DNA of 64,000 nt from Salinirubrum litoreum (GTDB lineage Archaea > Halobacteriota > Halobacteria > Halobacteriales > Haloferacaceae): the NCBI RefSeq assembly GCF_020567425.1, contig NZ_JAJCVJ010000001.1:62001-126000 (forward strand), in the 5' to 3' direction. This document shows, piece by piece, positions 1-64,000 of this stretch (positions are counted from its first letter, which is position 1; every line of letters begins with the position of its first letter). A program made the translations under genes and the position numbers. A model generated the notes under the pieces. The model was given only the letters and a program-made list of their open reading frames with translations, did not search any database and was not told the origin of the DNA.

Positions 1-2
1 AT

Positions 3-668
3 CTGGCCACCGACACCGCCGAACTTCAGCCGACGTGGGCCGACTACTACACGCAGGTTCTCACTGACAAGGATATCGTGGTCGAGCGCGACCTGACCGA
101 GAAACAGTTGACTGCCCGGCCGGACACGCCGGTCAGGTTCGCGGACGTGACCGTCACCGAGCAGATCACGGGCTTCGAGCGCAAGGACCGCGCGAGTGGC
201 GAGACGATCGGCACCGAGACGCTGGACCTGCCGGAGACGACCCTGCGGACGCGGGCGCTCTACTTCACGGTCCCCGAAGACCTCGAGACGGCGATGCGGT
301 CGGAGGGCGGCGAGTACGGGTTCAACGGCGGCATCCACGCCGCAGAACACGGGATGATCTCGCTGTTCCCGCTGCACCTGCTGTGTGACCGGGCGGACAT
401 CGGCGGCATCTCGACGCCGTTCCACGGCCACACCGGGCAGAGTACGATCTTCATCTACGACGGCTATCCGGGTGGCGTCGGCCTGACGCGGTCGGGGTAC
501 GACGCGGTGGAGTCGCTGATGGACCGCACCGCGAAACTGATCGACGGCTGTACCTGCGAGGGTGGCTGTCCGGCCTGCGTGCAGTCGCCCCACTGCGGGA
601 ACGCGAACGACCCGCTGTCGAAACCCGAGGCCGTCATGCTGTTGGAAGGGCTGACCGGCACGGACTGA
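3..668 (+). CDS. DEAD/DEAH-box helicase, C-terminal part (DUF1998, MrfA/YprA-like), 5' end outside window
   Basis: Only the last 221 residues are present; the frame is open to the window edge, so the gene begins upstream. The segment carries the DUF1998 signature: a Cys cluster C-T-C-E-G-G-C-P-A-C followed by a further Cys in SPHCGN, near the C terminus, after a segment with HAAEHGMISLFPL and YDGYPGGVGLTR. In the bacterial MrfA/YprA family this domain follows two RecA-like helicase domains and binds a metal; the family unwinds DNA 3'-5' and MrfA acts in mitomycin-lesion repair. Function here is by family only, since the motor domains are not visible. A 24-base tandem repeat follows the stop. 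Confidence 0.9.
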   Translation: MATDTAELQPTWADYYTQVLTDKDIVVERDLTEKQLTARPDTPVRFADVTVTEQITGFERKDRASGETIGTETLDLPETTLRTRALYFTVPEDLETAMRSEGGEYGFNGGIHAAEHGMISLFPLHLLCDRADIGGISTPFHGHTGQSTIFIYDGYPGGVGLTRSGYDAVESLMDRTAKLIDGCTCEGGCPACVQSPHCGNANDPLSKPEAVMLLEGLTGTD

Positions 669-672
669 GTCG

Positions 673-727
673 GTTCGTCGGTGGAGACGGGGGTGAGTTC
701 GTCGGTGGAGACAGGGGAGAGTTCGTC
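673..727. repeat. 24-base direct tandem repeat between convergent genes
   Basis: The 16-mer GTTCGTCGGTGGAGAC begins at 673 and again at 697, and the first seven bases recur at 721, giving about 2.3 copies with a 24-base period. The array fills the gap between the helicase stop and the stop of the next gene, which reads in from the other strand, and its last copy runs into that stop codon. It is probably a replication-slippage duplication. Confidence 0.7.
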
Positions 728-1103
728 ACTCGGGCACGATCCGGAGCAGTTCGGCGTAGGGGACGTAGCCGCACTTCTCGCCGTCCGCGTCGGTCAGCTT
801 CAGGCCGTGTTCCCCCTCGCTGAAGCCGTGGCAGGTGATCGGGTCCTCGGCCGGGACGCGACTCGGTCGGCTCTCGGTCCCTTCGGCGTCGGAGACGACT
901 GCTGTGTCTGCGCCGGTCGTCCCCGCTCCGGTCGTACTGGTTCCAGTCCCGCTCTTCCCGATCGGTGGCGCAGGATTCCCGCCCGGCGTTGACGATTTCG
1001 AACCAGCATGGTCGGCGGGTGTCGAACCGGCGTCGGGGGAACTGGCGTCGGCAGAAGTGGAGTCGGCGGGCGATTCGGTCGTGGTGCGGACGACGACGCG
1101 CAT
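726..1103 (-). CDS. Small haloarchaeal protein of unknown function with S/T-rich insert
   Basis: This is a 125-residue protein that I cannot assign to a known function. It starts with a likely beta strand (MRVVVRTT), continues with about 75 residues rich in Ser, Thr, Gly, Pro and Ala (roughly 10-85), and ends in a compact domain containing ITCHGFSEGEHGLKL and a final YVPYAELLRIVPE. The N- and C-terminal pieces look like one small fold split by a disordered insert, a common haloarchaeal pattern. Coding status is supported by codon bias and the conserved-looking C terminus. It is convergent with the upstream helicase. Confidence 0.6.
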   Translation of the reverse strand: MRVVVRTTTESPADSTSADASSPDAGSTPADHAGSKSSTPGGNPAPPIGKSGTGTSTTGAGTTGADTAVVSDAEGTESRPSRVPAEDPITCHGFSEGEHGLKLTDADGEKCGYVPYAELLRIVPE

Positions 1104-1211
1104 ACCCGCGACGAGGCGCGCGAGACGCCTAAAACCGGGTGACGTGACGGTTCTGTAGAACGAGTTCGACCGTCGCCGGGTCCGGTTCCGGACAACCGGG
1201 GGTCGGCACCT

Positions 1212-2123
1212 TCACGCGGGGCCGGTCAGCTTCAGCGACGTCGTCGCCCGCGTCGCGTCGGCGGGGACGAGCACGTCGGCCGAGACCTCGCGCACTGCGG
1301 CGGGCTTGATCGTGCCGACCGGACACGTCTGGCTCCCGATCCGGGTGCCGGTCCCGTCGTAGAACTCGACGGCGACCTCGACGCTCGTCTCCTCGCCCTC
1401 GTTCTCGACGACGAACTCGGCTCGGCTCACCTGTCCCTGGAGGTCGGACACCGTCGCCTCGGTGTCGTCGGTGTCGTAGAACGTCACGCTCCGCACCGAG
1501 ACGGAGTCGAGCGTGTCGCTCTTGATGTACCGAAACAGTTTGTCGCTGATCTGCTGGTACAGTTCGTCGCCCTCGCTTCCGTCCTCGAACAGGACGCTGA
1601 TCGGGTTCAGATCCGCCCGGAGGTCGCTCGCGATCGTGGTTCGATTCTTCCGGCTGATCTTCAGGCGGCGGTAGTCCTCGATGAACGAGTCGAACTGCTC
1701 TGGCAGGTCACCGTCGTACAGTTCCGCGAACCCACGAAGCTCCGCGTCGAAGTTGAGTAGCGGCGGGAGCGGTGCGGCCTGCCGGTTCCCGACGACCCAC
1801 GGCTTGGCCGGTCTGGTGTCCGTCTGCTCTGCGGTCTGGGTCGTCGCGGTTCCCCGGTCGGGGTCGAAGTAGCCGAGCGTCTCCAGCGCAGAGGCGATGA
1901 TCGCCGTGAGGACGGTGACGAGCAGGACCCCCGCCGTGAGGAGGTGTGAGACCGGACTCGGGAGCGTGAACTGGAACGCCGCGATGAACACGCAGGTGAC
2001 GATGCCGACGGTCAGGACGAACGAGCCGAAGTTCGGGTCTTCGCCGAGGATCGACTCGAAGCTGTCGAGCGGACCCGGTTCGGCCTCGGCCTCGTCGTCC
2101 GTGGGTCTGTCGGGCTGGCTCAT
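1212..2123 (-). CDS. Membrane-anchored protein of unknown function, two TM segments and soluble C-terminal domain
   Basis: The protein has 303 residues. Acidic residues 1-32 are followed by two hydrophobic segments (about 34-56 and 60-80), a linker rich in Thr/Gln, a helical part (about 110-190) and a C-terminal beta-rich domain (about 200-303) with VEVAVEFYDGTGTRIG, resembling an FxLYD/Ig-like fold. I start at the ATG at 2123 because its ATGA overlaps the stop of the small membrane protein upstream, indicating translational coupling. The frame stays open to 2537, but that extension lies opposite the partner gene and past its promoter. Function unknown; probably works with its partner in the membrane. 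Confidence 0.75.
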   Translation of the reverse strand: MSQPDRPTDDEAEAEPGPLDSFESILGEDPNFGSFVLTVGIVTCVFIAAFQFTLPSPVSHLLTAGVLLVTVLTAIIASALETLGYFDPDRGTATTQTAEQTDTRPAKPWVVGNRQAAPLPPLLNFDAELRGFAELYDGDLPEQFDSFIEDYRRLKISRKNRTTIASDLRADLNPISVLFEDGSEGDELYQQISDKLFRYIKSDTLDSVSVRSVTFYDTDDTEATVSDLQGQVSRAEFVVENEGEETSVEVAVEFYDGTGTRIGSQTCPVGTIKPAAVREVSADVLVPADATRATTSLKLTGPA

Positions 2124-2359
2124 GTCGAGTCTGCGGCCGTCTCGGCGGCCGTCTGTGACTTCACGGCTCGCTGGAGGATCTGGACGAGGTGAGCGACCCA
2201 GAGGCCGGCGGTGAACCCGAAGAGCGTCCCGACGACCGTCAGTCGAATCGGGTCGGCCAGCGGTGCGAAGGCGCTGATGATACACAGTGAGCCGAACACG
2301 ACCATGAGCCCGTACTGGACCCGCGTCTCCCTGTTCGCCGTCCGTATGGCTTCGAGCAT
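2120..2359 (-). CDS. Small two-TM membrane protein, first gene of a two-gene operon
   Basis: A 79-residue protein with a basic N terminus (MLEAIRTANRETRV), two hydrophobic helices (about 15-36 and 40-62) and a short polar tail. It is not assignable to a named family. Its TGA overlaps the ATG of the following 303-residue membrane protein by four bases, so the two are co-translated and probably form one membrane complex. On the minus strand a run reading GCTCTTTAAACG lies about 20-30 bases before the ATG and is a plausible TATA box. Confidence 0.7.
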   Translation of the reverse strand: MLEAIRTANRETRVQYGLMVVFGSLCIISAFAPLADPIRLTVVGTLFGFTAGLWVAHLVQILQRAVKSQTAAETAADST

Positions 2360-2445
2360 TACAGATCAACAGGGGCTCCGTGCTCTTTAAACGTGTGACA
2401 GCGGTGACGGTGTGCTCCGACGCTGCGGGCGACTGGGGCCGGAAC

Positions 2446-5400
2446 CTACCGGAGCGCCTCGGCCACCTTCTCGACGGGGTGTGGCGGCTCGCGTTCTGCA
2501 CTCTCGCGGTCGCCGAGTTGACTCCGACAGGACGCACCCGGCGCGACCACCGTCTCGCCGGGGCTGTCGTCGATCTGATCGAACAGGATCGAGCCGATCG
2601 CTTTGCTCATCGAGTAGTGTTCGGCCTCGTAGCCGAAACTGCCGGCCATCCCACAGCAGGTGGAGTCGAGTGGGTCGACCTCGTAGCCGGCCCGGCGCAG
2701 AACGCCGACCGCGTGGTGGTCCTTCTTCGTGGCTTTCTGGTGGCAGTGCCCGTGATACGTCAGGTGGTCCGGACCCGCGGGCGCGTCGAACGCCATCGCC
2801 TCGTCGAGTCGGAACCGATCCACGTACTCCAGCACGCCGTAGCTGTTGGCGGCGTAGGTCTCGGCGTCCTCGCCCGACAGCAGATCGAGGTAGTCGTGCT
2901 GGAACATCACCGCGTCGGAGGGTTCGACCACGACCACGTCCCAGCCGTCGCTGATCCGTGGCACGAGCACCTCGACGTTCTGTGCCGCGGCGTCCCGTGC
3001 CTTGTCGAGGAATCCTTTGGAGTGTGGTGGACGACCACTGCCGGCGACGTCCGACGGGATCTCGACGTGGACGTCCGCCGCTTCGAGGAGTCTCACGGCC
3101 GCCTTCCCGGCTTCGGGATGGTTGTAGTTCGTGTAGCTGTCGGGAAACAGGAGGGCCTTGCGGGTCGCGTCCTCGGCCGGAACCCGAGCACCACCCCGAT
3201 CCGCGAACCAGTCTTCGAGACTCTCGGACCGGAACGTCGGCAGACTGCGTTCTCTGGCGATACCGACCGTCCCCTCCATGATCGTGCGCGCGCCCGGCAC
3301 CTTCGGGGCGGCGTTCGCGAGCGTCGCGAACCGGGAGCCGAGTGCCGACAGCGAGTCGATGTTGGCGAAGATGCGGTCCCGGAGGCTCGCCCCCTCGCGC
3401 TGGTGGTACTCGTGGGTCACCTCGGCTTTCAGCTTCGCCATGTCCACCTCGCTCGGGCAGTCTTTGATGCAGCCTTTACAGCCGACACACAGGTCGAGCA
3501 CCTCGTGGACGAACTCCTCGGAGAACTGCTCGTCCTCGTCGAACTCGCCGGCCATCGCGTTCCGGAGCATGTTCGCCCGACCGCGCGTCGACTGAATCTC
3601 CTCCTCGGCGGCGCGGTAGGTCGGACACATCACGCCGCCGGTCGTCTCCTGTGGTCCACGACAGCCAGCACAGCCGTGACACAACTCCGCCATCCCCTGC
3701 AGGCCGTTGTCGTTGTCCCAGTTCAGCGTCGGCTCGAAGCCGGCGTCGAACTCGTAGTCCGGATCGAACCGCAGGTGCTCGGCCATGTCGTGGTCGCCAC
3801 AGACGTTCCCCGGGTTGAGGAGCCAGTCGGGGTCGAACGCCGACTTCAACTCCCGGAAGGTCTGCCAGAGGTCGTCGCCGTACAGCTTCCGGTTCCACTG
3901 TGTTCTGGCTCTCCCGTCGCCGTGTTCGCCCGAGACCGACCCGCCGTACTTGACCACGAGGTCGGTCACGCGGTCGGCGATGTCCTCGAACGACGCCAGC
4001 CCTTCGGCGGTCTTCGTGTTGATCAGCGGTCGGATGTGCAGGACACCGGGACCGGCGTGAGCGTAGTACGACGCGAAGGTGTCGTGATCGTCGAGCACGT
4101 CCTGAAACTCGGTGACGTACGCCGGCAGGTGCTCGGCCGGAATCGCGGTGTCCTCGATGTACGCGATGTGTTTCTCGTCGGTCGTCCGCGACAGCAGGAT
4201 GGGCAGGCCCGACTTCCGCATCTTCCAGAACTTCGCGCGCGTCTCGTCGTCGTGGGCCTCCATCGCCGTGCGGGCGACCCGCGGCGTCTCGGTCAGATCG
4301 GTCGCGCCGTCGCTCGGCTTCTCCTCGGGTGTGGCCGTCTCGGCGGGCACCCGGTCGGCGATCAGATCCGCGACCTTCTGGCGGCCCGCCTCGTCGTTCT
4401 CGGCGTAGAACTCCACGAGCAGGACCGAGTCGGTCCCCTCCGGGAGCATCCCGACGACGTCTGAGAACTCGGCGGTGTCGCGCGCCAGGTCGAGCAACAC
4501 GTCGTCCATCACCTCGACCGCGGCGGGGTCGTGTTCGAGGATGGGTGCGACGTCCTCCATCGCCGAGACCACGTCGTCGTAGGTCAGCAGGGCGACCGAC
4601 TTCGTGTTCGGGATCGGTTCCAGCGAGACGGTCGCCTCGGTGACGATACCGAGCGTCCCCTCCGATCCGGCGAGGAGGCGCGCGAGGTTGACGGTGCCCG
4701 GTTCCGACGCCGGATCGACGCCGGAGTCGTCCGGCAGGCGACGCTCGCCGCGCATCTCGTCGACCAGCATGTCGAGGTTGTAGCCGGAGACGTTCCGCTT
4801 CAGGTCGGGATACGTGGCCGAGATCTCGTCGGCCTCCTCGTCCAGAATCCGGGCGACTTCGGCGTAGATGCGTTCCGCCAGATCGCCCTCCGGGTCGCCC
4901 TCTTCGCGCAGTGTCTCGACTTCGACTTCGCCGAAGGTCGTCACGGTGCCGTCCGCCAAGACGACCTCGGCCGATTCGAGGTAGTAGTCGGTCTTGCCGT
5001 ACTTCAGCGAGTGTGCGCCGGTCGAGTTGTTGCCGATCGCGCCGCCGAGGACGGACTTGTCGCCCCACGCCGGGTCGGGCGCGAACTTCAGGCCGTGGTC
5101 GGCGAGGTCGGCGTTCAGGTCGCCGAGTCGGACGCCGGCCTCGGCGCGAGCGATGCCCGCCTCGGGGTCGATCTCCAGCACGCGGTTCAGGTCGGTCGAG
5201 AAGTCGAGCACGACCGCCTCGTTGACCGTCTGGCCGGCGAGACTCGTCCCGCCGCCGCGGGGCAAGACCGGGATCTCCCGGCGGGCGCAGTACTCCATCA
5301 CCGCCGCCACGTCCTCGGTCGAGGTCGGCATGACGACGCCGATGGGCGTCTGCTGGTAGGCCGAGGCGTCGGTCGCGTACAGTTCGCGGGTGTAGGAGTC

Positions 5401-5535
5401 GAACCGCACCTCGCCGTCGATCAACCTGTCGAGGTCGTCGACGAGGCCCGGCCGGGCCACCTCGTCGCTGGCGTAGTCGTAGTTCGCCCGGTCGCCAGCC
5501 GGGTCGTCGGGTGTCGTGTGTGAGTGGGATGCCAT
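2446..5535 (-). CDS. dld: FAD-binding and Fe-S oxidoreductase, probable D-lactate (D-2-hydroxyacid) dehydrogenase
   Basis: A 1029-residue fusion of a GlcD-type flavin domain and a GlpC/GlcF-type Fe-S domain. The FAD-binding PCMH part shows GGGTSLAGQT (94-103) and GAIGNNSTGAHS (165-176); the flavin C-terminal domain shows SGEHGDGR (535-542). Cys clusters follow at 619-637 (CHGCAGC then CP) and 683-694 (CVGCKGCIKDCP), then two CCG-type halves, the last containing CHCHQK and CCGMAGSFGY. It should oxidise a D-2-hydroxyacid and pass electrons to quinone. The adjacent lactate permease and Lut genes point to D-lactate; E. coli YdiJ of the same architecture prefers D-2-hydroxyglutarate, so the substrate is inferred. 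A TATA box at 5563-5570 suggests leaderless transcription from its own promoter. Confidence 0.85.
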   Translation of the reverse strand: MASHSHTTPDDPAGDRANYDYASDEVARPGLVDDLDRLIDGEVRFDSYTRELYATDASAYQQTPIGVVMPTSTEDVAAVMEYCARREIPVLPRGGGTSLAGQTVNEAVVLDFSTDLNRVLEIDPEAGIARAEAGVRLGDLNADLADHGLKFAPDPAWGDKSVLGGAIGNNSTGAHSLKYGKTDYYLESAEVVLADGTVTTFGEVEVETLREEGDPEGDLAERIYAEVARILDEEADEISATYPDLKRNVSGYNLDMLVDEMRGERRLPDDSGVDPASEPGTVNLARLLAGSEGTLGIVTEATVSLEPIPNTKSVALLTYDDVVSAMEDVAPILEHDPAAVEVMDDVLLDLARDTAEFSDVVGMLPEGTDSVLLVEFYAENDEAGRQKVADLIADRVPAETATPEEKPSDGATDLTETPRVARTAMEAHDDETRAKFWKMRKSGLPILLSRTTDEKHIAYIEDTAIPAEHLPAYVTEFQDVLDDHDTFASYYAHAGPGVLHIRPLINTKTAEGLASFEDIADRVTDLVVKYGGSVSGEHGDGRARTQWNRKLYGDDLWQTFRELKSAFDPDWLLNPGNVCGDHDMAEHLRFDPDYEFDAGFEPTLNWDNDNGLQGMAELCHGCAGCRGPQETTGGVMCPTYRAAEEEIQSTRGRANMLRNAMAGEFDEDEQFSEEFVHEVLDLCVGCKGCIKDCPSEVDMAKLKAEVTHEYHQREGASLRDRIFANIDSLSALGSRFATLANAAPKVPGARTIMEGTVGIARERSLPTFRSESLEDWFADRGGARVPAEDATRKALLFPDSYTNYNHPEAGKAAVRLLEAADVHVEIPSDVAGSGRPPHSKGFLDKARDAAAQNVEVLVPRISDGWDVVVVEPSDAVMFQHDYLDLLSGEDAETYAANSYGVLEYVDRFRLDEAMAFDAPAGPDHLTYHGHCHQKATKKDHHAVGVLRRAGYEVDPLDSTCCGMAGSFGYEAEHYSMSKAIGSILFDQIDDSPGETVVAPGASCRSQLGDRESAEREPPHPVEKVAEALR

Positions 5536-5562
5536 CGTTGTGTGTTGGGTACGACCGTAGTT

Positions 5563-5570
5563 TCATAAAA
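5563..5570 (-). promoter_or_regulatory. TATA box of the D-lactate dehydrogenase gene
   Basis: On the minus strand the sequence reads TTTTATGA, 28-35 bases before the ATG at 5535, the spacing expected for a leaderless haloarchaeal promoter. It shows that this gene need not depend on read-through from the permease 124 bases upstream. Confidence 0.55.
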
Positions 5571-5658
5571 CCGCCACCGCGACCCGGCGACCGAGACGCC
5601 CGGACACGGCGTGTTCGAGACCCGATACGAGTGCGTGTCGGTGCCGTCGCCGAGCGTC

Positions 5659-7401
5659 TCAGAAGACCCCCGGGAACAGCACGTAGCTGAACAGCAACGC
5701 AAGCAGGCCCGTCATCGTCCCGTAGTACGCGAGCGGGATCAGTTCGAGGCGGATGACCCGTCCCTCCTCGCCGACGAGGCCGACGACTGCGAGCGCAGCC
5801 ACGACGTTGTGGACGGCGATGAGGTTCCCGATAGCCCCGCCGACGGCCTGCGCACCGAGCATCAGCGTCCGGGAGGTGCCGATGTTCTCCGCGACGCCGT
5901 ACTGGAACGTCCCGAACAGGATGTCCGAGACGGTGTTCGACCCCGCGAGGAACGCACCGAAGGCGCCGACGAAGGCCGCCAGGAACGGGTACGCCCCGCC
6001 GGCGGCCCCTGCCATCCCGTCCGAGAGCACGATGAGCATACTGTCGGTCTCGGTCGCCGCACCCGACTGGAGCATGATCTGGACCGTCGCCACCGCGAAC
6101 AGCAGGGCGATCACGGCCGGCGCGACCTTCTCGACCGTCTCGCTCCACGAGTCGACGATCTCCCGTCTGTCCATGCCGTGGAGCGGGATGGTCGCCAGGT
6201 GGACGGCGACGAACACCGCACCCGGCAGGTAGAGAATCTCGAACGACCCGCCGAGGCCGGTGCCGAGGATGTTCCCCCACGACAGCGTGAAGATGTCCGC
6301 ACGCAGGAACGCCGTCACCGGATCGGCGACGCGGGTGACGACCAGCAGGAGCGCGACGAGGCCGTAGGGGGCCCACGCCCGCAGGAGCGACATCTGCTGG
6401 ACCTGCCCGCCGTCGGCCGCGACGGCACCGCTCCGGGAGGACGACTCGCCGGGCTGGATGTCACCGACCCAGTGGTCGGGCCACTCCGCCTGCGGGCCGA
6501 AGTCCCACTCCTCGTCGGGGTGGAGGTAGCCGGCCTTCAGCACGCCGACCGTGGCGAACAGCCCGACCATCGAACCGATGAGGCCGGGGAACTCCGGCCC
6601 GAGGAAGTACGCGGTCAGGAAGTACGGGATCGAGAAGGACGCCCAGGCGAACAGCGTGAGCGGCACGACCTCCAGTGCGGGCTTGATGGACCGCTCCTCC
6701 CCGAAGAAGCGCGTCATCATGGCGACGCCGATGAACGGCAGCGCGATGCCGACGATCACGTGGTAGGAGGCCGCCCAGACGGCGATGTCGGCGACCCACT
6801 GGGCGACCGCGGCGTCGGTCCCGCCGGCCGCGGCGTACGCGGGCTGGTTGACGACGTCGCCCGCGATCTCCTGGACGTTCTCGAAGATGTCGATCATCCC
6901 GATGATGAGCGGCGTCCCGACGGCCCCGAAGGTGATGGCCATCAGGTTGCCCGTCAGTGCTACCACGACGGCCGCCATCGGCGGGAAGCCGAGGCCGACG
7001 AGCAGCGGACCGACGATGGCGGCCGGCGTGCCGAAGCCGGCGGCCGACTCGATGAACGAGCCCATCAGGAACACGAGCAGGACGACCTGCACGCGGCGGT
7101 CCTCGCTGACGGACGCGAACCCTTGGTTGATGACGTCGAACGCACCGGTCTGTTTCAGCGTGTACAGCAGCAGGATCGCTCCGAAGACGATGTAGAGGAT
7201 GTTCGTCGCGGTGATGAACCCCGTGATCGACGCGGCCGCGATCCACCGGAGGCTCATCCCCCACCCGACGAGGCCGGCCAGGACGGCGACGACGAACGCC
7301 ACCGGCATCGCCCGCGTCGCGGGCCAGTACCGCCCGACCATCAGGTAGGCGATGGTCAAGAGCGGCAGGAGTGCGACGAGGACGCTCGTCGCCTCAACCA
7401 T
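5659..7401 (-). CDS. lctP: L-lactate permease (LctP family)
   Basis: A 580-residue, very hydrophobic protein with about 13-14 transmembrane helices. It shows LctP-family stretches such as MGSFIESAAGFGTPAAI, LTGNLMAITFGAVGTPLI and FAVATVQIMLQSG. The family imports lactate or glycolate with protons. It lies directly upstream of the dehydrogenase gene and divergent from a winged-helix regulator. Unusually for this window, the start has a GGAGG Shine-Dalgarno (plus-strand 7411-7415, nine bases before the ATG), and the candidate TATA box is about 100 bases upstream, so the mRNA should have a true leader. Confidence 0.93.
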   Translation of the reverse strand: MVEATSVLVALLPLLTIAYLMVGRYWPATRAMPVAFVVAVLAGLVGWGMSLRWIAAASITGFITATNILYIVFGAILLLYTLKQTGAFDVINQGFASVSEDRRVQVVLLVFLMGSFIESAAGFGTPAAIVGPLLVGLGFPPMAAVVVALTGNLMAITFGAVGTPLIIGMIDIFENVQEIAGDVVNQPAYAAAGGTDAAVAQWVADIAVWAASYHVIVGIALPFIGVAMMTRFFGEERSIKPALEVVPLTLFAWASFSIPYFLTAYFLGPEFPGLIGSMVGLFATVGVLKAGYLHPDEEWDFGPQAEWPDHWVGDIQPGESSSRSGAVAADGGQVQQMSLLRAWAPYGLVALLLVVTRVADPVTAFLRADIFTLSWGNILGTGLGGSFEILYLPGAVFVAVHLATIPLHGMDRREIVDSWSETVEKVAPAVIALLFAVATVQIMLQSGAATETDSMLIVLSDGMAGAAGGAYPFLAAFVGAFGAFLAGSNTVSDILFGTFQYGVAENIGTSRTLMLGAQAVGGAIGNLIAVHNVVAALAVVGLVGEEGRVIRLELIPLAYYGTMTGLLALLFSYVLFPGVF

Positions 7402-7410
7402 CGTCCCGAT

Positions 7411-7513
7411 CCTCCGTGTTCGTGGAACCAGTCGTGTGAGCCCGAGTCGTTCCAGACTCGTGCCTGAATTCGTGCACCATACTCCCAGCGCACCGACTAT
7501 CGTGATATATATC
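7411..7513 (-). promoter_or_regulatory. lctP promoter and leader: TATA box, leader hairpin, Shine-Dalgarno
   Basis: The self-complementary GATATATATC at 7504-7513 is the best TATA box. Transcription would start near 7480, giving a leader of about 80 bases. Inside it CGAGTC (7443-7448) pairs with GACTCG (7455-7460) around a six-base loop, followed by GGAGG at 7415-7411 (minus strand). A structured leader with an SD stands out among the leaderless neighbours and could allow translational control. Confidence 0.45.
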
Positions 7514-7578
7514 TATCGTTCGTTCGTGTTCAGCCTCGGACGACACACATATCAGAATGCGAGTACGAACTCCACTTC

Positions 7579-7586
7579 ACACGTGT
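7579..7586. promoter_or_regulatory. ACACGTGT palindrome in the lctP/regulator intergenic region
   Basis: An eight-base perfect palindrome with a CACGTG core lies upstream of the lctP TATA box. The same core recurs in the inverted repeat at 7695-7746 next to the regulator gene, so all three may bind the same protein. Confidence 0.35.
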
Positions 7587-7689
7587 TTACTGGAAGATTC
7601 CGGGCGCTGAGTGCCGTGGAGCCCGTACAGAGTTAACTCGGAGGCGTAGAAATTTCGAGCAGTGTGCGGTCCTCGTCGCACGTTCTCGC

Positions 7690-7758
7690 CTCTACACACG
7701 TGGAAACCGGCTCTACACACGAGTACACAGGCATTGTCCACGTGTGCAAAGGCTTTTG
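7690..7758. promoter_or_regulatory. Probable operator and promoter of the lactate-locus regulator
   Basis: Two signals overlap. CTCTACACACG occurs at 7690-7700 and 7711-7721, exactly 21 bases apart, two helical turns. CACACGTGGA (7695-7704) and TCCACGTGTG (7737-7746) form a perfect ten-base inverted repeat. The right arm abuts a TATA-like GGCTTTTG (7751-7758), about 27 bases before the regulator ATG at 7783. A dimeric regulator bound here would meet the transcription machinery; autoregulation by the adjacent winged-helix protein is the simplest reading, an inference. Confidence 0.5.
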
Positions 7759-7782
7759 CCCCGCAGGCGCGACGCTCGCGAC

Positions 7783-8358
7783 ATGAGCGACGGTGGCGAG
7801 CGGACACGGAACGACCGCGGGCAGTACGCCGACCGCATCCCGCCCGAGGCCGTCTTGGAGGTGTTCGAGGCACGCGACGACTGGGGGCGTCCGCTCACCG
7901 CGAGCGACGTCTTGGAGGAACTCGACTGCTCCCGCCGGACCGCCCACAACAAACTGAACGAACTCGTGGACCGTGGCGACCTGCGGACGCGGAAGGTCGG
8001 CGCGCGAAGCCGCGTCTGGTGGCGACAGATCGACCCTGCCGACGTGCGGACAGAGGCGGCGACAGACGAGGAGGAGCGACCCCCGGAGGTGGCCGCAGCG
8101 ATCGGCGAGGCCGACCTCCCCGGGAGCGGCCCGCGACTCGACGCCCGGCGCGAGGCGCTCTCGGCCGCCTACGAGTATCTCACCGACCACCCGGAGGCGA
8201 AGAAGGCCGACTTCCTGCGGGACGTCTACGCCGAGCATCCGGCCGGGTACGAGTCGGCCGAGGCGTGGTGGAACGCCATCCAGCCTGCGCTGAAGGAACT
8301 GCCGGGCGTCGACCCGCCGGACGAACGCGGTCACCTCTGGCACTTCCTCGGCGGGTAG
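7783..8358 (+). CDS. Winged-helix transcriptional regulator, probable lactate-locus regulator
   Basis: A 191-residue soluble protein. Residues about 18-75 form a winged helix: IPPEAVLEVFEARDDWGRP, then LTASDVLEELDCSRRTAHN with the recognition helix, then LVDRGDLRTRKVGARSRVW as wing. The C-terminal part (about 105-191) is conserved-looking but I do not recognise it; it may sense a ligand. I start at MSDGG because the ATG at 7783 sits about 27 bases after a TATA-like box; the frame is open 13 codons further, into that box. Its place between lctP and the lut genes, and the repeats in its own promoter, suggest it controls the lactate island and itself. Confidence 0.8.
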   Translation: MSDGGERTRNDRGQYADRIPPEAVLEVFEARDDWGRPLTASDVLEELDCSRRTAHNKLNELVDRGDLRTRKVGARSRVWWRQIDPADVRTEAATDEEERPPEVAAAIGEADLPGSGPRLDARREALSAAYEYLTDHPEAKKADFLRDVYAEHPAGYESAEAWWNAIQPALKELPGVDPPDERGHLWHFLGG

Positions 8359-8367
8359 ACCGTGTGG

Positions 8368-8373
8368 ATTTAT
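8368..8373 (+). promoter_or_regulatory. TATA-like element for the Nramp-like carrier transcript
   Basis: ATTTAT at 8368-8373 lies just after the regulator stop and would place a start near 8396-8400, a few bases before a 17-codon upstream ORF and about 55 bases before the carrier ATG. The carrier may therefore have its own promoter in addition to read-through from the regulator. Confidence 0.35.
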
Positions 8374-8403
8374 GCCCGACTACTCTCCACCTTCGACCGA
8401 TCC

Positions 8404-8457
8404 ATGTGGTATCACCCGACAGCGACCCGACGTGCGGGACGGGTGGCCGGGAGATGA
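8404..8457 (+). CDS. Possible 17-codon upstream ORF coupled to the carrier gene
   Basis: An ATG at 8404 opens a 17-residue frame beginning MWYHPTAT and rich in Arg. Its TGA overlaps the carrier ATG as ATGA (8454-8457), the same geometry as real coupled genes in this window. It starts within a few bases of the predicted transcript start, so it could be translated leaderlessly and deliver ribosomes to the carrier start. Chance occurrence cannot be excluded. Confidence 0.3.
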   Translation: MWYHPTATRRAGRVAGR

Positions 8458-10292
8458 CCGACGACCCGGACGGAGCCCCCGGCGACGCGCTCGAGGAGGC
8501 ACCTGACGACGCCTCAGACGAGGCTCCCGGCGTCGACCCGTCGTCGGCCGCCGACCGGACCGAGGCGGCGCCCACCGGCGGGGACGACGTCTACGCGTCC
8601 GACGTCGAGGGGCGGCAGTATCGCGGCACCTGGTATCTGCCGCTCGACTACGAGTCACTCGACGAGGCGCCGGAATCGGACGAGTACCCCGACCGGGGTG
8701 ACGGGGGTGCGTTCCGCCTCGCGGACCTGCCGCGCGTGCCGAAAGTGAGCCACGTCGTCGGCCCCTCCGCCATCATGCTCGGCGCGTCGCTCGGGAGCGG
8801 CGAGACGCTCTTCTGGCCCGCGCTCACCGCGCAGTACGGCTGGGGCGTCTACTGGGCGTTCCTCGTCGGCGTCCTCACGCAGTTCGTCGTCAACACGGAA
8901 CTCCAGCGGTGGACGCTCGCCACCGGCGAGAGCGTCTTCCGCGCGTTCGCGCGCCTCCACGACGGGTGGCCGTGGCTCTTCCTCGTCGGCGGTCTCCTGA
9001 GCCTCGGCTGGCCGGGGTGGGCCGCCGGGGCCGCGCAGGTGGCGACGACCGTCCTCGGTCTCCAGGGTCCGGTGGCGGTCGCCGGCGTCGCGGTCGCGCC
9101 GTGGAAACTGCTCGCGGTGGCGCTGATGGTCGTCGTCTGGCTCTCGTATCAGGTCTCCTCGGTGATGTACAACGTCGTCGAGGCGTTCCAGATCGGCCTG
9201 CTGTTCGTCGCGGTGCTCGGGGCGCTGGCGCTGGCGTTCGTCACCGGGTCGGTGACCGAGTTGGCGAACCTCGACGCCGTCGTCTCCGAGTTCGGCCGCC
9301 TCCCGCCGGGTATCGACATCGCGCTGTTCCTCGGCGGCCTCGCGTTCGCGGGCGCGGGCGGCTACCTCAACCTCTCCCAGTCGCTGTGGATGCGCGAGAA
9401 GGGCTACGGGATGGGCAACTACCAGGGGCGGGTCCGGAACCCGCTCCGCGGCGACGAGCCCGAACCCATCCAGCGCGACGGCTTCACGTTCCGGCCGACG
9501 GAGACGAACCTCGAGCGGTGGCGCGGCTGGTGGCGGGTCGTCCAGCTCGAACACCTGCTCACGTTCGTCGTGGGCCTGTTAGTCGGCGCGACCCTGCTGA
9601 TGACCGTCGCGGCGAGGTACACGTCCGGGTCGCAGACCGACGCCATCCGGATGTGGCTGTTCGACGTGGCCCCGCAACTCGGCGCGGTCGGCGGGGCGCT
9701 TGTGGTGCTCGTGCTCTTCGTGGCGCTGTTCACTACCGAGTACGCCATCGTCGAGTCGTTCGTCCGCAACAGCGCCGACGCCGTCTTCGAGGCGTACGGC
9801 CGCGAGGCGGGCTGGGACCTCTCGACGGTGTTCTGGCGGCTCCTGACGGTGTTCTGTCTGTGGGGCATCGTCATCATCCTCGGGTTCACCGCCCCCTTCG
9901 AGGGACAGGGTCCCTTCTTCTTCCTCGTCGTCGGCGCGGCGCTGTCGGGGCTCATCATGTGGCCCTACACGGCGCTGACGCTGGTGATGAACACCAGCCG
10001 CCTCCCGGAACACCTCCAGCCGGGGTGGCCGCGCGTCGTCGCGATGTGGTGGGCGAGCGGCTTCTACGGCTACTTCAGCGTCCTGCTCGTCGGCCGGACG
10101 CTGGCCGACCTGGGCGTCGCGGGCGCGCTGACGAGCGCTACAGTCCTCGGGAGCGGCCCCGTGGGCTACCTCCTGTGGGCGGCGTTCGTCGTCGTCCAAG
10201 CCTACGCCGTCGCCCGGTCGGTCGGCGCGAAGCGGGCGGCGGCCGACACCGTCCCGACGGCCGCGGCGAGTCGCGGCCCGTTCGACGACTGA
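8454..10292 (+). CDS. Nramp-related membrane transporter lacking canonical metal-binding motifs
   Basis: A 612-residue protein: an acidic, disordered N terminus (1-95) followed by about eleven transmembrane helices. The layout matches the Nramp/APC fold: GPSAIMLGASLGSGETL (103-119) corresponds to TM1 and LAFAGAGGYLNLSQSLW (296-312) to TM6. True Nramp proteins carry DPGN in TM1 and MPH in TM6 as metal ligands. Here these are replaced by SLGSGE and AGGYL, so divalent-metal transport is doubtful and the substrate is unknown. The gene lies between the lactate regulator and the lut genes, which suggests a role in hydroxyacid metabolism or in iron supply for the Fe-S enzymes. The ATG is chosen at an ATGA overlap with a 17-codon ORF. 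Confidence 0.8.
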   Translation: MTDDPDGAPGDALEEAPDDASDEAPGVDPSSAADRTEAAPTGGDDVYASDVEGRQYRGTWYLPLDYESLDEAPESDEYPDRGDGGAFRLADLPRVPKVSHVVGPSAIMLGASLGSGETLFWPALTAQYGWGVYWAFLVGVLTQFVVNTELQRWTLATGESVFRAFARLHDGWPWLFLVGGLLSLGWPGWAAGAAQVATTVLGLQGPVAVAGVAVAPWKLLAVALMVVVWLSYQVSSVMYNVVEAFQIGLLFVAVLGALALAFVTGSVTELANLDAVVSEFGRLPPGIDIALFLGGLAFAGAGGYLNLSQSLWMREKGYGMGNYQGRVRNPLRGDEPEPIQRDGFTFRPTETNLERWRGWWRVVQLEHLLTFVVGLLVGATLLMTVAARYTSGSQTDAIRMWLFDVAPQLGAVGGALVVLVLFVALFTTEYAIVESFVRNSADAVFEAYGREAGWDLSTVFWRLLTVFCLWGIVIILGFTAPFEGQGPFFFLVVGAALSGLIMWPYTALTLVMNTSRLPEHLQPGWPRVVAMWWASGFYGYFSVLLVGRTLADLGVAGALTSATVLGSGPVGYLLWAAFVVVQAYAVARSVGAKRAAADTVPTAAASRGPFDD

Positions 10293-10335
10293 CGGAGCGT
10301 GTTCGACGACTGACGACTGCTTGCGGCGACCAGAA

Positions 10336-10349
10336 CATCATTAATGATG
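10336..10349. promoter_or_regulatory. Perfect 14-base palindrome over the lutC TATA box
   Basis: CATCATTAATGATG is fully self-complementary. Its centre TTAATGA sits 25-31 bases before the lutC ATG at 10368, where the TATA box of a leaderless transcript is expected. A protein bound here would exclude TBP, so it is a likely repressor site. It does not resemble the CACGTG elements by lctP, implying a different regulator. Confidence 0.55.
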
Positions 10350-10367
10350 CTTTCGCTAGGGACGAGT

Positions 10368-10895
10368 ATGACCAGTGGCACGGTTGCGACCTTCGAGGAG
10401 TCGCTCGAACGACTGGAGGTGGGCTGGACACACACCGACGCGGCGGGTCTCGCCGGGACGCTCCGGACGGTCTGTGACGATCCGACCGTCGGCACACCGC
10501 TCCCCTGGGCCGACGTGACGCTCCCCGACTGGGTCGAGGACGACCCGACCGCCGACGACGTCCGGGCGGCCGCGACGGGCGTCACGGCCGCCGGCATCGG
10601 CATCGCGGACTACGGCAGCGTCGTCCTCCCGTCGACCGACGACGGCAGCGAACCCGTCTCGCTCTACCCCGAGACGCACGTGCCGGTCCTCCGCCGGTCG
10701 GACCTCGTCGAGGGGATGCCGGAGGCGTTCTCGTGGCTGGCCGAGAACGTCTCTGGCGAGGGCGGGTCGGCCATCGTCGCCACCGGGCCGAGCGCGACCG
10801 CCGACATGGGCGAACTCGTGAAGGGTGCCCACGGACCCAAGGCGGTCCACGTCGTCGTCCTCGACGACGCCGACGAGACGGAGGATCCCCGATGA
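10368..10895 (+). CDS. lutC: LUD-domain protein LutC (L-lactate oxidation)
   Basis: A 175-residue LUD-domain protein (LutC/YkgG family). It ends with the family pattern GGSAIVATGPSATADM and VHVVVL, typical of the LUD core, and has GIADYGSVVLPS in the centre. LutC is one of three parts of the iron-sulfur L-lactate oxidase LutABC described in Bacillus. I start at MTSGT (10368) rather than eight codons upstream because 10368 is correctly spaced from the TATA box within the palindrome, and the earlier ATG lies inside it. The stop overlaps the next start by four bases. Confidence 0.88.
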   Translation: MTSGTVATFEESLERLEVGWTHTDAAGLAGTLRTVCDDPTVGTPLPWADVTLPDWVEDDPTADDVRAAATGVTAAGIGIADYGSVVLPSTDDGSEPVSLYPETHVPVLRRSDLVEGMPEAFSWLAENVSGEGGSAIVATGPSATADMGELVKGAHGPKAVHVVVLDDADETEDPR

Positions 10896-13141
10896 GCACG
10901 TCCCGCGAGGCGAAGGCCGAGCGAATCCGCCACCTGCTGGAGACCGAGGGCGACGCCGTCGGCCAGAACACGCGCGGCTTCAACACCGGTCGCTACGAGT
11001 CAGTCGCCGACCTGGAGGACTACGAGGGACTGAAAGACGAGGCGCGGGCGATCAAGGAGGACGCCATCGACCGCCTGCCGGAACTGATCGACGACCTCAC
11101 CGAGGCTGTCGAGGCGAACGGCGGCACCGTCTACCTCGCCAGCGACGCGGCGGACGCGAACCGCTACGTCCGGGAGGTCTGCGAGTCGAAGGACGCCGAC
11201 CGCGTGGTGAAGTCGAAGTCGATGACCTCGGAGGAACTGGAGGTCAACGACGAACTCCAGTCTGCAGGGATGGACGTGGTCGAGACCGACCTCGGCGAGT
11301 GGGTACTCCAGTTGGCCGACGAGGCCCCCTCCCACATCGTCGCGCCCGCCATCCACAAGTCGCGTGAGGGGATCGCCGAGTTGTTCCGGGAGACGTTCGA
11401 CCCCGAGGACCCGCCGGAGACCGCCGAGGAACTCACGATGTTCGCCCGCGAGCGACTGGGCGAGTTGATCGCCGACGCCGACGTGGGGATGACCGGGGCG
11501 AACTTCCTCACGGCCGACACCGGGACGATGGCGCTGGTGACGAGCGAGGGGAACGCTCGCAAGTCGGCGCTGGTACCGGACACCCACGTCGCGGTGGCCG
11601 GCGTCGAGAAGGTGATCCCCTCGGTCGAGGACCTCCAGCCGTTCGTGGAACTCATCGGTCGCTCCGGCACCGGTCAGGACATCACCTCCTACGTCTCGCT
11701 GTTGACGCCTCCCGTTAACTCCCCGACCGTCGACTTCGGCGACGACACCCCACTCGCAGACGCCGGCAGCGACGACCGGGAGTTCCACCTCGTCCTCGTG
11801 GACAACGGCCGGATGACGATGCGCGAGGACGACCAGTTGAAAGAGACGCTGTACTGCATCCGGTGTTCGGCGTGTGCGAACTCCTGTGGCAACTTCCAGA
11901 GCGTCGGCGGCCACGCCTTCGGCGGGGAGACGTACTCCGGCGGCATCGCCACCGGGTGGGAGGCCGGTATCGAGGGCGAGGCGGTCGCGGCGGAGTTCAA
12001 CGACCTCTGTACCGGCTGTTCCCGCTGTGTCGACGCCTGTCCGGTGAAGATCGACATCCCGTGGATCAACACGGTCGTCCGCGACCGGATCAACCGGGGC
12101 GAGAGCGGCGAGTTCGACTGGCTGGTCGAGGGACTCACCCCGGACGCGGAACCGGGTGGCGTGGACCTCCAGAAGCGGTTCTTCGGGAACTTCGCGACCC
12201 TCGCGAAACTCGGCAGTGCCACCGCCCCCCTCTCGAACCGGCTCGCCGACCTCGGGCCGGTTCGTTCCCTCTTGGACCGCACGCTCGGCATCGACGAGCG
12301 CCGCGACCTCCCCGAGTTCCAGCGCGAGACGCTGGTCGACTGGTTCCGCGCCCGTGGGGGGTCCCACGTCCCGCGCCACGAGGCCGACCGCGAGGCACTC
12401 CTCTACCCCGACACGTACACGAACCACATCGACACCAGTCGCGGGAAGGCGGCGGTCCGGACGCTCGAAGCACTCGGCGTCCACGTCACGGTGCCGTCGG
12501 TCCCGGCGAGCGGCCGCGCGCCACTCTCACAGGGGATGGTCGCGACCGCCGAGGAACGGGCCCACGAGGTGTTCTCGGCGCTCGCGGAACCGCTCGACGA
12601 GGGGCGGGACGTGGTCGTGGTCGAACCGTCGGCGCTGGCGATGTTCCACCGGGAGTACGAACAGTTCCTCGCGCCGGCCAGTTTCGAGCGCCTGCGCGAC
12701 AACTCCTACGAGGTGCTGGAGTACGTCTTCGGCCTGCTGTCGAACGGGGCGGAGGTCGACCAGCTGGCGGGCCCCTCGACCGATCGGACGAGTGCGGTCG
12801 CCGACGGCGGCGCGAGCACCGACCGTCTCGCGTACCACGCCCACTGCCAGCAGCGTACGCTCGGGCTCGCCGAACACACCGTCGCGGTGCTGGAGGCGGT
12901 CGGCTACGACGTGCGCACCTCCGAGACCGAGTGCTGCGGGATGGCCGGCAGCTTCGGCTACAAGTCGGAGTACTACGACCTTTCGATGGACGTGGGCGAA
13001 CCGCTCCGCGAACAGTTCGGCGACGAGGACGGGCGCGACCGGCGGGTCGTCGCGTCCGGCACCTCCTGTCTCGAACAACTCGACGCGCTCCTCTCGCGGG
13101 ACGCGACCCACCCGGTAGAACTGCTCGTGCCGGACGGCTGA
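10892..13141 (+). CDS. LutB-LutA fusion: LUD / 4Fe-4S / CCG-domain L-lactate dehydrogenase subunit
   Basis: 749 residues joining what Bacillus encodes as two proteins. A LUD domain (about 60-300) is followed by two Cys clusters, CIRCSACANSC (322-332) and CTGCSRCVDACP (373-384), as in LutB. The C-terminal half (about 440-749) is a GlpC/LutA-like region with HAHCQQ and CCGMAGSFGYKSEYY. With LutC it should oxidise L-lactate to pyruvate with electrons leaving through the Fe-S clusters. The ATG overlaps the lutC stop (ATGA) and has GGAGG seven bases upstream. The C-terminal half resembles that of the dehydrogenase at 2446-5535, including YTN, GKAAVR and DVVVVEPS motifs. Confidence 0.88.
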   Translation: MSTSREAKAERIRHLLETEGDAVGQNTRGFNTGRYESVADLEDYEGLKDEARAIKEDAIDRLPELIDDLTEAVEANGGTVYLASDAADANRYVREVCESKDADRVVKSKSMTSEELEVNDELQSAGMDVVETDLGEWVLQLADEAPSHIVAPAIHKSREGIAELFRETFDPEDPPETAEELTMFARERLGELIADADVGMTGANFLTADTGTMALVTSEGNARKSALVPDTHVAVAGVEKVIPSVEDLQPFVELIGRSGTGQDITSYVSLLTPPVNSPTVDFGDDTPLADAGSDDREFHLVLVDNGRMTMREDDQLKETLYCIRCSACANSCGNFQSVGGHAFGGETYSGGIATGWEAGIEGEAVAAEFNDLCTGCSRCVDACPVKIDIPWINTVVRDRINRGESGEFDWLVEGLTPDAEPGGVDLQKRFFGNFATLAKLGSATAPLSNRLADLGPVRSLLDRTLGIDERRDLPEFQRETLVDWFRARGGSHVPRHEADREALLYPDTYTNHIDTSRGKAAVRTLEALGVHVTVPSVPASGRAPLSQGMVATAEERAHEVFSALAEPLDEGRDVVVVEPSALAMFHREYEQFLAPASFERLRDNSYEVLEYVFGLLSNGAEVDQLAGPSTDRTSAVADGGASTDRLAYHAHCQQRTLGLAEHTVAVLEAVGYDVRTSETECCGMAGSFGYKSEYYDLSMDVGEPLREQFGDEDGRDRRVVASGTSCLEQLDALLSRDATHPVELLVPDG

Positions 13142-13243
13142 CGGGGCGGCGCGGACCACCCTCCCGCCGTCCGTCAGACGCCCGTCAGCCGCGAGTTCCG
13201 CGTCCTACGAACGCTTAAGGGGCGGGGCGTCTTGGCACACGCT

Positions 13244-13537
13244 ATGGACGGTACGCCACAGGAGATCACGACCCTCGTCGGGCGGGAGGTCTACTCGAAC
13301 AACGGCGTCTTCGTCGGCGAGGTCGAAGACGTTCGACTGGACCTCCAGCAGGAAGTCGTCACGGGGTTGGCAGTCGGACAGTTGAACCAGGAGTTGTTCG
13401 CGGGTCGCATCGAACGCGGGAAAGGCGTCATGATCCCCTACCGCTGGATTCGCGCGGTCGGCGACGTGATCCTCGTCAACGACGTCATCGAACGACTCGA
13501 AGGGACGAACGACGAGGAAGAAGAAGCGGTCGTCTGA
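13244..13537 (+). CDS. cdpB1: PRC-barrel domain protein, probable CdpB-type cell-division protein
   Basis: A 97-residue protein that is almost entirely one PRC barrel: ITTLVGREVYSNNGVFVG, EDVRLDL, VVTGLAVG and VMIPYRWIRAVGDVILVND. Haloarchaeal CdpB1 and CdpB2 are PRC-barrel proteins of this size that link CdpA and SepF in the FtsZ-based division machinery. As I recall, cdpB1 of Haloferax volcanii sits next to lactate genes as here, which supports B1 over B2; that synteny is from memory. The acidic tail (EEEEAVV) is typical. I choose MDG at 13244, about 28 bases after CTTAAG, rather than the ATG four codons earlier. Confidence 0.72.
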   Translation: MDGTPQEITTLVGREVYSNNGVFVGEVEDVRLDLQQEVVTGLAVGQLNQELFAGRIERGKGVMIPYRWIRAVGDVILVNDVIERLEGTNDEEEEAVV

Positions 13538-13570
13538 CGCGTCGGCCGACTCCCCGATGCGACTGGCTCG

Positions 13571-15031
13571 TCAGTTCCCGTTTCCGCTCTCGCTACTGCC
13601 GCCTTCCACACCCATCGCCTGAAACAGCTTTCGACGAACCGCTTCTTCGGTCAACTGCAGGAGGGTGTCCCGGTTGCCGTTGCCGGAGTCGAGGCCCGTG
13701 AACAGGCCGAGTGGAATCTCGACGTTTCCCTGCTCGGAGTGACCGGCGGCGTCGCCGATGCCGCCGAAGGCGTCCTGGAGCACGTTGCCGATGTTGATGC
13801 GGATGTCCTTCGACTGGGCCGCGAGGTAGATCGTATCGTCGGCGATGCCGAAGACGGCCGTCGTCGTGATCCCCTCCAGGTTCAGGAGATGCTGGGCGGC
13901 CTGTGTCAGCGCGTCCCGGTCCCGGATGAACCCGGCGTTCGAGACGAGGTGACTGCCCTGCACCTCGCGGTTCGTGATCGCCTCCGCCAGCACGTCGAGC
14001 GTCTCGGGCGACATCGACGGCGACTCGACCTGTTCCAAGGTGTCGTGGTTGGCGAAAGGGTAGAGATACGCGGCCGCAGTCAGGTCGGCCGGCGTCGTGT
14101 CGCGTTTGAAGTCCAGCGTCTCCGCGCGGATCCCGTACAACAGGGCGGTGGCGACCGTCTCGCTGGGGCTGAGATCGAACTCCTGGATGTACTTCGTCAG
14201 GATAGTCGAACTCGAGGAGACGTTCGGTCGGACGTCGACGAAGGCGGCCTCGACGCCCTCCTCGGGTTCGTAGTGGTCGATGAAGATGTCGACGTCCATG
14301 TCGAGGTCGATGTCGCCGGACTTCATCTGGTCGACCAGTGCGACCGCGCCGTACTCGTCCAGCGGGGGTGCGTCGGCCCGCGCGGTCAGGTCGATCCCCA
14401 GCAGGTTGACGAACGCGCGGTTCTCCTGGTGGCCGATCTCCCCGTCGTAGACGATGTCGGCCTCCAGTCCGTACTCCATCGCGATCTCGCGCAGGGCGAT
14501 CGCACTGGCGATGGAGTCGGGGTCGGGGTTGTCGTGTGTGAGAATCGCCAGCGTCTCGTCGGTCGACTCGAGCAAGTCGGCGAGTTGGCGGGCCTTGTAC
14601 TCCAGTTCGCCGGACTCCAGCGACCGGAGCGCCGAGTCGGCGATGACCTCCGAGGGCGTGATGACCACGTCGGCACCGAGGTCGACGAGTTCGTCCTCGG
14701 ACACCGGGTCGGAGGCGCGGACGACCACGAACTGGTCGCCCCCGCGTTCCCGGATCGCAGACACGGCGGCTTTGTTGGCTCCCACGTCCGACGAGAGGAT
14801 CAGGATCACGTCGCGGTCCTCGACGACCTCTGCGACGGACGGTTCGCGGATGTCGGTGGTCTGTGCGTTCAGGTCCTGGTCCCGGAGTGCCTCGACCCGG
14901 CTCTCGTCTTTGTCGAGTATCAGTACGTCCTTCCCCTCGTCTGCCAACTCCTCGGCGACAGCGTGGCCCACGCTCCCACACCCCAAGATAGCGTACGTGG
15001 ACATCGAGGAGATCGTGACCCCAGTACTCAT
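13571..15031 (-). CDS. TrkA-N (Rossmann) plus DHH/DHHA1 phosphoesterase-like protein
   Basis: 486 residues. An N-terminal NAD-binding domain (about 11-130) begins MSTYAILGCGSVGHAVAEE with the G-x-G-x-x-G loop at 17-22. A DHH phosphoesterase domain follows, with HDNPDPDS (166-173) and a DHYEPEEG motif, then a DHHA1 domain containing GGIGDAAGHSEQGN. DHH proteins hydrolyse phosphodiesters such as cyclic dinucleotides or nanoRNA; the TrkA-N part may sense NAD or a nucleotide, as in potassium-channel regulators. A signalling phosphodiesterase is likely but inferred. The start at 15031 (MSTGV) could instead be the ATG at 15004. It is convergent with the PRC-barrel gene. Confidence 0.82.
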   Translation of the reverse strand: MSTGVTISSMSTYAILGCGSVGHAVAEELADEGKDVLILDKDESRVEALRDQDLNAQTTDIREPSVAEVVEDRDVILILSSDVGANKAAVSAIRERGGDQFVVVRASDPVSEDELVDLGADVVITPSEVIADSALRSLESGELEYKARQLADLLESTDETLAILTHDNPDPDSIASAIALREIAMEYGLEADIVYDGEIGHQENRAFVNLLGIDLTARADAPPLDEYGAVALVDQMKSGDIDLDMDVDIFIDHYEPEEGVEAAFVDVRPNVSSSSTILTKYIQEFDLSPSETVATALLYGIRAETLDFKRDTTPADLTAAAYLYPFANHDTLEQVESPSMSPETLDVLAEAITNREVQGSHLVSNAGFIRDRDALTQAAQHLLNLEGITTTAVFGIADDTIYLAAQSKDIRINIGNVLQDAFGGIGDAAGHSEQGNVEIPLGLFTGLDSGNGNRDTLLQLTEEAVRRKLFQAMGVEGGSSESGNGN

Positions 15032-15131
15032 CGTGTCCAGTCTACCGGCGGACGACACTTAACAGCCACCATTCGCCCAATCGCCGGTGACGGGCCCAGA
15101 CTGGCGCTGTCCGGCGGTTCCGTCGGCGACC

Positions 15132-16310
15132 CTACCGCCTCCGGAACAGCGACAGGAGGACGACCGCGTACCACGCGGCACCCGCGAGTGCGAGGAGACG
15201 GCCGGCGACGACGACAGTCCCGAGACCTGCCGCGAGGCCGACCACCTCGACGCCGAGTCCGCCGGCCAGCAGACCGAGTATCGCCGCCGCACCCCGGTCG
15301 GACGACCCCGGCACGCTCCCGACCGCCGGCGGGTAGAACTGGAAGGTGAGGCCGACGACGGTCAGGCCGAGGAAGCCCAGCAGGTTCAGCCGTCGGTGGA
15401 CGACGACGAGGGCCGGGTCGACGCCACCGACTGCGAACCACGCGCCCACCCCGACCGCGACGGCCCCCGCGAGCACACCGAACAGCGGGCCACGGAGCGC
15501 CACGCGCCGCCGGTCGCTCCGGACGTACCAGGCCAGATAGCTCGCCGCGAACGCGAGTATCGCCGTCGCCTCGACTGCGGCACCGACCTGGAACCACGGG
15601 CCGGCGGGGAGCGTCACGGCGAGCAACACGGGACCGACCGCTCCGGCCGGAAGCGCGACGAACAGCGGCGGTCGCCACGGACGGACGACGAGAAACCGAG
15701 GGAGGAGCCGTGAGCCGACCGCGAGGACCAACAGCCCCGCGCCGCCGGCCGCCAGCAGGTGGCTCGCGCGGGGCGGGTAGCCGTCGACGACGGGCGGGAG
15801 CGGCGTCGCCCCCGCGAAGAGGGCGTAGCTCCCCACGAATAGGTACAGGAGCGCGACGGGGACGAAGGCGTCCGCGTAGCGGTCCAGTGGCCGCCGGTCG
15901 GCGTTCGACTCGCTCGTCCCGGTCTCCCGGCCGGAGAGGTTGTCCCGGACGGTCCACGCGAGCGTCCCGACCGCGACCGTCACGCCGAGTGTCCAGCAGG
16001 CCGCCCCGAGTGTGCCGACGACCGGCGGACTCCCCGGGAACCCGGCGACCGCGACGCCAGCCGCGCCGACCGCCGTCAGCGGGAGGGAGAGAGCCGGCGC
16101 ACGCGGGAACGCGAGGTCGCGGGCGAAGTACGACGGGACGAGCGCGAACGCCTTCCCGAGGGCGACGTGCAGCACGAAGCCGAGCAGTCCGAGGGCGACG
16201 GGCGTGGCTCGCGGGGCACCGAGCAGGACGGCCGTCTGCCACACCGGCAGTGCTACGACGCCGACCGCGACGGTGCGTCGTGCCCACCGACTCGTGGTCG
16301 CCTGTGCCAT
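15132..16310 (-). CDS. Polytopic membrane protein, heme-copper-oxidase/NnrS-like appearance
   Basis: A 392-residue protein with about twelve hydrophobic helices and very short loops. Histidines recur at helix starts (LLGFVLHVALGKAF, ASHLLAAGG, VVVHRRLNLLGFLG), and one helix ends TFQFYPPAVG, a pattern seen in NnrS-like and cbb3-related membrane proteins that bind heme or copper. I cannot assign a function beyond that. The start is the ATG at 16310 (MAQATTS); the frame is open 28 codons upstream but that part is Arg/Pro-rich and looks non-coding. Divergent from tRNA-Lys. Confidence 0.7.
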   Translation of the reverse strand: MAQATTSRWARRTVAVGVVALPVWQTAVLLGAPRATPVALGLLGFVLHVALGKAFALVPSYFARDLAFPRAPALSLPLTAVGAAGVAVAGFPGSPPVVGTLGAACWTLGVTVAVGTLAWTVRDNLSGRETGTSESNADRRPLDRYADAFVPVALLYLFVGSYALFAGATPLPPVVDGYPPRASHLLAAGGAGLLVLAVGSRLLPRFLVVRPWRPPLFVALPAGAVGPVLLAVTLPAGPWFQVGAAVEATAILAFAASYLAWYVRSDRRRVALRGPLFGVLAGAVAVGVGAWFAVGGVDPALVVVHRRLNLLGFLGLTVVGLTFQFYPPAVGSVPGSSDRGAAAILGLLAGGLGVEVVGLAAGLGTVVVAGRLLALAGAAWYAVVLLSLFRRR

Positions 16311-16451
16311 CGTTCCGAGTCGCACGCGTCGCGCCAAGAAACTCCGGCCGAACCGATTCGGTCCGGGAGTCGCCGCCGGGCGTGACCGACACACACGCCG
16401 CCGGCGAAGGGAAACGCCTTTTACCGTACCGCAGATACTGTTGGATGCGTT

Positions 16452-16525
16452 GGGCCGGTAGCTCAGTTAGGGAGAGCGTCTGACTCTTAATCAGACGGTC
16501 GGGGGTTCAACTCCCTCCCGGCCCG
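16452..16525 (+). tRNA. tRNA-Lys(CTT)
   Basis: A 74-base cloverleaf. Acceptor GGGCCGG (16452-16458) pairs with CCGGCCC (16518-16524), discriminator G at 16525. D stem GCTC/GAGC, anticodon stem TCTGA/TCAGA with loop CTCTTAA and anticodon CTT at 16486-16488, T loop TTCAACT. No intron; CCA is not encoded. A nine-base-pair hairpin follows 20 bases downstream. Confidence 0.97.
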
Positions 16526-16544
16526 CTTCTGCGAGACTCGACAC

Positions 16545-16567
16545 GACGAGTACCTCGTGTACTCGTC
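16545..16567. other. Hairpin downstream of tRNA-Lys
   Basis: GACGAGTAC (16545-16553) and GTACTCGTC (16559-16567) form a perfect nine-base-pair stem with a five-base loop, 20 bases after the tRNA 3' end. It may help end or process the tRNA transcript; no T-run follows directly. Confidence 0.4.
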
Positions 16568-16652
16568 ACTCGTCGGTCGTTCGTCGCACCGGGTGAGCGA
16601 CGACACGCGCGTCACGCTACGAAGCTAAGTCCTCGGCGCACGTACTCTCTGC

Positions 16653-17339
16653 ATGGTCAAACGCAGTACACTCTTACTCGGAGCCGTCGGCTTGCTCGCG
16701 GTCGGATTCGGTGCCCGCAGATACGTCCAAGACCGAAACACGCCCCGCGTGGACTACGAGACGGTCGCCCGCATCGGTAACGTGGAGATCAGACGCTACC
16801 CGCCGACCGTCCTCGTCGAGACGGTCGCACCTTCGGAGAACGCCGCCTTCTGGCGACTGTTCCGGTACATCTCCGGGGCGAACCGCAGTTCGACCGAAGT
16901 GTCGATGACGGCCCCCGTCGAGTCGGCCGGCGAGTCCATCTCGATGACCGCGCCTGTAGAGACCGAAATCGACAGTCGGAGCGAGTCGGTCTCGATGACG
17001 ACGCCGGTCGAGTCGGACACGAGCGAGGAGGGCGTCCGGATGGCGTTCTACCTCCCGGCCGAGTACGACTACGACACCGCACCGCGACCGACCGACGACT
17101 CGGTGAGACTGGTCGAACAGCCCGGCAGAACACTCGCGGTCCTCGGGTTCTCGTGGTTCACGACCGACGGCCGCGTCGCCCGGAAGACCGAGGACCTGCT
17201 GGCGACGCTCGCCGAGGCAGACGACGAGATCAGCATCGAGGGCGAGCCCTTCCTGATGCGGTACGACGGTCCCGGCGTCCCGCCGTTCCTCCGGACGAAC
17301 GAGGTCGCCGTCGAGGTTCGGCGGACGACCGGCAACTGA
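16653..17339 (+). CDS. SOUL-family heme-binding protein with triplicated MTAPV motif
   Basis: 228 residues. The N terminus (MVKRSTLLLGAVGLLAVGFG) is a membrane anchor or signal sequence; the rest is a SOUL domain beginning YETVARIGNVEIRRYPP. SOUL proteins bind heme or related tetrapyrroles. The conserved (S)MTAPV segment, normally single, appears three times: SMTAPVE (84-90), SMTAPVE (97-103) and SMTTPVE (114-120), separated by acidic/Ser linkers. The C-terminal part (VRMAFYLPAEYDYDTAPRPT, then FSWFTTDGRV) is normal. It is convergent with the next gene, with five bases between stops. Confidence 0.88.
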   Translation: MVKRSTLLLGAVGLLAVGFGARRYVQDRNTPRVDYETVARIGNVEIRRYPPTVLVETVAPSENAAFWRLFRYISGANRSSTEVSMTAPVESAGESISMTAPVETEIDSRSESVSMTTPVESDTSEEGVRMAFYLPAEYDYDTAPRPTDDSVRLVEQPGRTLAVLGFSWFTTDGRVARKTEDLLATLAEADDEISIEGEPFLMRYDGPGVPPFLRTNEVAVEVRRTTGN

Positions 17340-17344
17340 GTCGG

Positions 17345-17716
17345 TTACGGTTCTTCGGTCTCGGAGTCCAGATAGTCGGTCTCCGGATCGGTTGTCTCCA
17401 GATCGTCGGTCGTGAACGTGTACGCCCGGCGATCGCCGCCAGTGACGCTGACGGTCTCCATCTCACCCGCGACCAGTTCGGGGAGTCGCGCCTCGAACTG
17501 CTGGAGGTGGTCGGAGTCGGCGTGTGCCTCCCACGCCGACCTGTCTTCGTACTGCTCGAAGAACCGGACGGTGTGCTCGTCGGTCACGTCGGTCGTCGCG
17601 TGGTAGGTGACGACGCCCGGTTCCTGTCGGGACCGTTCGGCGAGGTCGGCGACGATAGCGAGGGCGTCGTCGTAGCGGTCGGGGTCGATGGGGATGCTCG
17701 TGTGGACGACGATCAT
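17345..17716 (-). CDS. Antibiotic-biosynthesis-monooxygenase (ABM) fold protein
   Basis: 123 residues. Residues 1-95 form a single ferredoxin-like ABM domain: MIVVHTSIPIDPDRYDDAL, PGVVTYHATTDVTDEHTV, FFEQYEDRSAWEAHADSDH and FEARLPELV, with the usual His and Trp near the end of the helix. The family includes small monooxygenases and heme-degrading enzymes; many members have no known substrate. A Thr/Glu/Asp-rich tail follows. It lies downstream of the DUF6884 gene on the same strand, after a repeated segment. The next gene on the other side is a SOUL heme-binding protein, so a heme link is possible but speculative. Confidence 0.85.
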   Translation of the reverse strand: MIVVHTSIPIDPDRYDDALAIVADLAERSRQEPGVVTYHATTDVTDEHTVRFFEQYEDRSAWEAHADSDHLQQFEARLPELVAGEMETVSVTGGDRRAYTFTTDDLETTDPETDYLDSETEEP

Positions 17717-17756
17717 GTCGGTCGAGAGAACTATCTGGGGAGGCGGTCGTAACTCT

Positions 17757-17800
17757 GGTGGTGTGCAGTCACCGAGTCCGGTTCGGTGGTGTGCAGTCAC
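17757..17800. repeat. 16-base direct repeat at the DUF6884 stop
   Basis: GGTGGTGTGCAGTCAC occurs at 17757-17772 and 17785-17800, 28 bases apart. The second copy contains the stop codon of the gene at 17797-18222, so the other copy is a duplicated gene end lying just upstream of the ABM gene. Confidence 0.6.
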
Positions 17801-18222
17801 TGCTGTCGGTCGTACCACTGGAGGCGTTCGCCGATCTGCATCCCCTCGGTCGGGTTCTCGACACTCGCGTCTGTCTTCGCCAGCAGCGGCCGGAGTGGCT
17901 CGGTGTAGTCTCGCCCAGCGTGGAAGACGACCGTGGTGTCGGCGTCGAGTCGCTCCCGCCGCCACAGCGACCCGAAGACGCAGTCGGCCCAGCGTTCGCG
18001 TTCCTCCGCCGGCGCGTCCGCGAGCGTCTCCTCGTACGGTTCGACGGGGTCGCCGTCCGGCACCAGCAGGCCGTGGCGTGCCGAGAGGACGTACCACCGG
18101 TCGTGGTGCGTGTCGGCGTAGTCGCGCATCTTCCGGAAGTACGTCGACGCGTCGTAGAGGTCGCGTGGGCTGGCCGCTTCGTCGCGCTTGTCGGCCGTAC
18201 AGCTGACGAGTCCGATCTCCAT
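17797..18222 (-). CDS. DUF6884-family protein
   Basis: A 141-residue soluble protein. It opens MEIGLVSCTADKRDEAASPR and contains DLYDASTYFRKMRDYA, RWYVLSARHGLLVPDGDPVE and a Tyr-rich C terminus. The SCTADKR and SARHGLL segments are the DUF6884 signature; members have been compared to nucleoside-processing Rossmann-like folds but lack an agreed function. The start at 18222 gives the conserved N terminus directly. It is divergent from the MFS gene; the 84-base gap would hold both promoters. The gene end is duplicated just downstream. Confidence 0.8.
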   Translation of the reverse strand: MEIGLVSCTADKRDEAASPRDLYDASTYFRKMRDYADTHHDRWYVLSARHGLLVPDGDPVEPYEETLADAPAEERERWADCVFGSLWRRERLDADTTVVFHAGRDYTEPLRPLLAKTDASVENPTEGMQIGERLQWYDRQQ

Positions 18223-18306
18223 GCCGAGAGTCGCGTCACGGTCGGGCAAAGGTAATCGGTCGTTACGAATCGAAACCGCTTTTCTCGCGCCCCGTCGCCT
18301 CTCGGT

Positions 18307-19590
18307 GTGTCCAACTCCCGGCTCCAGTTCTGGGTTCTCTACCTGACTCGCTTCGCGGGCGGTTTCGGTTTCATCACGCTCGTCACGCTCCTGCCGCAGT
18401 ACATCGAAGTGCTCGACCCCTCTGCCGTCTCGGTGCTGGGACTCACGGTCGGCGCGGGCATCGTCATCGGTCTGTTCACCACCGGCTTCACGCTGGCCCA
18501 GACCGTCGCGGTCGTCCCGCTGGCGTGGGCCGGCGACCGCTACGACAAGCGACTCGTCCTGCTCGGTCTGCTGGCTGTCGGTACGGTCGTCTACGCCGGG
18601 TTCGCCCTGGTCGAGTCGCCCGGCGGGTTCATCGCGGTCCGGGCGATGCAGGGTGTCGTCGTGACCGGCGCGGGGCTGATGTCGCTCTCGCTCGTCGGCC
18701 AGATCGCCGACGCCGGCACGCGCGCGAACCACATCGGGAAGGCGAACGCCTCGCGCTTCGCGGCCTCCATCCTCGGCAGTCTCTCTGCGGGTGTGCTGTA
18801 CGACGCCTACGGCTTCACCCCGATCTTCGCGGTCATCTCTGTCCTGCTGGCGGCGACGACGGTCGGTGTCTGGCTCCTGCTCGACGACGACGAGACCCGC
18901 ATCCGGGGGTTCCCCTTCTCCGATCTCGCGCTGAATCGCAGAATCCTCACGCTGACGAGTTTCCGGGCACAGTACGCCGTGGCGGTCACGCTCGTCCGGA
19001 CCTGGGTCCCCATCTACGCCGGCGTCTCCATCGCGCGGGGCGGACTGGGGTACACGAACGCGGCGGTCGCCGTCTCGCTGCTGATCGTCGCCGAGAAGCT
19101 GACGAACATGCTGTTTCAGCCACAGACCGGCAAGATCTCTGACCGAACCGGGCGCGCGCTGTTCGTCTTCGCCGGCGGCACCGCGTACGGACTGGTCGCG
19201 CTGGCGGTCCCCCTCTCGCCCGCAGTCGGCGCGCTCCTCGACCTGCCCGCCACGTTCCCGGTCGTCGGCGACCTCTCGCAGGCGTTCCTCCCACTGCTCG
19301 CGCTGAACGGGTTGCTGGGCATCGCGGACAGTTTCCGGGAACCGGCGAGCATGGCGCTGTTCGCCGACGAGGGGACCGACGACGGCGGCGTGGCGTCGAG
19401 TTTCGGGATCCGGGAACTCGTCTGGCGGCCGGGGAGTGTCGCCGCGCCGTTGCTCGGCGGGACGCTGATGACCGACGTGGGGATGGCGTGGGTGTTCTAC
19501 GTCGGCGGCGGCTTCGCGGTACTGGGTGGGCTGACGTTTCTCGCGGTGCTGTGGCGGTACCACGGTGCGCGGGCACTCGTGGAGTGGTGA
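18307..19590 (+). CDS. Major facilitator superfamily (MFS) transporter
   Basis: 427 residues, twelve predicted transmembrane helices. The GTG start gives a short N terminus (MSNSRLQFWVLYLTRFAGGFG). The loop WAGDRYDKRLVLL between helices 2 and 3 and its second-half counterpart TGKISDRTGRALFVFAG match the MFS signature; AVRAMQGVVVTGAGLMSLSL is helix 4. Substrate cannot be read from sequence; the closest look is to drug or metabolite effluxers. The stop is followed 49 bases later by the convergent end of the P-type ATPase. Confidence 0.87.
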   Translation: MSNSRLQFWVLYLTRFAGGFGFITLVTLLPQYIEVLDPSAVSVLGLTVGAGIVIGLFTTGFTLAQTVAVVPLAWAGDRYDKRLVLLGLLAVGTVVYAGFALVESPGGFIAVRAMQGVVVTGAGLMSLSLVGQIADAGTRANHIGKANASRFAASILGSLSAGVLYDAYGFTPIFAVISVLLAATTVGVWLLLDDDETRIRGFPFSDLALNRRILTLTSFRAQYAVAVTLVRTWVPIYAGVSIARGGLGYTNAAVAVSLLIVAEKLTNMLFQPQTGKISDRTGRALFVFAGGTAYGLVALAVPLSPAVGALLDLPATFPVVGDLSQAFLPLLALNGLLGIADSFREPASMALFADEGTDDGGVASSFGIRELVWRPGSVAAPLLGGTLMTDVGMAWVFYVGGGFAVLGGLTFLAVLWRYHGARALVEW

Positions 19591-19639
19591 GGAGTCGGAC
19601 GGTCGGTACTCGCTTCCGGACACCCGTCTCCGTCTCCCG

Positions 19640-22336
19640 TCACCCGAGTCGCTTCGAGACCACCGCCGAGAGCAGGAACAACGGGAGCGCGACCGCGACC
19701 GCCCCGGCGAGTAGCCCCCAGTCGGACAGCGAGAGCGCGACGGTCCCGAAGTAGGTCCGGAGTGGTGTGTACAGCACCGCGAGTTGGAGGACGAACGAGA
19801 CCACCACGGCCAGCGAGAGCCAGCGATTCGAGAGTGGGCTGGTCCCCTTGAGCCACCGGACGACGAACAGTTTCCCGAACTCCAGGACGACGAAGCCGGT
19901 GAACACCATCGTCACCGCGTACCGGGTCGCGTCTGCCGCGCCGTCGAGTGCGAGGAACATCACCCCGAGCATGACCGCCGTCGCCGTCAGGCCGGCCCCG
20001 CCGACGAACCCGAGCATCGGTCGGTCGATGACGCCCTCGGCGCGGTCGCGCGGGTCGTGAGCCATCACGTCGCCCGACTCCGGATCGGTGCCGATGGCGA
20101 GGGCCGGAAGCCCGTCTGTCAGGAGGTTGATCCAGAGCAGTTGGACCGGCGGGAGGATCAGGTAGCCGAGCAGCGACGCGAGTAACACGAGCAGCACCTC
20201 CGCGACGTTGGCCGACAGCAGGTAGGCGACGAACTTCCAGATGTTGTCGAAGATGGTGCGTCCCCGGCGGATGGCGGCCGTGATTGTCGCGTAGTTGTCG
20301 TCCAGTAGGATCACGTCGCTCGTCGTCTTCGCCACGTCGGTCCCGCGTTCGCCCATGGCGATGCCCACGTCTGCGGACTTGAGCGCGGGCGCGTCGTTCA
20401 CGCCGTCGCCGGTCATGGCGACCGTGTGGCCCGCCGACTGGAGGGCGTCGAGGATGCGGACCTTGTGGCTCGGGGCGGCGCGGGCGAACACGTCGGTCTC
20501 GTCGACCACCTCGGCGAGTTCGTCGTCCGAGAACGATTCGAGTTGTCTGCCGGTGACGACCGCCGACGAGACCGACGCGTCGTCTTCGAGCAGACCGAGT
20601 TGACCGGCGATGGCGGCGGCGGTCCGGGCGTTGTCACCGGTGATCATCTTCACGTCGATGCCCGCCGAGCGCGTCTCGGCGATGGCCGCCTTCACCTCGG
20701 GGCGTGGTGGGTCCAGCATCCCCTGGAGGCCGACGAAGATCAGATCGGACTCCGCGATGGTGGAGTCACCCGTCTCGGTCTCGTCGGTGGCAGACGCGTC
20801 CGTCTCGGCAGTCTCGGTCCCGGCGTCGTCTGCCGCCGTCGCTTCGCGGTACGCGAACCCCAGCACGCGGAGCGCGTCGTCGCCGAAGGCGTCGACTCTC
20901 GCACGGATAGTCTCCCGACGTTCGTCGTCGAGTTCGACGACACCCTCCGGCGTGAGGAGTCGGGCCGAGCGGTCCAACACCGCCTCGGGTGCGCCCTTCA
21001 CGTAGATGGTGTCGTCGTGTCTGGTCGCCATCCGCCGGCGCTCGGCGGAGAACGGAGCTTCGTCGGTCCGGGGTGCGGCGCGTCGGATCGCCTCCGCGTC
21101 GAGGCCGGCGGTGTCGGCCGCCACGAGGAGTGCACGCTCGGTCGGGTCGCCCGAGTCGACCTCGGCGTCGTTACACAGTACGCCGGTCCGCAGGAGTCGG
21201 TCGAGTTGGTCGTCCAGTGCGGCACGGGCACCGTTCGGGGTCGCGTCACTGCCGTCCACGTCCACGTCGGCGGGAGCGAGGGCGCGATCCGGCACCCACA
21301 GGCGCGTCACGCGCATCCGGCCCTCGGTCAGCGTGCCGGTCTTGTCGGTACAGACGACGTCCACGCTACCGAGCGACTCGACGACCGGGAGTGATCGCAC
21401 GAGGGCGTTCTCGTCGGCCATCGCTCGGACCCCGACCGCGAGGGTGAGCGTCACGACCGCCGGCAGCCCCTCCGGAATCGCAGCGACCGCCAGCGAGACG
21501 GCGGTCAACCCGGCGGTCAGCAGGTCGGTGCCGCGCCACACGAGCAGTGGCACGAGCAGTGCCGAGAGCGCGAGGACACCGATCCCGAGGCGGCGACCGA
21601 GCGTGTCCACGTCGGCCTGGAAGGGCGTGTCGCGGTCCTCGACGCCGAGCAGTTCGCCGGCGATAGCGCCCATCTCGGTGTCCATCCCGGTGTGGACGAC
21701 GACCGCGACGCCGGAGCCACGGGTGACGTTCGTCCCGCGATAGACGGTGTTCGACCGCTCCGCGAGGTCCGTGTCGGCCGATAGTCGGCCGGTCGCCTTC
21801 GAGACCGGGACCGACTCGCCGGTGAGTGCGGCTTCGTCTACTTCGAGACTGGCGGTTTCGAGGAGTCGAGCGTCGGCCGGCACGGTGTCGCCCTCCGACA
21901 GGAGGATCACGTCACCCGGCACGAGGTCCGCAGCGTCGATCTCCCGTTCGGTGCCGTCTCTGCGGACCCGGATCGTCGGCTGTGCGAGTTTCGACAGCGC
22001 CTGGATCGACTGCTCGGCGCGGTAGTCCTGCACGAAGCCGAAGACGCCGTCAGCGAGGACGATGACGAGGATCAGGACCGCGTCCACGACGTTGCCGACG
22101 GCCGCAGAGAGGAGTGCGGCGACGACCAGGACCGCGATCAGCGCGTTGGCGAACTGCCCGACGAGGATCGACAGCGGAGACCGACCGGCGTCGCTCTCCA
22201 ACTCGTTTTTCCCGAAGCGCTCCCGTCGTGTCTCGACCGCGTCGTCGTCCAGTCCGGACTCGTCGGTGTCGAGAGCGTCCAGCAGGTCGTCTATCGGTGT
22301 GCTGTGGGGGGACAGTCGGTCGTCGCGCTGGGACAC
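19640..22336 (-). CDS. Cation-transporting P-type ATPase (P2A, Ca2+-ATPase-like)
   Basis: 898 residues with all P-type motifs: actuator LTGESVPVSK, phosphorylation CTDKTGTLTEG, nucleotide-binding KGAPEAVLDR, hinge MTGDGVNDAPALK. TM4 reads VAAIPEGLPAVVTL and TM6 WINLLTDGLPA, the PEGL and N/D residues that bind Ca2+ in SERCA-type P2A pumps. It probably expels Ca2+ or a similar cation; ion choice is by family only. The N-terminal cation_ATPase_N domain contains RRERFGKNEL. I choose GTG at 22336 (reading SQRDDRLSPHS) because upstream residues are not conserved-looking and the family N terminus begins here. About 220 bases separate it from the divergent methyltransferase. Confidence 0.9.
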   Translation of the reverse strand: MSQRDDRLSPHSTPIDDLLDALDTDESGLDDDAVETRRERFGKNELESDAGRSPLSILVGQFANALIAVLVVAALLSAAVGNVVDAVLILVIVLADGVFGFVQDYRAEQSIQALSKLAQPTIRVRRDGTEREIDAADLVPGDVILLSEGDTVPADARLLETASLEVDEAALTGESVPVSKATGRLSADTDLAERSNTVYRGTNVTRGSGVAVVVHTGMDTEMGAIAGELLGVEDRDTPFQADVDTLGRRLGIGVLALSALLVPLLVWRGTDLLTAGLTAVSLAVAAIPEGLPAVVTLTLAVGVRAMADENALVRSLPVVESLGSVDVVCTDKTGTLTEGRMRVTRLWVPDRALAPADVDVDGSDATPNGARAALDDQLDRLLRTGVLCNDAEVDSGDPTERALLVAADTAGLDAEAIRRAAPRTDEAPFSAERRRMATRHDDTIYVKGAPEAVLDRSARLLTPEGVVELDDERRETIRARVDAFGDDALRVLGFAYREATAADDAGTETAETDASATDETETGDSTIAESDLIFVGLQGMLDPPRPEVKAAIAETRSAGIDVKMITGDNARTAAAIAGQLGLLEDDASVSSAVVTGRQLESFSDDELAEVVDETDVFARAAPSHKVRILDALQSAGHTVAMTGDGVNDAPALKSADVGIAMGERGTDVAKTTSDVILLDDNYATITAAIRRGRTIFDNIWKFVAYLLSANVAEVLLVLLASLLGYLILPPVQLLWINLLTDGLPALAIGTDPESGDVMAHDPRDRAEGVIDRPMLGFVGGAGLTATAVMLGVMFLALDGAADATRYAVTMVFTGFVVLEFGKLFVVRWLKGTSPLSNRWLSLAVVVSFVLQLAVLYTPLRTYFGTVALSLSDWGLLAGAVAVALPLFLLSAVVSKRLG

Positions 22337-22554
22337 TCCCGGGTGGTTGGGCGCGGGGTGGCTTGAAACTGTGCCGCGTGTGACTCGGTCCCGTGATCTG
22401 TGTGGTCGGTCGACCTGATCGCGGGTCGCCGCGCACGACAGCACCACTCCCGCAACCGGCTCCGACTCCTCACAGCAGTCGGACGTCGCCCCACAGCGAC
22501 TCCGTTCCGGGACGCTCCGAAACCGACAAACACCCGCCGCGAGTACGACCGGCA

Positions 22555-23463
22555 ATGAACCCACTGGACCGCTACGACGACCTCGTGCCGGGGTACGAGG
22601 CGTTCCGGGAGGCCTGCGACAGACCGCTTCCCTCCGTCGTCCGGGTCAACACCATCAAGACCACCGTCGAGCGCGCCCGGGAGGCACTCGACGCCGAGGG
22701 CGTCGGCTACGAACCGACCGACTGGCACGACGGTCTCCTCCGGTTCGACGACCACAGTCCGGGCACCAACTGGCCGTACTTCCACGGCTGGCTCCACGGT
22801 CAGGAGGAGGTCTCCGCCCTGCCGGCACTCGCGCTCGACCCACGACCCGGCGAGCGCGTGCTCGATGCCTGTGCCGCACCGGGAAGCAAGACCTCCCAGC
22901 TCGCGGCGCTGATGGACGACACCGGGACGCTGGTCGGCAACGACAACAACCTCGGTCGCCTCTCGGCGTTACGGCACAACGCCGAGCGACTTGGCGTGAC
23001 GAACCTCGCCGTCACCCGGCAGGACGCCCGGAACTACTCGCTGAAACCCATGCAGATGGACGCCTTCGACCGCGTGCTGGTCGATGCCCCCTGTTCCTGT
23101 GAGGGCACCTGTCGGAAGAACCCCGACGTGCTCGACCAGTGGACGATGGACCACGTGCAGGGGCTGATCGGCGTCCAGAAGGGCATCCTGCGCCGGGCGG
23201 TGCAGATGACCCGCGAGGGCGGGACGGTCGTCTACTCGACCTGCACCTTCGCCCCCGAGGAGAACGAGGCGGTCGTGGACTACGTCCTCGACGCCGAGGA
23301 CTGCCGGGTCGTGGACCGGGACCTCCCCCTCCAGACCGATCCCGGTGTCACCGACTGGGACGGCGAGACGTTCGACGCCTCGCTGACCGACACCCACCGG
23401 GTCTACCCGCACCGCAACGACACCGGCGGCTTCTACTGTGCGACACTGGAGGTGGGCGCGTGA
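22555..23463 (+). CDS. RsmB/NOL1/NOP2/Sun-family RNA (cytosine-5) methyltransferase
   Basis: 302 residues. SAM-binding motif I is LDACAAPGSKTSQLAALM; motif IV LVDAPCSCEGTCRKNPD carries the release cysteine, and motif VI VYSTCTFAPEENE carries the nucleophilic cysteine, both needed for m5C transfer. The N terminus (VVRVNTIKTT) is the short pre-SAM domain. Target is a tRNA or rRNA cytosine, not determined. No RNA-binding PUA-type domain is present, but the next gene overlaps by four bases (GTGA) and probably supplies it. Confidence 0.92.
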   Translation: MNPLDRYDDLVPGYEAFREACDRPLPSVVRVNTIKTTVERAREALDAEGVGYEPTDWHDGLLRFDDHSPGTNWPYFHGWLHGQEEVSALPALALDPRPGERVLDACAAPGSKTSQLAALMDDTGTLVGNDNNLGRLSALRHNAERLGVTNLAVTRQDARNYSLKPMQMDAFDRVLVDAPCSCEGTCRKNPDVLDQWTMDHVQGLIGVQKGILRRAVQMTREGGTVVYSTCTFAPEENEAVVDYVLDAEDCRVVDRDLPLQTDPGVTDWDGETFDASLTDTHRVYPHRNDTGGFYCATLEVGA

Positions 23464-23990
23464 GCGACGGCGACGGCGCGCCGGGCAACGACGGCGGCCA
23501 GTTCGACCGCCTGCCCGCGACCAGCGAGGACCGCGAGGTGCCGGGCAGAGCCACCCGCGAGGAGGTGCTCGACTGGTGGGACGACCGGTTCGGCATCCCG
23601 CCCGAGACGTTCGACGACTACAGCTTCTGGGAGAAGGGGAAGGGCAAGATCTGGTGTTTCCGTGGCGAGGCACCGGACCCGGTGGACGTGGAGGGACTCG
23701 GGATGACGTTCCTCCGGACGCGACAGGAACACTGGAAACCCGCCACGAACGCGGTCCAGCGGTTCGGCCGAGGTGCGAGCAAGAACGTCGTCGAACTGTC
23801 CGGCGAACCGGCCAGCCGGTTCGCTCGCGGCGAGGACCAGGAACACGACTGGGACGGCGACTGGGGCTACGTGATCGCGGCCCACGACCTCGCCGGCGAC
23901 CTGGAACCGATGGGCGTCGGCCTATACGTCTACGGCGAACTGCGCTCGACCGTCCCGAAAGGTCGCCAAGAGGACCTGCCGGAACTGTAG
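23460..23990 (+). CDS. Putative RNA-binding partner of the m5C methyltransferase (DUF7122-like)
   Basis: 176 residues, GTG start overlapping the methyltransferase stop as GTGA, with GGAGG eight bases before it. After an acidic N terminus the conserved-looking core has EVLDWWDDRFGIPPETFDDY, FWEKGKGKIWCF, GMTFLRTRQEHWKPATNA and LYVYGELRSTVPKGRQEDL. The arrangement resembles the NIP7/PUA-like C-terminal domain fused to bacterial RsmF-type methyltransferases. I infer it recognises the RNA for the enzyme; direct function is unknown. Confidence 0.75.
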   Translation: MSDGDGAPGNDGGQFDRLPATSEDREVPGRATREEVLDWWDDRFGIPPETFDDYSFWEKGKGKIWCFRGEAPDPVDVEGLGMTFLRTRQEHWKPATNAVQRFGRGASKNVVELSGEPASRFARGEDQEHDWDGDWGYVIAAHDLAGDLEPMGVGLYVYGELRSTVPKGRQEDLPEL

Positions 23991-24037
23991 TACCAGAATG
24001 TGCGACAGTGAGCCAGTTACTCGTCTCGGACGATCGA

Positions 24038-25546
24038 CTACTCCGTCTTCTCCCGCACCGTTCCGCCAGACAGCCCCTCCCACTCGACCCGGTAGCCGAG
24101 TCGCGAAAGCACGGCACTGGCATCCTCGATGCCGTACTCGGCCAAGACAGCCTCGGCGTCGGAGAGCGCCATTCCGACCTCGATGTCGTCGGCAACCGAC
24201 GCCAGCACGTCGGGTTTGACGAGCGTCCGACCGACGCGTTCGTGGGCCGGAAACGTCCGACCTACGACGACCGACTCGGGGACACCGTACTCCTCGGCGA
24301 GCGCCGCGATGGTCGTCACGTCGGCGTCGGGTGTGAGTTCGTCGGGCAGATTCTCGCCCGCCTCCGCTGCCAGTCGGGCCTCGTAGGTCCTGAGTGCGTC
24401 CACCACGTCCTTCACCCGGACGCTCCCCCGGTAGGGGATCGCTCTGGCGTCCCGTGCCTCGATTTCCTCGCCGACGCCGAGACTCTCGTCGACCGCGACG
24501 AGTAGCTCCACGTCCTCCGCACTCTCCAACTGCGAGAGTTTCTTCGCGACGTACTCGGGCGTCCAGAACCCCATGATCTCGAAGAACACCCGGAAGTCGG
24601 CGTGGCGGTAGTCGAACGCGAAGTCCGGGATCATCACCCGCGTCCCGGTGGCGAGCGGTTCGGGTTCGCGAGTCAGGTCCCAGTCGAGGTCGAGCGACGA
24701 GAAGCGCGTGGCGAAGTCGCGTTCGACCGCAGAGTCGAACGCGGCGTCCGCGACCGGATCGACACCCGGCACCGACACGTCCGCGTCCGACAGCGTCAGG
24801 TCGCGTTCGGTCCCCCGGTCGTCGATCGTCGCCGAGAGCCGCCAGTCGTCGGTCGCGGCGACCGACCGCAGGAGGCGGGCGAACCGGGTGCCGTACCGCC
24901 GCGTCGAGCGAAAGAGCGCGTCCGGACCGGTGACGACCAACTCTCTGCCCTCCGGTGTCTGGCGGACCTCGTACATCAGTCGGAGGCGTTTGACCGCCGA
25001 GACGAGGTTGCGGGGATCGGACGAGCGAACTCGCACCTCGGTCGCGTCGAACAGCGCGGTCTGTGCAAGCGAGAGGTTGTACTGCGTCACCAGTTCGTCG
25101 GGGCTCCAGCGCGGGGTGAACTCTGCCAGAATCTGTCGCGCGTCCCGGTCGGCGTACAGCGAGTCGGCGACGCTCTCGGCGTCGGTGCCGAGGCGGTCCC
25201 CGGCGCGGGCGAGTGCCTGCGCCCGGTCGTCGTCGGTGACGACGCCGCCGACTGCCTCGGCCGACTCGAAGGCCACGCGGCGGGCGCGGTCCGGCGGGAC
25301 CTCGGCGCGCGTCTCGAAGGTCGCGTCGCGCTCACAGAGGCTGGCGAACCCGCGAACGATCTTGAAGTGGTCGGCCTCGGGTTCAAGTTCGGCGAGCGCA
25401 GCGTCCAACGCGGCGCGTTCGTGCCCGACGTGGCCCTGAAAGACGCCGACGACGCGGGCGGCCATCGGGCGGGCCGACCGGTCCAGAAACTGCGGGTGGT
25501 AGCCGCCGCCGGCCCGCGAGACGCGCAGGAGGTCCTTCGTCAGCAC
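24038..25546 (-). CDS. bax1: Bax1 (DUF790), nuclease partner of XPB helicase
   Basis: 502 residues, DUF790 throughout. It starts MLTKDLLRVSRAGGGYHPQF, the usual N terminus, with MIPDFAFDY and FEIMGFWTPEYVAKKL in the nuclease half; the acidic Asp and Glu there match the endonuclease site. Archaeal Bax1 binds XPB and cuts damaged or forked DNA 3' to the junction. GTG at 25546 is chosen because it gives the family N terminus and because a TATA-like CCCTTTTGCC lies about 24-33 bases before it, so it is transcribed on its own. The xpb gene is upstream on the same strand but separated by a lipoprotein gene. Confidence 0.88.
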   Translation of the reverse strand: MLTKDLLRVSRAGGGYHPQFLDRSARPMAARVVGVFQGHVGHERAALDAALAELEPEADHFKIVRGFASLCERDATFETRAEVPPDRARRVAFESAEAVGGVVTDDDRAQALARAGDRLGTDAESVADSLYADRDARQILAEFTPRWSPDELVTQYNLSLAQTALFDATEVRVRSSDPRNLVSAVKRLRLMYEVRQTPEGRELVVTGPDALFRSTRRYGTRFARLLRSVAATDDWRLSATIDDRGTERDLTLSDADVSVPGVDPVADAAFDSAVERDFATRFSSLDLDWDLTREPEPLATGTRVMIPDFAFDYRHADFRVFFEIMGFWTPEYVAKKLSQLESAEDVELLVAVDESLGVGEEIEARDARAIPYRGSVRVKDVVDALRTYEARLAAEAGENLPDELTPDADVTTIAALAEEYGVPESVVVGRTFPAHERVGRTLVKPDVLASVADDIEVGMALSDAEAVLAEYGIEDASAVLSRLGYRVEWEGLSGGTVREKTE

Positions 25547-25670
25547 TGCCGAAGGTTGGTGGTCGCGTGGCAAAAGGGTCGCGGGACTGACCGCATTCGC
25601 GTCGGTCGCGTTCGGTCGCACCTCACGTCAGAGGACAAGGCTGATACTCTCCCCGCGAGAGCGTCGGCGT

Positions 25671-26069
25671 ATGCGACGACGCGCCCTCCTCACCGCACTC
25701 ACTGCCGGTGTCGCGGGACTCGGTGGCTGTCTCGGGCCGGCACAGACGGCCTCCGGTCCGCGCCGTGCGCCCGACGCCCCGGCCAGCGCACCCCGCGAAT
25801 CCGACCCCGGTCCGGTGCTCGTGATCTCCGACTTCCGGACCGAAGCCGACGACGGCGGCGGTGTCCGGGCGGTTGTGGTCGTCTCGAACCGGGCGGAGTC
25901 GGCGCGGACGACGACGGTCACGGGAACCCTGCGGTTCGACGGCGAGGAGTACGTTCGGACTGCCGAGCGGACGGTGCCGGCCGGCGGCACCTCGCAGGTC
26001 GTGTTCACCTACGACGTGCCCTACGAGGCGTTCCAGCGAAACGGCGCGTTCGTGCCGAGTCTCGACTGA
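25671..26069 (+). CDS. Secreted lipoprotein of unknown function, between xpb and bax1
   Basis: 132 residues. The N terminus MRRRALLTALTAGVAGLGGC is a twin-arginine-like signal followed by a lipobox (LGGC), so the mature protein is a lipid-anchored extracellular domain. After a Pro/Ala-rich linker (about 25-48) a small beta domain (48-132) contains VLVISDFRTE, VVVVSNRAE and TGTLRFDGEEYVRTAE, an Ig-like/FxLYD-like fold. It reads opposite to both DNA-repair genes around it and has no evident link to them. Confidence 0.78.
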   Translation: MRRRALLTALTAGVAGLGGCLGPAQTASGPRRAPDAPASAPRESDPGPVLVISDFRTEADDGGGVRAVVVVSNRAESARTTTVTGTLRFDGEEYVRTAERTVPAGGTSQVVFTYDVPYEAFQRNGAFVPSLD

Positions 26070-26120
26070 ATCGGCTCCGCTCGGCGCTCCGTCACGCCGA
26101 CGCGCGGTCGGCGTCTGCGG

Positions 26121-27506
26121 TCAGCGTCTGCGGTCGGCGACACGTTCCTCTGCGGTCTCGCTGCTGACGACTTCGTAGAGAATCGCGGTCCCGCCGTCGG
26201 CTTTCGGCCGGAGCACACGCCCGAGGCGCTGGGTGAACTCGCGTTCGCTCCCACTGCCGGAGAGCAGAATCGCCACGTTCGCGTCCGGCACGTCGACGCC
26301 CTCGTCCAAGACGTTCGCGGCCACGACCCTGCTGTAGTCGCCCTCGCGGAACCGTCGCAGGAGCTCCCGTCGCTCGGGTGCGCTCGTCTCGGCGGTGATC
26401 GCCGGGAGGAGGAAGCGTTCGGAGAGTCGATAGACCAGATCGGTGTGGGCGGTGAAGACGATCACGCGGTCCTCGCGGTGGCGGTCCAGCAGACGCCGGC
26501 AGGCCCGGACCTTCCCCTCGGAGTTCATCATGATCTCGCGGGCGTCCTGCTTGGCCAGCAGTGCCTCCCGCGCCTCGGGGTCGGTCCCGGAGCGCTTCAC
26601 GAGTTCCTGATAGTCGCTCCCGGACCGGAAGGTGATGTTCGACCGCTTCAGGTAGTCCACGAAGACGCCCTGTCGCGCCTCGTAGCGCTCGCGTTCTGCC
26701 GGGGTGAGTTCGACCTCGACGCGGCGAATCTCGTAGTCCGCGAGGTGTTCGCCGGCCAGATCGTCCGGCGTGAGGCTGACGAGTCGGTCGCCGACCAGAT
26801 CGGCGACGATCTCGTGTGCGCCGTCCGGGCGCTCGAAGGTCGCGGTCAGACCGAGGCGGCCCGGCGCGACCAGCAGGCGGGCGATGTCCCGGTAGCCCTC
26901 GCCGCCGAGGTGGTGGACCTCGTCGAAGACCACGAGGCCGAAGTCGCCGCCCACGTCGTCGGCCCGGAGGTACGCCGAGTCGTAGGTCGCCACGGTGAGC
27001 TGCTCCTGACGTTGGTCGCCACCCCCGAACTGCCCGACCGGGACGTCGAACTCGGTTCGGAGTTCGCGCCGCCACTGCTCCAGCAGGTCGACGGTCGGGA
27101 CGACCACGAGCGTCGGCACCGACAGCGCGGCCATCGCGGCGACCGCGATCACGGTCTTCCCGCTCCCGGTCGGCAGTTCGAGGACGCCGCGCTCGCCCGC
27201 CTCGTGCCACCTGTCGAGGGCGTCCCGCTGGTACTCGCGGAGGTCGTAGTCGGTCGAGAGCGCGAGGTCGGGATCGGTGATCCGGGGCCGGACGCGGTCG
27301 TCGACCGAGACGCCAGCGTCGTCGAGGGTTTGCCGAATCGCGGCGTAGCGGTGGGCCGGCGCGCGAGCGACACCGCTCCGTGGGTCGGACTCGACGCCGG
27401 GGAGCGGCGGGAGGCCGGTCGTCTCGGCGGTGTCCGGCGTCGCGGAGTCGGCGTCTGTCTGCTCGACGCGGAGAGTCCCGTCCTCGAAACTGAGCCGGAT
27501 CGTCAC
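26121..27506 (-). CDS. xpb: XPB-family DNA helicase
   Basis: 461 residues. The damage-recognition-like N terminus (1-85) precedes helicase motifs: REYQRDALDRW, Walker A ELPTGSGKTVIAV, motif II VFDEVHHLGG, motif III LGLTATFERPDG, then motif V-VI region NVLDEGVDVPDAN and RLGRVLRPK. Archaeal XPB unwinds DNA around lesions and acts with the Bax1 nuclease encoded downstream. The GTG start at 27506 lies 26-32 bases after GATTTAT on the minus strand (plus 27532-27538), so the transcript is probably leaderless. The next 364 bases upstream hold no coding sequence. Confidence 0.92.
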   Translation of the reverse strand: MTIRLSFEDGTLRVEQTDADSATPDTAETTGLPPLPGVESDPRSGVARAPAHRYAAIRQTLDDAGVSVDDRVRPRITDPDLALSTDYDLREYQRDALDRWHEAGERGVLELPTGSGKTVIAVAAMAALSVPTLVVVPTVDLLEQWRRELRTEFDVPVGQFGGGDQRQEQLTVATYDSAYLRADDVGGDFGLVVFDEVHHLGGEGYRDIARLLVAPGRLGLTATFERPDGAHEIVADLVGDRLVSLTPDDLAGEHLADYEIRRVEVELTPAERERYEARQGVFVDYLKRSNITFRSGSDYQELVKRSGTDPEAREALLAKQDAREIMMNSEGKVRACRRLLDRHREDRVIVFTAHTDLVYRLSERFLLPAITAETSAPERRELLRRFREGDYSRVVAANVLDEGVDVPDANVAILLSGSGSEREFTQRLGRVLRPKADGGTAILYEVVSSETAEERVADRRR

Positions 27507-27870
27507 TGGTCGACGTTGGTCGGTCCGCCGGATAAATCGCTCTACTCGGGTGGATCGGGGTTCGGCGTGGATTCGGTCGAACCAGGTGCAGACGACCGAG
27601 TCGACCCGACCGGAGACGACGAGCGGTGAAAGCCGCCGGCGCGTCGTCTGCGTGGTCGGAACCCCGCTGTCGCGGTGCTCCCCACACCTCCCCGACTGCT
27701 GGCGCTTCGGACAGCGAGCAGGGTCTCGCTGTCGGTCGCCAGCAGATCGCGTCCTGTCGGGTTCCGGACTGTCGTCGGAGAGTACGGGATTGCGGTCGTC
27801 GTGTGCGGTCCGGTAGTCACCGTGCTCGGCGGGTCAGTAGTTGTCGCGGGCCGAGTACGTCCGGGAGAAG
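27507..27870. other. Non-coding stretch between xpb and tRNA-Leu, with a strong hairpin
   Basis: This stretch holds the xpb TATA box near 27532-27538 and a 50-base hairpin at 27696-27745. No reading frame has a good start and family-like sequence; frames that look open run into the tRNA. It may contain the 3' trailer of the tRNA-Leu transcript, which is read in this direction. Confidence 0.6.
27696..27745. ncRNA. 50-base two-tier hairpin, possible structured RNA
   Basis: CTGCTGGCG (27696-27704) pairs with CGCCAGCAG (27737-27745), and inside it GACAGCGAG (27710-27718) pairs with CTCGCTGTC (27725-27733), 18 perfect pairs in all, with a six-base loop and a 5/3 internal loop. On the minus strand it lies 126 bases after tRNA-Leu. 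No H/ACA or terminator features are visible. It could be part of the tRNA transcript, an independent small RNA, or a DNA cruciform. Confidence 0.4.
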
Positions 27871-27954
27871 TGCAAGGGGAGGGATTTGAACCCACGGACC
27901 TCTACAGGAGCGGATCTTGAGTCCGCCGCCGTTTCCTAGCTTGGCTACCCTTGC
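27871..27954 (-). tRNA. tRNA-Leu(CAA)
   Basis: An 84-base class II tRNA on the minus strand. Acceptor GCAAGGG (27954-27948) pairs with CCCTTGC (27878-27872), discriminator A at 27871. The anticodon stem GCGGA/TCCGC encloses CTCAAGA with anticodon CAA (plus-strand 27917-27919). The long variable arm (TCCTGTAGAGGT region) and T loop TTCAAAT are normal. No intron; CCA not encoded. Confidence 0.96.
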
Positions 27955-28081
27955 GCAGTAGCAACCTGTGCCGGCCGGGCGTTAAAGGGTTCCGAAACCT
28001 GCCACGCGACGGTCTCGTTTTCGACCGACGCCACACGCCGACGCCGATGGACTCAACACCGCCGGGGCTGTGAACCGTATC

Positions 28082-28561
28082 ATGGACGACCACACCCACG
28101 ATCCGAGCGTCGCCCCGCCGCTCGGCAACCCCACCGGGTGGCGCGAGGACCGGCGGTGGGAACACGCCACGCTCCGCCGGGCGACGGAACACGGCGTCCG
28201 CCTGTTCAACAGCGGGGCCTACCACGCCTCCCACGACTGCTTCGAGGACGAGTGGTACAACTACGGCCGGGGGAGCGTCGAGAGCATGTTCCTCCACGGG
28301 ATGGTGCAGGTCGCCGCCGGCGCGTACAAACACTTCGACTTCGAGGACGACGGCGGGATGCGCTCGCTGTTCCGGACCGCGCTCCAGTACTTCGGCGGCG
28401 TCCCGGACGACTTCTACGGCGTGGACCTCGCCGACGTGCGGGCGACGATGCGGGCCGCACTCGACGACCCGACCGCGCTCCACGGCTGGCGAATCTCGCT
28501 GGACGACCACCGGCCGAGCGCCTACGACGCGGACTACGAGTACGCCGAGTCGCTGGAGTGA
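28082..28561 (+). CDS. DUF309 family protein
   Basis: 159 residues, all-helical. It shows the DUF309 pattern: [40 protein letters not shown] and [15 protein letters not shown], where the repeated H-x-x-x-E and G residues are conserved. The fold is a small helical bundle of unknown role. I start at MDDHTHD (28082) rather than four codons earlier; the choice is uncertain. It is upstream of, and in line with, an M14-type hydrolase gene that has its own promoter. Confidence 0.85.
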
Positions 28562-28697
28562 CGCGGTCGGCCGGCGAGGGGACCAGAACGAATCGACGGC
28601 GGGGCCTCTCGGACCGCTCGACGCGTCCGGCCGAACGGTGGGGCGGCCGAAACCGAATCCGCATACCATTTGAGCCTCGGCGCGTTCTATCGGGTAG

Positions 28698-29501
28698 ATG
28701 AGGATACACCAACTCGGGGAGGGGACCCCGGAGGTGGCCGTGGTCGCGGCGATCCACGGCGACGAGCCGTGTGGCGTCCGTGCCGTCGAGCGATTGCTCG
28801 CGGAAGCACCCGACGTCGACCGCCCGGTCAAACTGATCGTCGCCAACGAGGAGGCGCTGGACGCCGGTGAGCGCTACCTCGAAGAGGACCTGAACCGCGC
28901 GTTTCCGGGTGCGCCGGACGCGAAGACCCACGAGGCGCGACTGGCCTACGCGCTCGCCGGCGAGATCAGGGACTGTACGACGCTCTCGCTCCACTCCACG
29001 CAGTCCTACGGCGACCCCTTCGCCCTCGTCGACACGGTCGACGCGGTCACGCGGTCCATCTGTCCACGCCTCCCGATCGACGAGGTGGTCGAGACCGCCG
29101 GCTTCACCGAGGGGCGACTGATCGCCTACCCGCACGTCGTGGAAGTCGAGTGTGGCTTCCAGGGGACCGATCAGGCCGCCGAGAACGCCTACTGGCTCGT
29201 GAAGGCGTTTCTCTCGGCGACCGGCGCGCTCGCGGCACCGATGGCCGACGACCCGGTGCAGGACGGCGGCGCACGCGAGGTGACGGTGTTCCGACTCACC
29301 GAACCGATTCCGAAGGATCCGGCCGAGGAGTACGAGGTGTTCGTGACGAACTTCGAGGAGGTCGCGGCCGGCGAACGGTTCGCGGCCGCAGACGGCGAGC
29401 CACTGTACGCCGAGTCGCCCTTCTACCCGATTCTCATGTCGCCGTACGGCTACGAGGACGTGTTCGGCTACGCCGGTGAGCGCGTCGGCCTGCTGGAGTG
29501 A
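28698..29501 (+). CDS. Succinylglutamate desuccinylase/aspartoacylase-family (M14-like) zinc hydrolase
   Basis: 267 residues. Zinc ligands are in VAAIHGDEPCGVRAVE (His20 and Glu23 by position) and in LSLHSTQSYG; the catalytic Glu is in VVEVECGFQG. The pattern matches AstE/aspartoacylase, enzymes that cleave an acyl group from an N-acyl amino acid. The N-terminal half is the peptidase fold, the C-terminal half (about 190-267) the small beta domain. Substrate unknown. ATG at 28698 follows a TATA-like ATTTGAG by about 25-30 bases. Confidence 0.85.
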   Translation: MRIHQLGEGTPEVAVVAAIHGDEPCGVRAVERLLAEAPDVDRPVKLIVANEEALDAGERYLEEDLNRAFPGAPDAKTHEARLAYALAGEIRDCTTLSLHSTQSYGDPFALVDTVDAVTRSICPRLPIDEVVETAGFTEGRLIAYPHVVEVECGFQGTDQAAENAYWLVKAFLSATGALAAPMADDPVQDGGAREVTVFRLTEPIPKDPAEEYEVFVTNFEEVAAGERFAAADGEPLYAESPFYPILMSPYGYEDVFGYAGERVGLLE

Positions 29502-29550
29502 TAGCGGACGATTCCTCGCTGGGACGACAGAGAGGGCTCCCAGCGAGTGA

Positions 29551-30150
29551 CTACTGGCGGTCGGCCGATTCGTACTCGGAGTACTCGCTCGGGTAGCCGA
29601 GTGCACGCCCGACCGGTGCGAGCAGTCGGACGCCGAACTGCTGGACCCACAGCGGGAGGAGCGCGAGCCACAGCAGGTCGTCGAACCGGTCGAGCACGAC
29701 CGCCAGTCGCAGGGGGTTCAGTGGCATCCCGCTCGGCGTACTGTGTCCGTCTTCGGCGAGACCGTAGGTGACGCGCATGAACGTCTCGGTCCGGAGCGCG
29801 GGACGCACCTCGCCGGTGAGGTGGAGTGCCTCGGTACCGGCGTTCCAGAAGCGATGAGGGACACCCTTCGGGATGGTGATCGACTCACCCGGACCGAGCG
29901 CGTAGCGTTCGAACCGACGTCCGCCGTCGGCGGTCGGGTCGCGGATTCGAACGCCGAGTCGTCCGGCGACGACTTCGAGGTCCTCGTCCTGTGCGGGGTG
30001 GACGTGGAGCATCGGACCGTGGGAGTTCGGCGGTGCGTCGAGCCACATCTCGAACCGGGTGCGCGCCCCGTTGGTCTCCTCGGCGGTCTCGACGAACCGG
30101 ATGCGCTTTCCGGCCGGCGCGCAGGTCACGGTCCGGTCGTCGCTCGGCAT
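29551..30150 (-). CDS. Cupin-domain protein with C-terminal membrane segment
   Basis: 199 residues. The cupin (about 10-125) has motif 1 PMLHVHPAQDEDLEVVAGRL and motif 2 GPGESITIPKGVPHRFWN, with the His/Glu metal ligands. A hydrophobic segment LLWLALLPLWVQQFGVRLL (about 155-173) could anchor it to the membrane. The start is uncertain: the ATG at 30150 begins a natural cupin N terminus, while a GTG at 30207 overlaps the UPF0179 stop (GTGA) and would add 19 residues. Either way it follows the UPF0179 gene in one operon. Confidence 0.82.
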   Translation of the reverse strand: MPSDDRTVTCAPAGKRIRFVETAEETNGARTRFEMWLDAPPNSHGPMLHVHPAQDEDLEVVAGRLGVRIRDPTADGGRRFERYALGPGESITIPKGVPHRFWNAGTEALHLTGEVRPALRTETFMRVTYGLAEDGHSTPSGMPLNPLRLAVVLDRFDDLLWLALLPLWVQQFGVRLLAPVGRALGYPSEYSEYESADRQ

Positions 30151-30203
30151 CGTCGCGTCGGTCTCACTCCCCGGCGGGGCACCGTCGTCGGTCGCCACCG
30201 GGA

Positions 30204-30653
30204 TCACTCCTCTGCCGGCGCGAACTCCACCAGCGTCAGGTCGCGGTCGAGGAAACAGTAGTCGTGCGGCGGGTCGCCGAGCACCTCGCTGATCCGGTAC
30301 TCCGTGTCGAAGTCCGCGCCGTCGGGGACGCAGTACTCGTGGCTCGGACACTCGGTGTGCGGGCAGGGACCCTCCAGTCGGGCCTTGCTTCCGGCGTAGG
30401 CCCCCTTGCTGGCGACGTTCGCGGGGACCGGCACCGGTTCGACCTCCACCGCGCGGACGCCGGTGTCGTGGACCGCACACTCCAGCGTCTGGGCGTTGTC
30501 GCGGACGCTCGTCACCTCGTAGCGGACGCCTTCCGTGAGGTTGAGACACTGGTTCCGGTAGGGACAGCCCTCACAGGCGGGCGACTCACCGCCGTAGACG
30601 AACTCCCGGCCGCCCTCCGCGAGGCGGGAGCCGATGAGCGTGACTTTGGCCAT
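30204..30653 (-). CDS. UPF0179 protein
   Basis: 149 residues, the archaeal UPF0179 family. It begins MAKVTLIGSRLAEGGREFVY and has two Cys clusters: CEGCPYRNQC (27-36) and CPHTECPSHEYC (97-108), plus a later Cys in DYCFLDRDLTL, fit for a zinc or Fe-S site. Function unknown. A TATA-like GACTTTACACC at plus 30678-30688 is correctly spaced for a leaderless ATG at 30653. A cupin gene follows in the same operon. Confidence 0.9.
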   Translation of the reverse strand: MAKVTLIGSRLAEGGREFVYGGESPACEGCPYRNQCLNLTEGVRYEVTSVRDNAQTLECAVHDTGVRAVEVEPVPVPANVASKGAYAGSKARLEGPCPHTECPSHEYCVPDGADFDTEYRISEVLGDPPHDYCFLDRDLTLVEFAPAEE

Positions 30654-30844
30654 GGTCGGTGTAGGCGTGACGTGGTGTAAAGTCTCCCGGACTGCTCTGT
30701 GAGGGTCTCGTCCGCTGCCCGGGTGGGTGGGTCGGTCGGCGGCGGCGTGTGACCTGCGTCCGAGCGTCGTCGCTTCGGGAAGCCGTCACCGGAATTATGC
30801 CGGACACCCACGAACTCAAGAGGCTCCGGCGTCACCGGGCGGGT

Positions 30845-32389
30845 ATGAGCAGTGATCTCGCCGGAGACGTCGCCGACGTGTTGGCGGTCGACGCCGACGA
30901 GTTCTCCTCGCAGGCCGAGGAGGACGCCGAGGTGGTGAAAGCCGCCCTCAGGGAGGGTACCTTCGACAACCACCAGTCGATCATCGGACTCGAGTACGAG
31001 TTCTACGCGGTCGCACAGGGGCGGTGGACCGCCGGCGAGGACGACGGCGAGAACGGGCAACTCCGACGAGTGCCCCGCCGCCTCCTGGAGTACGTCGGGT
31101 TCGAGAAGGAACTCGGCCTCCACAACGCCGAGATGTGTACCAACCCGCAACCCCTGAACCCCCACGGCATCCGGGCGCAGGTCGCCGAGGTCCGGGCACG
31201 CCTCTCAGCGGCACAGGACGTGATGAACGCCGAGGGGATGCGCCTCGTCAGCGACGCGATGTGGACCGTCCCGCCGACCGGCGAGTCCGCTCGCCAGTAC
31301 CTCTGTGACAGCGTGGAGAGCGACGGGGTGCGACTGGCGACGAACATGTCGAACGCGGTGCGCTACCACGCGATGGCGAACGGCCCGGAGAGCCCCGACA
31401 GCATGGGACTCGACGCACCGAACGTCACGCTGGACGCCGGGACGGTGATGCCCGAGAGTCTCATCACCTCGATCCAGCCACACTACCAGGTGCCCCACGC
31501 CGCAGACCTCCCGGACTACTTCAACTACGCCGTCCGGATCGCCGGTCCACTCCTCGCGCTCGGTGTCAACTCGCCGTTCTTCCCGCCGGACCTGTACGAC
31601 GAGGGCGTCACGGCCGAGCAGATTCTCGCGGACGCCTACGACGAACACCGGATCGGCGTCTTCGAGTCGGTGCTGAACCGCGACGACGCCGAGAAGGTGC
31701 GCTTCCCGCACGACCTGGAGACGGTCGAACAGGCGGTCGACCGCATCGCACAGGACGCGACGACGGTGCCGATGCCCGTCACCGACAGCGGGGAACGGTT
31801 CGACTCCCGGTTCGCCACGTTCCGTCTCAAACACGGCACCTACTGGCGCTGGGTACGCCCGGTGTTCGACGGGGCCAGCGAGGCGGCCGCGAACGCGCGC
31901 ATCGAGTTCAGACCGATCCCCGGTCAGCCGACCGTCACGGACTCGGTGTCGTTTCAGGCGGCCTTCGCCGGCCTGATGGAGAGTCTCCCCCGCCGCGAGC
32001 ACCCGGTCGCCGGTCTCGACTGGGAGACGGCCCGGGACAACTTCTACCGGGCGGCAGACGCCGGCTTCTCGGCGGACCAGCAGTGGATCACGAACGACGG
32101 GAAGGAGACGACAGACACAGCCGAGTTGTACGAGGACCTACTCGCACACGCCGCAGACGGTCTGGAGTCGCGGGGCTGTACGACCGAGGAGGCCGAGGCG
32201 TATCTGGCTCCCCTGACCGCCCGCGTCGAGTCCGGGCGGACACCGGCCCAGTGGAAGCGCGAGGAGGTCGAACGCCGACTGGATCGCGGTGACGACTTCG
32301 AGACTGCGGTCTACGGGATGCAGCGACGCTACATCGAACAACAGACCGAGACGCTGATCGACGGGTCCTTCGCCGACTGGGAGTTGTGA
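30845..32389 (+). CDS. Glutamate-cysteine ligase (GCS2)-superfamily carboxylate-amine ligase
   Basis: 514 residues. The segment SIIGLEYEFYAVAQGRW matches the Glu-rich metal/ATP site of the GCS2 fold, followed by FEKELGLHNAEMCTNPQPL and later ANARIEFRPIPGQPTVTDSV, the usual second metal-site strand. Such enzymes join an amino acid or amine to glutamate gamma-carboxyl using ATP. Haloarchaea make gamma-glutamylcysteine, but the known GshA is shorter, so this may be a paralogue with another substrate. I start at MSSDLAG (30845); an ATG 48 bases upstream is possible. A TATA-like AATTATG lies around 30792. Confidence 0.75.
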   Translation: MSSDLAGDVADVLAVDADEFSSQAEEDAEVVKAALREGTFDNHQSIIGLEYEFYAVAQGRWTAGEDDGENGQLRRVPRRLLEYVGFEKELGLHNAEMCTNPQPLNPHGIRAQVAEVRARLSAAQDVMNAEGMRLVSDAMWTVPPTGESARQYLCDSVESDGVRLATNMSNAVRYHAMANGPESPDSMGLDAPNVTLDAGTVMPESLITSIQPHYQVPHAADLPDYFNYAVRIAGPLLALGVNSPFFPPDLYDEGVTAEQILADAYDEHRIGVFESVLNRDDAEKVRFPHDLETVEQAVDRIAQDATTVPMPVTDSGERFDSRFATFRLKHGTYWRWVRPVFDGASEAAANARIEFRPIPGQPTVTDSVSFQAAFAGLMESLPRREHPVAGLDWETARDNFYRAADAGFSADQQWITNDGKETTDTAELYEDLLAHAADGLESRGCTTEEAEAYLAPLTARVESGRTPAQWKREEVERRLDRGDDFETAVYGMQRRYIEQQTETLIDGSFADWEL

Positions 32390-32495
32390 GGTCGGTCCCG
32401 CCCGAACACCCCGGCGCGGATCGAACGCGGGCGGACGACCCACGCCGAGGGCTCGAAGCGAGAGCAGAAAGCGAAGACGCCGTCGGATCGCCGTC

Positions 32496-33359
32496 TCAGT
32501 AGAACTCGCGCACGAGGTCCATCGCGTCCTCGGGTGCGCCGTCCGGAATCTCCGACATGTTCGTGTCGAGGCCGAACTGCTGGTCGTAGGAGACCGCGTC
32601 GTCGTTCCGGTAGATGACGCCCTGGTACTCCTTCGAGGAGTCCAGAATCTTCTGCTTCGCGGCGTCCTCGTCGGTCGGATCGTGGTCCTCCTCGGCCAGA
32701 TCCACGAGGTTGTCGCGGAAGTAGTCGTAGGTGTCCACGTCGTTGAACGTCACACACGGCGAGAAGACGTTCACGAAGCCGAACCCGTCGTGTTCGATGG
32801 CCTCCTGGACGATCTCGGCGTGCCGCATCGCGTCCGAGGAGAAGGACTGTGCGATGAACGACCCGCCCGAGGCGAGCGCCAGCGCGAGGGGGTTCACGGG
32901 CGGCTGTTTCGGTCCTTCGGGGGTCGTCGAGGTCTCGAAGTCCTCACGCGAGGTCGGCGAGGCTTGGCCCTTCGTCAGCCCGTAGATGCGGTTGTCCATG
33001 ACCACGTAGGTCATGTCGAGGTTCCGCCGCACCGCGTGGACGAAGTGGCCCGCGCCGATGGAGTAGCCGTCGCCGTCGCCGCCGGCGACCATCACTTCCA
33101 GATCGGGGTTCGCCATCTTCACGCCGGTCCCGACCGGGAGCGCCCGGCCGTGGACGCCGTGGAGCGCGTAGCTGTGCATGTACGTCCCGATCTTGCCGGA
33201 ACAGCCGATGCCGGCGACGACGAACGTGTTGTCCGGGTCGTTGCCCGTGTTCGCCAGCGCCTTCATCATCCCGTTCATCGTGCCGAAGTCCCCACATCCG
33301 GGGCACCACGTCGGCTGCTTGTCGGACTTGAAGTCCGTGAATCGAACCTGTGAGCTCAT
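32496..33359 (-). CDS. korB: 2-oxoacid:ferredoxin oxidoreductase, beta subunit
   Basis: 287 residues. The thiamine-diphosphate motif GGDGDGYSIGAGHFVHAVRRN runs to MDNRIYGLTKGQASPTS; Cys residues in WCPGCGDFG, GIGCSGKIG and FSPCVTF bind the 4Fe-4S cluster. The ATG overlaps the alpha-subunit stop (ATGA) with a GGAGG Shine-Dalgarno seven bases upstream. With the alpha subunit it decarboxylates a 2-oxoacid to its acyl-CoA and reduces ferredoxin; 2-oxoglutarate is more likely than pyruvate, judged by resemblance to haloarchaeal KorAB. Confidence 0.9.
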   Translation of the reverse strand: MSSQVRFTDFKSDKQPTWCPGCGDFGTMNGMMKALANTGNDPDNTFVVAGIGCSGKIGTYMHSYALHGVHGRALPVGTGVKMANPDLEVMVAGGDGDGYSIGAGHFVHAVRRNLDMTYVVMDNRIYGLTKGQASPTSREDFETSTTPEGPKQPPVNPLALALASGGSFIAQSFSSDAMRHAEIVQEAIEHDGFGFVNVFSPCVTFNDVDTYDYFRDNLVDLAEEDHDPTDEDAAKQKILDSSKEYQGVIYRNDDAVSYDQQFGLDTNMSEIPDGAPEDAMDLVREFY

Positions 33360-35116
33360 GCTGTGACCTCCTCCTCCGCGAGGGCCGCCCGAATCTCGTC
33401 TGCGAGTTCGTCGGCCTTGAACCGCACGCCGTCGTACTTGTTGATCCGCTTCACCCGCCGGAGCGCGTCGTGTTCGAGCACGTCCGCGAACTGTCCGGTC
33501 TGGTTACACTCGACGACGACCACCTCGTCCGCACTGTTGATCTCCTCGGAGAGATCCGGCCGCGGGAAGATGTACGGCACCGAGAGGAACCGCACGTCGA
33601 TGTCGTCGTCCTCCAGGAGATCGATGGCCTCGATCAGTGCGCCCTCGTTCGAGCCCCACGAGATGATCAACTGATCCGACTCGGGGTTGCCGAACTCGCG
33701 CGGCGACCAGTCTTCCCGCTCCTTCGCGGTCTCGACCTTCCGGGTGCGCTTGTCGACCTGCTCGATGCGCATGTCGGTGTCCTCGGTCCGGCGACCGAGT
33801 TCGTCGTGTTCCAGCCCGGTCGACATGTGCGCGCCGCCGGCCGTGCCGGGGAACGCGCGCGGACTCACGCCGTCCTCGGTGAGCGCGTGGGGTTTGAACT
33901 GTCCCTTCTCGTTCTGCCACTCGCCGATGGTGTCGTCGTCCACGACGCGGCCGCGTTCGATCTCCACTGCGTCCATGTCGAACGCCTCCGGCGGGAACGT
34001 CTGCTCGGTGACCGCCATCGCCAGGTCGGAGACGAGGTAGACCGGCGTGTTGTACTTCTCGGCGAGGTTGAACGCCTCGACCGTCTTCCAGAAACACTCG
34101 TCGACCGAGGTGGGCGCGAGGACGAAGCGCGGGATCTCGCCGTGGCCGCCGTACAGCGTCATGTTCAGGTCGCCCTGCTCCTGTTTCGTCGGCATCCCGG
34201 TGGAGGGACCCGAGCGCATCACGTCACAGATGACCAGCGGCGTCTCGCTGGTGGCGACGAGACCGAACGTCTCTGCCATCAGGTCGATGCCGGGGCCGGA
34301 CGTCGCGGTCATCGACCGCGCACCGGCGCGTGCCGCACCGAGCGCGATGTTGATGGCCGACAGTTCGTCCTCGGCCTGCACGACGTGCCCGCCGTACTGT
34401 TCGATGCGACCGGTGAGGTACTCCATCACGTCCGTCGCGGGCGTGATCGGGTAGCCGGCGTAGAACCGACAGCCGGCCGCGATCGCGCCCATGCCGATGG
34501 CCTGGTCGCCGTTCAGCAGGACGTAGTCGTTGTCGGTCGTGTCGAGGTCGTAGTCGAACTCGTGGTCGTACTCCTCGGCGACGTAGTCCTGTCCCGAGCG
34601 AGCCGCCTCCTTGTTGTTCTCGACCAACTGCTGTCCCTTGTTGCCGAACCGCTTCTGGAGGGCCGAGTCGAGGTTCTCGATGGGGAAGTCCGTCACTTCA
34701 CACGCCGCACCGAGGGCGACGACGTTCCGCATGATCGCGCCACCGGCCTCCTCGGCGAGTCGCTTCAGCGGGACGTCCAGTCCGATCATCCCCTCGGGGA
34801 TCTCCACGTCCGCCATCGTGGAGCGCTCCCCGTCGTAGATGATGACGGAGCCGTCGTGGAGTTCGTCGAGGTTCTCGTCGATGGTGCGCTGGGTGAGTGC
34901 GATCAACACGTCGAGTCGGTCTACGACACTCTGAACGTCGTCCACAGACGTTCTGACCTTGTACGCCGTGTACCCACCGCGGATACGCGACGCGAAGTCC
35001 TTCGAGGTGAACACGTGGCGTCCAGCCCGAGAGAGTGCCTGAGCGAAGATCTTCCCCGTGGAGTCGATACCGTCTCCGGCCTCGCCTCCGATAGCCCAGT
35101 TGAAGTCCGCAGGCAT
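33356..35116 (-). CDS. korA: 2-oxoacid:ferredoxin oxidoreductase, gamma-alpha fused subunit
   Basis: 586 residues. An N-terminal gamma domain (about 5-190) starts WAIGGEAGDGIDSTGKIFAQ; the alpha domain follows with LNGDQAIGMGAIAAGCRFYA and GYPITPATDVMEYL, then GPGIDLMAETFGL. This gamma-alpha fusion with a separate beta gene is the normal haloarchaeal form, replacing the NAD-dependent oxoacid dehydrogenase. A TATA-like CTTTTGA at plus 35149-35155 predicts a start near the ATG. It is divergent from the Cys-rich protein across 203 bases. Confidence 0.92.
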   Translation of the reverse strand: MPADFNWAIGGEAGDGIDSTGKIFAQALSRAGRHVFTSKDFASRIRGGYTAYKVRTSVDDVQSVVDRLDVLIALTQRTIDENLDELHDGSVIIYDGERSTMADVEIPEGMIGLDVPLKRLAEEAGGAIMRNVVALGAACEVTDFPIENLDSALQKRFGNKGQQLVENNKEAARSGQDYVAEEYDHEFDYDLDTTDNDYVLLNGDQAIGMGAIAAGCRFYAGYPITPATDVMEYLTGRIEQYGGHVVQAEDELSAINIALGAARAGARSMTATSGPGIDLMAETFGLVATSETPLVICDVMRSGPSTGMPTKQEQGDLNMTLYGGHGEIPRFVLAPTSVDECFWKTVEAFNLAEKYNTPVYLVSDLAMAVTEQTFPPEAFDMDAVEIERGRVVDDDTIGEWQNEKGQFKPHALTEDGVSPRAFPGTAGGAHMSTGLEHDELGRRTEDTDMRIEQVDKRTRKVETAKEREDWSPREFGNPESDQLIISWGSNEGALIEAIDLLEDDDIDVRFLSVPYIFPRPDLSEEINSADEVVVVECNQTGQFADVLEHDALRRVKRINKYDGVRFKADELADEIRAALAEEEVTA

Positions 35117-35239
35117 ACTGTTCTGGACCTTCCCGTGGCCCGGTCAAAAGCCTTCTGAAAGGGACGACCACGAACGATTCTCCCACCAGCAATCGTTTCC
35201 GGCTCCCGGGTCGCTCGGCGGGCTCCCCGGATCGCGGCT

Positions 35240-35257
35240 GTCAGACGAACGTCTGAC
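35240..35257. promoter_or_regulatory. 18-base palindrome upstream of the Cys-rich protein gene
   Basis: GTCAGACGAACGTCTGAC has two perfect eight-base arms around AA. It ends 12 bases before a TATA box (TTTATG near 35270-35275), a good activator or repressor position for the gene at 35320 and about 120 bases from korA, which reads the other way. Confidence 0.5.
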
Positions 35258-35319
35258 GGTGCGGCAGTAGCTTTATGATCGACTGTCTGAATTCTCCGAA
35301 TACTGATAGACTACGCCCG

Positions 35320-35679
35320 ATGGTACCCACGAACTGTGTCCGATGCGGCCTGAACGCGGGATACAACCGCGCAGTCGTCGAACTCGTCAGCGGCATCGAG
35401 GTCGGCGGCTTCTGTCGCTCGTGTGAGTTGACGGCGTTCGGCGAGACGCTGGAGCGCGGTCACTGGGACGGCGACGGGTGTGCCCTCTGTAGTCGAGACG
35501 GCCACTTCGCGCTCCCGGTGTGGGAGTCCGCGCCGACGGTCGAGGACCGCGTCGTCGTCTCGTCGGTGGAGTACGACGTGACGCCAGAGACGGCCGTGCT
35601 CTGCGACGAACACCTCCACGAGATGGCCGACGACCTCGACCGGAACCGCCGACAGGGCGCGTCACGCCGCCGACAGTGA
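35320..35679 (+). CDS. Small Cys-rich (zinc-ribbon-like) protein of unknown function
   Basis: 119 residues with three CxxC-type pairs: NCVRCGLN (about 6-9), FCRSCEL (about 31-34) and CALCSRDGHFAL (about 50-53), and a further LCDEHLHEMADDL (about 95), giving a set of Cys/His that could bind two zinc ions. The C terminus is basic and disordered (NRRQGASRRRQ). Start at MVPTN (35320), about 45 bases after the TATA box, because the earlier in-frame ATG (35275) lies within that box. Promoter palindrome at 35240. Possibly a DNA- or RNA-binding protein; function unknown. Confidence 0.75.
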   Translation: MVPTNCVRCGLNAGYNRAVVELVSGIEVGGFCRSCELTAFGETLERGHWDGDGCALCSRDGHFALPVWESAPTVEDRVVVSSVEYDVTPETAVLCDEHLHEMADDLDRNRRQGASRRRQ

Positions 35680-35734
35680 GTCTCGGGTCGGCCGATTGGG
35701 ACACCCTTTTTGCCGCCCGCCACCGCCGACTGGT

Positions 35735-36373
35735 ATGGACACACGCGTCACCGTCGTCGGCGTCACGGATGTCGGCCCGGACACGGTCGCCATCGAGTTC
35801 GAGACGCCGACCGACTTCGTCGCACAGCCCGGTCAGTTCGTCAAACTCTCCGCGACGGTCGGCGGGGAGTCGTACTCGCGGTTCTACACGCTCTCCTCGC
35901 CCGACACCGAGGGGACGTTCGAGGTGACGGTCGGCATCGACCCCGAGGAAGCCGGCCCGTTCTCGCAGTACCTCGTCGACCTCGCGGCCGGCGACGAACT
36001 CGACTGCACCGGTCCCTTCGGCGACCAGCACTACGACGGCGAGTCGCGGGTCGTCGTCCTCGCCGGCGGGCCGGGTGTCGGCCCGGCGGTCGGTATCGGC
36101 GAGCGCGCACTGGCCGACGGTGCCGAGGTCGCCGTCGTCTACCGCGACGACGCGCCGGCCCACGAGGACCGACTGGCGACGCTCTCCGAGGCGGGCGCGA
36201 CGGTGTTCGTGCTCGACGGCGACATCGGCGAGGCGGTCGCGGACGTGCTGACCGGCGCGGCTGGCGAACAGGTGTTCGTCTACGGCTTCGCCGACTTCGT
36301 GGCGGAGGCGGAGGAGGCGATCACGGCGGCCGGCGGCGACCCGGACGGCGCGAAGGTCGAGAACTTCGGTTAA
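35735..36373 (+). CDS. FAD/NAD-binding oxidoreductase, ferredoxin-NADP reductase-like
   Basis: 212 residues. The FAD domain (1-95) shows QPGQFVKLSATVGGESYSRF then YTLSSPD, and the NAD(P) domain begins VVVLAGGPGVGPAVGIGER and ends VFVYGFADFVAEAEEAI. No ferredoxin domain or Cys cluster is present, so it is a stand-alone flavin reductase or electron-transfer module. Partner unknown. CCTTTTTG lies about 25-30 bases before the ATG at 35735. Its TAA and the rtcB TAA on the other strand share a TTAA (36370-36373). Confidence 0.85.
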   Translation: MDTRVTVVGVTDVGPDTVAIEFETPTDFVAQPGQFVKLSATVGGESYSRFYTLSSPDTEGTFEVTVGIDPEEAGPFSQYLVDLAAGDELDCTGPFGDQHYDGESRVVVLAGGPGVGPAVGIGERALADGAEVAVVYRDDAPAHEDRLATLSEAGATVFVLDGDIGEAVADVLTGAAGEQVFVYGFADFVAEAEEAITAAGGDPDGAKVENFG

Positions 36374-37830
36374 CCCTTGATGTTGACGACCGGGAACGTG
36401 CGGGCCACCTTGTCGCCGATACCGAGTGCGTCCGAGACGCGGACCACCTCGTCGACGTCCTTGTAGACGCCGGGCGCTTCCTCGGCGACGGTCGCGCCGG
36501 ACTGCGCTTTCACGTAGATCTGCTGGGTCTCCTGGAGGTCGTCCTGCACGTCGCCGCCCCAGAACTCCTTCTTCGCCTGCGTCCGGGACATGATCCGCCC
36601 CGCGCCGTGGGCGGTCGAGCCGAACGTCAGATCGAGCGACTGCTCGCCGCCCCGGAGGACGTAGCTTCCCGCGCCCATGCTGCCGGGGATGATGATCGGT
36701 TGCCCGACGTCGCGGTAGGCTTTCGGGACCTCGGGGTGGCCGGCCGGGAACGCGCGGGTCGCCCCTTTTCGGTGGACGTACAGTTCGCGCTCCTCGCCTT
36801 CGACCTCGTGAATCTCTTTCTTGCCGATGTTGTGGGCCACGTCGTACAGCAGGTGCATCTCCATGTCCTGCCACTCCCGTCCGAACACCTTCTCGAACAC
36901 CTGCCGCGTCCGGTGCATGATGAGTTGACGGTTCGTCCACGCGAAGTTGATACAGGCGCACATCGCGCCGTAGTACTGTTCGGCCAACTCGGACCCGGCG
37001 GGCGCGGCGGCGAGTTCCTTGTCCGGGAGGTCCGCCAGCAGGTCGCCGTGGCGCTTCTCGATCTTCCGGAGGTAGTCGGTGCAGGTCTGGTGGCCCAGCC
37101 CCCGACTGCCGCAGTGGATCAGGACGACGAGTTGGTTCGGCTCCAGTCCGTAGGCGTCGGCCACGTCCTCGCGGTAGATGTCGGTCACGCGCTGGACTTC
37201 GAGGAAGTGGTTGCCCGAGCCGAGACTCCCGACCTGATTTCGGCCTCTCTCCTTCGCCTCCTGCGACACGGCCGAGGGGTCCGCGTCGTACCTGACGCCC
37301 TCGTCCTCGCAGTGTTCCAGATCGTCTTCGACGGCCCAGCCTTCCTCCAGCGCCCAGTCCATCCCCCGCGCCAGAATGTCGTTGATCGTCTCGCGGTCGG
37401 TCTCGACGATACCGCCCCCACCGAGTCCGGAGGGAACGTTGGCGAACAGCGCCTCGACGAGTTCTTCTTCCTTCCCCTGAACGTCGTCGTAGGTTAGGTT
37501 CGTCCGCATCATGCGGACGCCACAATTAATATCGTAACCGATAGCGCCGGGAGAAACACACCCCGTCTCGGTGTCGGTCGCACCGACGCCGCCGACCGGG
37601 AAGCCGTAGCCTTGGTGACCGTCGGGCATACAGATCGCGTACTTCGTGATCCCCGGCAGGTGGGTGGAGTTCTTCAACTGTTTGAGCGTCAGATCGTCGC
37701 CGATCTGTTCTAAGAGTGGTTCGCTGGCGAGGACGCGCGCCGGGACGCGCATGTCGCCCTCCTGTGGAATCTCCCAGACGTACTCCCGGACCTGTTCGAG
37801 CGTGATACCGTCGAACTCGCGGGTTGTCAT
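36370..37830 (-). CDS. rtcB: RNA-splicing ligase RtcB
   Basis: 486 residues, the expected length. Metal/GMP-site residues are visible: AIGYDINCGVRMMR, GSLGSGNHFLEVQ, HCGSRGLGHQ and HGAGRIMSR (guanylated His). RtcB joins 2',3'-cyclic phosphate and 5'-OH RNA ends and seals spliced tRNA exons in archaea. The ATG at 37830 (MTTREFDGITLEQ) gives the normal N terminus; the frame runs on upstream but into non-conserved sequence. The end overlaps the convergent reductase gene. Confidence 0.96.
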   Translation of the reverse strand: MTTREFDGITLEQVREYVWEIPQEGDMRVPARVLASEPLLEQIGDDLTLKQLKNSTHLPGITKYAICMPDGHQGYGFPVGGVGATDTETGCVSPGAIGYDINCGVRMMRTNLTYDDVQGKEEELVEALFANVPSGLGGGGIVETDRETINDILARGMDWALEEGWAVEDDLEHCEDEGVRYDADPSAVSQEAKERGRNQVGSLGSGNHFLEVQRVTDIYREDVADAYGLEPNQLVVLIHCGSRGLGHQTCTDYLRKIEKRHGDLLADLPDKELAAAPAGSELAEQYYGAMCACINFAWTNRQLIMHRTRQVFEKVFGREWQDMEMHLLYDVAHNIGKKEIHEVEGEERELYVHRKGATRAFPAGHPEVPKAYRDVGQPIIIPGSMGAGSYVLRGGEQSLDLTFGSTAHGAGRIMSRTQAKKEFWGGDVQDDLQETQQIYVKAQSGATVAEEAPGVYKDVDEVVRVSDALGIGDKVARTFPVVNIKG

Positions 37831-37910
37831 ACCCCCGAGTTCGACGCGAGTTCGGGAATAGGTTGTCGTTGACGAGCGAGTCGACGGCGGGTAGACTATT
37901 AGTGACGGTG

Positions 37911-38309
37911 TCACACCGGCTCGTACGTCGATAGCTCCAATGAACCGTCCTCCTCGATTCTGAGAACGAACCTATGCATCCCGTCGTATTCGAACTCTCT
38001 CGTCGTTGAGACACCTGTTTCCAGCTCGGCGGAGACCGTGTACGTCCGCCGACCGAGGAGTTTCCGCCCCGGCATCTGTTCGGGGATAGTCGTACTGCTC
38101 TGGCCGTCGACGCTGATTCGGCGGTCGAAGACAGTTCTACCATCGGTTTCGACGGTGATACGGGCCGTGTGCGATTCGTTGTGATCGTTGATCACTCTTA
38201 CGCCGGAGGGTCCCTCGAAATCAGGTGTCGGCCCGCCACAGCCCGCGAGGAGCGTGATCCCGCCGACCGACAGGGCGATCATCGACTCCCGTCGGGACGT
38301 TCGTTTCAC
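37911..38309 (-). CDS. Lipoprotein of unknown function
   Basis: 132 residues. GTG start, then KRTSRRESMIALSVGGI and LLAGC: a twin-arginine-like signal followed by a lipobox, with Cys lipidated. The mature part (about 26-132) is a small beta domain, VRVINDHNESHTARITVET and YTVSAELETGVSTTREFEY. The GTG at 38309 is supported by a TATA box CTTTATGG (plus 38331-38338), 22-29 bases upstream; an ATG at 38282 would remove the twin arginines. It sits just downstream of the GH15 protein on the same strand but with its own promoter. Confidence 0.78.
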   Translation of the reverse strand: MKRTSRRESMIALSVGGITLLAGCGGPTPDFEGPSGVRVINDHNESHTARITVETDGRTVFDRRISVDGQSSTTIPEQMPGRKLLGRRTYTVSAELETGVSTTREFEYDGMHRFVLRIEEDGSLELSTYEPV

Positions 38310-38350
38310 AGAAGTACAGATGCAGACCAACCATAAAGTAGTTCGGCGTC

Positions 38351-41300
38351 CTACAGCGTGAACCGCTCGACGGTCGTGCCGGCCGCCAGCAGATCCTCCG
38401 AGGCGGCGGCCGCGACCGTGATCTGGTTCTCGCCGTACTCGATCTTCACGCGCGTCTCGTACTCGCCGTCCTCGACGTCGAGGAGTTGCGTCTCCGACGG
38501 CGTCCGGACCGCGACGACCGCGCCGGTCGTCTCGCCGGAGACGACGAGGTGGTCGCCCTCGAACCGGGTGTTCACGCGCAGGCCCGGCCCTTCGCCACGG
38601 TCGCTGTGCAGGTACCGATCCGCGACGACCGCCGGCGTCTCGACCGGCGACCCGTTGTCGATACCGTGTGCGAGGCGGACGTACTGGGCCATCGACCACG
38701 CGAGGGGCGTCGCCGCGCCGGTCCCCTCGCCGAACTCCCAGTTGTAGTCGGTCGTGTGATCGCGGTCCCACACCTGCTCTGCGAGCATCCGACCGGAGTT
38801 GGCGAAGCCCTCCATCGTCTCCAGCATGTTCTGGGGCGCGAGCGGCCCGCTCTCGGTGCCGGCGAGCAGTTCGTACTCGCCGCGCTCGCCGGTGAAGATG
38901 GGCCACAGGCGACCCTTGCCCTTGCTCTCGACGGACCACGGCGCGCCCTCGTCGCCGCGTTCGCGCTCCCCGTACCCGTCGCCGTTGTACCGGTAGAACG
39001 CCGGCCCGTGCGGCGTGTCCACACGGATCGTCTCGTCTACCTCTGTGACGGTGTTCAGGATCGTCTGATCGTCGGCCGGCTTGATCCCCAGCCGCGTCAG
39101 TTCGAGGAAGCCGCCGTCGATGATGTCACGCTCGTCGAGCGTCGGGCCGTTGTTCGCCAGTGTCCGGAGGTGGCCCGCCTCGGGGTCGCCGTCGCGGGTG
39201 ACCCGGACGTAGTACGGCGTGTTCGTGTGCTGTTCGGTGCCGGTCTCGGTGGCGGTCCACGCCTCGACGTTGCGCGTCCAGTTGTCCGCGAGTGCCAGCC
39301 AGATGAGGCCGTCGGCGAGTTCGCCCTCGTCGACGGCGAGTTTGCCGGCGCACGCGAGGCCGGCGATCTCCGCCGCGATGGACGACGGCGAGTAGCCGGC
39401 CTCCTCCTCCCAGCGTTCCTGTGCGGTCGGCGGGCCGTTCCGGGCCACGTAGTCGGCAGATCGCTTGACGTTGACGTAGTCGTACGGCAGGTCTGTGAAC
39501 TCGTAGCCGTGTTCCGCGATGTGGTACGCCATCACGGCCGGGAACGAGATGTTGTCCATCTGCTCGCCGCCCCAGCGGGTCCGGCCGTTGAGGTACGTGT
39601 TCTGCGGGATGAAGCCGTGCTCGTCCTGCTGGTACTCGTAGATGTACGACAGCGCGTGGATCGCGGTCTCGAGGTCGTCCACCATCTCGAAGACGGTGAA
39701 CACCTGATAGAGGTCGCGCGACCAGACGAAGTTGTAGCCGTACCCCTTCGCCTCCTCGGCGGTGACGGCTTCGCCCCACGGGACGGAGGGTGAGGCGATA
39801 CCGGCCCCGAGGAACGTCTTGTCCTCGACGGCGCGGAGACTCATCAGCGAGGTCCGGTACTGGTTCGCCAGCGCCTCGCTCCGCCGCACGGACTGCGGGA
39901 GGTCTTTGTCCGAGAGGAAGTCGACCCACGAGTCGTGGTACGCCGACCGGACCGTCTCGAAGCCACGGGTGAGCGCCCCGGCGGCCTCACCGAGTGCGGC
40001 GGCGGTGTCGGCGTTCTCTGCGAAGCCGAGCGCGAGCGTCGATTCCGCGCTGGAGGCCGCGCCGAGTCGTCCGACGAGGACGACGTTCTCGTTGTCGACG
40101 CGCTCCTGGGAGTTCGGTAGTTCCCCGTCGGAGAACAGTTCCTTGAGGTAGTCGGAGCCGCCGACGCCGACCGTCGCCCAGTCGAACCGCTCCTCGGAGG
40201 CGAGCGCGACCGCGACACTGTACTCCTCGCCGTCCTCGTCCACGAGCAGTGGTTCGCCGGTCCCCTTGTCGAAGGCACCCGCGTCGCGGGCGACGAGGTG
40301 GTAGCTTCCCGGTTGGCCGAGGCGGATACCCCGGTCCTGGTCGCCGGTGTTCGTCAGCGCCACGTCGGCCACGGTGAACAGTTCGTACTCGTTGTCGTCG
40401 TGGGCCTCGAACTGGAAGTCGGCCAGCAGGGCGTCGTGGTTCGGGTCGGTCGCGTACTCGACGGTCAGGGTCCACTCGTGGCCCCGGCCGTCACCCTGTT
40501 CGGCGATGGTGTGCCGGAACAGCAGGGCGTCGTCTTCGACGATCTCGGCGGTGCGCTCGATGGTGTCCTGTGCGTCGTCCCGGCGTGTCTCGTTGTGCGT
40601 CCGGGCGGTGTAGGTCGCGTCCTCGTCGGCGTCGACGATCAGGAAGTCGAGCGTCCGGATGTTCATCAGGTCGATCCGCGGGAAGCGGGCCTCGGTCAGG
40701 GCACCCTCGGTCAGGGTGTACCAGACGCGCGAGGGGTCGTCGCTCCAGTGGTCCGCGACGGTGCCGACGCCGTACTTCTCGCCGGTCGTCCACCGGGGGC
40801 GCTCGCTCGGACCCGAGGGGGCGGGCTTTGCCGAGGGGAGCGCGTCGTGCTCCCGGAGGAACGCCGTCGTGTGGAGGCGGATCGCGTGTGACCAGCCGAG
40901 CGGTGCGGCGCTGTCGGGCGTCCCGTCGTCGAACACCTGTTCGGCGAGGTAGCCGGCGTCGGTCGCCAGCGGCCCGTCGGCGTCGAGCAGTTCGTAGAGG
41001 TCGCCGGCCCGGCCGAGGAACGCCTCGCCCTCCTCCTCGCGGCCGAAGCCGTCGAGCAGGACGCCGAGTTTCGCGGCCGCACTCGCGCCCCACGCGGTCG
41101 AGACGGACCAGATCTTCTCCTCGTCCTGTTCCTCGCTGCGCCAGTAGTCGTCCTCGAACCGGATCATGCCCGCGACCGGCGTCCCGCGCGGGTTGCGGAA
41201 CAGGCCGTCGAGCGTCTCGGAGACGTGTTCGCTGAGGCGGTCGAGCGCCTCCTCGTCGACCTCGTGGACGGCGGCGTACTCCTGGACCGCGTCCACCAGC

Positions 41301-42895
41301 GCGAGCGTGCTGGAGTCGAGGCGGCTGTCGAGGTGGCCGTCGCCCGCGTCGAGTCGGAGCGCGTAGACGCCGCGGTCGCCGTCCCACAGGTCGTCCAGCG
41401 CGTCGAAGACGCGCTTCGCCTGCACCTCGGCGTGGTCGCGGAGGTCCTCCCCGACCGGGGCGCGAGCGACTGCGGCGTAGGCGTGGATGTAGGTCGCGGT
41501 CGTGTGGGTGAACTGGCCGATCATGTTCTCCCACGCGTTCTGACAGGCCTCCGGCAGGCCGTCGTCGGTCATCGTGTCGTCGAGCGCCTCGACCGCGTCG
41601 TGGATCGTCTCGCGGATGCGGTCGCCCTCGTCGTGATCCAGCCCGTTGCCACGGCGACGGAGGAACGTGGCGAGGAACGACGTGACGCTCGCGGTCTGGT
41701 CGGCCTGGTACTCCGGTTTGTCGGAGCCCTCGACCTTGGCGTGTGCCCACCCCGGCGCGAGCGACCCGTCGGAGGCCCACGCGCGGTGGGGCCACGTCCC
41801 GTCCGGTTGTTGGGTGTCACAGTAGAACGCGGCGCTGTCGCGCAGTTGGTCGTCGATCTCCAGATCGAGCAGGCGATCCGAGTCGAGCAGGTAGCGCGCC
41901 ACCTCGGAGTCGTCCCGGAACCACGTGTAGCCGTAGCCGCCCGAGTGGGCGTAGAAGGGGTCGAACTCCGGCCCGGCGATGTGGGCACCGGTCGGCGCTC
42001 GCAGAAGGTCGAGAACCCGGAGATCGGCCCGCACGAGCGTCGACCGCGGCGCGTTCTCCGGCACCATCACGTCGGCACGGGCCTTCCCGGCCTCGCGGAG
42101 GTCGTCGGCCGAACGGTGGGCCGTCGCGCAGTTGCGCAGGTCTTCGAGCGCCTGTTCGCGCGAGAGTTCGTCGTGGTCGGAGACCTGCGTCACGAGCGTC
42201 GTTCGTGCCGCGCGGCCCGCCTCTTCGAGGGGTGCCGAGACGACGATGTCGCCGCTCAGGTGGGTGTCCTCGTAGCGTTCGAGCACGGCCTCGCGCGGGA
42301 ACTCGAAGGAGTGGTCCGACAGCATCTCGTCGAACCGCTCGGGGATCTGTCCCCGCACGTCGTCCAAGCCGGTGGAGGCGGTGACGTAGTCGTGTTCCTT
42401 CCGGTGGAACACTTCCACGGCGGCCGAGCCGTCCGGCCCGGCGTGTTCGTGGATGAGTCGGCCGACGCGGGACTCCCGTCCCTCGGGTGCCATCGTCAAG
42501 AACGCCGTGAGGTGTGCGTCCGGCGGGATGGCCCCGCGCAGTTCGACGTGTGTGACGTGTGCCCGGCCGAGCGTCAGGTCGTACTGGTGGACCGTGAACT
42601 GGCCCGCGTCGTACTCCGTCTCGACGACGTTCGTCTCCCGGTAGTAGTGCTGTCGAACCGGATCGAGGTCGTCGAACCACAGCGTCTCAGTGTCGGTCTC
42701 GATCCCGAACCGGGATCGATCGACGCCGTACAGCCCAGAGAGCGCAGACGAGTAGTCGCGGATCGACCCGCCCGGATCGACGTAGACGAGACGGTCCCCG
42801 TGCGCAGAGAACGAGCCAGCAGCGGTACGTGCCTCTTCGGGGAAGCGTCCGCCCCGGTCCCGCTTGTACTCGTTCAGCGCGGTGCGAAGTCGCAT
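38351..42895 (-). CDS. Tandem glycoside hydrolase family 15 protein (two GH15 modules)
   Basis: 1514 residues, about twice the usual GH15 size. Module 1: beta-sandwich domain (1-295) then (alpha/alpha)6 barrel (300-690) with YGYTWFRDD (321-329) and acidic motif NAWENM (453-458). Module 2: glucodextranase-type N domain (about 700-980), barrel with GYGYNFVWSRDLYQ (1051-1064), catalytic-acid motif RWEEEAGYSPSS (1161-1172), and GWSHA/AWSMA base-region motifs, then a C-terminal beta domain (about 1415-1514). GH15 enzymes release glucose from alpha-glucan ends. No signal peptide, so it acts in the cytoplasm. The ATG at 42895 is 21-30 bases after a TATA box (plus 42916-42925). It is divergent from the GH13 genes. 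Confidence 0.88.
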   Translation of the reverse strand: MRLRTALNEYKRDRGGRFPEEARTAAGSFSAHGDRLVYVDPGGSIRDYSSALSGLYGVDRSRFGIETDTETLWFDDLDPVRQHYYRETNVVETEYDAGQFTVHQYDLTLGRAHVTHVELRGAIPPDAHLTAFLTMAPEGRESRVGRLIHEHAGPDGSAAVEVFHRKEHDYVTASTGLDDVRGQIPERFDEMLSDHSFEFPREAVLERYEDTHLSGDIVVSAPLEEAGRAARTTLVTQVSDHDELSREQALEDLRNCATAHRSADDLREAGKARADVMVPENAPRSTLVRADLRVLDLLRAPTGAHIAGPEFDPFYAHSGGYGYTWFRDDSEVARYLLDSDRLLDLEIDDQLRDSAAFYCDTQQPDGTWPHRAWASDGSLAPGWAHAKVEGSDKPEYQADQTASVTSFLATFLRRRGNGLDHDEGDRIRETIHDAVEALDDTMTDDGLPEACQNAWENMIGQFTHTTATYIHAYAAVARAPVGEDLRDHAEVQAKRVFDALDDLWDGDRGVYALRLDAGDGHLDSRLDSSTLALVDAVQEYAAVHEVDEEALDRLSEHVSETLDGLFRNPRGTPVAGMIRFEDDYWRSEEQDEEKIWSVSTAWGASAAAKLGVLLDGFGREEEGEAFLGRAGDLYELLDADGPLATDAGYLAEQVFDDGTPDSAAPLGWSHAIRLHTTAFLREHDALPSAKPAPSGPSERPRWTTGEKYGVGTVADHWSDDPSRVWYTLTEGALTEARFPRIDLMNIRTLDFLIVDADEDATYTARTHNETRRDDAQDTIERTAEIVEDDALLFRHTIAEQGDGRGHEWTLTVEYATDPNHDALLADFQFEAHDDNEYELFTVADVALTNTGDQDRGIRLGQPGSYHLVARDAGAFDKGTGEPLLVDEDGEEYSVAVALASEERFDWATVGVGGSDYLKELFSDGELPNSQERVDNENVVLVGRLGAASSAESTLALGFAENADTAAALGEAAGALTRGFETVRSAYHDSWVDFLSDKDLPQSVRRSEALANQYRTSLMSLRAVEDKTFLGAGIASPSVPWGEAVTAEEAKGYGYNFVWSRDLYQVFTVFEMVDDLETAIHALSYIYEYQQDEHGFIPQNTYLNGRTRWGGEQMDNISFPAVMAYHIAEHGYEFTDLPYDYVNVKRSADYVARNGPPTAQERWEEEAGYSPSSIAAEIAGLACAGKLAVDEGELADGLIWLALADNWTRNVEAWTATETGTEQHTNTPYYVRVTRDGDPEAGHLRTLANNGPTLDERDIIDGGFLELTRLGIKPADDQTILNTVTEVDETIRVDTPHGPAFYRYNGDGYGERERGDEGAPWSVESKGKGRLWPIFTGERGEYELLAGTESGPLAPQNMLETMEGFANSGRMLAEQVWDRDHTTDYNWEFGEGTGAATPLAWSMAQYVRLAHGIDNGSPVETPAVVADRYLHSDRGEGPGLRVNTRFEGDHLVVSGETTGAVVAVRTPSETQLLDVEDGEYETRVKIEYGENQITVAAAASEDLLAAGTTVERFTL

Positions 42896-42915
42896 AGCTT
42901 GAAACCCGTGTTGCA

Positions 42916-43046
42916 GTACATAAGTATTGCTGGATTCCGCAAAACGCGACGTGAGTAACCGTCCGAAGGCGACCGACTACCCCCGTCACGTCGCCGGGTT
43001 TTCGGGGTCGTTCTTATACCTCGCTGACGGAAACTGGTATATAAAT
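42916..43046. promoter_or_regulatory. Divergent promoter region between the GH15 and GH13 genes
   Basis: A minus-strand TATA box ACTTATGTAC lies at 42916-42925 for the GH15 gene. A plus-strand TATA box GGTATATAAAT at 43036-43046 would start the GH13 transcript near 43070, leaving a leader of about 50-60 bases. TTATACC (43014-43020) mirrors the start of that box (GGTATATAA), giving an imperfect inverted repeat with a 15-base gap that could be an operator for both operons. No TrmB-like site was evident by eye. Confidence 0.45.
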
Positions 43047-43119
43047 CTTGTGCAGAAAACAACCGACCCTGTAGTCAATACTTCTGCAATGAGTAAAGCC
43101 AAAGTCGTTCCGCGCGAGG

Positions 43120-45078
43120 ATGGGTGGTATGCATCATCCCGGACCACCGCAGTTCGCGGCCGTGGGCGAGACCATCGAACTCGCCCCGCGCGATCCGGAC
43201 CCAGACGCATCGTATCACTGGCACGTCAAGAGTGCGCCGGTCGCAAGCAAGGCGAGTCTCGGCGACGAGAACGTGGAGTTCTTCACGCCCGACGCCGCCG
43301 GCACCTACGAGATCGAACTCGACGCTCCCGACGGGACGCACGTCCTGACGGTCCGCGTCTTCCGTGGCGAGATGAGTCCCATCGGCGCTGGCGGCGGCGT
43401 CTCGGGCTACTCCGGGATGTCCGGTGTCTCCGGGATGTCGGGGATGTCGGGGGCGTCGGGGATGTCCGGCGGCGTCTCCGGGTCCGGGTCGGGCGCGCTC
43501 GGGTCGCGTGAGAGTTCCGGCGAGGGCCGCCCGCGCATCTCGCTGTCCGGCAGCGTGGAGGGCGACGAGGTCGTCGTCCGGGCACACCCGACCCACTCGG
43601 GCGACTACCCCGACGAGGACCTCGACGTGGAGTTCCTGCTCGACGACCGCGACGATGTGGACCGCGCGCAGGTGACGGTCGCAGAGCGCGCCGTCCACAT
43701 CCCGCTGTCCGCCTTCGACGACCGCGTGCGCGTCCACGGAGTCGCACTGGCCGACACCTACAGCGTCGCCGACGCCGTGAGCGTCGAACGCGACGAGGCA
43801 GGCGAGGTGTCCGTCGTCCGGCTAAACGACCCGCCGGAGTGGTCGAAGTCGGTCACGCTGTACGAGATCTACGTCCGGGGCTACGCGAGCGACGACGACG
43901 AGGCCGACAACACCTTCGAGGCGCTCTCGAAGCGACTCGACTACCTCTCGGAGCACGGCGTGGACTGCATCTGGCTGACGCCGGTCCTCCAGAACGACCA
44001 CGCCCCGCACGGCTACAACATCGTCGACTTCTTCTCCATCGCCGAGGACCTCGGCACCGAGGAGGACTTCGCGGCGTTCGTCGAGGCCGCACACGACCAC
44101 GACATCAACGTCCTGTTCGACCTCGTGTTGAACCACTCGGCGCGGGACCACCCGTTCTTCCAGTCGGCCTACAAGAACCCCGACTCGGAGTACTACGACT
44201 GGTACGAGTGGCAGGAGAACGGCGAACCGGGCACCTACTTCGACTGGGAGTACATCGCCAACTTCGACTTCCGGAACCTGAAGGTGCGCCGCCACCTGCT
44301 GGACGCGGTCGACAAGTGGGCCGAGTACGTCGACGGCTTCCGGTGTGACATGGCGTGGGCCGTCTCCCGGCCGTTCTGGACCGAGATCCGGGAACGCCTG
44401 AAGGAGAAGGACTCCGAGTTCCTGTTGCTGGACGAGACGATTCCGTACATCGCGGACTTCCACGAACTCGCCTTCGACATCCACTTCGACACGACGCTGT
44501 ACTTCACGCTCCGGCAGGTCGGCCGGGGCAACGAACCGGCAGAGCGCATCCTCGACGCCATCGAACAGCGTGCGGAGGTCGGCTTCCCGGACCACGCCGC
44601 GTTCATGCTGTACATCGAGAACCACGACGAGACGCGCTACATCCAGGAGTGCGGTCGCCCCGAGGCGTTCGCGGCCGGTGCCTCGCTGTTCACCCTGCCG
44701 GGCGTCCCGATGCTGTACGGCGGGCAGGAGATCGGTCAACGCGGCCGGCGTGACCCGCTGGCGTGGGACCACGCGGACGACGAACTCGGCGAGTTCTACC
44801 AGGACCTCGAGGCCGCGCGCAACGACATCGACGCACTCGGCTTCGACGGCGACTTCGGTCGCGTCGACTACGAGGCCGACACCGACCGGGCGGTCGCGTT
44901 CGCCCGCGAGGCCGACGACGAGCAGTTCGTCGTCGTCCTCAACTTCGGTGCCGAACCCGCCGCCGTGGACTTCGATCTCTCGGTCGACACCACCGACGCG
45001 ATCACCGGCGACTCGGTGGCCGGCGACGGGACTGACGTGCGCGTCGAGACCGTGGCGGTCCTGCGAGCCGAGGCATGA
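43120..45078 (+). CDS. GH13 alpha-amylase-family enzyme with PKD-like N-terminal domain and Ser/Gly/Met linker
   Basis: 652 residues. The N-terminal beta-sandwich (about 10-85) is followed by a repetitive linker (89-130) of SGMSG units, a second beta domain (135-235), then the GH13 barrel: region I DLVLNHS, region II GFRCDMAW with nucleophile Asp410, region III LLDETI with Glu439, region IV IENHDE (501-503 NHD). All catalytic residues are present. The layout recalls cytoplasmic maltodextrin- or cyclodextrin-cleaving enzymes with N-terminal sugar-binding domains. No signal peptide. The ATG at 43129 is also possible (MHHPGPPQF). Its TGA overlaps the next start. Confidence 0.88.
   Translation: MGGMHHPGPPQFAAVGETIELAPRDPDPDASYHWHVKSAPVASKASLGDENVEFFTPDAAGTYEIELDAPDGTHVLTVRVFRGEMSPIGAGGGVSGYSGMSGVSGMSGMSGASGMSGGVSGSGSGALGSRESSGEGRPRISLSGSVEGDEVVVRAHPTHSGDYPDEDLDVEFLLDDRDDVDRAQVTVAERAVHIPLSAFDDRVRVHGVALADTYSVADAVSVERDEAGEVSVVRLNDPPEWSKSVTLYEIYVRGYASDDDEADNTFEALSKRLDYLSEHGVDCIWLTPVLQNDHAPHGYNIVDFFSIAEDLGTEEDFAAFVEAAHDHDINVLFDLVLNHSARDHPFFQSAYKNPDSEYYDWYEWQENGEPGTYFDWEYIANFDFRNLKVRRHLLDAVDKWAEYVDGFRCDMAWAVSRPFWTEIRERLKEKDSEFLLLDETIPYIADFHELAFDIHFDTTLYFTLRQVGRGNEPAERILDAIEQRAEVGFPDHAAFMLYIENHDETRYIQECGRPEAFAAGASLFTLPGVPMLYGGQEIGQRGRRDPLAWDHADDELGEFYQDLEAARNDIDALGFDGDFGRVDYEADTDRAVAFAREADDEQFVVVLNFGAEPAAVDFDLSVDTTDAITGDSVAGDGTDVRVETVAVLRAEA
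43384..43509 (+). repeat. In-frame GGGATGTC-type repeats encoding the GH13 linker
   Basis: The stretch encoding residues 89-130 of the GH13 enzyme repeats GGGATGTCSGG and GTCTCCGG units, giving about seven SG(M/V/A)SG-like steps. It is a low-complexity hinge between the N-terminal sandwich and the rest, and a site prone to length change. Confidence 0.7.
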
Positions 45079-47513
45079 GTTCGGAGTACGACAGGCCCGA
45101 ACTCCTCGCCGACGCGACCGAGGACCTCCTCGCGTGGCACCGCGAGGTGAGCGAGTCACACGACTCGGACTTCGAGGCCGCGAAAGAGCTCTCGACGCGA
45201 CTCGGCGCACACTACGTGGACGGCCGCGCGGAGGTCGGCTTCTGGACGCCGGAACTGCTCGATGCGGGCGTCGACGCAGACGACGTCTACCTCGAAGTGC
45301 TGACCGCGACCGAGTCTGTGGACCTCGCGGACGACGACCAGACCGTCGAGTTCCGGCGGGAGCGCGTCCCGCTGCGCCGCCAGGGCGAGTACCACTGGGG
45401 CGTCTACGAGGGGCTGAAAGCCGGCACCACCGACGAGTTGGGGTCGCTCTACCAGCTCGCCTACCGACACGAGGGCGAGTGGCACACCGTGCCCGATCCG
45501 CTGTCGTACTCCGTCCCCTTCGGCGTCTTCGCGCCGGCGGAGTTCTACGACATGGAGCGACTGGACGAGGAACGTGACGACCGGTGGTACTTCGAGGAGT
45601 TGGGGACCGACGCGGAACCCGTCTCCACGACCGAGGACGACGGCCTGCCGCGCGTCGACCCGGCCGTGAGTATGCTCGAAGTGCATCCCGGCACCGCGAC
45701 CGAGGACGGCTCGCTGGCCGGACTGGCGCGCCACTACGAGGGGATCGGCGAGAAACAGGAGGCCGGCGAGGAACTGACGCCGGCGGAGCGCAACTTCGTC
45801 GGCTACGACGGGATGCAGGTGATGCCCGTCGAACCGATCACGGAGAACCCCGACCACCACGACTTCTGGTCGGTGGTGGACGCCGGAGAGGTCGATGCGG
45901 ACACTGGAGACGGCGAGACGGCGACGGACGCCGAGACCGTCGCGGTCGAGGTCGGCCGCCCGGACATGATCAACTGGGGCTACGACATCGTCGTCTGTGG
46001 CTTCTCCGCGCCGAACCCCGCGATTCTGGAGACGGGTCGGCCGGACGAACTGGTGGAGTTCATCGCGGCGTGTCACAACCTCCCGCGGCCGATCAAGGTC
46101 GTCTTCGACATCGCGCTGGGCCACGCCGACAACGGCGCGCTCGAACTGCTGAACGACTACTACTTCACCGGCCCGGGGATGTACGGGCAGGACCTCGACT
46201 ATCAGCACCCGACGGTGCGGGCCATCCTGCTGGAGATGCAGCGCCGGAAGATGGACTTCGGCGCGGACGGCATCCGTGTCGACGGCGCGCAGGACTTCAC
46301 GTACTGGGACCCAGAGAAGGAGAAGAACATCCACGACGACGACTACCTCGCGGAGATGGACGCCGTCACGCAGGAGGTCGGCGGCACCGAGTACCGCCCG
46401 TGGATGATCTACGAGGACGGCCGACCGTGGCCCCGCGAGGACTGGGAACTCGCCTCCACCTACCGGGCACTGATCGAACAGCACCCGCACTCCTTCCAGT
46501 GGTCGCCGATCACCTTCGCGCACAACACGCCCGCCCTGCTGACGTTCTGGGCGTCGAAGTGGTGGCGCGTCTTCGAGGTGGCCGACTTCGGCGGCCAGTG
46601 GCTCACGGGCGTCGCCAACCACGACACGATCCGGCGGGGGACGCAGATCGACGCGACGGTCGAGTTCAACCAGTCGCCGGTCAACCCGTACCTCGGCGAC
46701 GACCTGCCGGAGACGCTGGACGCGGCGTACAACAACGCGGCGTCGTCGATGCTGTTCCACTGCTTCATGCCGGGCGTGCCGATGGACTTCACCCACGCCA
46801 ACATGCGCGCCCCGTGGGGCTTCGTCCGCGACACCGATCCGGAGTGGAACGTCAAGGTCGTCTCCGACGAGTCGAACTTCATCGACTGGCAGTTGCGGCC
46901 GGAGTGGTTCGCCGAAGACGAGCACTTCGAGCGCCTGAAGGCGATGGGCTTCACCGACCGCGACGACCTCCGGACGTTTATCCGGGCGCTCTCGGCGGCG
47001 GTGGAGGCCACGAACTACGACCTCGAGACGATGGCGGCGATGCTGTCCGCACTGGAGTCGCCGCTGGGTGACGATCTGACGGCGGACGATCTGGAGGCGT
47101 TCGGCTACGCCTGGATGCGGGACGTGGCGGACTTCGCCAACCTCTCGCACTACCACGAGATGCAGGACGACACCCGGACCGCCTTCGACCTGCAGGTGCG
47201 GGAGTTCCGCTTCGACCGGCCGTGGCTTCGCGCCGATCTGGGCGAGGACGACTACTTCACCTACCGGCATCCCTCGAACGGGACGATCATCTATCTCGGC
47301 GTGCGGTCGTCGCCGGACGGTGACGAGGAACTGCTGTTCGCGGCGAACATGGAGGGTGTGCCCGTCGAGGTGTCCCCCGAGGTGTTGGCCGAGGAGATCC
47401 CCGACCTGGAGACAGCGGGGTGGGAACCGGAACTGGTGGCACCCGCGGCCGAGAAGATCGGTGACGGCGCGTTCGAGATTGCGAACGCCGAGGCCGTGGT
47501 CTGGAGTCGGTAG
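45075..47513 (+). CDS. GH13-like glycosidase, glucosylglycerol hydrolase-like
   Basis: 812 residues, ATG overlapping the preceding GH13 stop (ATGA). It is a divergent barrel: region I-like VVFDIALGHADNGA, region II GADGIRVDGAQDF with nucleophile Asp403, acid-base candidate Glu447 in MIYEDGRPWP, region IV VANHDTIRRG. A beta N-terminal part (about 40-190) precedes the barrel, and a C-terminal strand-rich tail follows. I recall the glucosylglycerol hydrolase family as the best match, cleaving the osmolyte glucosylglycerol, but substrate is inferred. Coupling with the GH13 gene indicates the two act in the same pathway. Confidence 0.78.
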   Translation: MSSEYDRPELLADATEDLLAWHREVSESHDSDFEAAKELSTRLGAHYVDGRAEVGFWTPELLDAGVDADDVYLEVLTATESVDLADDDQTVEFRRERVPLRRQGEYHWGVYEGLKAGTTDELGSLYQLAYRHEGEWHTVPDPLSYSVPFGVFAPAEFYDMERLDEERDDRWYFEELGTDAEPVSTTEDDGLPRVDPAVSMLEVHPGTATEDGSLAGLARHYEGIGEKQEAGEELTPAERNFVGYDGMQVMPVEPITENPDHHDFWSVVDAGEVDADTGDGETATDAETVAVEVGRPDMINWGYDIVVCGFSAPNPAILETGRPDELVEFIAACHNLPRPIKVVFDIALGHADNGALELLNDYYFTGPGMYGQDLDYQHPTVRAILLEMQRRKMDFGADGIRVDGAQDFTYWDPEKEKNIHDDDYLAEMDAVTQEVGGTEYRPWMIYEDGRPWPREDWELASTYRALIEQHPHSFQWSPITFAHNTPALLTFWASKWWRVFEVADFGGQWLTGVANHDTIRRGTQIDATVEFNQSPVNPYLGDDLPETLDAAYNNAASSMLFHCFMPGVPMDFTHANMRAPWGFVRDTDPEWNVKVVSDESNFIDWQLRPEWFAEDEHFERLKAMGFTDRDDLRTFIRALSAAVEATNYDLETMAAMLSALESPLGDDLTADDLEAFGYAWMRDVADFANLSHYHEMQDDTRTAFDLQVREFRFDRPWLRADLGEDDYFTYRHPSNGTIIYLGVRSSPDGDEELLFAANMEGVPVEVSPEVLAEEIPDLETAGWEPELVAPAAEKIGDGAFEIANAEAVVWSR

Positions 47514-47637
47514 CGGAGCGAGCCCAGTTCGGTCTCTCGACCCGCGATTCTCGTCGGCTCACGGTCCGTCGGCCCACCGGGACGCAGCGCCGGTCCCGCA
47601 CGAACCGTTATGCCGGCCAGCGTCCGAGTAGCGGCGT

Positions 47638-47991
47638 ATGGACGCAGTACCACGACTCCTGTTTCTCGCGGTCGTCGCGTGTCTCCTCGTCCACGAACTC
47701 GACGCGATTCGCCGGCGAGAGTGGCGGTTCTTCGTCGCGTCGCTGCCCGTGCGTGACGAGACCGCGTATCGGGTCTTCACCGCGCTCCACGCGCCACTGC
47801 TCGTCGTGGTTCTCTGGTCCGTCGACGCACCGATAGCTCAGATCGGGATCGACTCGTTCGCCGTCGTTCACGGCCTGGCGCACCTCGCACTCAGAGACCA
47901 CCCACTGTTGGACTTCGGTAGCTGGTTCTCTCGGAGTTGGATCGGCGGCGCCGCACTCCTCGGTGCCCTGCACCTGACGCTCGTGGTGTGA
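47638..47991 (+). CDS. Small membrane protein (DUF6713-like)
   Basis: 117 residues with three or four hydrophobic helices. LVHELDAIRRREWRFF near the N terminus and VVHGLAHLALRDHPLLDFG later carry the His/Glu/Asp pattern of the DUF6713/HXXEE-type small membrane proteins. The His residues could bind metal. Function unknown. It follows the glycosidase operon after 124 bases and is probably not part of it. Confidence 0.75.
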   Translation: MDAVPRLLFLAVVACLLVHELDAIRRREWRFFVASLPVRDETAYRVFTALHAPLLVVVLWSVDAPIAQIGIDSFAVVHGLAHLALRDHPLLDFGSWFSRSWIGGAALLGALHLTLVV

Positions 47992-48098
47992 CGTGGTGTA
48001 CTGCGCGTCCGACAGACGTGGGAACGTGCCCCTCCGGTCGCTCGCAACACTCGATCCGTTCGTCTCACGACAACCCGACCGACCTCGGTACCCCCCGG

Positions 48099-48227
48099 CT
48101 ACTCCTCGGCCAGTTCCTCGCCGACCGTCTCGAAGATGTCGTCGTCGGACTCGCCCAGCAGGTCGTCTACGGCCTCGGTCTCGTCGTCCGTGGTTCCACC
48201 GTCTTCCGCCTCGACTGTCTCTGACAT
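48099..48227 (-). CDS. Small acidic 42-residue protein
   Basis: An ATG at 48227 opens a 42-codon frame ending in TAG at 48099-48101. The product is about 45% Asp and Glu (for example DDLLGESDDDIFETVGEELA) and has haloarchaeal codon bias, so it is probably expressed. No domain is recognised. A TATA-like ATGCAAATACTC (plus 48291-48302) lies some 65-75 bases upstream. Such short acidic proteins are common in haloarchaea, and some are zinc or protein-binding regulators; this one has no Cys or His. Divergent from the aminotransferase gene. Confidence 0.5.
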   Translation of the reverse strand: MSETVEAEDGGTTDDETEAVDDLLGESDDDIFETVGEELAEE

Positions 48228-48511
48228 CGTATATTGTAGTTGAACTGTTCTGCGGATTGTACGTTGCGGTTCGGTACAGTTTCAGTCTGACGAGTATTTG
48301 CATCCTCAGTCGTTGATACATCGTCCAGGGAACCCGGTTCGACAGTCACCGTCGGGGCTGCACCGACGGAGTGACGGCCCCGGCCGGCAGTGGAGACACT
48401 CGTGTGGGTCGGTCGTACCGGTGGGTGTCGGGTCCGGGCGTCCGTTCCGAGGTGTCGCACTCTCCTCCCGACAGGGAAACGATTATCGGCGTTCCATCCG
48501 CCACGTCTGGT

Positions 48512-49633
48512 ATGACCGACTTCTCCCAGCGAGTCGAGAGCGTCTCTATCAGTGGCATCCGCGAGGTGTTCGAGGCGGCCGGCGCGGACGCCATCAACCT
48601 CGGACTCGGGCAACCCGACTTCCCGACACCCGAGCACGCTCGACAGGCCGCGGTCGACGCCATCCGGTCCGGGAAGGCCGACGCCTACACGGGCAACAAG
48701 GGCACGGAGGGACTCCGGCAGGCCATCGCCGCGAAACACGAACGCGATCAGGGCGTCGCGGTCGACCCCGGCGACGTGATCGCCACCGCCGGCGGGTCGG
48801 AGGCGCTCCACCTCGTCATGGAGGCCCACGTCGACCCCGGCGAGGAAGTGATCTTCCCCGACCCCGGCTTCGTCTCCTACGACGCCCTGACCCGCATCGC
48901 CGGCGGCGAACCGAAGCCGGTGCCCCTGCGCGACGATCTGACGCTCGACCCCGCAGTCGTCGAGGAGGCGATCACCGACGACACTGCCGCGTTCGTGGTC
49001 AACAGCCCCGGCAACCCGACCGGCGCGGTCTCCGACGAGGAGGACGTACGCGCCTTCGCCCGCATCGCCGACGAGCACGACGTGCTGTGTGTCTCCGACG
49101 AGGTGTACGAGCACTTCGTCTTCGACGGCGACCACCACTCCCCGATGCAGTATGCCGAGTCCGACAACGTCGTCGTCGTCAACGCCTGCTCGAAGACCTA
49201 CTCCATGACTGGGTGGCGTCTCGGTTGGGTGACAGCCTCGAACCCCCGGATCGAACGTATGCTCCGGGTCCACCAGTACGTGCAGGCGTGCGCCAGCGCT
49301 CCGGCGCAGTTCGCCGCCGAGGCCGCCCTCTCCGGCCCCCAGGACGTGGTCGGCGAGATGACCGACGCCTTCGAGCGCCGGCGCGACCTGATCGTCGAGG
49401 GCCTGACCGACATCGGGCTCGACCTGCCGACGCCCGAGGGTGCCTTCTACGCGATGCCGAGGGTCCCGGAGGGCTTCGTCGACGAGTGTATCGAACGCGG
49501 CGTCGTGATCGTCCCCGGTGAGGCCTTCGGCGACCACGGCGCGGGGTACGCCCGCCTGTCGTACGCGACCGACGAGGATACGCTGCGCGAGGCGCTGGAC
49601 ATCATGGCCGACGCCTACGACGCGGTGGTCTGA
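48512..49633 (+). CDS. PLP-dependent aminotransferase, class I/II
   Basis: 373 residues, fold type I. It shows NLGLGQPDFPTPEHARQAA, VVNSPGNPTGAVSDEEDVRA, LCVSDEVYEHFVFDG and the PLP lysine in VNACSKTYSMTGWRLGW, with a C-terminal GVVIVPGEAFGDHG and substrate-binding Arg in YARLSYATD. Such enzymes transfer amino groups among aspartate, alanine, aromatic or branched amino acids; which one is not decidable. ATG at 48512, about 30 bases after GATTATCGG. A RidA gene begins at the very next base after its stop. Confidence 0.92.
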   Translation: MTDFSQRVESVSISGIREVFEAAGADAINLGLGQPDFPTPEHARQAAVDAIRSGKADAYTGNKGTEGLRQAIAAKHERDQGVAVDPGDVIATAGGSEALHLVMEAHVDPGEEVIFPDPGFVSYDALTRIAGGEPKPVPLRDDLTLDPAVVEEAITDDTAAFVVNSPGNPTGAVSDEEDVRAFARIADEHDVLCVSDEVYEHFVFDGDHHSPMQYAESDNVVVVNACSKTYSMTGWRLGWVTASNPRIERMLRVHQYVQACASAPAQFAAEAALSGPQDVVGEMTDAFERRRDLIVEGLTDIGLDLPTPEGAFYAMPRVPEGFVDECIERGVVIVPGEAFGDHGAGYARLSYATDEDTLREALDIMADAYDAVV

Positions 49634-50251
49634 GTGCGGAAGACGGTACTCGCGCCGGGCTTCGCGGACTCCCGCGCCGAGGGCGTGCCGCACGTCGTCA
49701 TCGCCGACGGCGTGGTCACCCACCACGCGGACCACGACCGGGTGCTCCTCTCGGGTGCCGGCGCGCCGGGCGAGACGGTCGCCGAACAGGTGACGGAGCT
49801 GTTTCTCATGCTCGATGCCCTGCTCTCGGACATCGACGGCTCCATCGACGACGTGGTGACGACGCGGTACCACGTCCTCGCGGAGCAACTCGACCGGGAG
49901 ACGCAGGCCGACGTGGACGCGGTACGGGCCGAGTTCTTCGAGTACCCACACTACCCGGCCAGCACGATGGTCGGCGTCGCGGACCTGCTGGGCGACGAGA
50001 TGCTGGTCGAAGTGGAGATCGAAGCCGTGATCCCCCGCGAGACGCGGGCGGACGCAGACGACGCGGCAGACGCGGAGAGCGACGAGGAGACGGCGGACGC
50101 GACCGAGATCCGCGACCGCCGGGAGCCACTGACGACCGTCCTGACCCGCGAGGGCGAGTCGCTGACGGTCGAAGACGCCAGGGCACGCGAGGGGCTGGAC
50201 GACCGGATCGAGATCGAGTTCGAGACCGTCGAGGAGTCGGACGACCAGTAG
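49634..50251 (+). CDS. RidA (YjgF) family protein with acidic C-terminal extension
   Basis: 205 residues, GTG start immediately after the aminotransferase TGA. The N-terminal 135 residues are a RidA fold (TVLAPGFADSRAEG, GVVTHHADHDRVLLSG, TELFLMLDALLSDI, VADLLGDEMLVEVEIEAVIP). RidA proteins hydrolyse reactive enamines or imines made by PLP enzymes, so pairing with an aminotransferase fits. The extra 70 residues, mostly Asp/Glu, are unusual for RidA. Confidence 0.85.
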   Translation: MRKTVLAPGFADSRAEGVPHVVIADGVVTHHADHDRVLLSGAGAPGETVAEQVTELFLMLDALLSDIDGSIDDVVTTRYHVLAEQLDRETQADVDAVRAEFFEYPHYPASTMVGVADLLGDEMLVEVEIEAVIPRETRADADDAADAESDEETADATEIRDRREPLTTVLTREGESLTVEDARAREGLDDRIEIEFETVEESDDQ

Positions 50252-50378
50252 CCGGCCGACCCGGGCGACCGGTCGATGGGCCAGGATCTCGCCGCCGGCC
50301 GATCGCGACACCGGCCGACCACGACATCGGGTGACACACCGGCCGAACCGCTTTGAGGGAGGGCGACGACCCGTCCGC

Positions 50379-50978
50379 ATGAGCCTCTTTCCGGCCGAGA
50401 TGCACAGCGACCGCCTGCGCTACGAGCGACTGCATCCCGACGACAACGACCCACTGGACCTGTACGCCCACGTGAACACCGACGCTCCTGCGATCGACGA
50501 GATCACCGAGTACGTGACGTGGGACGCCTACGAGACGCCGAAACAGGCACGGGACTGGATCGCCACCTGCGGCGAGCAGTTCGACGCCGGCGAGGCCGCG
50601 ACCTACGTCGTCCGGCCGCGTTCCGGCGAGCGTGCGGGAGAGTTCGCCGGCCTGACCGGCATCCACCCGGACTGGGACCGCCGACTGGCGACGATCGGTG
50701 TCTGGTTCCGCAAGCCGTTCTGGGGGCGGGGCTACTCGGGGGAACGCGCCGGCCGACTGCTGGCACTCGCGTTCGACCGACTGGACCTCAACGTCGTCGC
50801 GGTGACCCACGATCCGGACAACGAGCGGTCGGCACGCGCGATCTCGAAGTACGTCGACCGGTTCGGGGGCCGGCGCGAGGGGCACGTTCGGAACGCGGAG
50901 GTGATCGGCGGCGAACCGCGTGACGCGATCCGGTACAGCATCTCGGCCGACGAGTGGGCCGACAACCGGGAAGCGTGA
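50379..50978 (+). CDS. GNAT-family N-acetyltransferase
   Basis: 199 residues. It has the RimJ/RimL-like pattern: MHSDRLRYERLHP, then TGIHPDWDRRLATIGVWF, the acetyl-CoA loop RKPFWGRGYSGERAGRLL and VVAVTHDPDNERSARAISKY. Substrate unknown; possibly N-terminal protein or amino-sugar acetylation. ATG at 50379 follows CTTTGAG at the correct spacing; the preceding 127 bases hold CCGGCCGA repeats but no coding sequence. Confidence 0.87.
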   Translation: MSLFPAEMHSDRLRYERLHPDDNDPLDLYAHVNTDAPAIDEITEYVTWDAYETPKQARDWIATCGEQFDAGEAATYVVRPRSGERAGEFAGLTGIHPDWDRRLATIGVWFRKPFWGRGYSGERAGRLLALAFDRLDLNVVAVTHDPDNERSARAISKYVDRFGGRREGHVRNAEVIGGEPRDAIRYSISADEWADNREA

Positions 50979-51174
50979 CTCGACCGACGCGTGTCGACCG
51001 GCGCGCGACGAAGGCGTGCCGGGGTGCGGCGCGGTTCTCGGTGCGACGAGCGTCCGCCGCGCCGTTGCTGTCGAGGCCCAGTCTCGCTCGTCGTAAGTCG
51101 CCGATCCCTCTGACTCCGTCCCGAACCAAGTCACGTATCGAGCCAGTTTTCCCGCCACCGCCCGACCCACCGAT

Positions 51175-51855
51175 ATGACCGACCTGCCGCCACTCGCCTT
51201 AGACATCGACGGGACACTCACCACGAGCGAGGGGACCATCGACCCGCGCGTCTTCGAGGCGCTCCCGGCGTGGGAGGCTCCCGTCGTCGTCGCCACCGGG
51301 AAGGCGTTCCCGTACCCCGTCGCCCTCACGCACTTCGTCGGCATCGAGCAACTCGTCATCGCCGAGAACGGCGGGGTCGTTCTCGCGGACGAACAGGTCC
51401 ACTACGAGGGTGACCGCGACCGCGCGCAGGCCGTGATCGAGGAGTTCGAGGCCCGTGGCGGCGACACCGGGTGGGGTGCCGCAGACACCACGAACTGGTG
51501 GCGCGAGACGGAACTGGCAGTCCGCCTGACCGCCGACGAGGGCCTCCTCCGAGAGGTCGCCGCCGAGTACGACATGGAGGTCGTCGACACCGGCTACGCC
51601 TACCACGTCAAGACGCCGGGCGTCGAGAAGGGTGACGGCCTGAAACTCGTCGCGTCGGTGCTCGACCGCGACCCCGCGGAGTTCGTCGCGGTCGGCGACA
51701 GCGTCAACGACGCCTCGACCTTCCGCGTGGCCGGGCGCTCCTTCGCGGTCGCCAACGCCGACGAGACCGCCCGCGAGACCGCCGACACGGTGCTGGACGA
51801 GGGGTTCATGGACGGGACGCTCACCGCACTGGAGCGCGTCAGAACCGACTTTTGA
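51175..51855 (+). CDS. Archaeal phosphoglycolate phosphatase-type HAD hydrolase
   Basis: 226 residues. HAD motif I is LALDIDGTLTTSEGTI (catalytic Asp pair), motif II VVVATGKAFPYPVA, motif III KGDGLKLVAS, and motif IV FVAVGDSVNDASTF. The C2-type cap (about 80-160) fits the archaeal phosphoglycolate phosphatase (SPP-like) group, which removes phosphate from 2-phosphoglycolate; related sugar phosphatases cannot be excluded. A TATA-like CAGTTTTC lies about 25-30 bases before the ATG at 51175. Confidence 0.87.
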   Translation: MTDLPPLALDIDGTLTTSEGTIDPRVFEALPAWEAPVVVATGKAFPYPVALTHFVGIEQLVIAENGGVVLADEQVHYEGDRDRAQAVIEEFEARGGDTGWGAADTTNWWRETELAVRLTADEGLLREVAAEYDMEVVDTGYAYHVKTPGVEKGDGLKLVASVLDRDPAEFVAVGDSVNDASTFRVAGRSFAVANADETARETADTVLDEGFMDGTLTALERVRTDF

Positions 51856-51858
51856 GCC

Positions 51859-53301
51859 TCAGTCGCCCTCGCCGTCGGCGACGGGTTCCTGCGTGGTGCG
51901 CTCGCGTTCGACGCTGACGACCGACGAACTGCCTTCTGCCGGTCGATCCGACCCGGCCTTCTCGACGATCCGATCTGCACACTCGAAGCCGGCGACGATG
52001 CCGCCGTTCAGACTGCGTTCGGGGTACTGTGCCTCGCTCGCCATCCCGGCGTAGTAGACGCCCTCCGCCACGTCGTCGGCCAGATCGTAGGGCACCACCA
52101 GATCGAGGTAGCCGCGCTCGTAGATCGGTGCGGCACGCGGGTTGCGGGCGACCCGGAACTCGGAGACCGAGTCCGGATCGAACTCGGGGAACATCTCTTC
52201 GACGTGGCCGAGCCACATGTCGCGGAGTTCCTCGTCGTCGGCCTGCCAGACCGCCTCCTCGGGCGACTGGATGTAACTGGCGACGTACAGCAGGTGGTCG
52301 CCGCCGTACTGCGCCGGCGGGACGAAGTTCGTGTGTTCGATCAGCGCGCCGAAGGGCGCGTCGTGGGCGATGTTGAGCCAGTAGGTGTCCATCACCGACT
52401 CCTCCATCGTCACCAGCGCACAGACCGCCCCCTGGAAGTCGATGTCACACTGGTAGCCCGTGAGGTCTTCGAGGACGTTCGGCATCGTCGCGACGACCAC
52501 GCCGTCGGTCTCGTGGGTCTCGCGCCCCGCATCGGTCTCGACCGTGACAGTCTCGACTGCCTCTTCGGTCGCCTCCACACCGGCACCGACCTCCTCGTCG
52601 CCCGCGACCGACACGTCGGTCACTCGCGCGCCGGTCGTGATGTTCTCTCTGCCGACCGCCTCGACCAGCGCCTCGATCAGCGGTGCGAACCCGCCTTGGA
52701 AGTAGCCGAGTTTCTCGCCGCGCAGGAGGTCACGTTCGCCCCGGAACCGGACCCTGCCGAGGAACCACGCGGCCGACACGTCCGCTTTCCGGTCGCCGAA
52801 CTTCCCGTCGAGCAGTGGGTCGACGAAGTTGTCGTACACCCCGCGAGTCGTGTGTTCGACCACGAAGTCCTCGATGCGCTCGTGTTCGTACGCCGAGAGG
52901 TCGTCGTAGGCGTCGAAGTCCGGCACCCCACCGCGCACGTCCACTCCGAGCGTCAACATCCCGAGGCGGAACTTGTCGTAGAGACTCATGTGCGGGTAGG
53001 CGGCGATCTGCCACGCGGTGTCGAGTGGGTGGACCACCCCGTCCACGTAGTAGGCGTTCTTGCCGATCAGCCAGTCGAGTCGGTCGCCGAGTCCCAGTTC
53101 CGCGGCGAGTTCGACGATGGTCTCCTCGGACTTCGAGAGGTGGTGGTAGAACTGCTCGATGTCGTCGCCGGCGGTCTCGTAGGTGGCGGCGAGTCCGCCG
53201 AGGTCGTCGCTCGCCTCGAACACGTGGGCCTCGTGGCCCGCCTGCTGGAGGCGGTAGGCGGTCGCCAACCCGGCGATGCCGCCGCCGACGATGTGGTACA
53301 T
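51859..53301 (-). CDS. FAD-dependent oxidoreductase, amine oxidase/protoporphyrinogen oxidase-like
   Basis: 480 residues. The Rossmann FAD site is MYHIVGGGIAGLATAYRLQQ at the very N terminus, followed by EASDDLGGLAATYE, and the C-terminal FAD motif is YYAGMASEAQYPERSLNGGI. The middle (ENITTGARVTDV) is the substrate domain. It resembles the group of protoporphyrinogen oxidase/phytoene desaturase-like or UDP-galactopyranose mutase-like proteins; substrate unknown. A Ser/Glu-rich 30-residue tail follows. Convergent with the phosphatase. Confidence 0.82.
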   Translation of the reverse strand: MYHIVGGGIAGLATAYRLQQAGHEAHVFEASDDLGGLAATYETAGDDIEQFYHHLSKSEETIVELAAELGLGDRLDWLIGKNAYYVDGVVHPLDTAWQIAAYPHMSLYDKFRLGMLTLGVDVRGGVPDFDAYDDLSAYEHERIEDFVVEHTTRGVYDNFVDPLLDGKFGDRKADVSAAWFLGRVRFRGERDLLRGEKLGYFQGGFAPLIEALVEAVGRENITTGARVTDVSVAGDEEVGAGVEATEEAVETVTVETDAGRETHETDGVVVATMPNVLEDLTGYQCDIDFQGAVCALVTMEESVMDTYWLNIAHDAPFGALIEHTNFVPPAQYGGDHLLYVASYIQSPEEAVWQADDEELRDMWLGHVEEMFPEFDPDSVSEFRVARNPRAAPIYERGYLDLVVPYDLADDVAEGVYYAGMASEAQYPERSLNGGIVAGFECADRIVEKAGSDRPAEGSSSVVSVERERTTQEPVADGEGD

Positions 53302-53424
53302 GCCCCGGTGTCGGTCCCGTGCCAGTAAGTTCCTTGTGGAAGGCGGCGCGAGAGCCAGTCCGCCTCACGTCGCTCGGTTGCCACCGTCGAAAGCGGTTTT
53401 CCGCCGGCCCACCACCTCCACGAC

Positions 53425-54387
53425 ATGACGCGCGTCTCGGTCGGCGGCCGCCTCCACTTCGGCTTCCTGAACCTCGCGCTCTCCAGAGAGCGTCTCTACG
53501 GCGGGCTGGGGGTCGCACTCGCAGAGCCACGGGTCGTCCTCGACGCGACTCGCGCCGACGGGGTCGACTGCGATCACCCCGACGCCCGCGAGTACGTCGA
53601 GCGTGCCGTCGAACTGCTGGACGTGCCGGGCGCGTCGGTGACGGTCGCCGAGACGCTGCCCCGCCACCACGGACTCGGCAGCGGGACGCAACTCGCGCTC
53701 GCCACGCTGACGGCGGTCGCCGAGGCGTGGGACCGCGACCCGCAGGTCCGCGCCCGTGCGCCCGACCTCGGTCGCGGCGGCCGGTCCGGCGTCGGTGTCG
53801 GCACCTTCGAGGCGGGCGGGTTCGTCCTCGACGCGGGTCACCCGACCACCCGGTTCACGACCGACCGGCCGGCAGACGGCGAGTGGACCGTCCCGGCGGT
53901 CGCGGTCCGGCACACGATCCCCGACGACTGGCGCTTCCTCCTCGTGTTGCCTGACGCCGCCCCCGGCAGGGACGGCGACGCCGAGGACGCCAGTATGCGC
54001 TCTGCGGTCGACTCTGCCGACCCGGAACTCGGCGACCGGATCAGCGGCATCGTCACCCGGCGACTGCTCCCGGCGCTCGCCGAGGAACGACTGTCCGTGT
54101 TCGGTGAGGCGGTCGCGGAGATCGGGCGACTCAACGGCGCGTGGTACGCGGACCAGCAGGGGGGCGTCTACCGCCCGCCGGTCGGTGCCGTCGTCGAGGC
54201 GCTGTCCGAATCGTCGGCGATCACGGGAGCGGGCCAGTCCTCGTGGGGGCCGGCGGTCTACGGCGTCACCGACACGAGTCGCGCCGGAGCGGCGGTCGCG
54301 GCCGGCGAAGCCGCACTCGAGCGTGCCGGTGTCGGCGGTGAGGTACGTGTCGTCTCGGCCCGGAACCACGGCGCGCGCGTCGAGTGA
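53425..54387 (+). CDS. Beta-ribofuranosylaminobenzene 5'-phosphate synthase family (GHMP)
   Basis: 320 residues, GHMP-kinase superfamily. The N terminus MTRVSVGGRLHFGFLNLA and the core ETLPRHHGLGSGTQLALATL with RSGVGVGTFEAGGFVLDAG match beta-RFAP synthase. That enzyme joins PRPP and p-aminobenzoate-type compounds in methanopterin synthesis. No other methanopterin gene is seen in the window, so the actual product is uncertain; related haloarchaeal enzymes are annotated by the same family. ATG at 53425 follows GGTTTTCCGC by about 26-34 bases. Confidence 0.85.
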   Translation: MTRVSVGGRLHFGFLNLALSRERLYGGLGVALAEPRVVLDATRADGVDCDHPDAREYVERAVELLDVPGASVTVAETLPRHHGLGSGTQLALATLTAVAEAWDRDPQVRARAPDLGRGGRSGVGVGTFEAGGFVLDAGHPTTRFTTDRPADGEWTVPAVAVRHTIPDDWRFLLVLPDAAPGRDGDAEDASMRSAVDSADPELGDRISGIVTRRLLPALAEERLSVFGEAVAEIGRLNGAWYADQQGGVYRPPVGAVVEALSESSAITGAGQSSWGPAVYGVTDTSRAGAAVAAGEAALERAGVGGEVRVVSARNHGARVE

Positions 54388-54447
54388 GTTCCGACCGTGA
54401 CCGGCCGCCGGCGGAACTACTAACCCGGCGGCGCGAGAGGCGAACGT

Positions 54448-55284
54448 ATGACGCGCATCCCGTTCGGTGTCTCGCGGTTCGACTCCATCGTCGGCGGCGG
54501 CGCACCGCCGGGGAACGTGGTCCTGTTGGCGGGGGAACTGGGGGCCGGCGCGCGGGAGTTTCTCTACACCAGCGCGGCGATGAACGCGCTGGCACACGCC
54601 GACGAGGATCTGTTCGAACTCCACTACGGCGATCTCGACAGCGAGGCCGAGGTCCCCCCGGAGGTCCACTACCTCTCGTTTACGGCCGGGGAGGACCACC
54701 TCGCCCGCGAGATGGCCTACACGATGGACGAGGAGATCACCGAGGCGGCGGTCGAACAGATCCAGTTCCGCGACTTCTCGCCGGAGTACTTCCAACTCAG
54801 TCCGATCCCCCGAGAGTGGTACGTCGGCGAGACGACCCACCTGACGGATCTCGGGGAACGCGGGAGCCGCGACGACGTCCTGACCGCACTCGGTGACTAC
54901 CTGAACGAGCACGCGCAGGGGAACCTCGTCCTCATCGACTCGATCACCGACCTCGTGCGCGCGGTCTCGGAGGACATGGCGTGGAGCGACATCGCGATGG
55001 TCATGAAGGGACTCCAGAAGGCGGCGCACAACTGGGGCGGGTTGATCGTCTTGCTCGTCAACCAGGAGTCGCTGGAACCGACCGAACTCGGGACGCTGAT
55101 GGACGCCGCCGGCGGGACCCTCCAGTTCGAGTGGGAGTCCGGCGGGTCGAAGCGCGCCCGGACGATGGTCGTGAAGGAGTTCCGGGGCGTCCTCTCGCGG
55201 TTGGAGTCCGAGAACATCGTTCGCTTCGAGACCGAGATTCACGAGGGCGGACTGGACGTGAGCGACGTGCGGAAGATCCGGTAG
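54448..55284 (+). CDS. RecA/KaiC-superfamily protein with degenerate P-loop
   Basis: 278 residues with the RecA/KaiC fold: FGVSRFDSIVGGGAPPGN at the N terminus, a P-loop region AGELGAGAREFLY (28-40), and a Walker B-like GNLVLIDSITDLVRA. The P-loop lacks the catalytic Lys (GxxGxGKT becomes GELGAGAREF), so ATP hydrolysis is probably impaired. A repeated-looking segment ESLEPTELGTLMDAAGGTLQ resembles KaiC C-terminal loops. Likely a regulatory or scaffold protein, as many haloarchaeal KaiC-like proteins are. TATA-like CTACTAAC lies about 26-32 bases before the ATG. Confidence 0.78.
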   Translation: MTRIPFGVSRFDSIVGGGAPPGNVVLLAGELGAGAREFLYTSAAMNALAHADEDLFELHYGDLDSEAEVPPEVHYLSFTAGEDHLAREMAYTMDEEITEAAVEQIQFRDFSPEYFQLSPIPREWYVGETTHLTDLGERGSRDDVLTALGDYLNEHAQGNLVLIDSITDLVRAVSEDMAWSDIAMVMKGLQKAAHNWGGLIVLLVNQESLEPTELGTLMDAAGGTLQFEWESGGSKRARTMVVKEFRGVLSRLESENIVRFETEIHEGGLDVSDVRKIR

Positions 55285-55350
55285 GCCCGGTCGTCAGCGG
55301 TCTCGCCCCCGGAATTTTATCACCGGAGCGACCATCGCTCAGGCAGAACC

Positions 55351-57213
55351 GTGACCACGTCAGACTGTACCACACGAGACGACGTCGACCGTGCGTGGTG
55401 GAAAGAGTCGTTCGTCTACCAGATCTACCCGCAGAGTTTCAACGACACCACCGGCGACGGGATCGGCGACATCCGTGGAATCATCGAGAGACTGGACTAC
55501 CTCGACGATCTGGGTGTAGACATCGTCTGGGTCAACCCGCTGTACGACTCCCCGCACGAGGACAACGGCTACGACATCCGCGATTATCGGGCGATTCTCG
55601 ACGAGTACGGCACGATGTCGGACTTCGACGACCTGCTCGCCGAGATGCACGACCGCGACATGCGACTCATCATGGACCTCGTGGTCAACCACACCTCCGA
55701 CGAACACGTCTGGTTCCAGCGCTCCCGCGAGGAAGCCGAGGACTACGCCGACTACTACTGGTGGCACGACGGCCGGAACGTCGACGCCGACGGGCGCGGC
55801 GGGACCGCCGGGTCCGCGAGCCAGTCCGGTTCTGCCGGCGCACCGCACGGCCGGGACAGCCCCGGTCCGGAGGGGCGCGTCCCGCCGAACAACTGGGAGT
55901 CCGGCTTCAGCGGGTCGGCGTGGGAGTGGGACGGCGAGCGGGAAGCGTACTACCTCCACCTGTTCGACGAGACGCAACCGGACCTCCACTGGGACCGCGA
56001 GGCCGTCCGCGAGGAGATCTACGAGATGATCGACTGGTGGCTCGCGAAGGGCATCGACGGCTTCCGGATGGACGTGTTCAACCTCCTCTCGAAACCGGCC
56101 GACCTGCCGGACGGCGACCCCGCCGAGGGGTGGGTCGGAAGCCGCCACTTCGCCAACGGCCCGCGTATCCACGAGTACGTCTCCGAGATGGTCGACGAGA
56201 CGTTCGCCAACTACGACGTGATGACGGTCGGCGAAGGCATCGACGCCGGGACCGATGAGGCCAAGCAGTACTGCGGTCCCTCTGGCGACGGCCTGAACAT
56301 GATCTTCCACTACGAGCACATGACGCTGGACTTCGACGAGGAAGACGGCTGGTGGACCGTCGATCCGTGGGACCTGCCCGACCTCCGGGAGATCTTCACC
56401 GAGTGGCAGAACGCACTCGCGGACGACGACGCGTGGAACACGCTGTTCTTCGGGACCCACGACTGGCCCCGCGTCGTCTCCCGGTGGGGCGACGACGAGC
56501 AGTATCGCCGCGAATCGGCGAAACTCATCGCCACGCTGCTGTTTACCCTGCAGGGCACACCCTATCTCTATCAGGGCGACGAGATCGGGATGACGAACTA
56601 CCCGTGGTCGGGGCTGGACGAGATTGCGGACGCCGACGCCGCTACTCGGGTCGAGAACCGCATCGCCTCGGGAGAGATCGACGACTTCGCCGAGGTGCAG
56701 GAGCTGATTCGCTACCGCTGTCGGGACAACGCCCGAACGCCGATGCAGTGGTCCGCCGACGAGCACGCCGGCTTCACCGACGACGACCCGTGGCTCCCGG
56801 TGAATCCGAACCACGAGCAGATCAACGTCGCGGCCGCCCGCAACGATCCCGACTCCGTCTGGCACTACTACCGCGAGTTGATCGACCTCCGGCACGACAG
56901 CGACCTGTTCGTCTACGGCGACTACGACCTGTTGACCGACGAGCATCCCCGAGTGTGGGCCTACACTCGGACACTGGGCGACGACCGGGCGCTGGTCGTC
57001 CTCAACTGGAGCGACGACCCGGCGACCTACGACCCGAGTGAGGACCTCGCGGTCGCCGACGCCGACCCGACGCTCCTGCTGTCGAACGACGTGGGCGACG
57101 AGTCGCGGAGTGGTCCGGCAACAGGCGGAGCGCAGGAGGGTTCGGCAAAATCCGACGCCCTCGAGGAACTCGTGCTCGGTCCCTACGAGGCGCGGGTGTA
57201 CGAGTTGTCCTGA
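55351..57213 (+). CDS. GH13 alpha-glucosidase/oligo-1,6-glucosidase-type enzyme
   Basis: 620 residues, GTG start. The barrel shows VYQIYPQSFNDTTGDGIGD, VNPLYDSPHEDNGYDIRDY, region I DLVVNHTSD (113-116), region II IDGFRMDVFNLL with nucleophile Asp241, region III MTVGEGID with Glu295, and YLYQGDEIGM. Region IV is THDW (369-372) rather than NHD. A 30-residue Gly/Ser/Pro insertion (147-176) interrupts the usual NNW region. It should hydrolyse alpha-1,4/1,6-glucosides in the cytoplasm, as no signal peptide is present. TATA-like AATTTTATC at 55313-55321 fits the GTG. Confidence 0.87.
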   Translation: MTTSDCTTRDDVDRAWWKESFVYQIYPQSFNDTTGDGIGDIRGIIERLDYLDDLGVDIVWVNPLYDSPHEDNGYDIRDYRAILDEYGTMSDFDDLLAEMHDRDMRLIMDLVVNHTSDEHVWFQRSREEAEDYADYYWWHDGRNVDADGRGGTAGSASQSGSAGAPHGRDSPGPEGRVPPNNWESGFSGSAWEWDGEREAYYLHLFDETQPDLHWDREAVREEIYEMIDWWLAKGIDGFRMDVFNLLSKPADLPDGDPAEGWVGSRHFANGPRIHEYVSEMVDETFANYDVMTVGEGIDAGTDEAKQYCGPSGDGLNMIFHYEHMTLDFDEEDGWWTVDPWDLPDLREIFTEWQNALADDDAWNTLFFGTHDWPRVVSRWGDDEQYRRESAKLIATLLFTLQGTPYLYQGDEIGMTNYPWSGLDEIADADAATRVENRIASGEIDDFAEVQELIRYRCRDNARTPMQWSADEHAGFTDDDPWLPVNPNHEQINVAAARNDPDSVWHYYRELIDLRHDSDLFVYGDYDLLTDEHPRVWAYTRTLGDDRALVVLNWSDDPATYDPSEDLAVADADPTLLLSNDVGDESRSGPATGGAQEGSAKSDALEELVLGPYEARVYELS

Positions 57214-57235
57214 GTCGGTCGCGGGACCGAAACGG

Positions 57236-58225
57236 TCAGTCGGCCGCGTCCGGCGTCGGCGTCAGACGGTCGCGGTCGTGCGGGGCCTCGAACCTCGGGT
57301 TCGGACCTTTCGGCACGATGCGCTTCGGACTCACGTCCGGGTGGGTCGTGTAGTAGTGTTCTTTGATGTGGCTCATCACGGTCGTGTCGCCGAAGCCGTG
57401 GGTCTGGTAGAGGTCGCGCAGGTACGGCCAGAGGTTCTCGTACTCCCGGATGAGCTTGTGGTTGCACATGAAGTGCGTGTGGTACACTTCGTCGAAGCGC
57501 ACCAGCGTCGTGTACATGGCGATGTCCGCCTCGGTCAGGCGGTCGCCGGCCAGATAGCGCTGGTCGGCCAGCAGGTCGTCGTACTCGTCGAGCGCCTCGA
57601 ACAGTTCCTCGACGGCCTCGTCGTAGGCCTCCTGTGAGTCGGCGAAGCCGGTGCGGTAGACGCCGTTGTTGATCGGTTGGTAGATGTCGTCCAGCAGGGC
57701 GTCCACCTCCTCTTCGTACCCCTCCGGCAGGAGGTCGGCCTCGCGCGTGGCGAGCGAGGTGAACTCGGTCGTCAGCATCCGCAGTATCTCGCGCGACTCG
57801 TTGTTGACGATGGTCTCGTTCTTCTTGTCCCACAACACCGGCACCGTCGGGCGACCGTTCACGTTCGTGTCGGCCAGTTTGTACGCCTCACGCAGGTAGT
57901 CGAAGTCGTTGATCGAGTCGGTGGTACAGCCCTCCTTCTCGGGGGTGAACTGCCAGCCGCCGTCCTCGCGGTAGGGGTCGACTACGTCCACGCTGATGGC
58001 GTCCTCCAATCCCAACTGAGCGCGGGCGATCAGGGTTCGGTGTGCCCACGGGCAGGCGTACGAGACGTAGAGGTGGTAGCGCCCCGACTCGACCGGGAAC
58101 TCGGCGTCCGGGTCGGCACGCACCGAGTCCCGGAACACCGACTCCTGTCGGTCGAACGAGCCGTCTTCACTCTTCTCTGTCAGTTCGGCCTCCGAGAGCC
58201 ACTCGCCGTCCAGGAATCTACTCAT
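57236..58225 (-). CDS. Glutathionyl-hydroquinone reductase-type (GST-fold) enzyme
   Basis: 329 residues, Xi-class GST (YqjG/Ecm4). The active-site segment is YVSYACPWAHRTL with Cys58; the family's TIVNNESREI and the helical C domain with DIYQPINNGVYRTGFA are present. These enzymes reduce glutathionyl-hydroquinones with a second thiol. Haloarchaea lack glutathione and use gamma-glutamylcysteine, so this enzyme may use that thiol, an inference. Convergent with the GH13 gene and divergent from the BtpA-family gene. Confidence 0.88.
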   Translation of the reverse strand: MSRFLDGEWLSEAELTEKSEDGSFDRQESVFRDSVRADPDAEFPVESGRYHLYVSYACPWAHRTLIARAQLGLEDAISVDVVDPYREDGGWQFTPEKEGCTTDSINDFDYLREAYKLADTNVNGRPTVPVLWDKKNETIVNNESREILRMLTTEFTSLATREADLLPEGYEEEVDALLDDIYQPINNGVYRTGFADSQEAYDEAVEELFEALDEYDDLLADQRYLAGDRLTEADIAMYTTLVRFDEVYHTHFMCNHKLIREYENLWPYLRDLYQTHGFGDTTVMSHIKEHYYTTHPDVSPKRIVPKGPNPRFEAPHDRDRLTPTPDAAD

Positions 58226-58381
58226 AGACGCGAGAGGGGCCCGACGGGTTTAGGACTTGCTCGGTGTCCAGTGTGAACACACGACCGCCCCACGACTACT
58301 AGCCACGAAGCGGGGACTCGCGACCGACCGTTTCACACGCGGGACGACAACCTCTAACCCCACGCCTGCGAACCGCTGGCC

Positions 58382-59188
58382 GTGACACTCGACTTCGCTG
58401 CCGACCCCGTGATCGGGATGGTTCACTTGCCGCCACTCCCCGGCGCACCGCGCTTCGACGGCGACCGCGACGCGATCCGCGACCGCGCGGTCGCAGACGC
58501 CGAGGCGCTCGAAGCCGGTGGCGTGGACGCGATCGTGATCGAGAACTTCGGGGACGCCCCCTTCTACCCGGACTCGGTGCCGACCCACGTCGCCGCGTCG
58601 ATGACCGATCACGTCGGGCGCATCGCCCGTGCGACCGACCTCCCGGTCGGCGTGAACGTCCTCCGGAACGACGCGACCGCGGCCCTCTCGGTCGCCGCCG
58701 CGACCGACGCCGACTGCATCCGGGTGAACGTCCACACCGGCGCACGCGTCACCGACCAGGGTGTCGTCGAGGGACGGGCCCACGAGACGCTGCGCCTCCG
58801 CGACCGCCTCGACGCCGAGGACGTGTCGATCCTCGCCGACGTGGACGTGAAGCACTCGGCCCCCCTCGCCACCGACGACTTCGACGCCGAGGCGGTCGCC
58901 GAGGGTGTCGAACGAGGGCTCGCGGACGGGTTGATCGTCTCCGGGGTCGGTACGGGCCACGCGGTCGATCTCGACCACCTCCGCGAGGTGGTCGCCCGCC
59001 GGAACCGACTCGACACCGGCGTCCCCGTGTTGGTCGGCAGTGGCGTCACGACCGACTCTGTCGGGGAGATTCTCGGCGTCGCCGACGGCGTGATCGTCGG
59101 CACCGCGCTGAAAGAAGGTGGGGTGACGACGAACCCGGTCGATCCGGATCGGGTGCGGGCCCTCGTCGCGGCGGCGCGTGGGGAGTGA
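58382..59188 (+). CDS. BtpA/SgcQ-family TIM-barrel protein
   Basis: 268 residues, GTG start. It has PVIGMVHLPPLPGAPRFDG at the N terminus, VDAIVIENFGDAPFYPDSV, VGVNVLRNDATAAL, LADVDVKHSAPL and VLVGSGVTTDSV, all typical of the BtpA/SgcQ family. BtpA helps assemble photosystem I in cyanobacteria; haloarchaea have no photosystem, and relatives may be sugar or nucleoside-linked enzymes. The role here is unknown. Genes downstream are close but differ in strand or have separate promoters. Confidence 0.85.
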   Translation: MTLDFAADPVIGMVHLPPLPGAPRFDGDRDAIRDRAVADAEALEAGGVDAIVIENFGDAPFYPDSVPTHVAASMTDHVGRIARATDLPVGVNVLRNDATAALSVAAATDADCIRVNVHTGARVTDQGVVEGRAHETLRLRDRLDAEDVSILADVDVKHSAPLATDDFDAEAVAEGVERGLADGLIVSGVGTGHAVDLDHLREVVARRNRLDTGVPVLVGSGVTTDSVGEILGVADGVIVGTALKEGGVTTNPVDPDRVRALVAAARGE

Positions 59189-59253
59189 GAACGCGGCTCG
59201 CCAGCGAGCGTTGCGGCCGTCGGCTTCAAGCCTCGGCGTGACGCACTGCCCGT

Positions 59254-59607
59254 ATGGTCGAAGTCGTCTCCGCACTGGTCACGTTTCTCGTCAGTCTACT
59301 GGTCGGCGGACTCGCCATCTACCTCGCAGCACGCATCGTCTCGGGCGAGGAGAGCTTCGAGTTCGCCGTCGTCACCGCGCTGGTGGGGGCACTCGTCTGG
59401 GCGGTCGTGAACGCGTTCCTGCGTGGGGTCCCGCTGATCGGCCCGTTCCTCCCACTGCTCGCGTGGATCTGGGTCATCAAGTGGCGCTACGGCGAGGGGT
59501 GGGTCGACGCCGGTATCATCGGCTTCGTCGCGTGGGTCGCCGCCGTCCTCGTGCTGGAAGTCCTGCCGATTGCCGGCGTGGACGTGTTCGGCATCCCGTT
59601 CGTCTGA
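59254..59607 (+). CDS. Small four-helix membrane protein
   Basis: 117 residues with four predicted helices (about 4-27, 37-58, 62-78, 87-110). The short charged loop SGEESFEFA and the KWRYGEGWVDAG segment are the only polar parts. Such proteins are widespread in haloarchaea; some are annotated as holin-like. No function is clear. Convergent with the NADH-dehydrogenase-like gene, eight bases apart. Confidence 0.72.
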   Translation: MVEVVSALVTFLVSLLVGGLAIYLAARIVSGEESFEFAVVTALVGALVWAVVNAFLRGVPLIGPFLPLLAWIWVIKWRYGEGWVDAGIIGFVAWVAAVLVLEVLPIAGVDVFGIPFV

Positions 59608-59615
59608 GCCCCGGT

Positions 59616-60809
59616 TCAGGCCTGTAACTCTTCTTCCACGAGATCGACCGCCTGCCGGACCGCGCCGACCGACCCGAGATGTCCGGCACCGACGGTCGCC
59701 TTCATCGCCTTCGCCGCGCCGCCGGTCACGACGGTCGGCCCGACCTGCGCGACCGCACCGTCACCCACCGAGACGATCCAGCCCGGCACGTCGAACCGGT
59801 AGGCGTCGAGTCGCGGCGCGAAGCCGCCCTCGCCGGAGAGGTCGTGCTCGATCAGTTTCTCGAGGTTCGCCGCCGCGGTGCTCGCCTCGCGGATCGCCGC
59901 CGAGGCGCTGGCCGGCACCGCCTGTCCGTCGGCGTCCACGACCCTGCCCGCGTCGCCGACGACGAAGGTCGAGTCGGTGAGTCTGAGGTCCCGGCGGACG
60001 ACCGGTCTGTCGTCGTCCATCGCGGGCGTGCCGGCGATACCGCCCGTCCAGACCAGTTGGCCGTAGGCGAGCGTCCGCTCGCGGCTGTCGGACTCGGTCG
60101 CGTCTCCCCGACTGGCGTCCGTCGTGATCTCGCCGTCGCGGACCTCGGTGACGGTCGTCCCGGTCCTGATCTCGACACCGCGCTCGACCAGCGCCTCGCT
60201 CACGGCCTCCTGAAAGTTCTCGGGGAAACTCGGTGCGACCGAATCGAGTTGTTCGAGCAGGACGACGTCGACGCGGTCGTCTGCATCCTTCTCGCGTGCG
60301 AGGGCGGCGAGTTCACCGGCGACCTGCACACCCGACAGGCCGGCCCCCCCGACCACGGCGGTCCCGCCCGTCTCGCAGAGATCGAGGAAGTCCGCCCGGA
60401 TCGACTCGGCGTGGTCGACGCGCTTCAAGGGAGTTGCGTGCTCGCGGAGACCGGGGATGTCGTAGAAGGCCGTCTCCGCGCCGAGACAGACCGCGCCGTA
60501 GTCGTAGTCGAGTGTCTCGCCGGACTCGAACGTCGCGTGGCCGCCGGGGGTGCCGTCGGCCTTCGCGTCGGTGTCGACGTCCGCGATCTCGGCGACGCGC
60601 ACCTCGACGCGGTCGAACAGTTCTGCGAGGGGCACCTGGATCGCGTCGGCGACCGAGGGCCGGCGGATCACCCGGTGGACCTCGTGCTGGACGAGGTGGG
60701 TCGGGTCGGCGTCCACGAGGACGACGTCCGCGTCCGGCGGGAGGCGCGATTCGAGTTTGCGGGCGAGTGTCACACCGGCGTAGCCGGCTCCGAGGACGGC
60801 GACCTGCAT
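59616..60809 (-). CDS. NADH dehydrogenase (type II)-like flavoprotein
   Basis: 397 residues. FAD Rossmann site VAVLGAGYAGVTLARKLE at the N terminus, NAD site GTAVVGGAGLSGVQVAGELA in the middle, and the C-terminal FAD motif FVVGDAGRVVDADGQ. The pattern matches Ndh-2/sulfide:quinone-oxidoreductase-like enzymes, which pass electrons from NADH or sulfide to quinone at the membrane. It lacks the redox Cys pair of SQR, so NADH is more likely. I start at MQVAVLG (60809), beginning at the FAD loop, rather than nine codons earlier. Confidence 0.82.
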   Translation of the reverse strand: MQVAVLGAGYAGVTLARKLESRLPPDADVVLVDADPTHLVQHEVHRVIRRPSVADAIQVPLAELFDRVEVRVAEIADVDTDAKADGTPGGHATFESGETLDYDYGAVCLGAETAFYDIPGLREHATPLKRVDHAESIRADFLDLCETGGTAVVGGAGLSGVQVAGELAALAREKDADDRVDVVLLEQLDSVAPSFPENFQEAVSEALVERGVEIRTGTTVTEVRDGEITTDASRGDATESDSRERTLAYGQLVWTGGIAGTPAMDDDRPVVRRDLRLTDSTFVVGDAGRVVDADGQAVPASASAAIREASTAAANLEKLIEHDLSGEGGFAPRLDAYRFDVPGWIVSVGDGAVAQVGPTVVTGGAAKAMKATVGAGHLGSVGAVRQAVDLVEEELQA

Positions 60810-60896
60810 GGGGAGATTGTAGGCCCGCAGCGGCAAGAACCGTGTGGTCGCGGCGCGGTCACAAGCGGTTTACCCGCGCCGGTCGCAGGCCTCGGT

Positions 60897-62027
60897 GTGC
60901 CCTCCAGACGCACGTTGCTCGCCGCCTGCGGAACCGCAGTCGTCGGCTCGCTCGCCGGTTGTGTCGACAGCCTCGGCATCGGCGGTCCCGAGGGAACCGA
61001 GTGGACCACCGACGTCACGGACACGTTCGACCCGGCACCGCTCGTCGCGAGCGAGACGGTGGTCGCGGTCGGGGTTCGGGACGGCGGCATCGAACCGACC
61101 CGCGTCCACGCGGTCGAGAAAGCCACCGGCGAGTCGCGCTGGACCGCCGACCTCGGCCGACTCACCGGGACCGCCGTGGACGACGACCACGTCTACGTCG
61201 GCCTGCACGGGGGCGACGGCGCGACCGTCGTCGCGTTCGACCTCCGCTCCGGCGACCGGGTGTGGGAACGCCGCGTCGACTCGCTCGCCTCCGCGACCGC
61301 GCTGGACGACGGAACGCTCTACGTGGCGAACAGGGGACTGACGGCAATCGACACGGCAGACGGCTCGGTTCGGTGGCACCGCAACCGACTCGACGGGACT
61401 CGCTTCACGATCCTCGCCGCTCCGGAGGATCAACTGACCGCGAGCGACGGGAGGGTCTACTACGGCGGGGGCGGTGGTGTCGTCGCGGTCGATGGCTCCG
61501 ACGGCACCGAACGATGGACGTGGAGCGGCGAGGACTGGCGGACGACGACCGCCGGGCCGGATCGGTTCGATGGGAGCACCGGAGACGGCGAGCGTGTCTA
61601 CGTCGGCGGCGAGGACGCCGTGAGTCTCGCGCGTCTCGATGCCGGGGGGACCGAACGCTGGACGCGAGGCTTCGGCCGGGCGCGAGTCGCCGGCATCCAC
61701 GCCGAGGGCGTCCTGCAGGTGGCGACCGGCACACGCGGCGGATTCGGTGGCTCGGGCCGGTTCGGGACCGTCTACGAGGTCGATCCGGCCGACGGCAGCG
61801 AGACAGACGAGTTCCGATTCGACGCGCCGATTCGCCGGACAGCGTCGAGTGACGAGTCGTTCGTGGTCGTCACCGAGGAGAACGAAGTGAGTCGCTTCGA
61901 GTCCGACGGCACCGGTCCCGACCTCCGGCACACGTTCGACGCGGGCGTCACGGCCGGCACCGACGACGACGGCGTCTACGTCCACACCGACGACGGGCGA
62001 CTGCTGGCGGTGGACGCCACCGGCTGA
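60897..62027 (+). CDS. PQQ-repeat (beta-propeller) lipoprotein
   Basis: 376 residues, GTG start, then PSRRTLLAACGTAVVGSLAGC: twin-arginine signal and lipobox. The mature part has at least six PQQ-type blades, for example VHAVEKATGESRWTADL, VVAFDLRSGDRVWERRV, AIDTADGSVRWHRN, VVAVDGSDGTERWTW and LARLDAGGTERWTRGF, with the repeated xGxxxW pattern. Such exported propellers often assist outer-surface protein assembly or bind other proteins; BamB is a known relative. GGTTTACC near 60867 is the TATA box and fits the GTG. Confidence 0.85.
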   Translation: MPSRRTLLAACGTAVVGSLAGCVDSLGIGGPEGTEWTTDVTDTFDPAPLVASETVVAVGVRDGGIEPTRVHAVEKATGESRWTADLGRLTGTAVDDDHVYVGLHGGDGATVVAFDLRSGDRVWERRVDSLASATALDDGTLYVANRGLTAIDTADGSVRWHRNRLDGTRFTILAAPEDQLTASDGRVYYGGGGGVVAVDGSDGTERWTWSGEDWRTTTAGPDRFDGSTGDGERVYVGGEDAVSLARLDAGGTERWTRGFGRARVAGIHAEGVLQVATGTRGGFGGSGRFGTVYEVDPADGSETDEFRFDAPIRRTASSDESFVVVTEENEVSRFESDGTGPDLRHTFDAGVTAGTDDDGVYVHTDDGRLLAVDATG

Positions 62028-62071
62028 CTCGACCGCGAGAAACGTCGAGAAGCGACAGCCGTCGCGACTCC

Positions 62072-63043
62072 TCAGAACAACGCGTCCGACTCGTCGAGAA
62101 TCCGGGCGGGACCGCCGACCTCCCACACTTCGGTCTCGACGCCGCAGTCCGCGACGGCCGCCTCCACCTCGTCCACGTACTCGGCGGTCGTGTTGACGTA
62201 CACCGACGCGCCGGTGTCCGTGGAGAAGTAGACCGGGACGTCCTCCTTTCGCAACTCGCGCACGGCGTTGAAGATGGCGATGGTGCGCGGCTGCCAGTAG
62301 ACCCAGCCGGCCGGACCGGTCATCGTCGTCGCGGCGAGCGACAGCGAGTCGTGTTCCGCGAGTTCGAAGGTGCGCTCGAAGTCCGCCGCACGCAGGGCGT
62401 CGCGGGCCTCGTCGATCTGTTCGTGGATGTGGGCCATCCGGGCCTGGAACATGTGGCTGTCCTCGGCCTCCGCGTGGGCCTGCTCCGTCTCCTTGTACGC
62501 CGGGACGAGTCCCGAGACGATGCGCAGGTCGTCTTCGAGGTCGCTCTCGACGCGGTAGGAGCGACAGTCCGCGTCGTTCATCCCGCTGTGGAGCTGTGAG
62601 AACGCCCCTGTGACCGCGCGGGCCGCCGAGGCGGAGCCGCGCCGGGCGATTGTCGAGACCTCCGGGCGGGAGAGGTCCATGCCGGCGGCGGTCGACAGTG
62701 CCATCGCGGCGGCCGCGAAGCCGGACGCCGAGGAGCCGAAGCCGACGTTCGTGGGGAAGGAGTTCTCCGATTCGAGGCGGACGGGGTGGTCGACGCCGGC
62801 GCGGGCGCGGACCTCGTCGACGACCGAGTCGATGCGTTCCGCGCCGCGACCGTCGACCGTCTCGCCGTCGACGACGTAGACGTCATCGCTGGCGTCGGGC
62901 TGGAACTCGACGGTCGTGGTCGTGTTCGAGGGGGCGGTACAGACGCTGATGCTGTCGTGGTACGGGAGTCGCATCTCGTGGTCGCGCATCCCGTGGTACT
63001 TGACGAGCCCCTGGATCGGGTGGGCACGCGCGGTCGCCTTCAT
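62072..63043 (-). CDS. mvaD: Phosphomevalonate decarboxylase (haloarchaeal MvaD)
   Basis: 323 residues, GHMP fold. It shows KATARAHPIQGLVKYHGMRD, the nucleotide loop NVGFGSSASGFAAAAMALS, SQLHSGMNDADCRSY and the catalytic Asp in YFSTDTGASVYVNT. The haloarchaeal enzyme decarboxylates phosphomevalonate to isopentenyl phosphate in the modified mevalonate pathway for lipid isoprenoids; classical MvaD uses the diphosphate. A GTTTAACC TATA box (plus 63067-63074) is correctly spaced for a leaderless ATG at 63043. Confidence 0.9.
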   Translation of the reverse strand: MKATARAHPIQGLVKYHGMRDHEMRLPYHDSISVCTAPSNTTTTVEFQPDASDDVYVVDGETVDGRGAERIDSVVDEVRARAGVDHPVRLESENSFPTNVGFGSSASGFAAAAMALSTAAGMDLSRPEVSTIARRGSASAARAVTGAFSQLHSGMNDADCRSYRVESDLEDDLRIVSGLVPAYKETEQAHAEAEDSHMFQARMAHIHEQIDEARDALRAADFERTFELAEHDSLSLAATTMTGPAGWVYWQPRTIAIFNAVRELRKEDVPVYFSTDTGASVYVNTTAEYVDEVEAAVADCGVETEVWEVGGPARILDESDALF

Positions 63044-63125
63044 ACTCCAACCGCCGGCAGACTCCCGGTTAAACGTCCCGATAGCCGGTGGCGACTGGTC
63101 CCCGGCGTCCGCGTTCGTCGGGAGT

Positions 63126-63656
63126 TCAGTCCTGGTCGAACTCGTCGGCCAGCAAGCCGAAGTGGCACAGATCGACGCGCTCGCCGCCGACGAACGCCTC
63201 CTGCCGATGGACGCCCTCCCGCTGGAAGCCGACCTTCTCCAGGACGCGCCGGGACCCCGGATTCGTCGCGTACGCCTCGGCGACGACCTTGTCCAGTCGG
63301 CGTTCGTCGAAGGCGTACCGGCTGATGGTCCGAACCGCGTCGGTGCAGTAGCCCTCGCCCCACGCCTCCGGCGCGACCATGTAGCCGAGTTCGCCGGTGC
63401 CCCACGTCTCGTTGACGTGCATGCCGACGGTGCCGACCGGGTCGCCGTCGACGCAGATCAGGAGATGCACGTCGGTCTCCTCCTGGGAGACCTGCTCGTA
63501 CCACTCCTCCTCCTGTTTCATCGTCTTCGGTGTCGCGGAGCCGAGCGACTGCCAGACCTCGGGGTCGTTGACGACGCGCTGGACGAACGGCAGGTCTTCT
63601 TCGTCGACCGGGTTCAGCGTGACCGTCTCGCCGTGGAGGAACGGTGGACCGGGCAT
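63126..63656 (-). CDS. GNAT-family N-acetyltransferase
   Basis: 176 residues. RimJ/RimL-like: FLHGETVTLNPVDEEDLPFV, ETWGTGELGYMVAPEAWGEG, then CTDAVRTISRYAFDERRLDK and VVAEAYATNPGSRRVLEKVG. Substrate unknown. I start at MPGPPFL (63656), since the 30 codons upstream are not typical of the family, although a GTG at 63713 is possible. It is downstream of the gamma-glutamyltransferase on the same strand. Confidence 0.85.
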   Translation of the reverse strand: MPGPPFLHGETVTLNPVDEEDLPFVQRVVNDPEVWQSLGSATPKTMKQEEEWYEQVSQEETDVHLLICVDGDPVGTVGMHVNETWGTGELGYMVAPEAWGEGYCTDAVRTISRYAFDERRLDKVVAEAYATNPGSRRVLEKVGFQREGVHRQEAFVGGERVDLCHFGLLADEFDQD

Positions 63657-63720
63657 ACCCGACTCGACGCGAGTGAGCGACTTGAACGTGTCCGGGGTGT
63701 GCAATCGAGCCACAGGCGGT

Positions 63721-64000
63721 TCAGAACCCCATCGCCGCGCCGTCACGCCGGGGGTCGGAGCCGGCGATCAGCGTGCCGTCCGAGTCGCGGTAGACGATCT
63801 GACCGCCGCCCCAGTGGCCGCCCGCGTCGAAGAACTCGTCCTCCTCGACGACGCGGTGTCCTCTGCCCCGGAGGTTCGTCACGACCGACTCCGGGATGCG
63901 GTTCGTCTCCAGTGCGACGCGCTGGCCCTCGAGCCACCGGAACCGCGGTGCGTCGAGCGCGGCCTGCGGGTTCAGCCCGTCCGTCAGGTTGGCGACGACC
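63721..64000 (-). CDS. Gamma-glutamyltransferase, C-terminal end (5' part outside window)
   Basis: The last 92 residues of a gene whose start is beyond the window. It contains NPQAALDAPRFRWLEG, the RGRGHRVVEEDEFFDAG-type strand, HWGGGQIVYR and ends GSDPRRDGAAMGF, the standard gamma-glutamyltransferase small-subunit C terminus. The catalytic Thr is not in the visible part. It cleaves gamma-glutamyl bonds, in haloarchaea possibly gamma-glutamylcysteine. A GNAT gene follows on the same strand after about 64 bases. Confidence 0.9.
   Translation of the reverse strand, partial: VVANLTDGLNPQAALDAPRFRWLEGQRVALETNRIPESVVTNLRGRGHRVVEEDEFFDAGGHWGGGQIVYRDSDGTLIAGSDPRRDGAAMGF

Follow-up and report, generated by a model that had tools for sequence, protein, structure and literature searches.

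Why does a transporter of the Nramp type, in which the residues that bind the metal ion are missing, lie within a locus for the oxidation of lactate? This question is raised by a stretch of 64,000 nucleotides from the haloarchaeon Salinirubrum litoreum (contig NZ_JAJCVJ010000001.1, positions 62,001 to 126,000), which is called the window here. A preliminary description had proposed a new substrate for this protein, perhaps a hydroxyacid, and as an alternative the supply of iron to the Fe-S enzymes encoded next to it. Here, we follow up both proposals for the Nramp-related carrier, termed NRL, using family profiles, a structural model and the gene neighborhoods of its homologs.

The NRL Gene and Its Place in the Lactate Locus

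The gene is flanked by an HTH gene on one side and a LUD-domain gene on the other (Table 1), which agrees with the position between a regulator and lutC given in the preliminary description. The term "lactate regulator" used there needs a correction, as the association of the HTH gene with NRL is no looser than its association with the lactate genes. For the large dehydrogenase of the locus, the nearest NCBIfam models are the D-2-hydroxyglutarate dehydrogenase YdiJ and GlcD, both scoring under their cut-offs. A block as found in the window is also present at loci of Haloferax, Halogranum, Halegenticoccus and Halobellus.

Table 1. Features of the lactate locus in the window and the two motif segments of NRL.
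Feature	Position	Strand	Remarks
FAD/Fe-S 2-hydroxyacid dehydrogenase, 1029 aa	2446..5535	-	PF01565, PF02913, Fer4, CCG
L-lactate permease LctP	5659..7401	-	PF02652, 331 bits
HTH regulator, 204 aa	7744..8358	+	weak Pfam HTH-family matches, all under cut-off
NRL, Nramp-related carrier	8454..10292	+	612 aa, open frame
TM1 segment GPSAIMLGASLGSGE	8760..8804	+	residues 103-117; GSGE replaces canonical DPGN
TM6 segment GGLAFAGAGGYLNL	9333..9374	+	residues 294-307; without Met/His; register uncertain
LutC-like LUD-domain protein	10344..10895	+	Pfam
LutB/LutA fusion, L-lactate oxidation	10886..13141	+	LUD + Fer4 + CCG

A longer open reading frame in the same frame (7662-10292) has no independent support, and the alignment of homologs begins at about residue 6 of the 612-residue version. 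The protein displays an N-terminus of about 90 residues modeled with low confidence, followed by a core of the LeuT/APC fold. In RefSeq, its homologs carry the name "Nramp family divalent metal transporter".

Judged from the gene order in Haloferax, NRL would correspond to HVO_1694, the regulator to HVO_1695 and the oxidase to HVO_1697. HVO_1695 has been reported as reduced about twofold in the iron-starvation proteome of Haloferax, where it is labeled a putative iron-sulfur protein (PMC11349517); this label could not be reconciled with a regulator and was set aside.

As a candidate operator, the perfect palindrome CATCATTAATGATG at the start of lutC (10336-10349) was considered and rejected. 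It was present at only two of 130 loci (L002 and L003), which are two copies of the window's own place.

NRL Belongs to the Nramp Superfamily

The Nramp-like layout noticed earlier stands, since an NCBIfam match, family profiles and a low-confidence structural model all point to the same superfamily, of which NRL is a member. The protein matches the NCBIfam model NF037982 (Nramp_1) with an E-value of 3e-73 and 247 bits (cut-off 50), and this model also scores a canonical Nramp. The Pfam family Nramp (PF01566) gave no match to NRL at E-values up to 1, and a scan of the organism's own genome with the same family revealed nothing at E <= 0.001.

Searches against solved structures using NRL alone (phmmer) yielded a single match at E 1.4, taken as chance. 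A profile built from NRL and its relatives detected the Mg2+ transporter EleNRMT (7qia) at E 5.8e-9; three further matches of this search (E 0.026-0.19) belong to the proteasome subunit RPN1 and were set aside as chance. Furthermore, a profile of 10 related proteins found 16 solved chains, all of them Nramp, DMT, NRAT or NRMT proteins, the best at 1.5e-18. The family profiles, finding EleNRMT as well as Nramps, therefore supply the bridging intermediates which tie NRL to the true Nramps.

The structure prediction proposed in the preliminary description leads to the same family, although the AlphaFold model is weak (mean pLDDT 59.7, pTM 0.61, from an alignment of 15 sequences with 71-76% identity to NRL). 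Using this low-confidence model, Foldseek placed Nramp, MntH, NRMT and NRAMP1 structures on ranks 1-13, among them DraNramp and EleNRMT, and VIA gave a Z-score of 15.3 to 6d91 and of up to 14.6 to amino acid carriers of the APC group. Rank 17 of the fold search was SMCT1 (7sl9), a monocarboxylate carrier of the LeuT fold. SMCT1 carries lactate.

Within the superfamily, a paraphyletic and diverse group of Nramp-related proteins without the canonical motifs has been described (Ray et al. 2026, PMC12873925). In that study its subgroups are called "entirely uncharacterized", except for an NRMT-like group and one containing MntG.

TM1 and TM6 Lack the Metal Ligands

The absence of the DPGN and MPH motifs, noted before, is borne out by the alignment. 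On TM1, the residues G114-S115-G116-E117 are identical in all 28 haloarchaeal rows. Set against a canonical archaeal Nramp with both motifs (L119), DPGN has become GSGE, so that the aspartate is changed to glycine and the asparagine to glutamate. All 38 aligned proteins share Glu117. The break in TM6 (AGAGGY) contains neither a methionine nor a histidine and thus lacks the canonical MPH (A/CxxM) feature, its register against MPH being uncertain within a gapped alignment. The canonical transporters DraNramp, ScaDMT and EcoDMT have the fold and the layout of TM1 and TM6 in common with NRL and differ from it in their DPGN and MPH.

For SLC11 proteins, NRMTs included, conservation of the TM1 aspartate is described as universal (PMC8806188). 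EleNRMT, the nearest solved structure by profile and of the same fold, retains this aspartate, and NRMTs display the pattern DxxG-TxxA/T (PMC8806188). NRL in contrast reads GxxE and has no aspartate here, and the DxxG feature of the NRMTs is absent from it.

A different kind of binding site is known from the amino acid carriers AdiC and BasC, which share the LeuT/APC fold. In AdiC, Ser26 and the amide of Gly27 on TM1 bind the carboxylate of the substrate, and in BasC the amides of Ala20 and Gly21, beside Gly19, do the same (PMC5803215, PMC6472337). Gly114-Ser115-Gly116 of NRL resembles these residues in kind, as an unwound segment of TM1; at the level of sequence, no match of AdiC or BasC to NRL was found. 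In the VIA alignment to BasC, the first aligned residues are 55 of the model and 3 of the chain (model residue 1 is residue 44 of the protein), and on gapless counting from there S115 would fall on Ala20 and G116 on Gly21. Since the same count is off by one to two residues for AdiC and DraNramp, this pairing is a hint and not a superposition.

Most Haloarchaeal NRL Genes Lie Near Lactate Genes

NRL is present in 50 of 148 Haloferacaceae genomes, one copy being a fragment, and in 39 of 242 sampled genomes of Halobacteria. The FAD/Fe-S oxidase was detected in 241 of these 242, which marks NRL as an accessory; for the same reason a presence/absence comparison of the two was discarded as uninformative. 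The oxidase family is scarce (two copies of PF02913 in the own genome of 4.06 Mb). The loci examined were drawn from 40 of the places found in the Haloferacaceae survey, 15 places of the class survey, 14 loci of named genomes and plasmid loci, and the neighborhood count covers 69 distinct haloarchaeal loci. Four duplicates (L053, L054, L056 and L078) were removed from this count, and L001-L004, which repeat other places, as well as the bacterial L074-L076 stand outside it. Open reading frames at the compared loci were called by a simple script using G+C periodicity, not by a gene finder.

At 65 of the 69 loci, one or more of the four families of the lactate locus lie within flanks of about 8-10 kb. 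This survey of gene neighbors had been suggested in the preliminary description, according to which homologs never found near lactate genes would have spoken against the proposal. The oxidase is present at 60 loci, LctP at 45 and LutC and LutAB at 33 each, and the regulator is less than 2 kb away at 52. Identical queries (tblastn, E <= 1e-8) applied to 20 control loci of other Nramp-related subgroups from related genomes found these families only once, at a gene of another group that adjoins lutC-lutAB (L104). The proteins at the control loci likewise have no DPGN or MPH, which makes them a control for the remaining Nramp-related proteins and not for canonical Nramps. Since the NRL loci are phylogenetically related, 65 of 69 does not represent 69 independent events.

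At least six gene orders are found around NRL. Besides the order of the window (LctP-REG-NRL-LutC-LutAB, where REG is the regulator), REG-NRL faces oxidase-LctP in Haloarcula; elsewhere it faces LutAB-LutC-LctP or lies beyond the oxidase, LctP-REG-NRL occurs alone, and a group of 15 loci shows oxidase-NRL with neither regulator nor LctP. Across this variation among groups, the link between NRL and the lactate genes was thus kept or rebuilt through rearrangement. It is also independent of the regulator, as nine of the 148 Haloferacaceae genomes have NRL without it and the oxidase is still nearby in eight of them (the exception is L036). At 19 of the 69 loci the oxidase is present and no LctP is nearby, so NRL can be the sole carrier there. 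In the window, where LctP is already encoded, NRL would add nothing to the plain uptake of lactate unless it differed from LctP in substrate, stereoisomer or coupling.

Four loci lack all four families, namely L019, which is the second NRL of the own genome, L036, L060 and L080. A branched-chain-amino-acid-type ABC transporter lies near NRL at L019, L060 and L080 and also at L079, which has the oxidase; the substrates of paralogs may therefore differ.

A Lactate Permease Can Occupy the NRL Slot

A close copy of the regulator (E < 1e-45) was found in 44 of the 148 Haloferacaceae genomes, and 41 of these 44 contain NRL, one (G066) as a fragment. In the remaining three (G001, G008 and G028) a second lactate permease lies between the regulator and lutC-lutAB, on the strand opposite to the usual one of NRL, and the divergent permease is present as well. 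Both permeases are recognized by the Pfam family Lactate_perm at L131 and L132, and at L133 the assignment is based on identity to LctP of the window (54 and 47%). The order at L131 is otherwise that of the window, with oxidase, LctP, regulator, the slot, lutC and lutAB.

NRL and LctP belong to separate protein families (NF037982 and PF02652). Nevertheless, they occupy the same genomic slot in these three genomes and are predicted to carry the same kind of substrate. A lactate permease in the place of NRL is not expected if NRL were a metal importer, whereas carriers of the same class can be swapped. This replacement offers a ready genetic comparison in relatives of Haloferax.

Relatives Outside the Haloarchaea and Other Nramp-Related Groups

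In a tree of 37 proteins, which contains some long branches flagged by a warning of the program, all 13 sampled haloarchaeal NRLs form one clade (99/99). Four archaeal relatives and as many from bacteria group with it (100/99), and the whole is separate from other Nramp-related groups as well as from canonical Nramp. One further candidate (G349) was rejected, as it carries both DPGN and MPH and proved to be a canonical Nramp (PF01566, 412 bits). When viral contigs were scanned using the family profile, none of the 354 pattern hits was a relative.

Among the bacterial relatives, a plasmid-borne one from Rubrobacter is divergent from lutABC, with genes for a lactate-racemase-domain protein, a four-carbon acid sugar kinase and PdxA nearby. 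The Nonomuraea relative lies directly 3' of a formyl-CoA transferase gene (676 bits, cut-off 504), accompanied by genes for a CoA ligase and for a TPP enzyme that resembles oxalyl-CoA decarboxylase/acetolactate synthase in type; for another Nonomuraea copy (L098), which has WYL regulators close by, no acid gene was recognized among the five neighbors scanned. In Aureimonas, isocitrate lyase is encoded close by. Two archaeal relatives directly follow a gene resembling glycerate-2-kinase (under the curated cut-off), one of them with a 2-hydroxyacid dehydrogenase nearby (likewise under cut-off). In a third archaeal genome one copy follows TctC/TctA, and the other (L092) has no acid gene among the neighbors scanned. 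Several of these contexts contain no evident Fe-S enzymes, which argues against iron supply for Fe-S clusters as the general function.

Other haloarchaeal groups of Nramp-related proteins differ in their surroundings. One group with FIGPGT on TM1 (nine loci) adjoins hydantoinase/oxoprolinase genes, domain B being found in eight and domain A in seven of 41 neighbor proteins (41 of 41 open reading frames scanned). A third group (GGSHI, eight loci, 40 of 52 open reading frames counted) has mostly housekeeping neighbors among the families listed, along with LUD proteins at L104. The links to organic acids are thus specific to some Nramp-related groups. The surroundings are mixed for plasmid-encoded Nramp-related proteins that are more distant: sugar-acid genes are found in Rubrobacter, Streptomyces and Halocatena, Mesobacillus has a CoA-transferase/thiolase operon and Skermanella an SLC13 permease. 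The Roseomonas protein (L082), of another subgroup, adjoins a siderophore cluster, and others of these plasmid loci display no evident partner genes.

Organic-acid carriage by an Nramp-type protein has a published precedent. PxpT from Corynebacterium glutamicum and YcsG from Bacillus subtilis, both of the Nramp family, are required for the use of 5-oxoproline (PMC13274462, which cites Niehaus et al. 2017 for YcsG). Like NRL, they are Nramp-superfamily proteins encoded beside enzymes for small organic acids, going by the published description; their partner is 5-oxoprolinase, that of NRL the hydroxyacid oxidases. NRL itself does not lie in a pxpABC (5-oxoprolinase) operon and has lactate genes as neighbors. 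The oxoprolinase context of the FIGPGT group is in line with the requirement of PxpT and YcsG for 5-oxoproline use. In the titles and opening lines of abstracts of the open-licence literature, no Nramp-type protein was found linked to the transport of lactate, glycolate, glycerate or oxalate; a description of a hydroxyacid-linked Nramp clade in such a locus for lactate was likewise not found there.

Proposed Function and Alternative Explanations

Taking fold, motifs and neighborhood together, NRL probably transports small carboxylates as a secondary carrier, its most likely substrates being 2-hydroxymonocarboxylates such as lactate, glycolate or glycerate. The hydroxyacid proposed in the preliminary description is thus favored by the 65 of 69 loci, by the exchange for a lactate permease in three genomes and by the links to lutABC, oxalate and glycerate genes, the exact acid being a prediction. 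For the substrate, the direction, the coupling ion and the role of each residue, we infer the following mechanism. NRL would work by alternating access on the Nramp/LeuT scaffold. The unwound TM1 segment G114-S115-G116 may hold the carboxylate, as in AdiC and BasC, at the place where canonical Nramps position the metal-binding aspartate. The glycine-rich break of TM6 (GAGGY) and Glu117 would make up the rest of the site or provide the coupling of transport to Na+ or H+; as a guess, Glu117 could bind Na+/H+ or the hydroxyl group of the substrate. In the window, NRL would act beside LctP, supplying or exchanging substrates for LutABC and the FAD/Fe-S oxidases, and would be controlled by its own adjacent regulator.

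Import of Fe2+ or Mn2+ to equip LutAB and the FAD/Fe-S oxidase with their Fe-S clusters would suit the homology to Nramps, the name given to the homologs in RefSeq and the Fe-S enzymes which are most of the haloarchaeal neighbors of NRL. It would also fit an own genome without a Pfam-detectable Nramp and the siderophore cluster beside the Roseomonas protein. Furthermore, the distant Nramp-related protein YcsG (MntG) has been reported to raise cellular manganese and is claimed to be a Mn importer (PMC10448178), which still counts for a metal. However, the binding aspartate, described as universal in SLC11 proteins (PMC8806188), is a glycine in NRL, TM6 offers no soft ligand and a lactate permease takes the place of NRL in three genomes. 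The relatives next to glycerate-kinase-like, formyl-CoA transferase and TctA/TctC genes have no evident Fe-S enzymes to supply, and no metal-regulator family is among the 25 commonest of 85 Pfam families in 121 neighbor proteins from 20 loci (121 of 163 called open reading frames, those left out being mostly long lactate genes). Iron supply, the alternative in the preliminary description, is therefore disfavored, and we regard metal import as unlikely.

It is similarly improbable that NRL carries another organic solute, for instance an amino acid, an amide or a 5-oxoproline-like compound, and lies in the lactate locus only through a recruited regulator. This would account for the branched-chain-amino-acid-type ABC transporter near NRL at four loci, for a paralog of the regulator in G124 that, with no NRL present, adjoins an ABC set of this kind and an acetamidase-like protein, and for the hydantoinase/oxoprolinase neighbors of another haloarchaeal subgroup. 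However, the oxidase stays nearby in eight of the nine genomes that have NRL and lack the regulator, and lut, oxalate- and glycerate-type genes are again found next to relatives outside the haloarchaea. Export or exchange of acids instead of import, such as lactate/pyruvate exchange or overflow export, would make sense of the LctP importer already present in the locus, and LeuT-fold carriers include exchangers such as BasC (PMC6472337). Nevertheless, the 19 loci with oxidase and NRL and no LctP nearby fit import better, which leaves this direction very unlikely.

Implications for the Nramp Superfamily

Carriage of small carboxylates by NRL may extend to a whole group of proteins. It is conceivable, and we propose it tentatively, that the clade annotated as "Nramp metal transporter" in haloarchaea, other archaea, Actinomycetota and Alphaproteobacteria consists of carboxylate carriers with the GSG of TM1 as their site. 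If this is true, a testable substrate class would be at hand for part of the largely uncharacterized Nramp-related proteins, and models of metal homeostasis and of carbon use in these organisms would be wrong at the same place, where the annotation reads metal transporter. Nramp-related proteins branch below the canonical Nramps (PMC12873925), so that in this case the Nramp lineage would have started out with an organic acid as its substrate. Metal binding, with the change from GSG to DPG, would be a later invention, and the origin of metal transport by Nramps would become a direct experimental question.

Family annotation and gene neighborhoods

The NCBIfam model NF037982 (Nramp_1), against which a canonical Nramp scores 292 bits, also covers the GSGE clade, to which the Nramp-related carrier NRL belongs, and labels both alike as divalent metal transporters. 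Within the window, a perfect palindrome of 14 bp, CATCATTAATGATG, overlaps the start of lutC and is absent from the related loci.

In genome G066, NRL is reduced to a fragment (query residues 44-108), with the regulator and lutC-lutAB being kept, which likely represents a recent loss. Paralogues of the regulator are adjoined by branched-chain-amino-acid-type ABC transporter genes (loci L135, L019, L060, L079, and L080); in L135 these are accompanied by an acetamidase-like gene, and NRL was not found in this locus.

Coordinates of the features
Feature	Position
Palindrome	window 10336-10349
NRL fragment locus, G066	L134:7029-8334
Regulator paralogue locus	L135:1749-9157
Nonomuraea gerenzanensis NZ_LT559118.1	L076:2889-9530
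Haloarchaeal GGSHI locus	L104:5375-9653
Rubrobacter indicoceani plasmid NZ_CP031116.1	L075:2641-9464

Other Nramp-related proteins

In another haloarchaeal family, lutC-lutAB is adjoined by a different Nramp-related protein (TM1 GGSHI). The Rubrobacter plasmid carries two distinct Nramp-related genes. The neighbors of the first are a UxaA-family hydrolase together with a GntR regulator, and the second lies beside lutABC.

Since hydantoinase/oxoprolinase A and B genes adjoin the haloarchaeal Nramp-related proteins with TM1 FIGPGT (L099-L101, L103, L107, L112-L115), these are candidate 5-oxoproline or hydantoin-type carriers. The genes ahead of the Nonomuraea relative of NRL encode a formyl-CoA transferase, a CoA ligase and an enzyme resembling oxalyl-CoA decarboxylase or acetolactate synthase, which makes this relative a candidate oxalate carrier.
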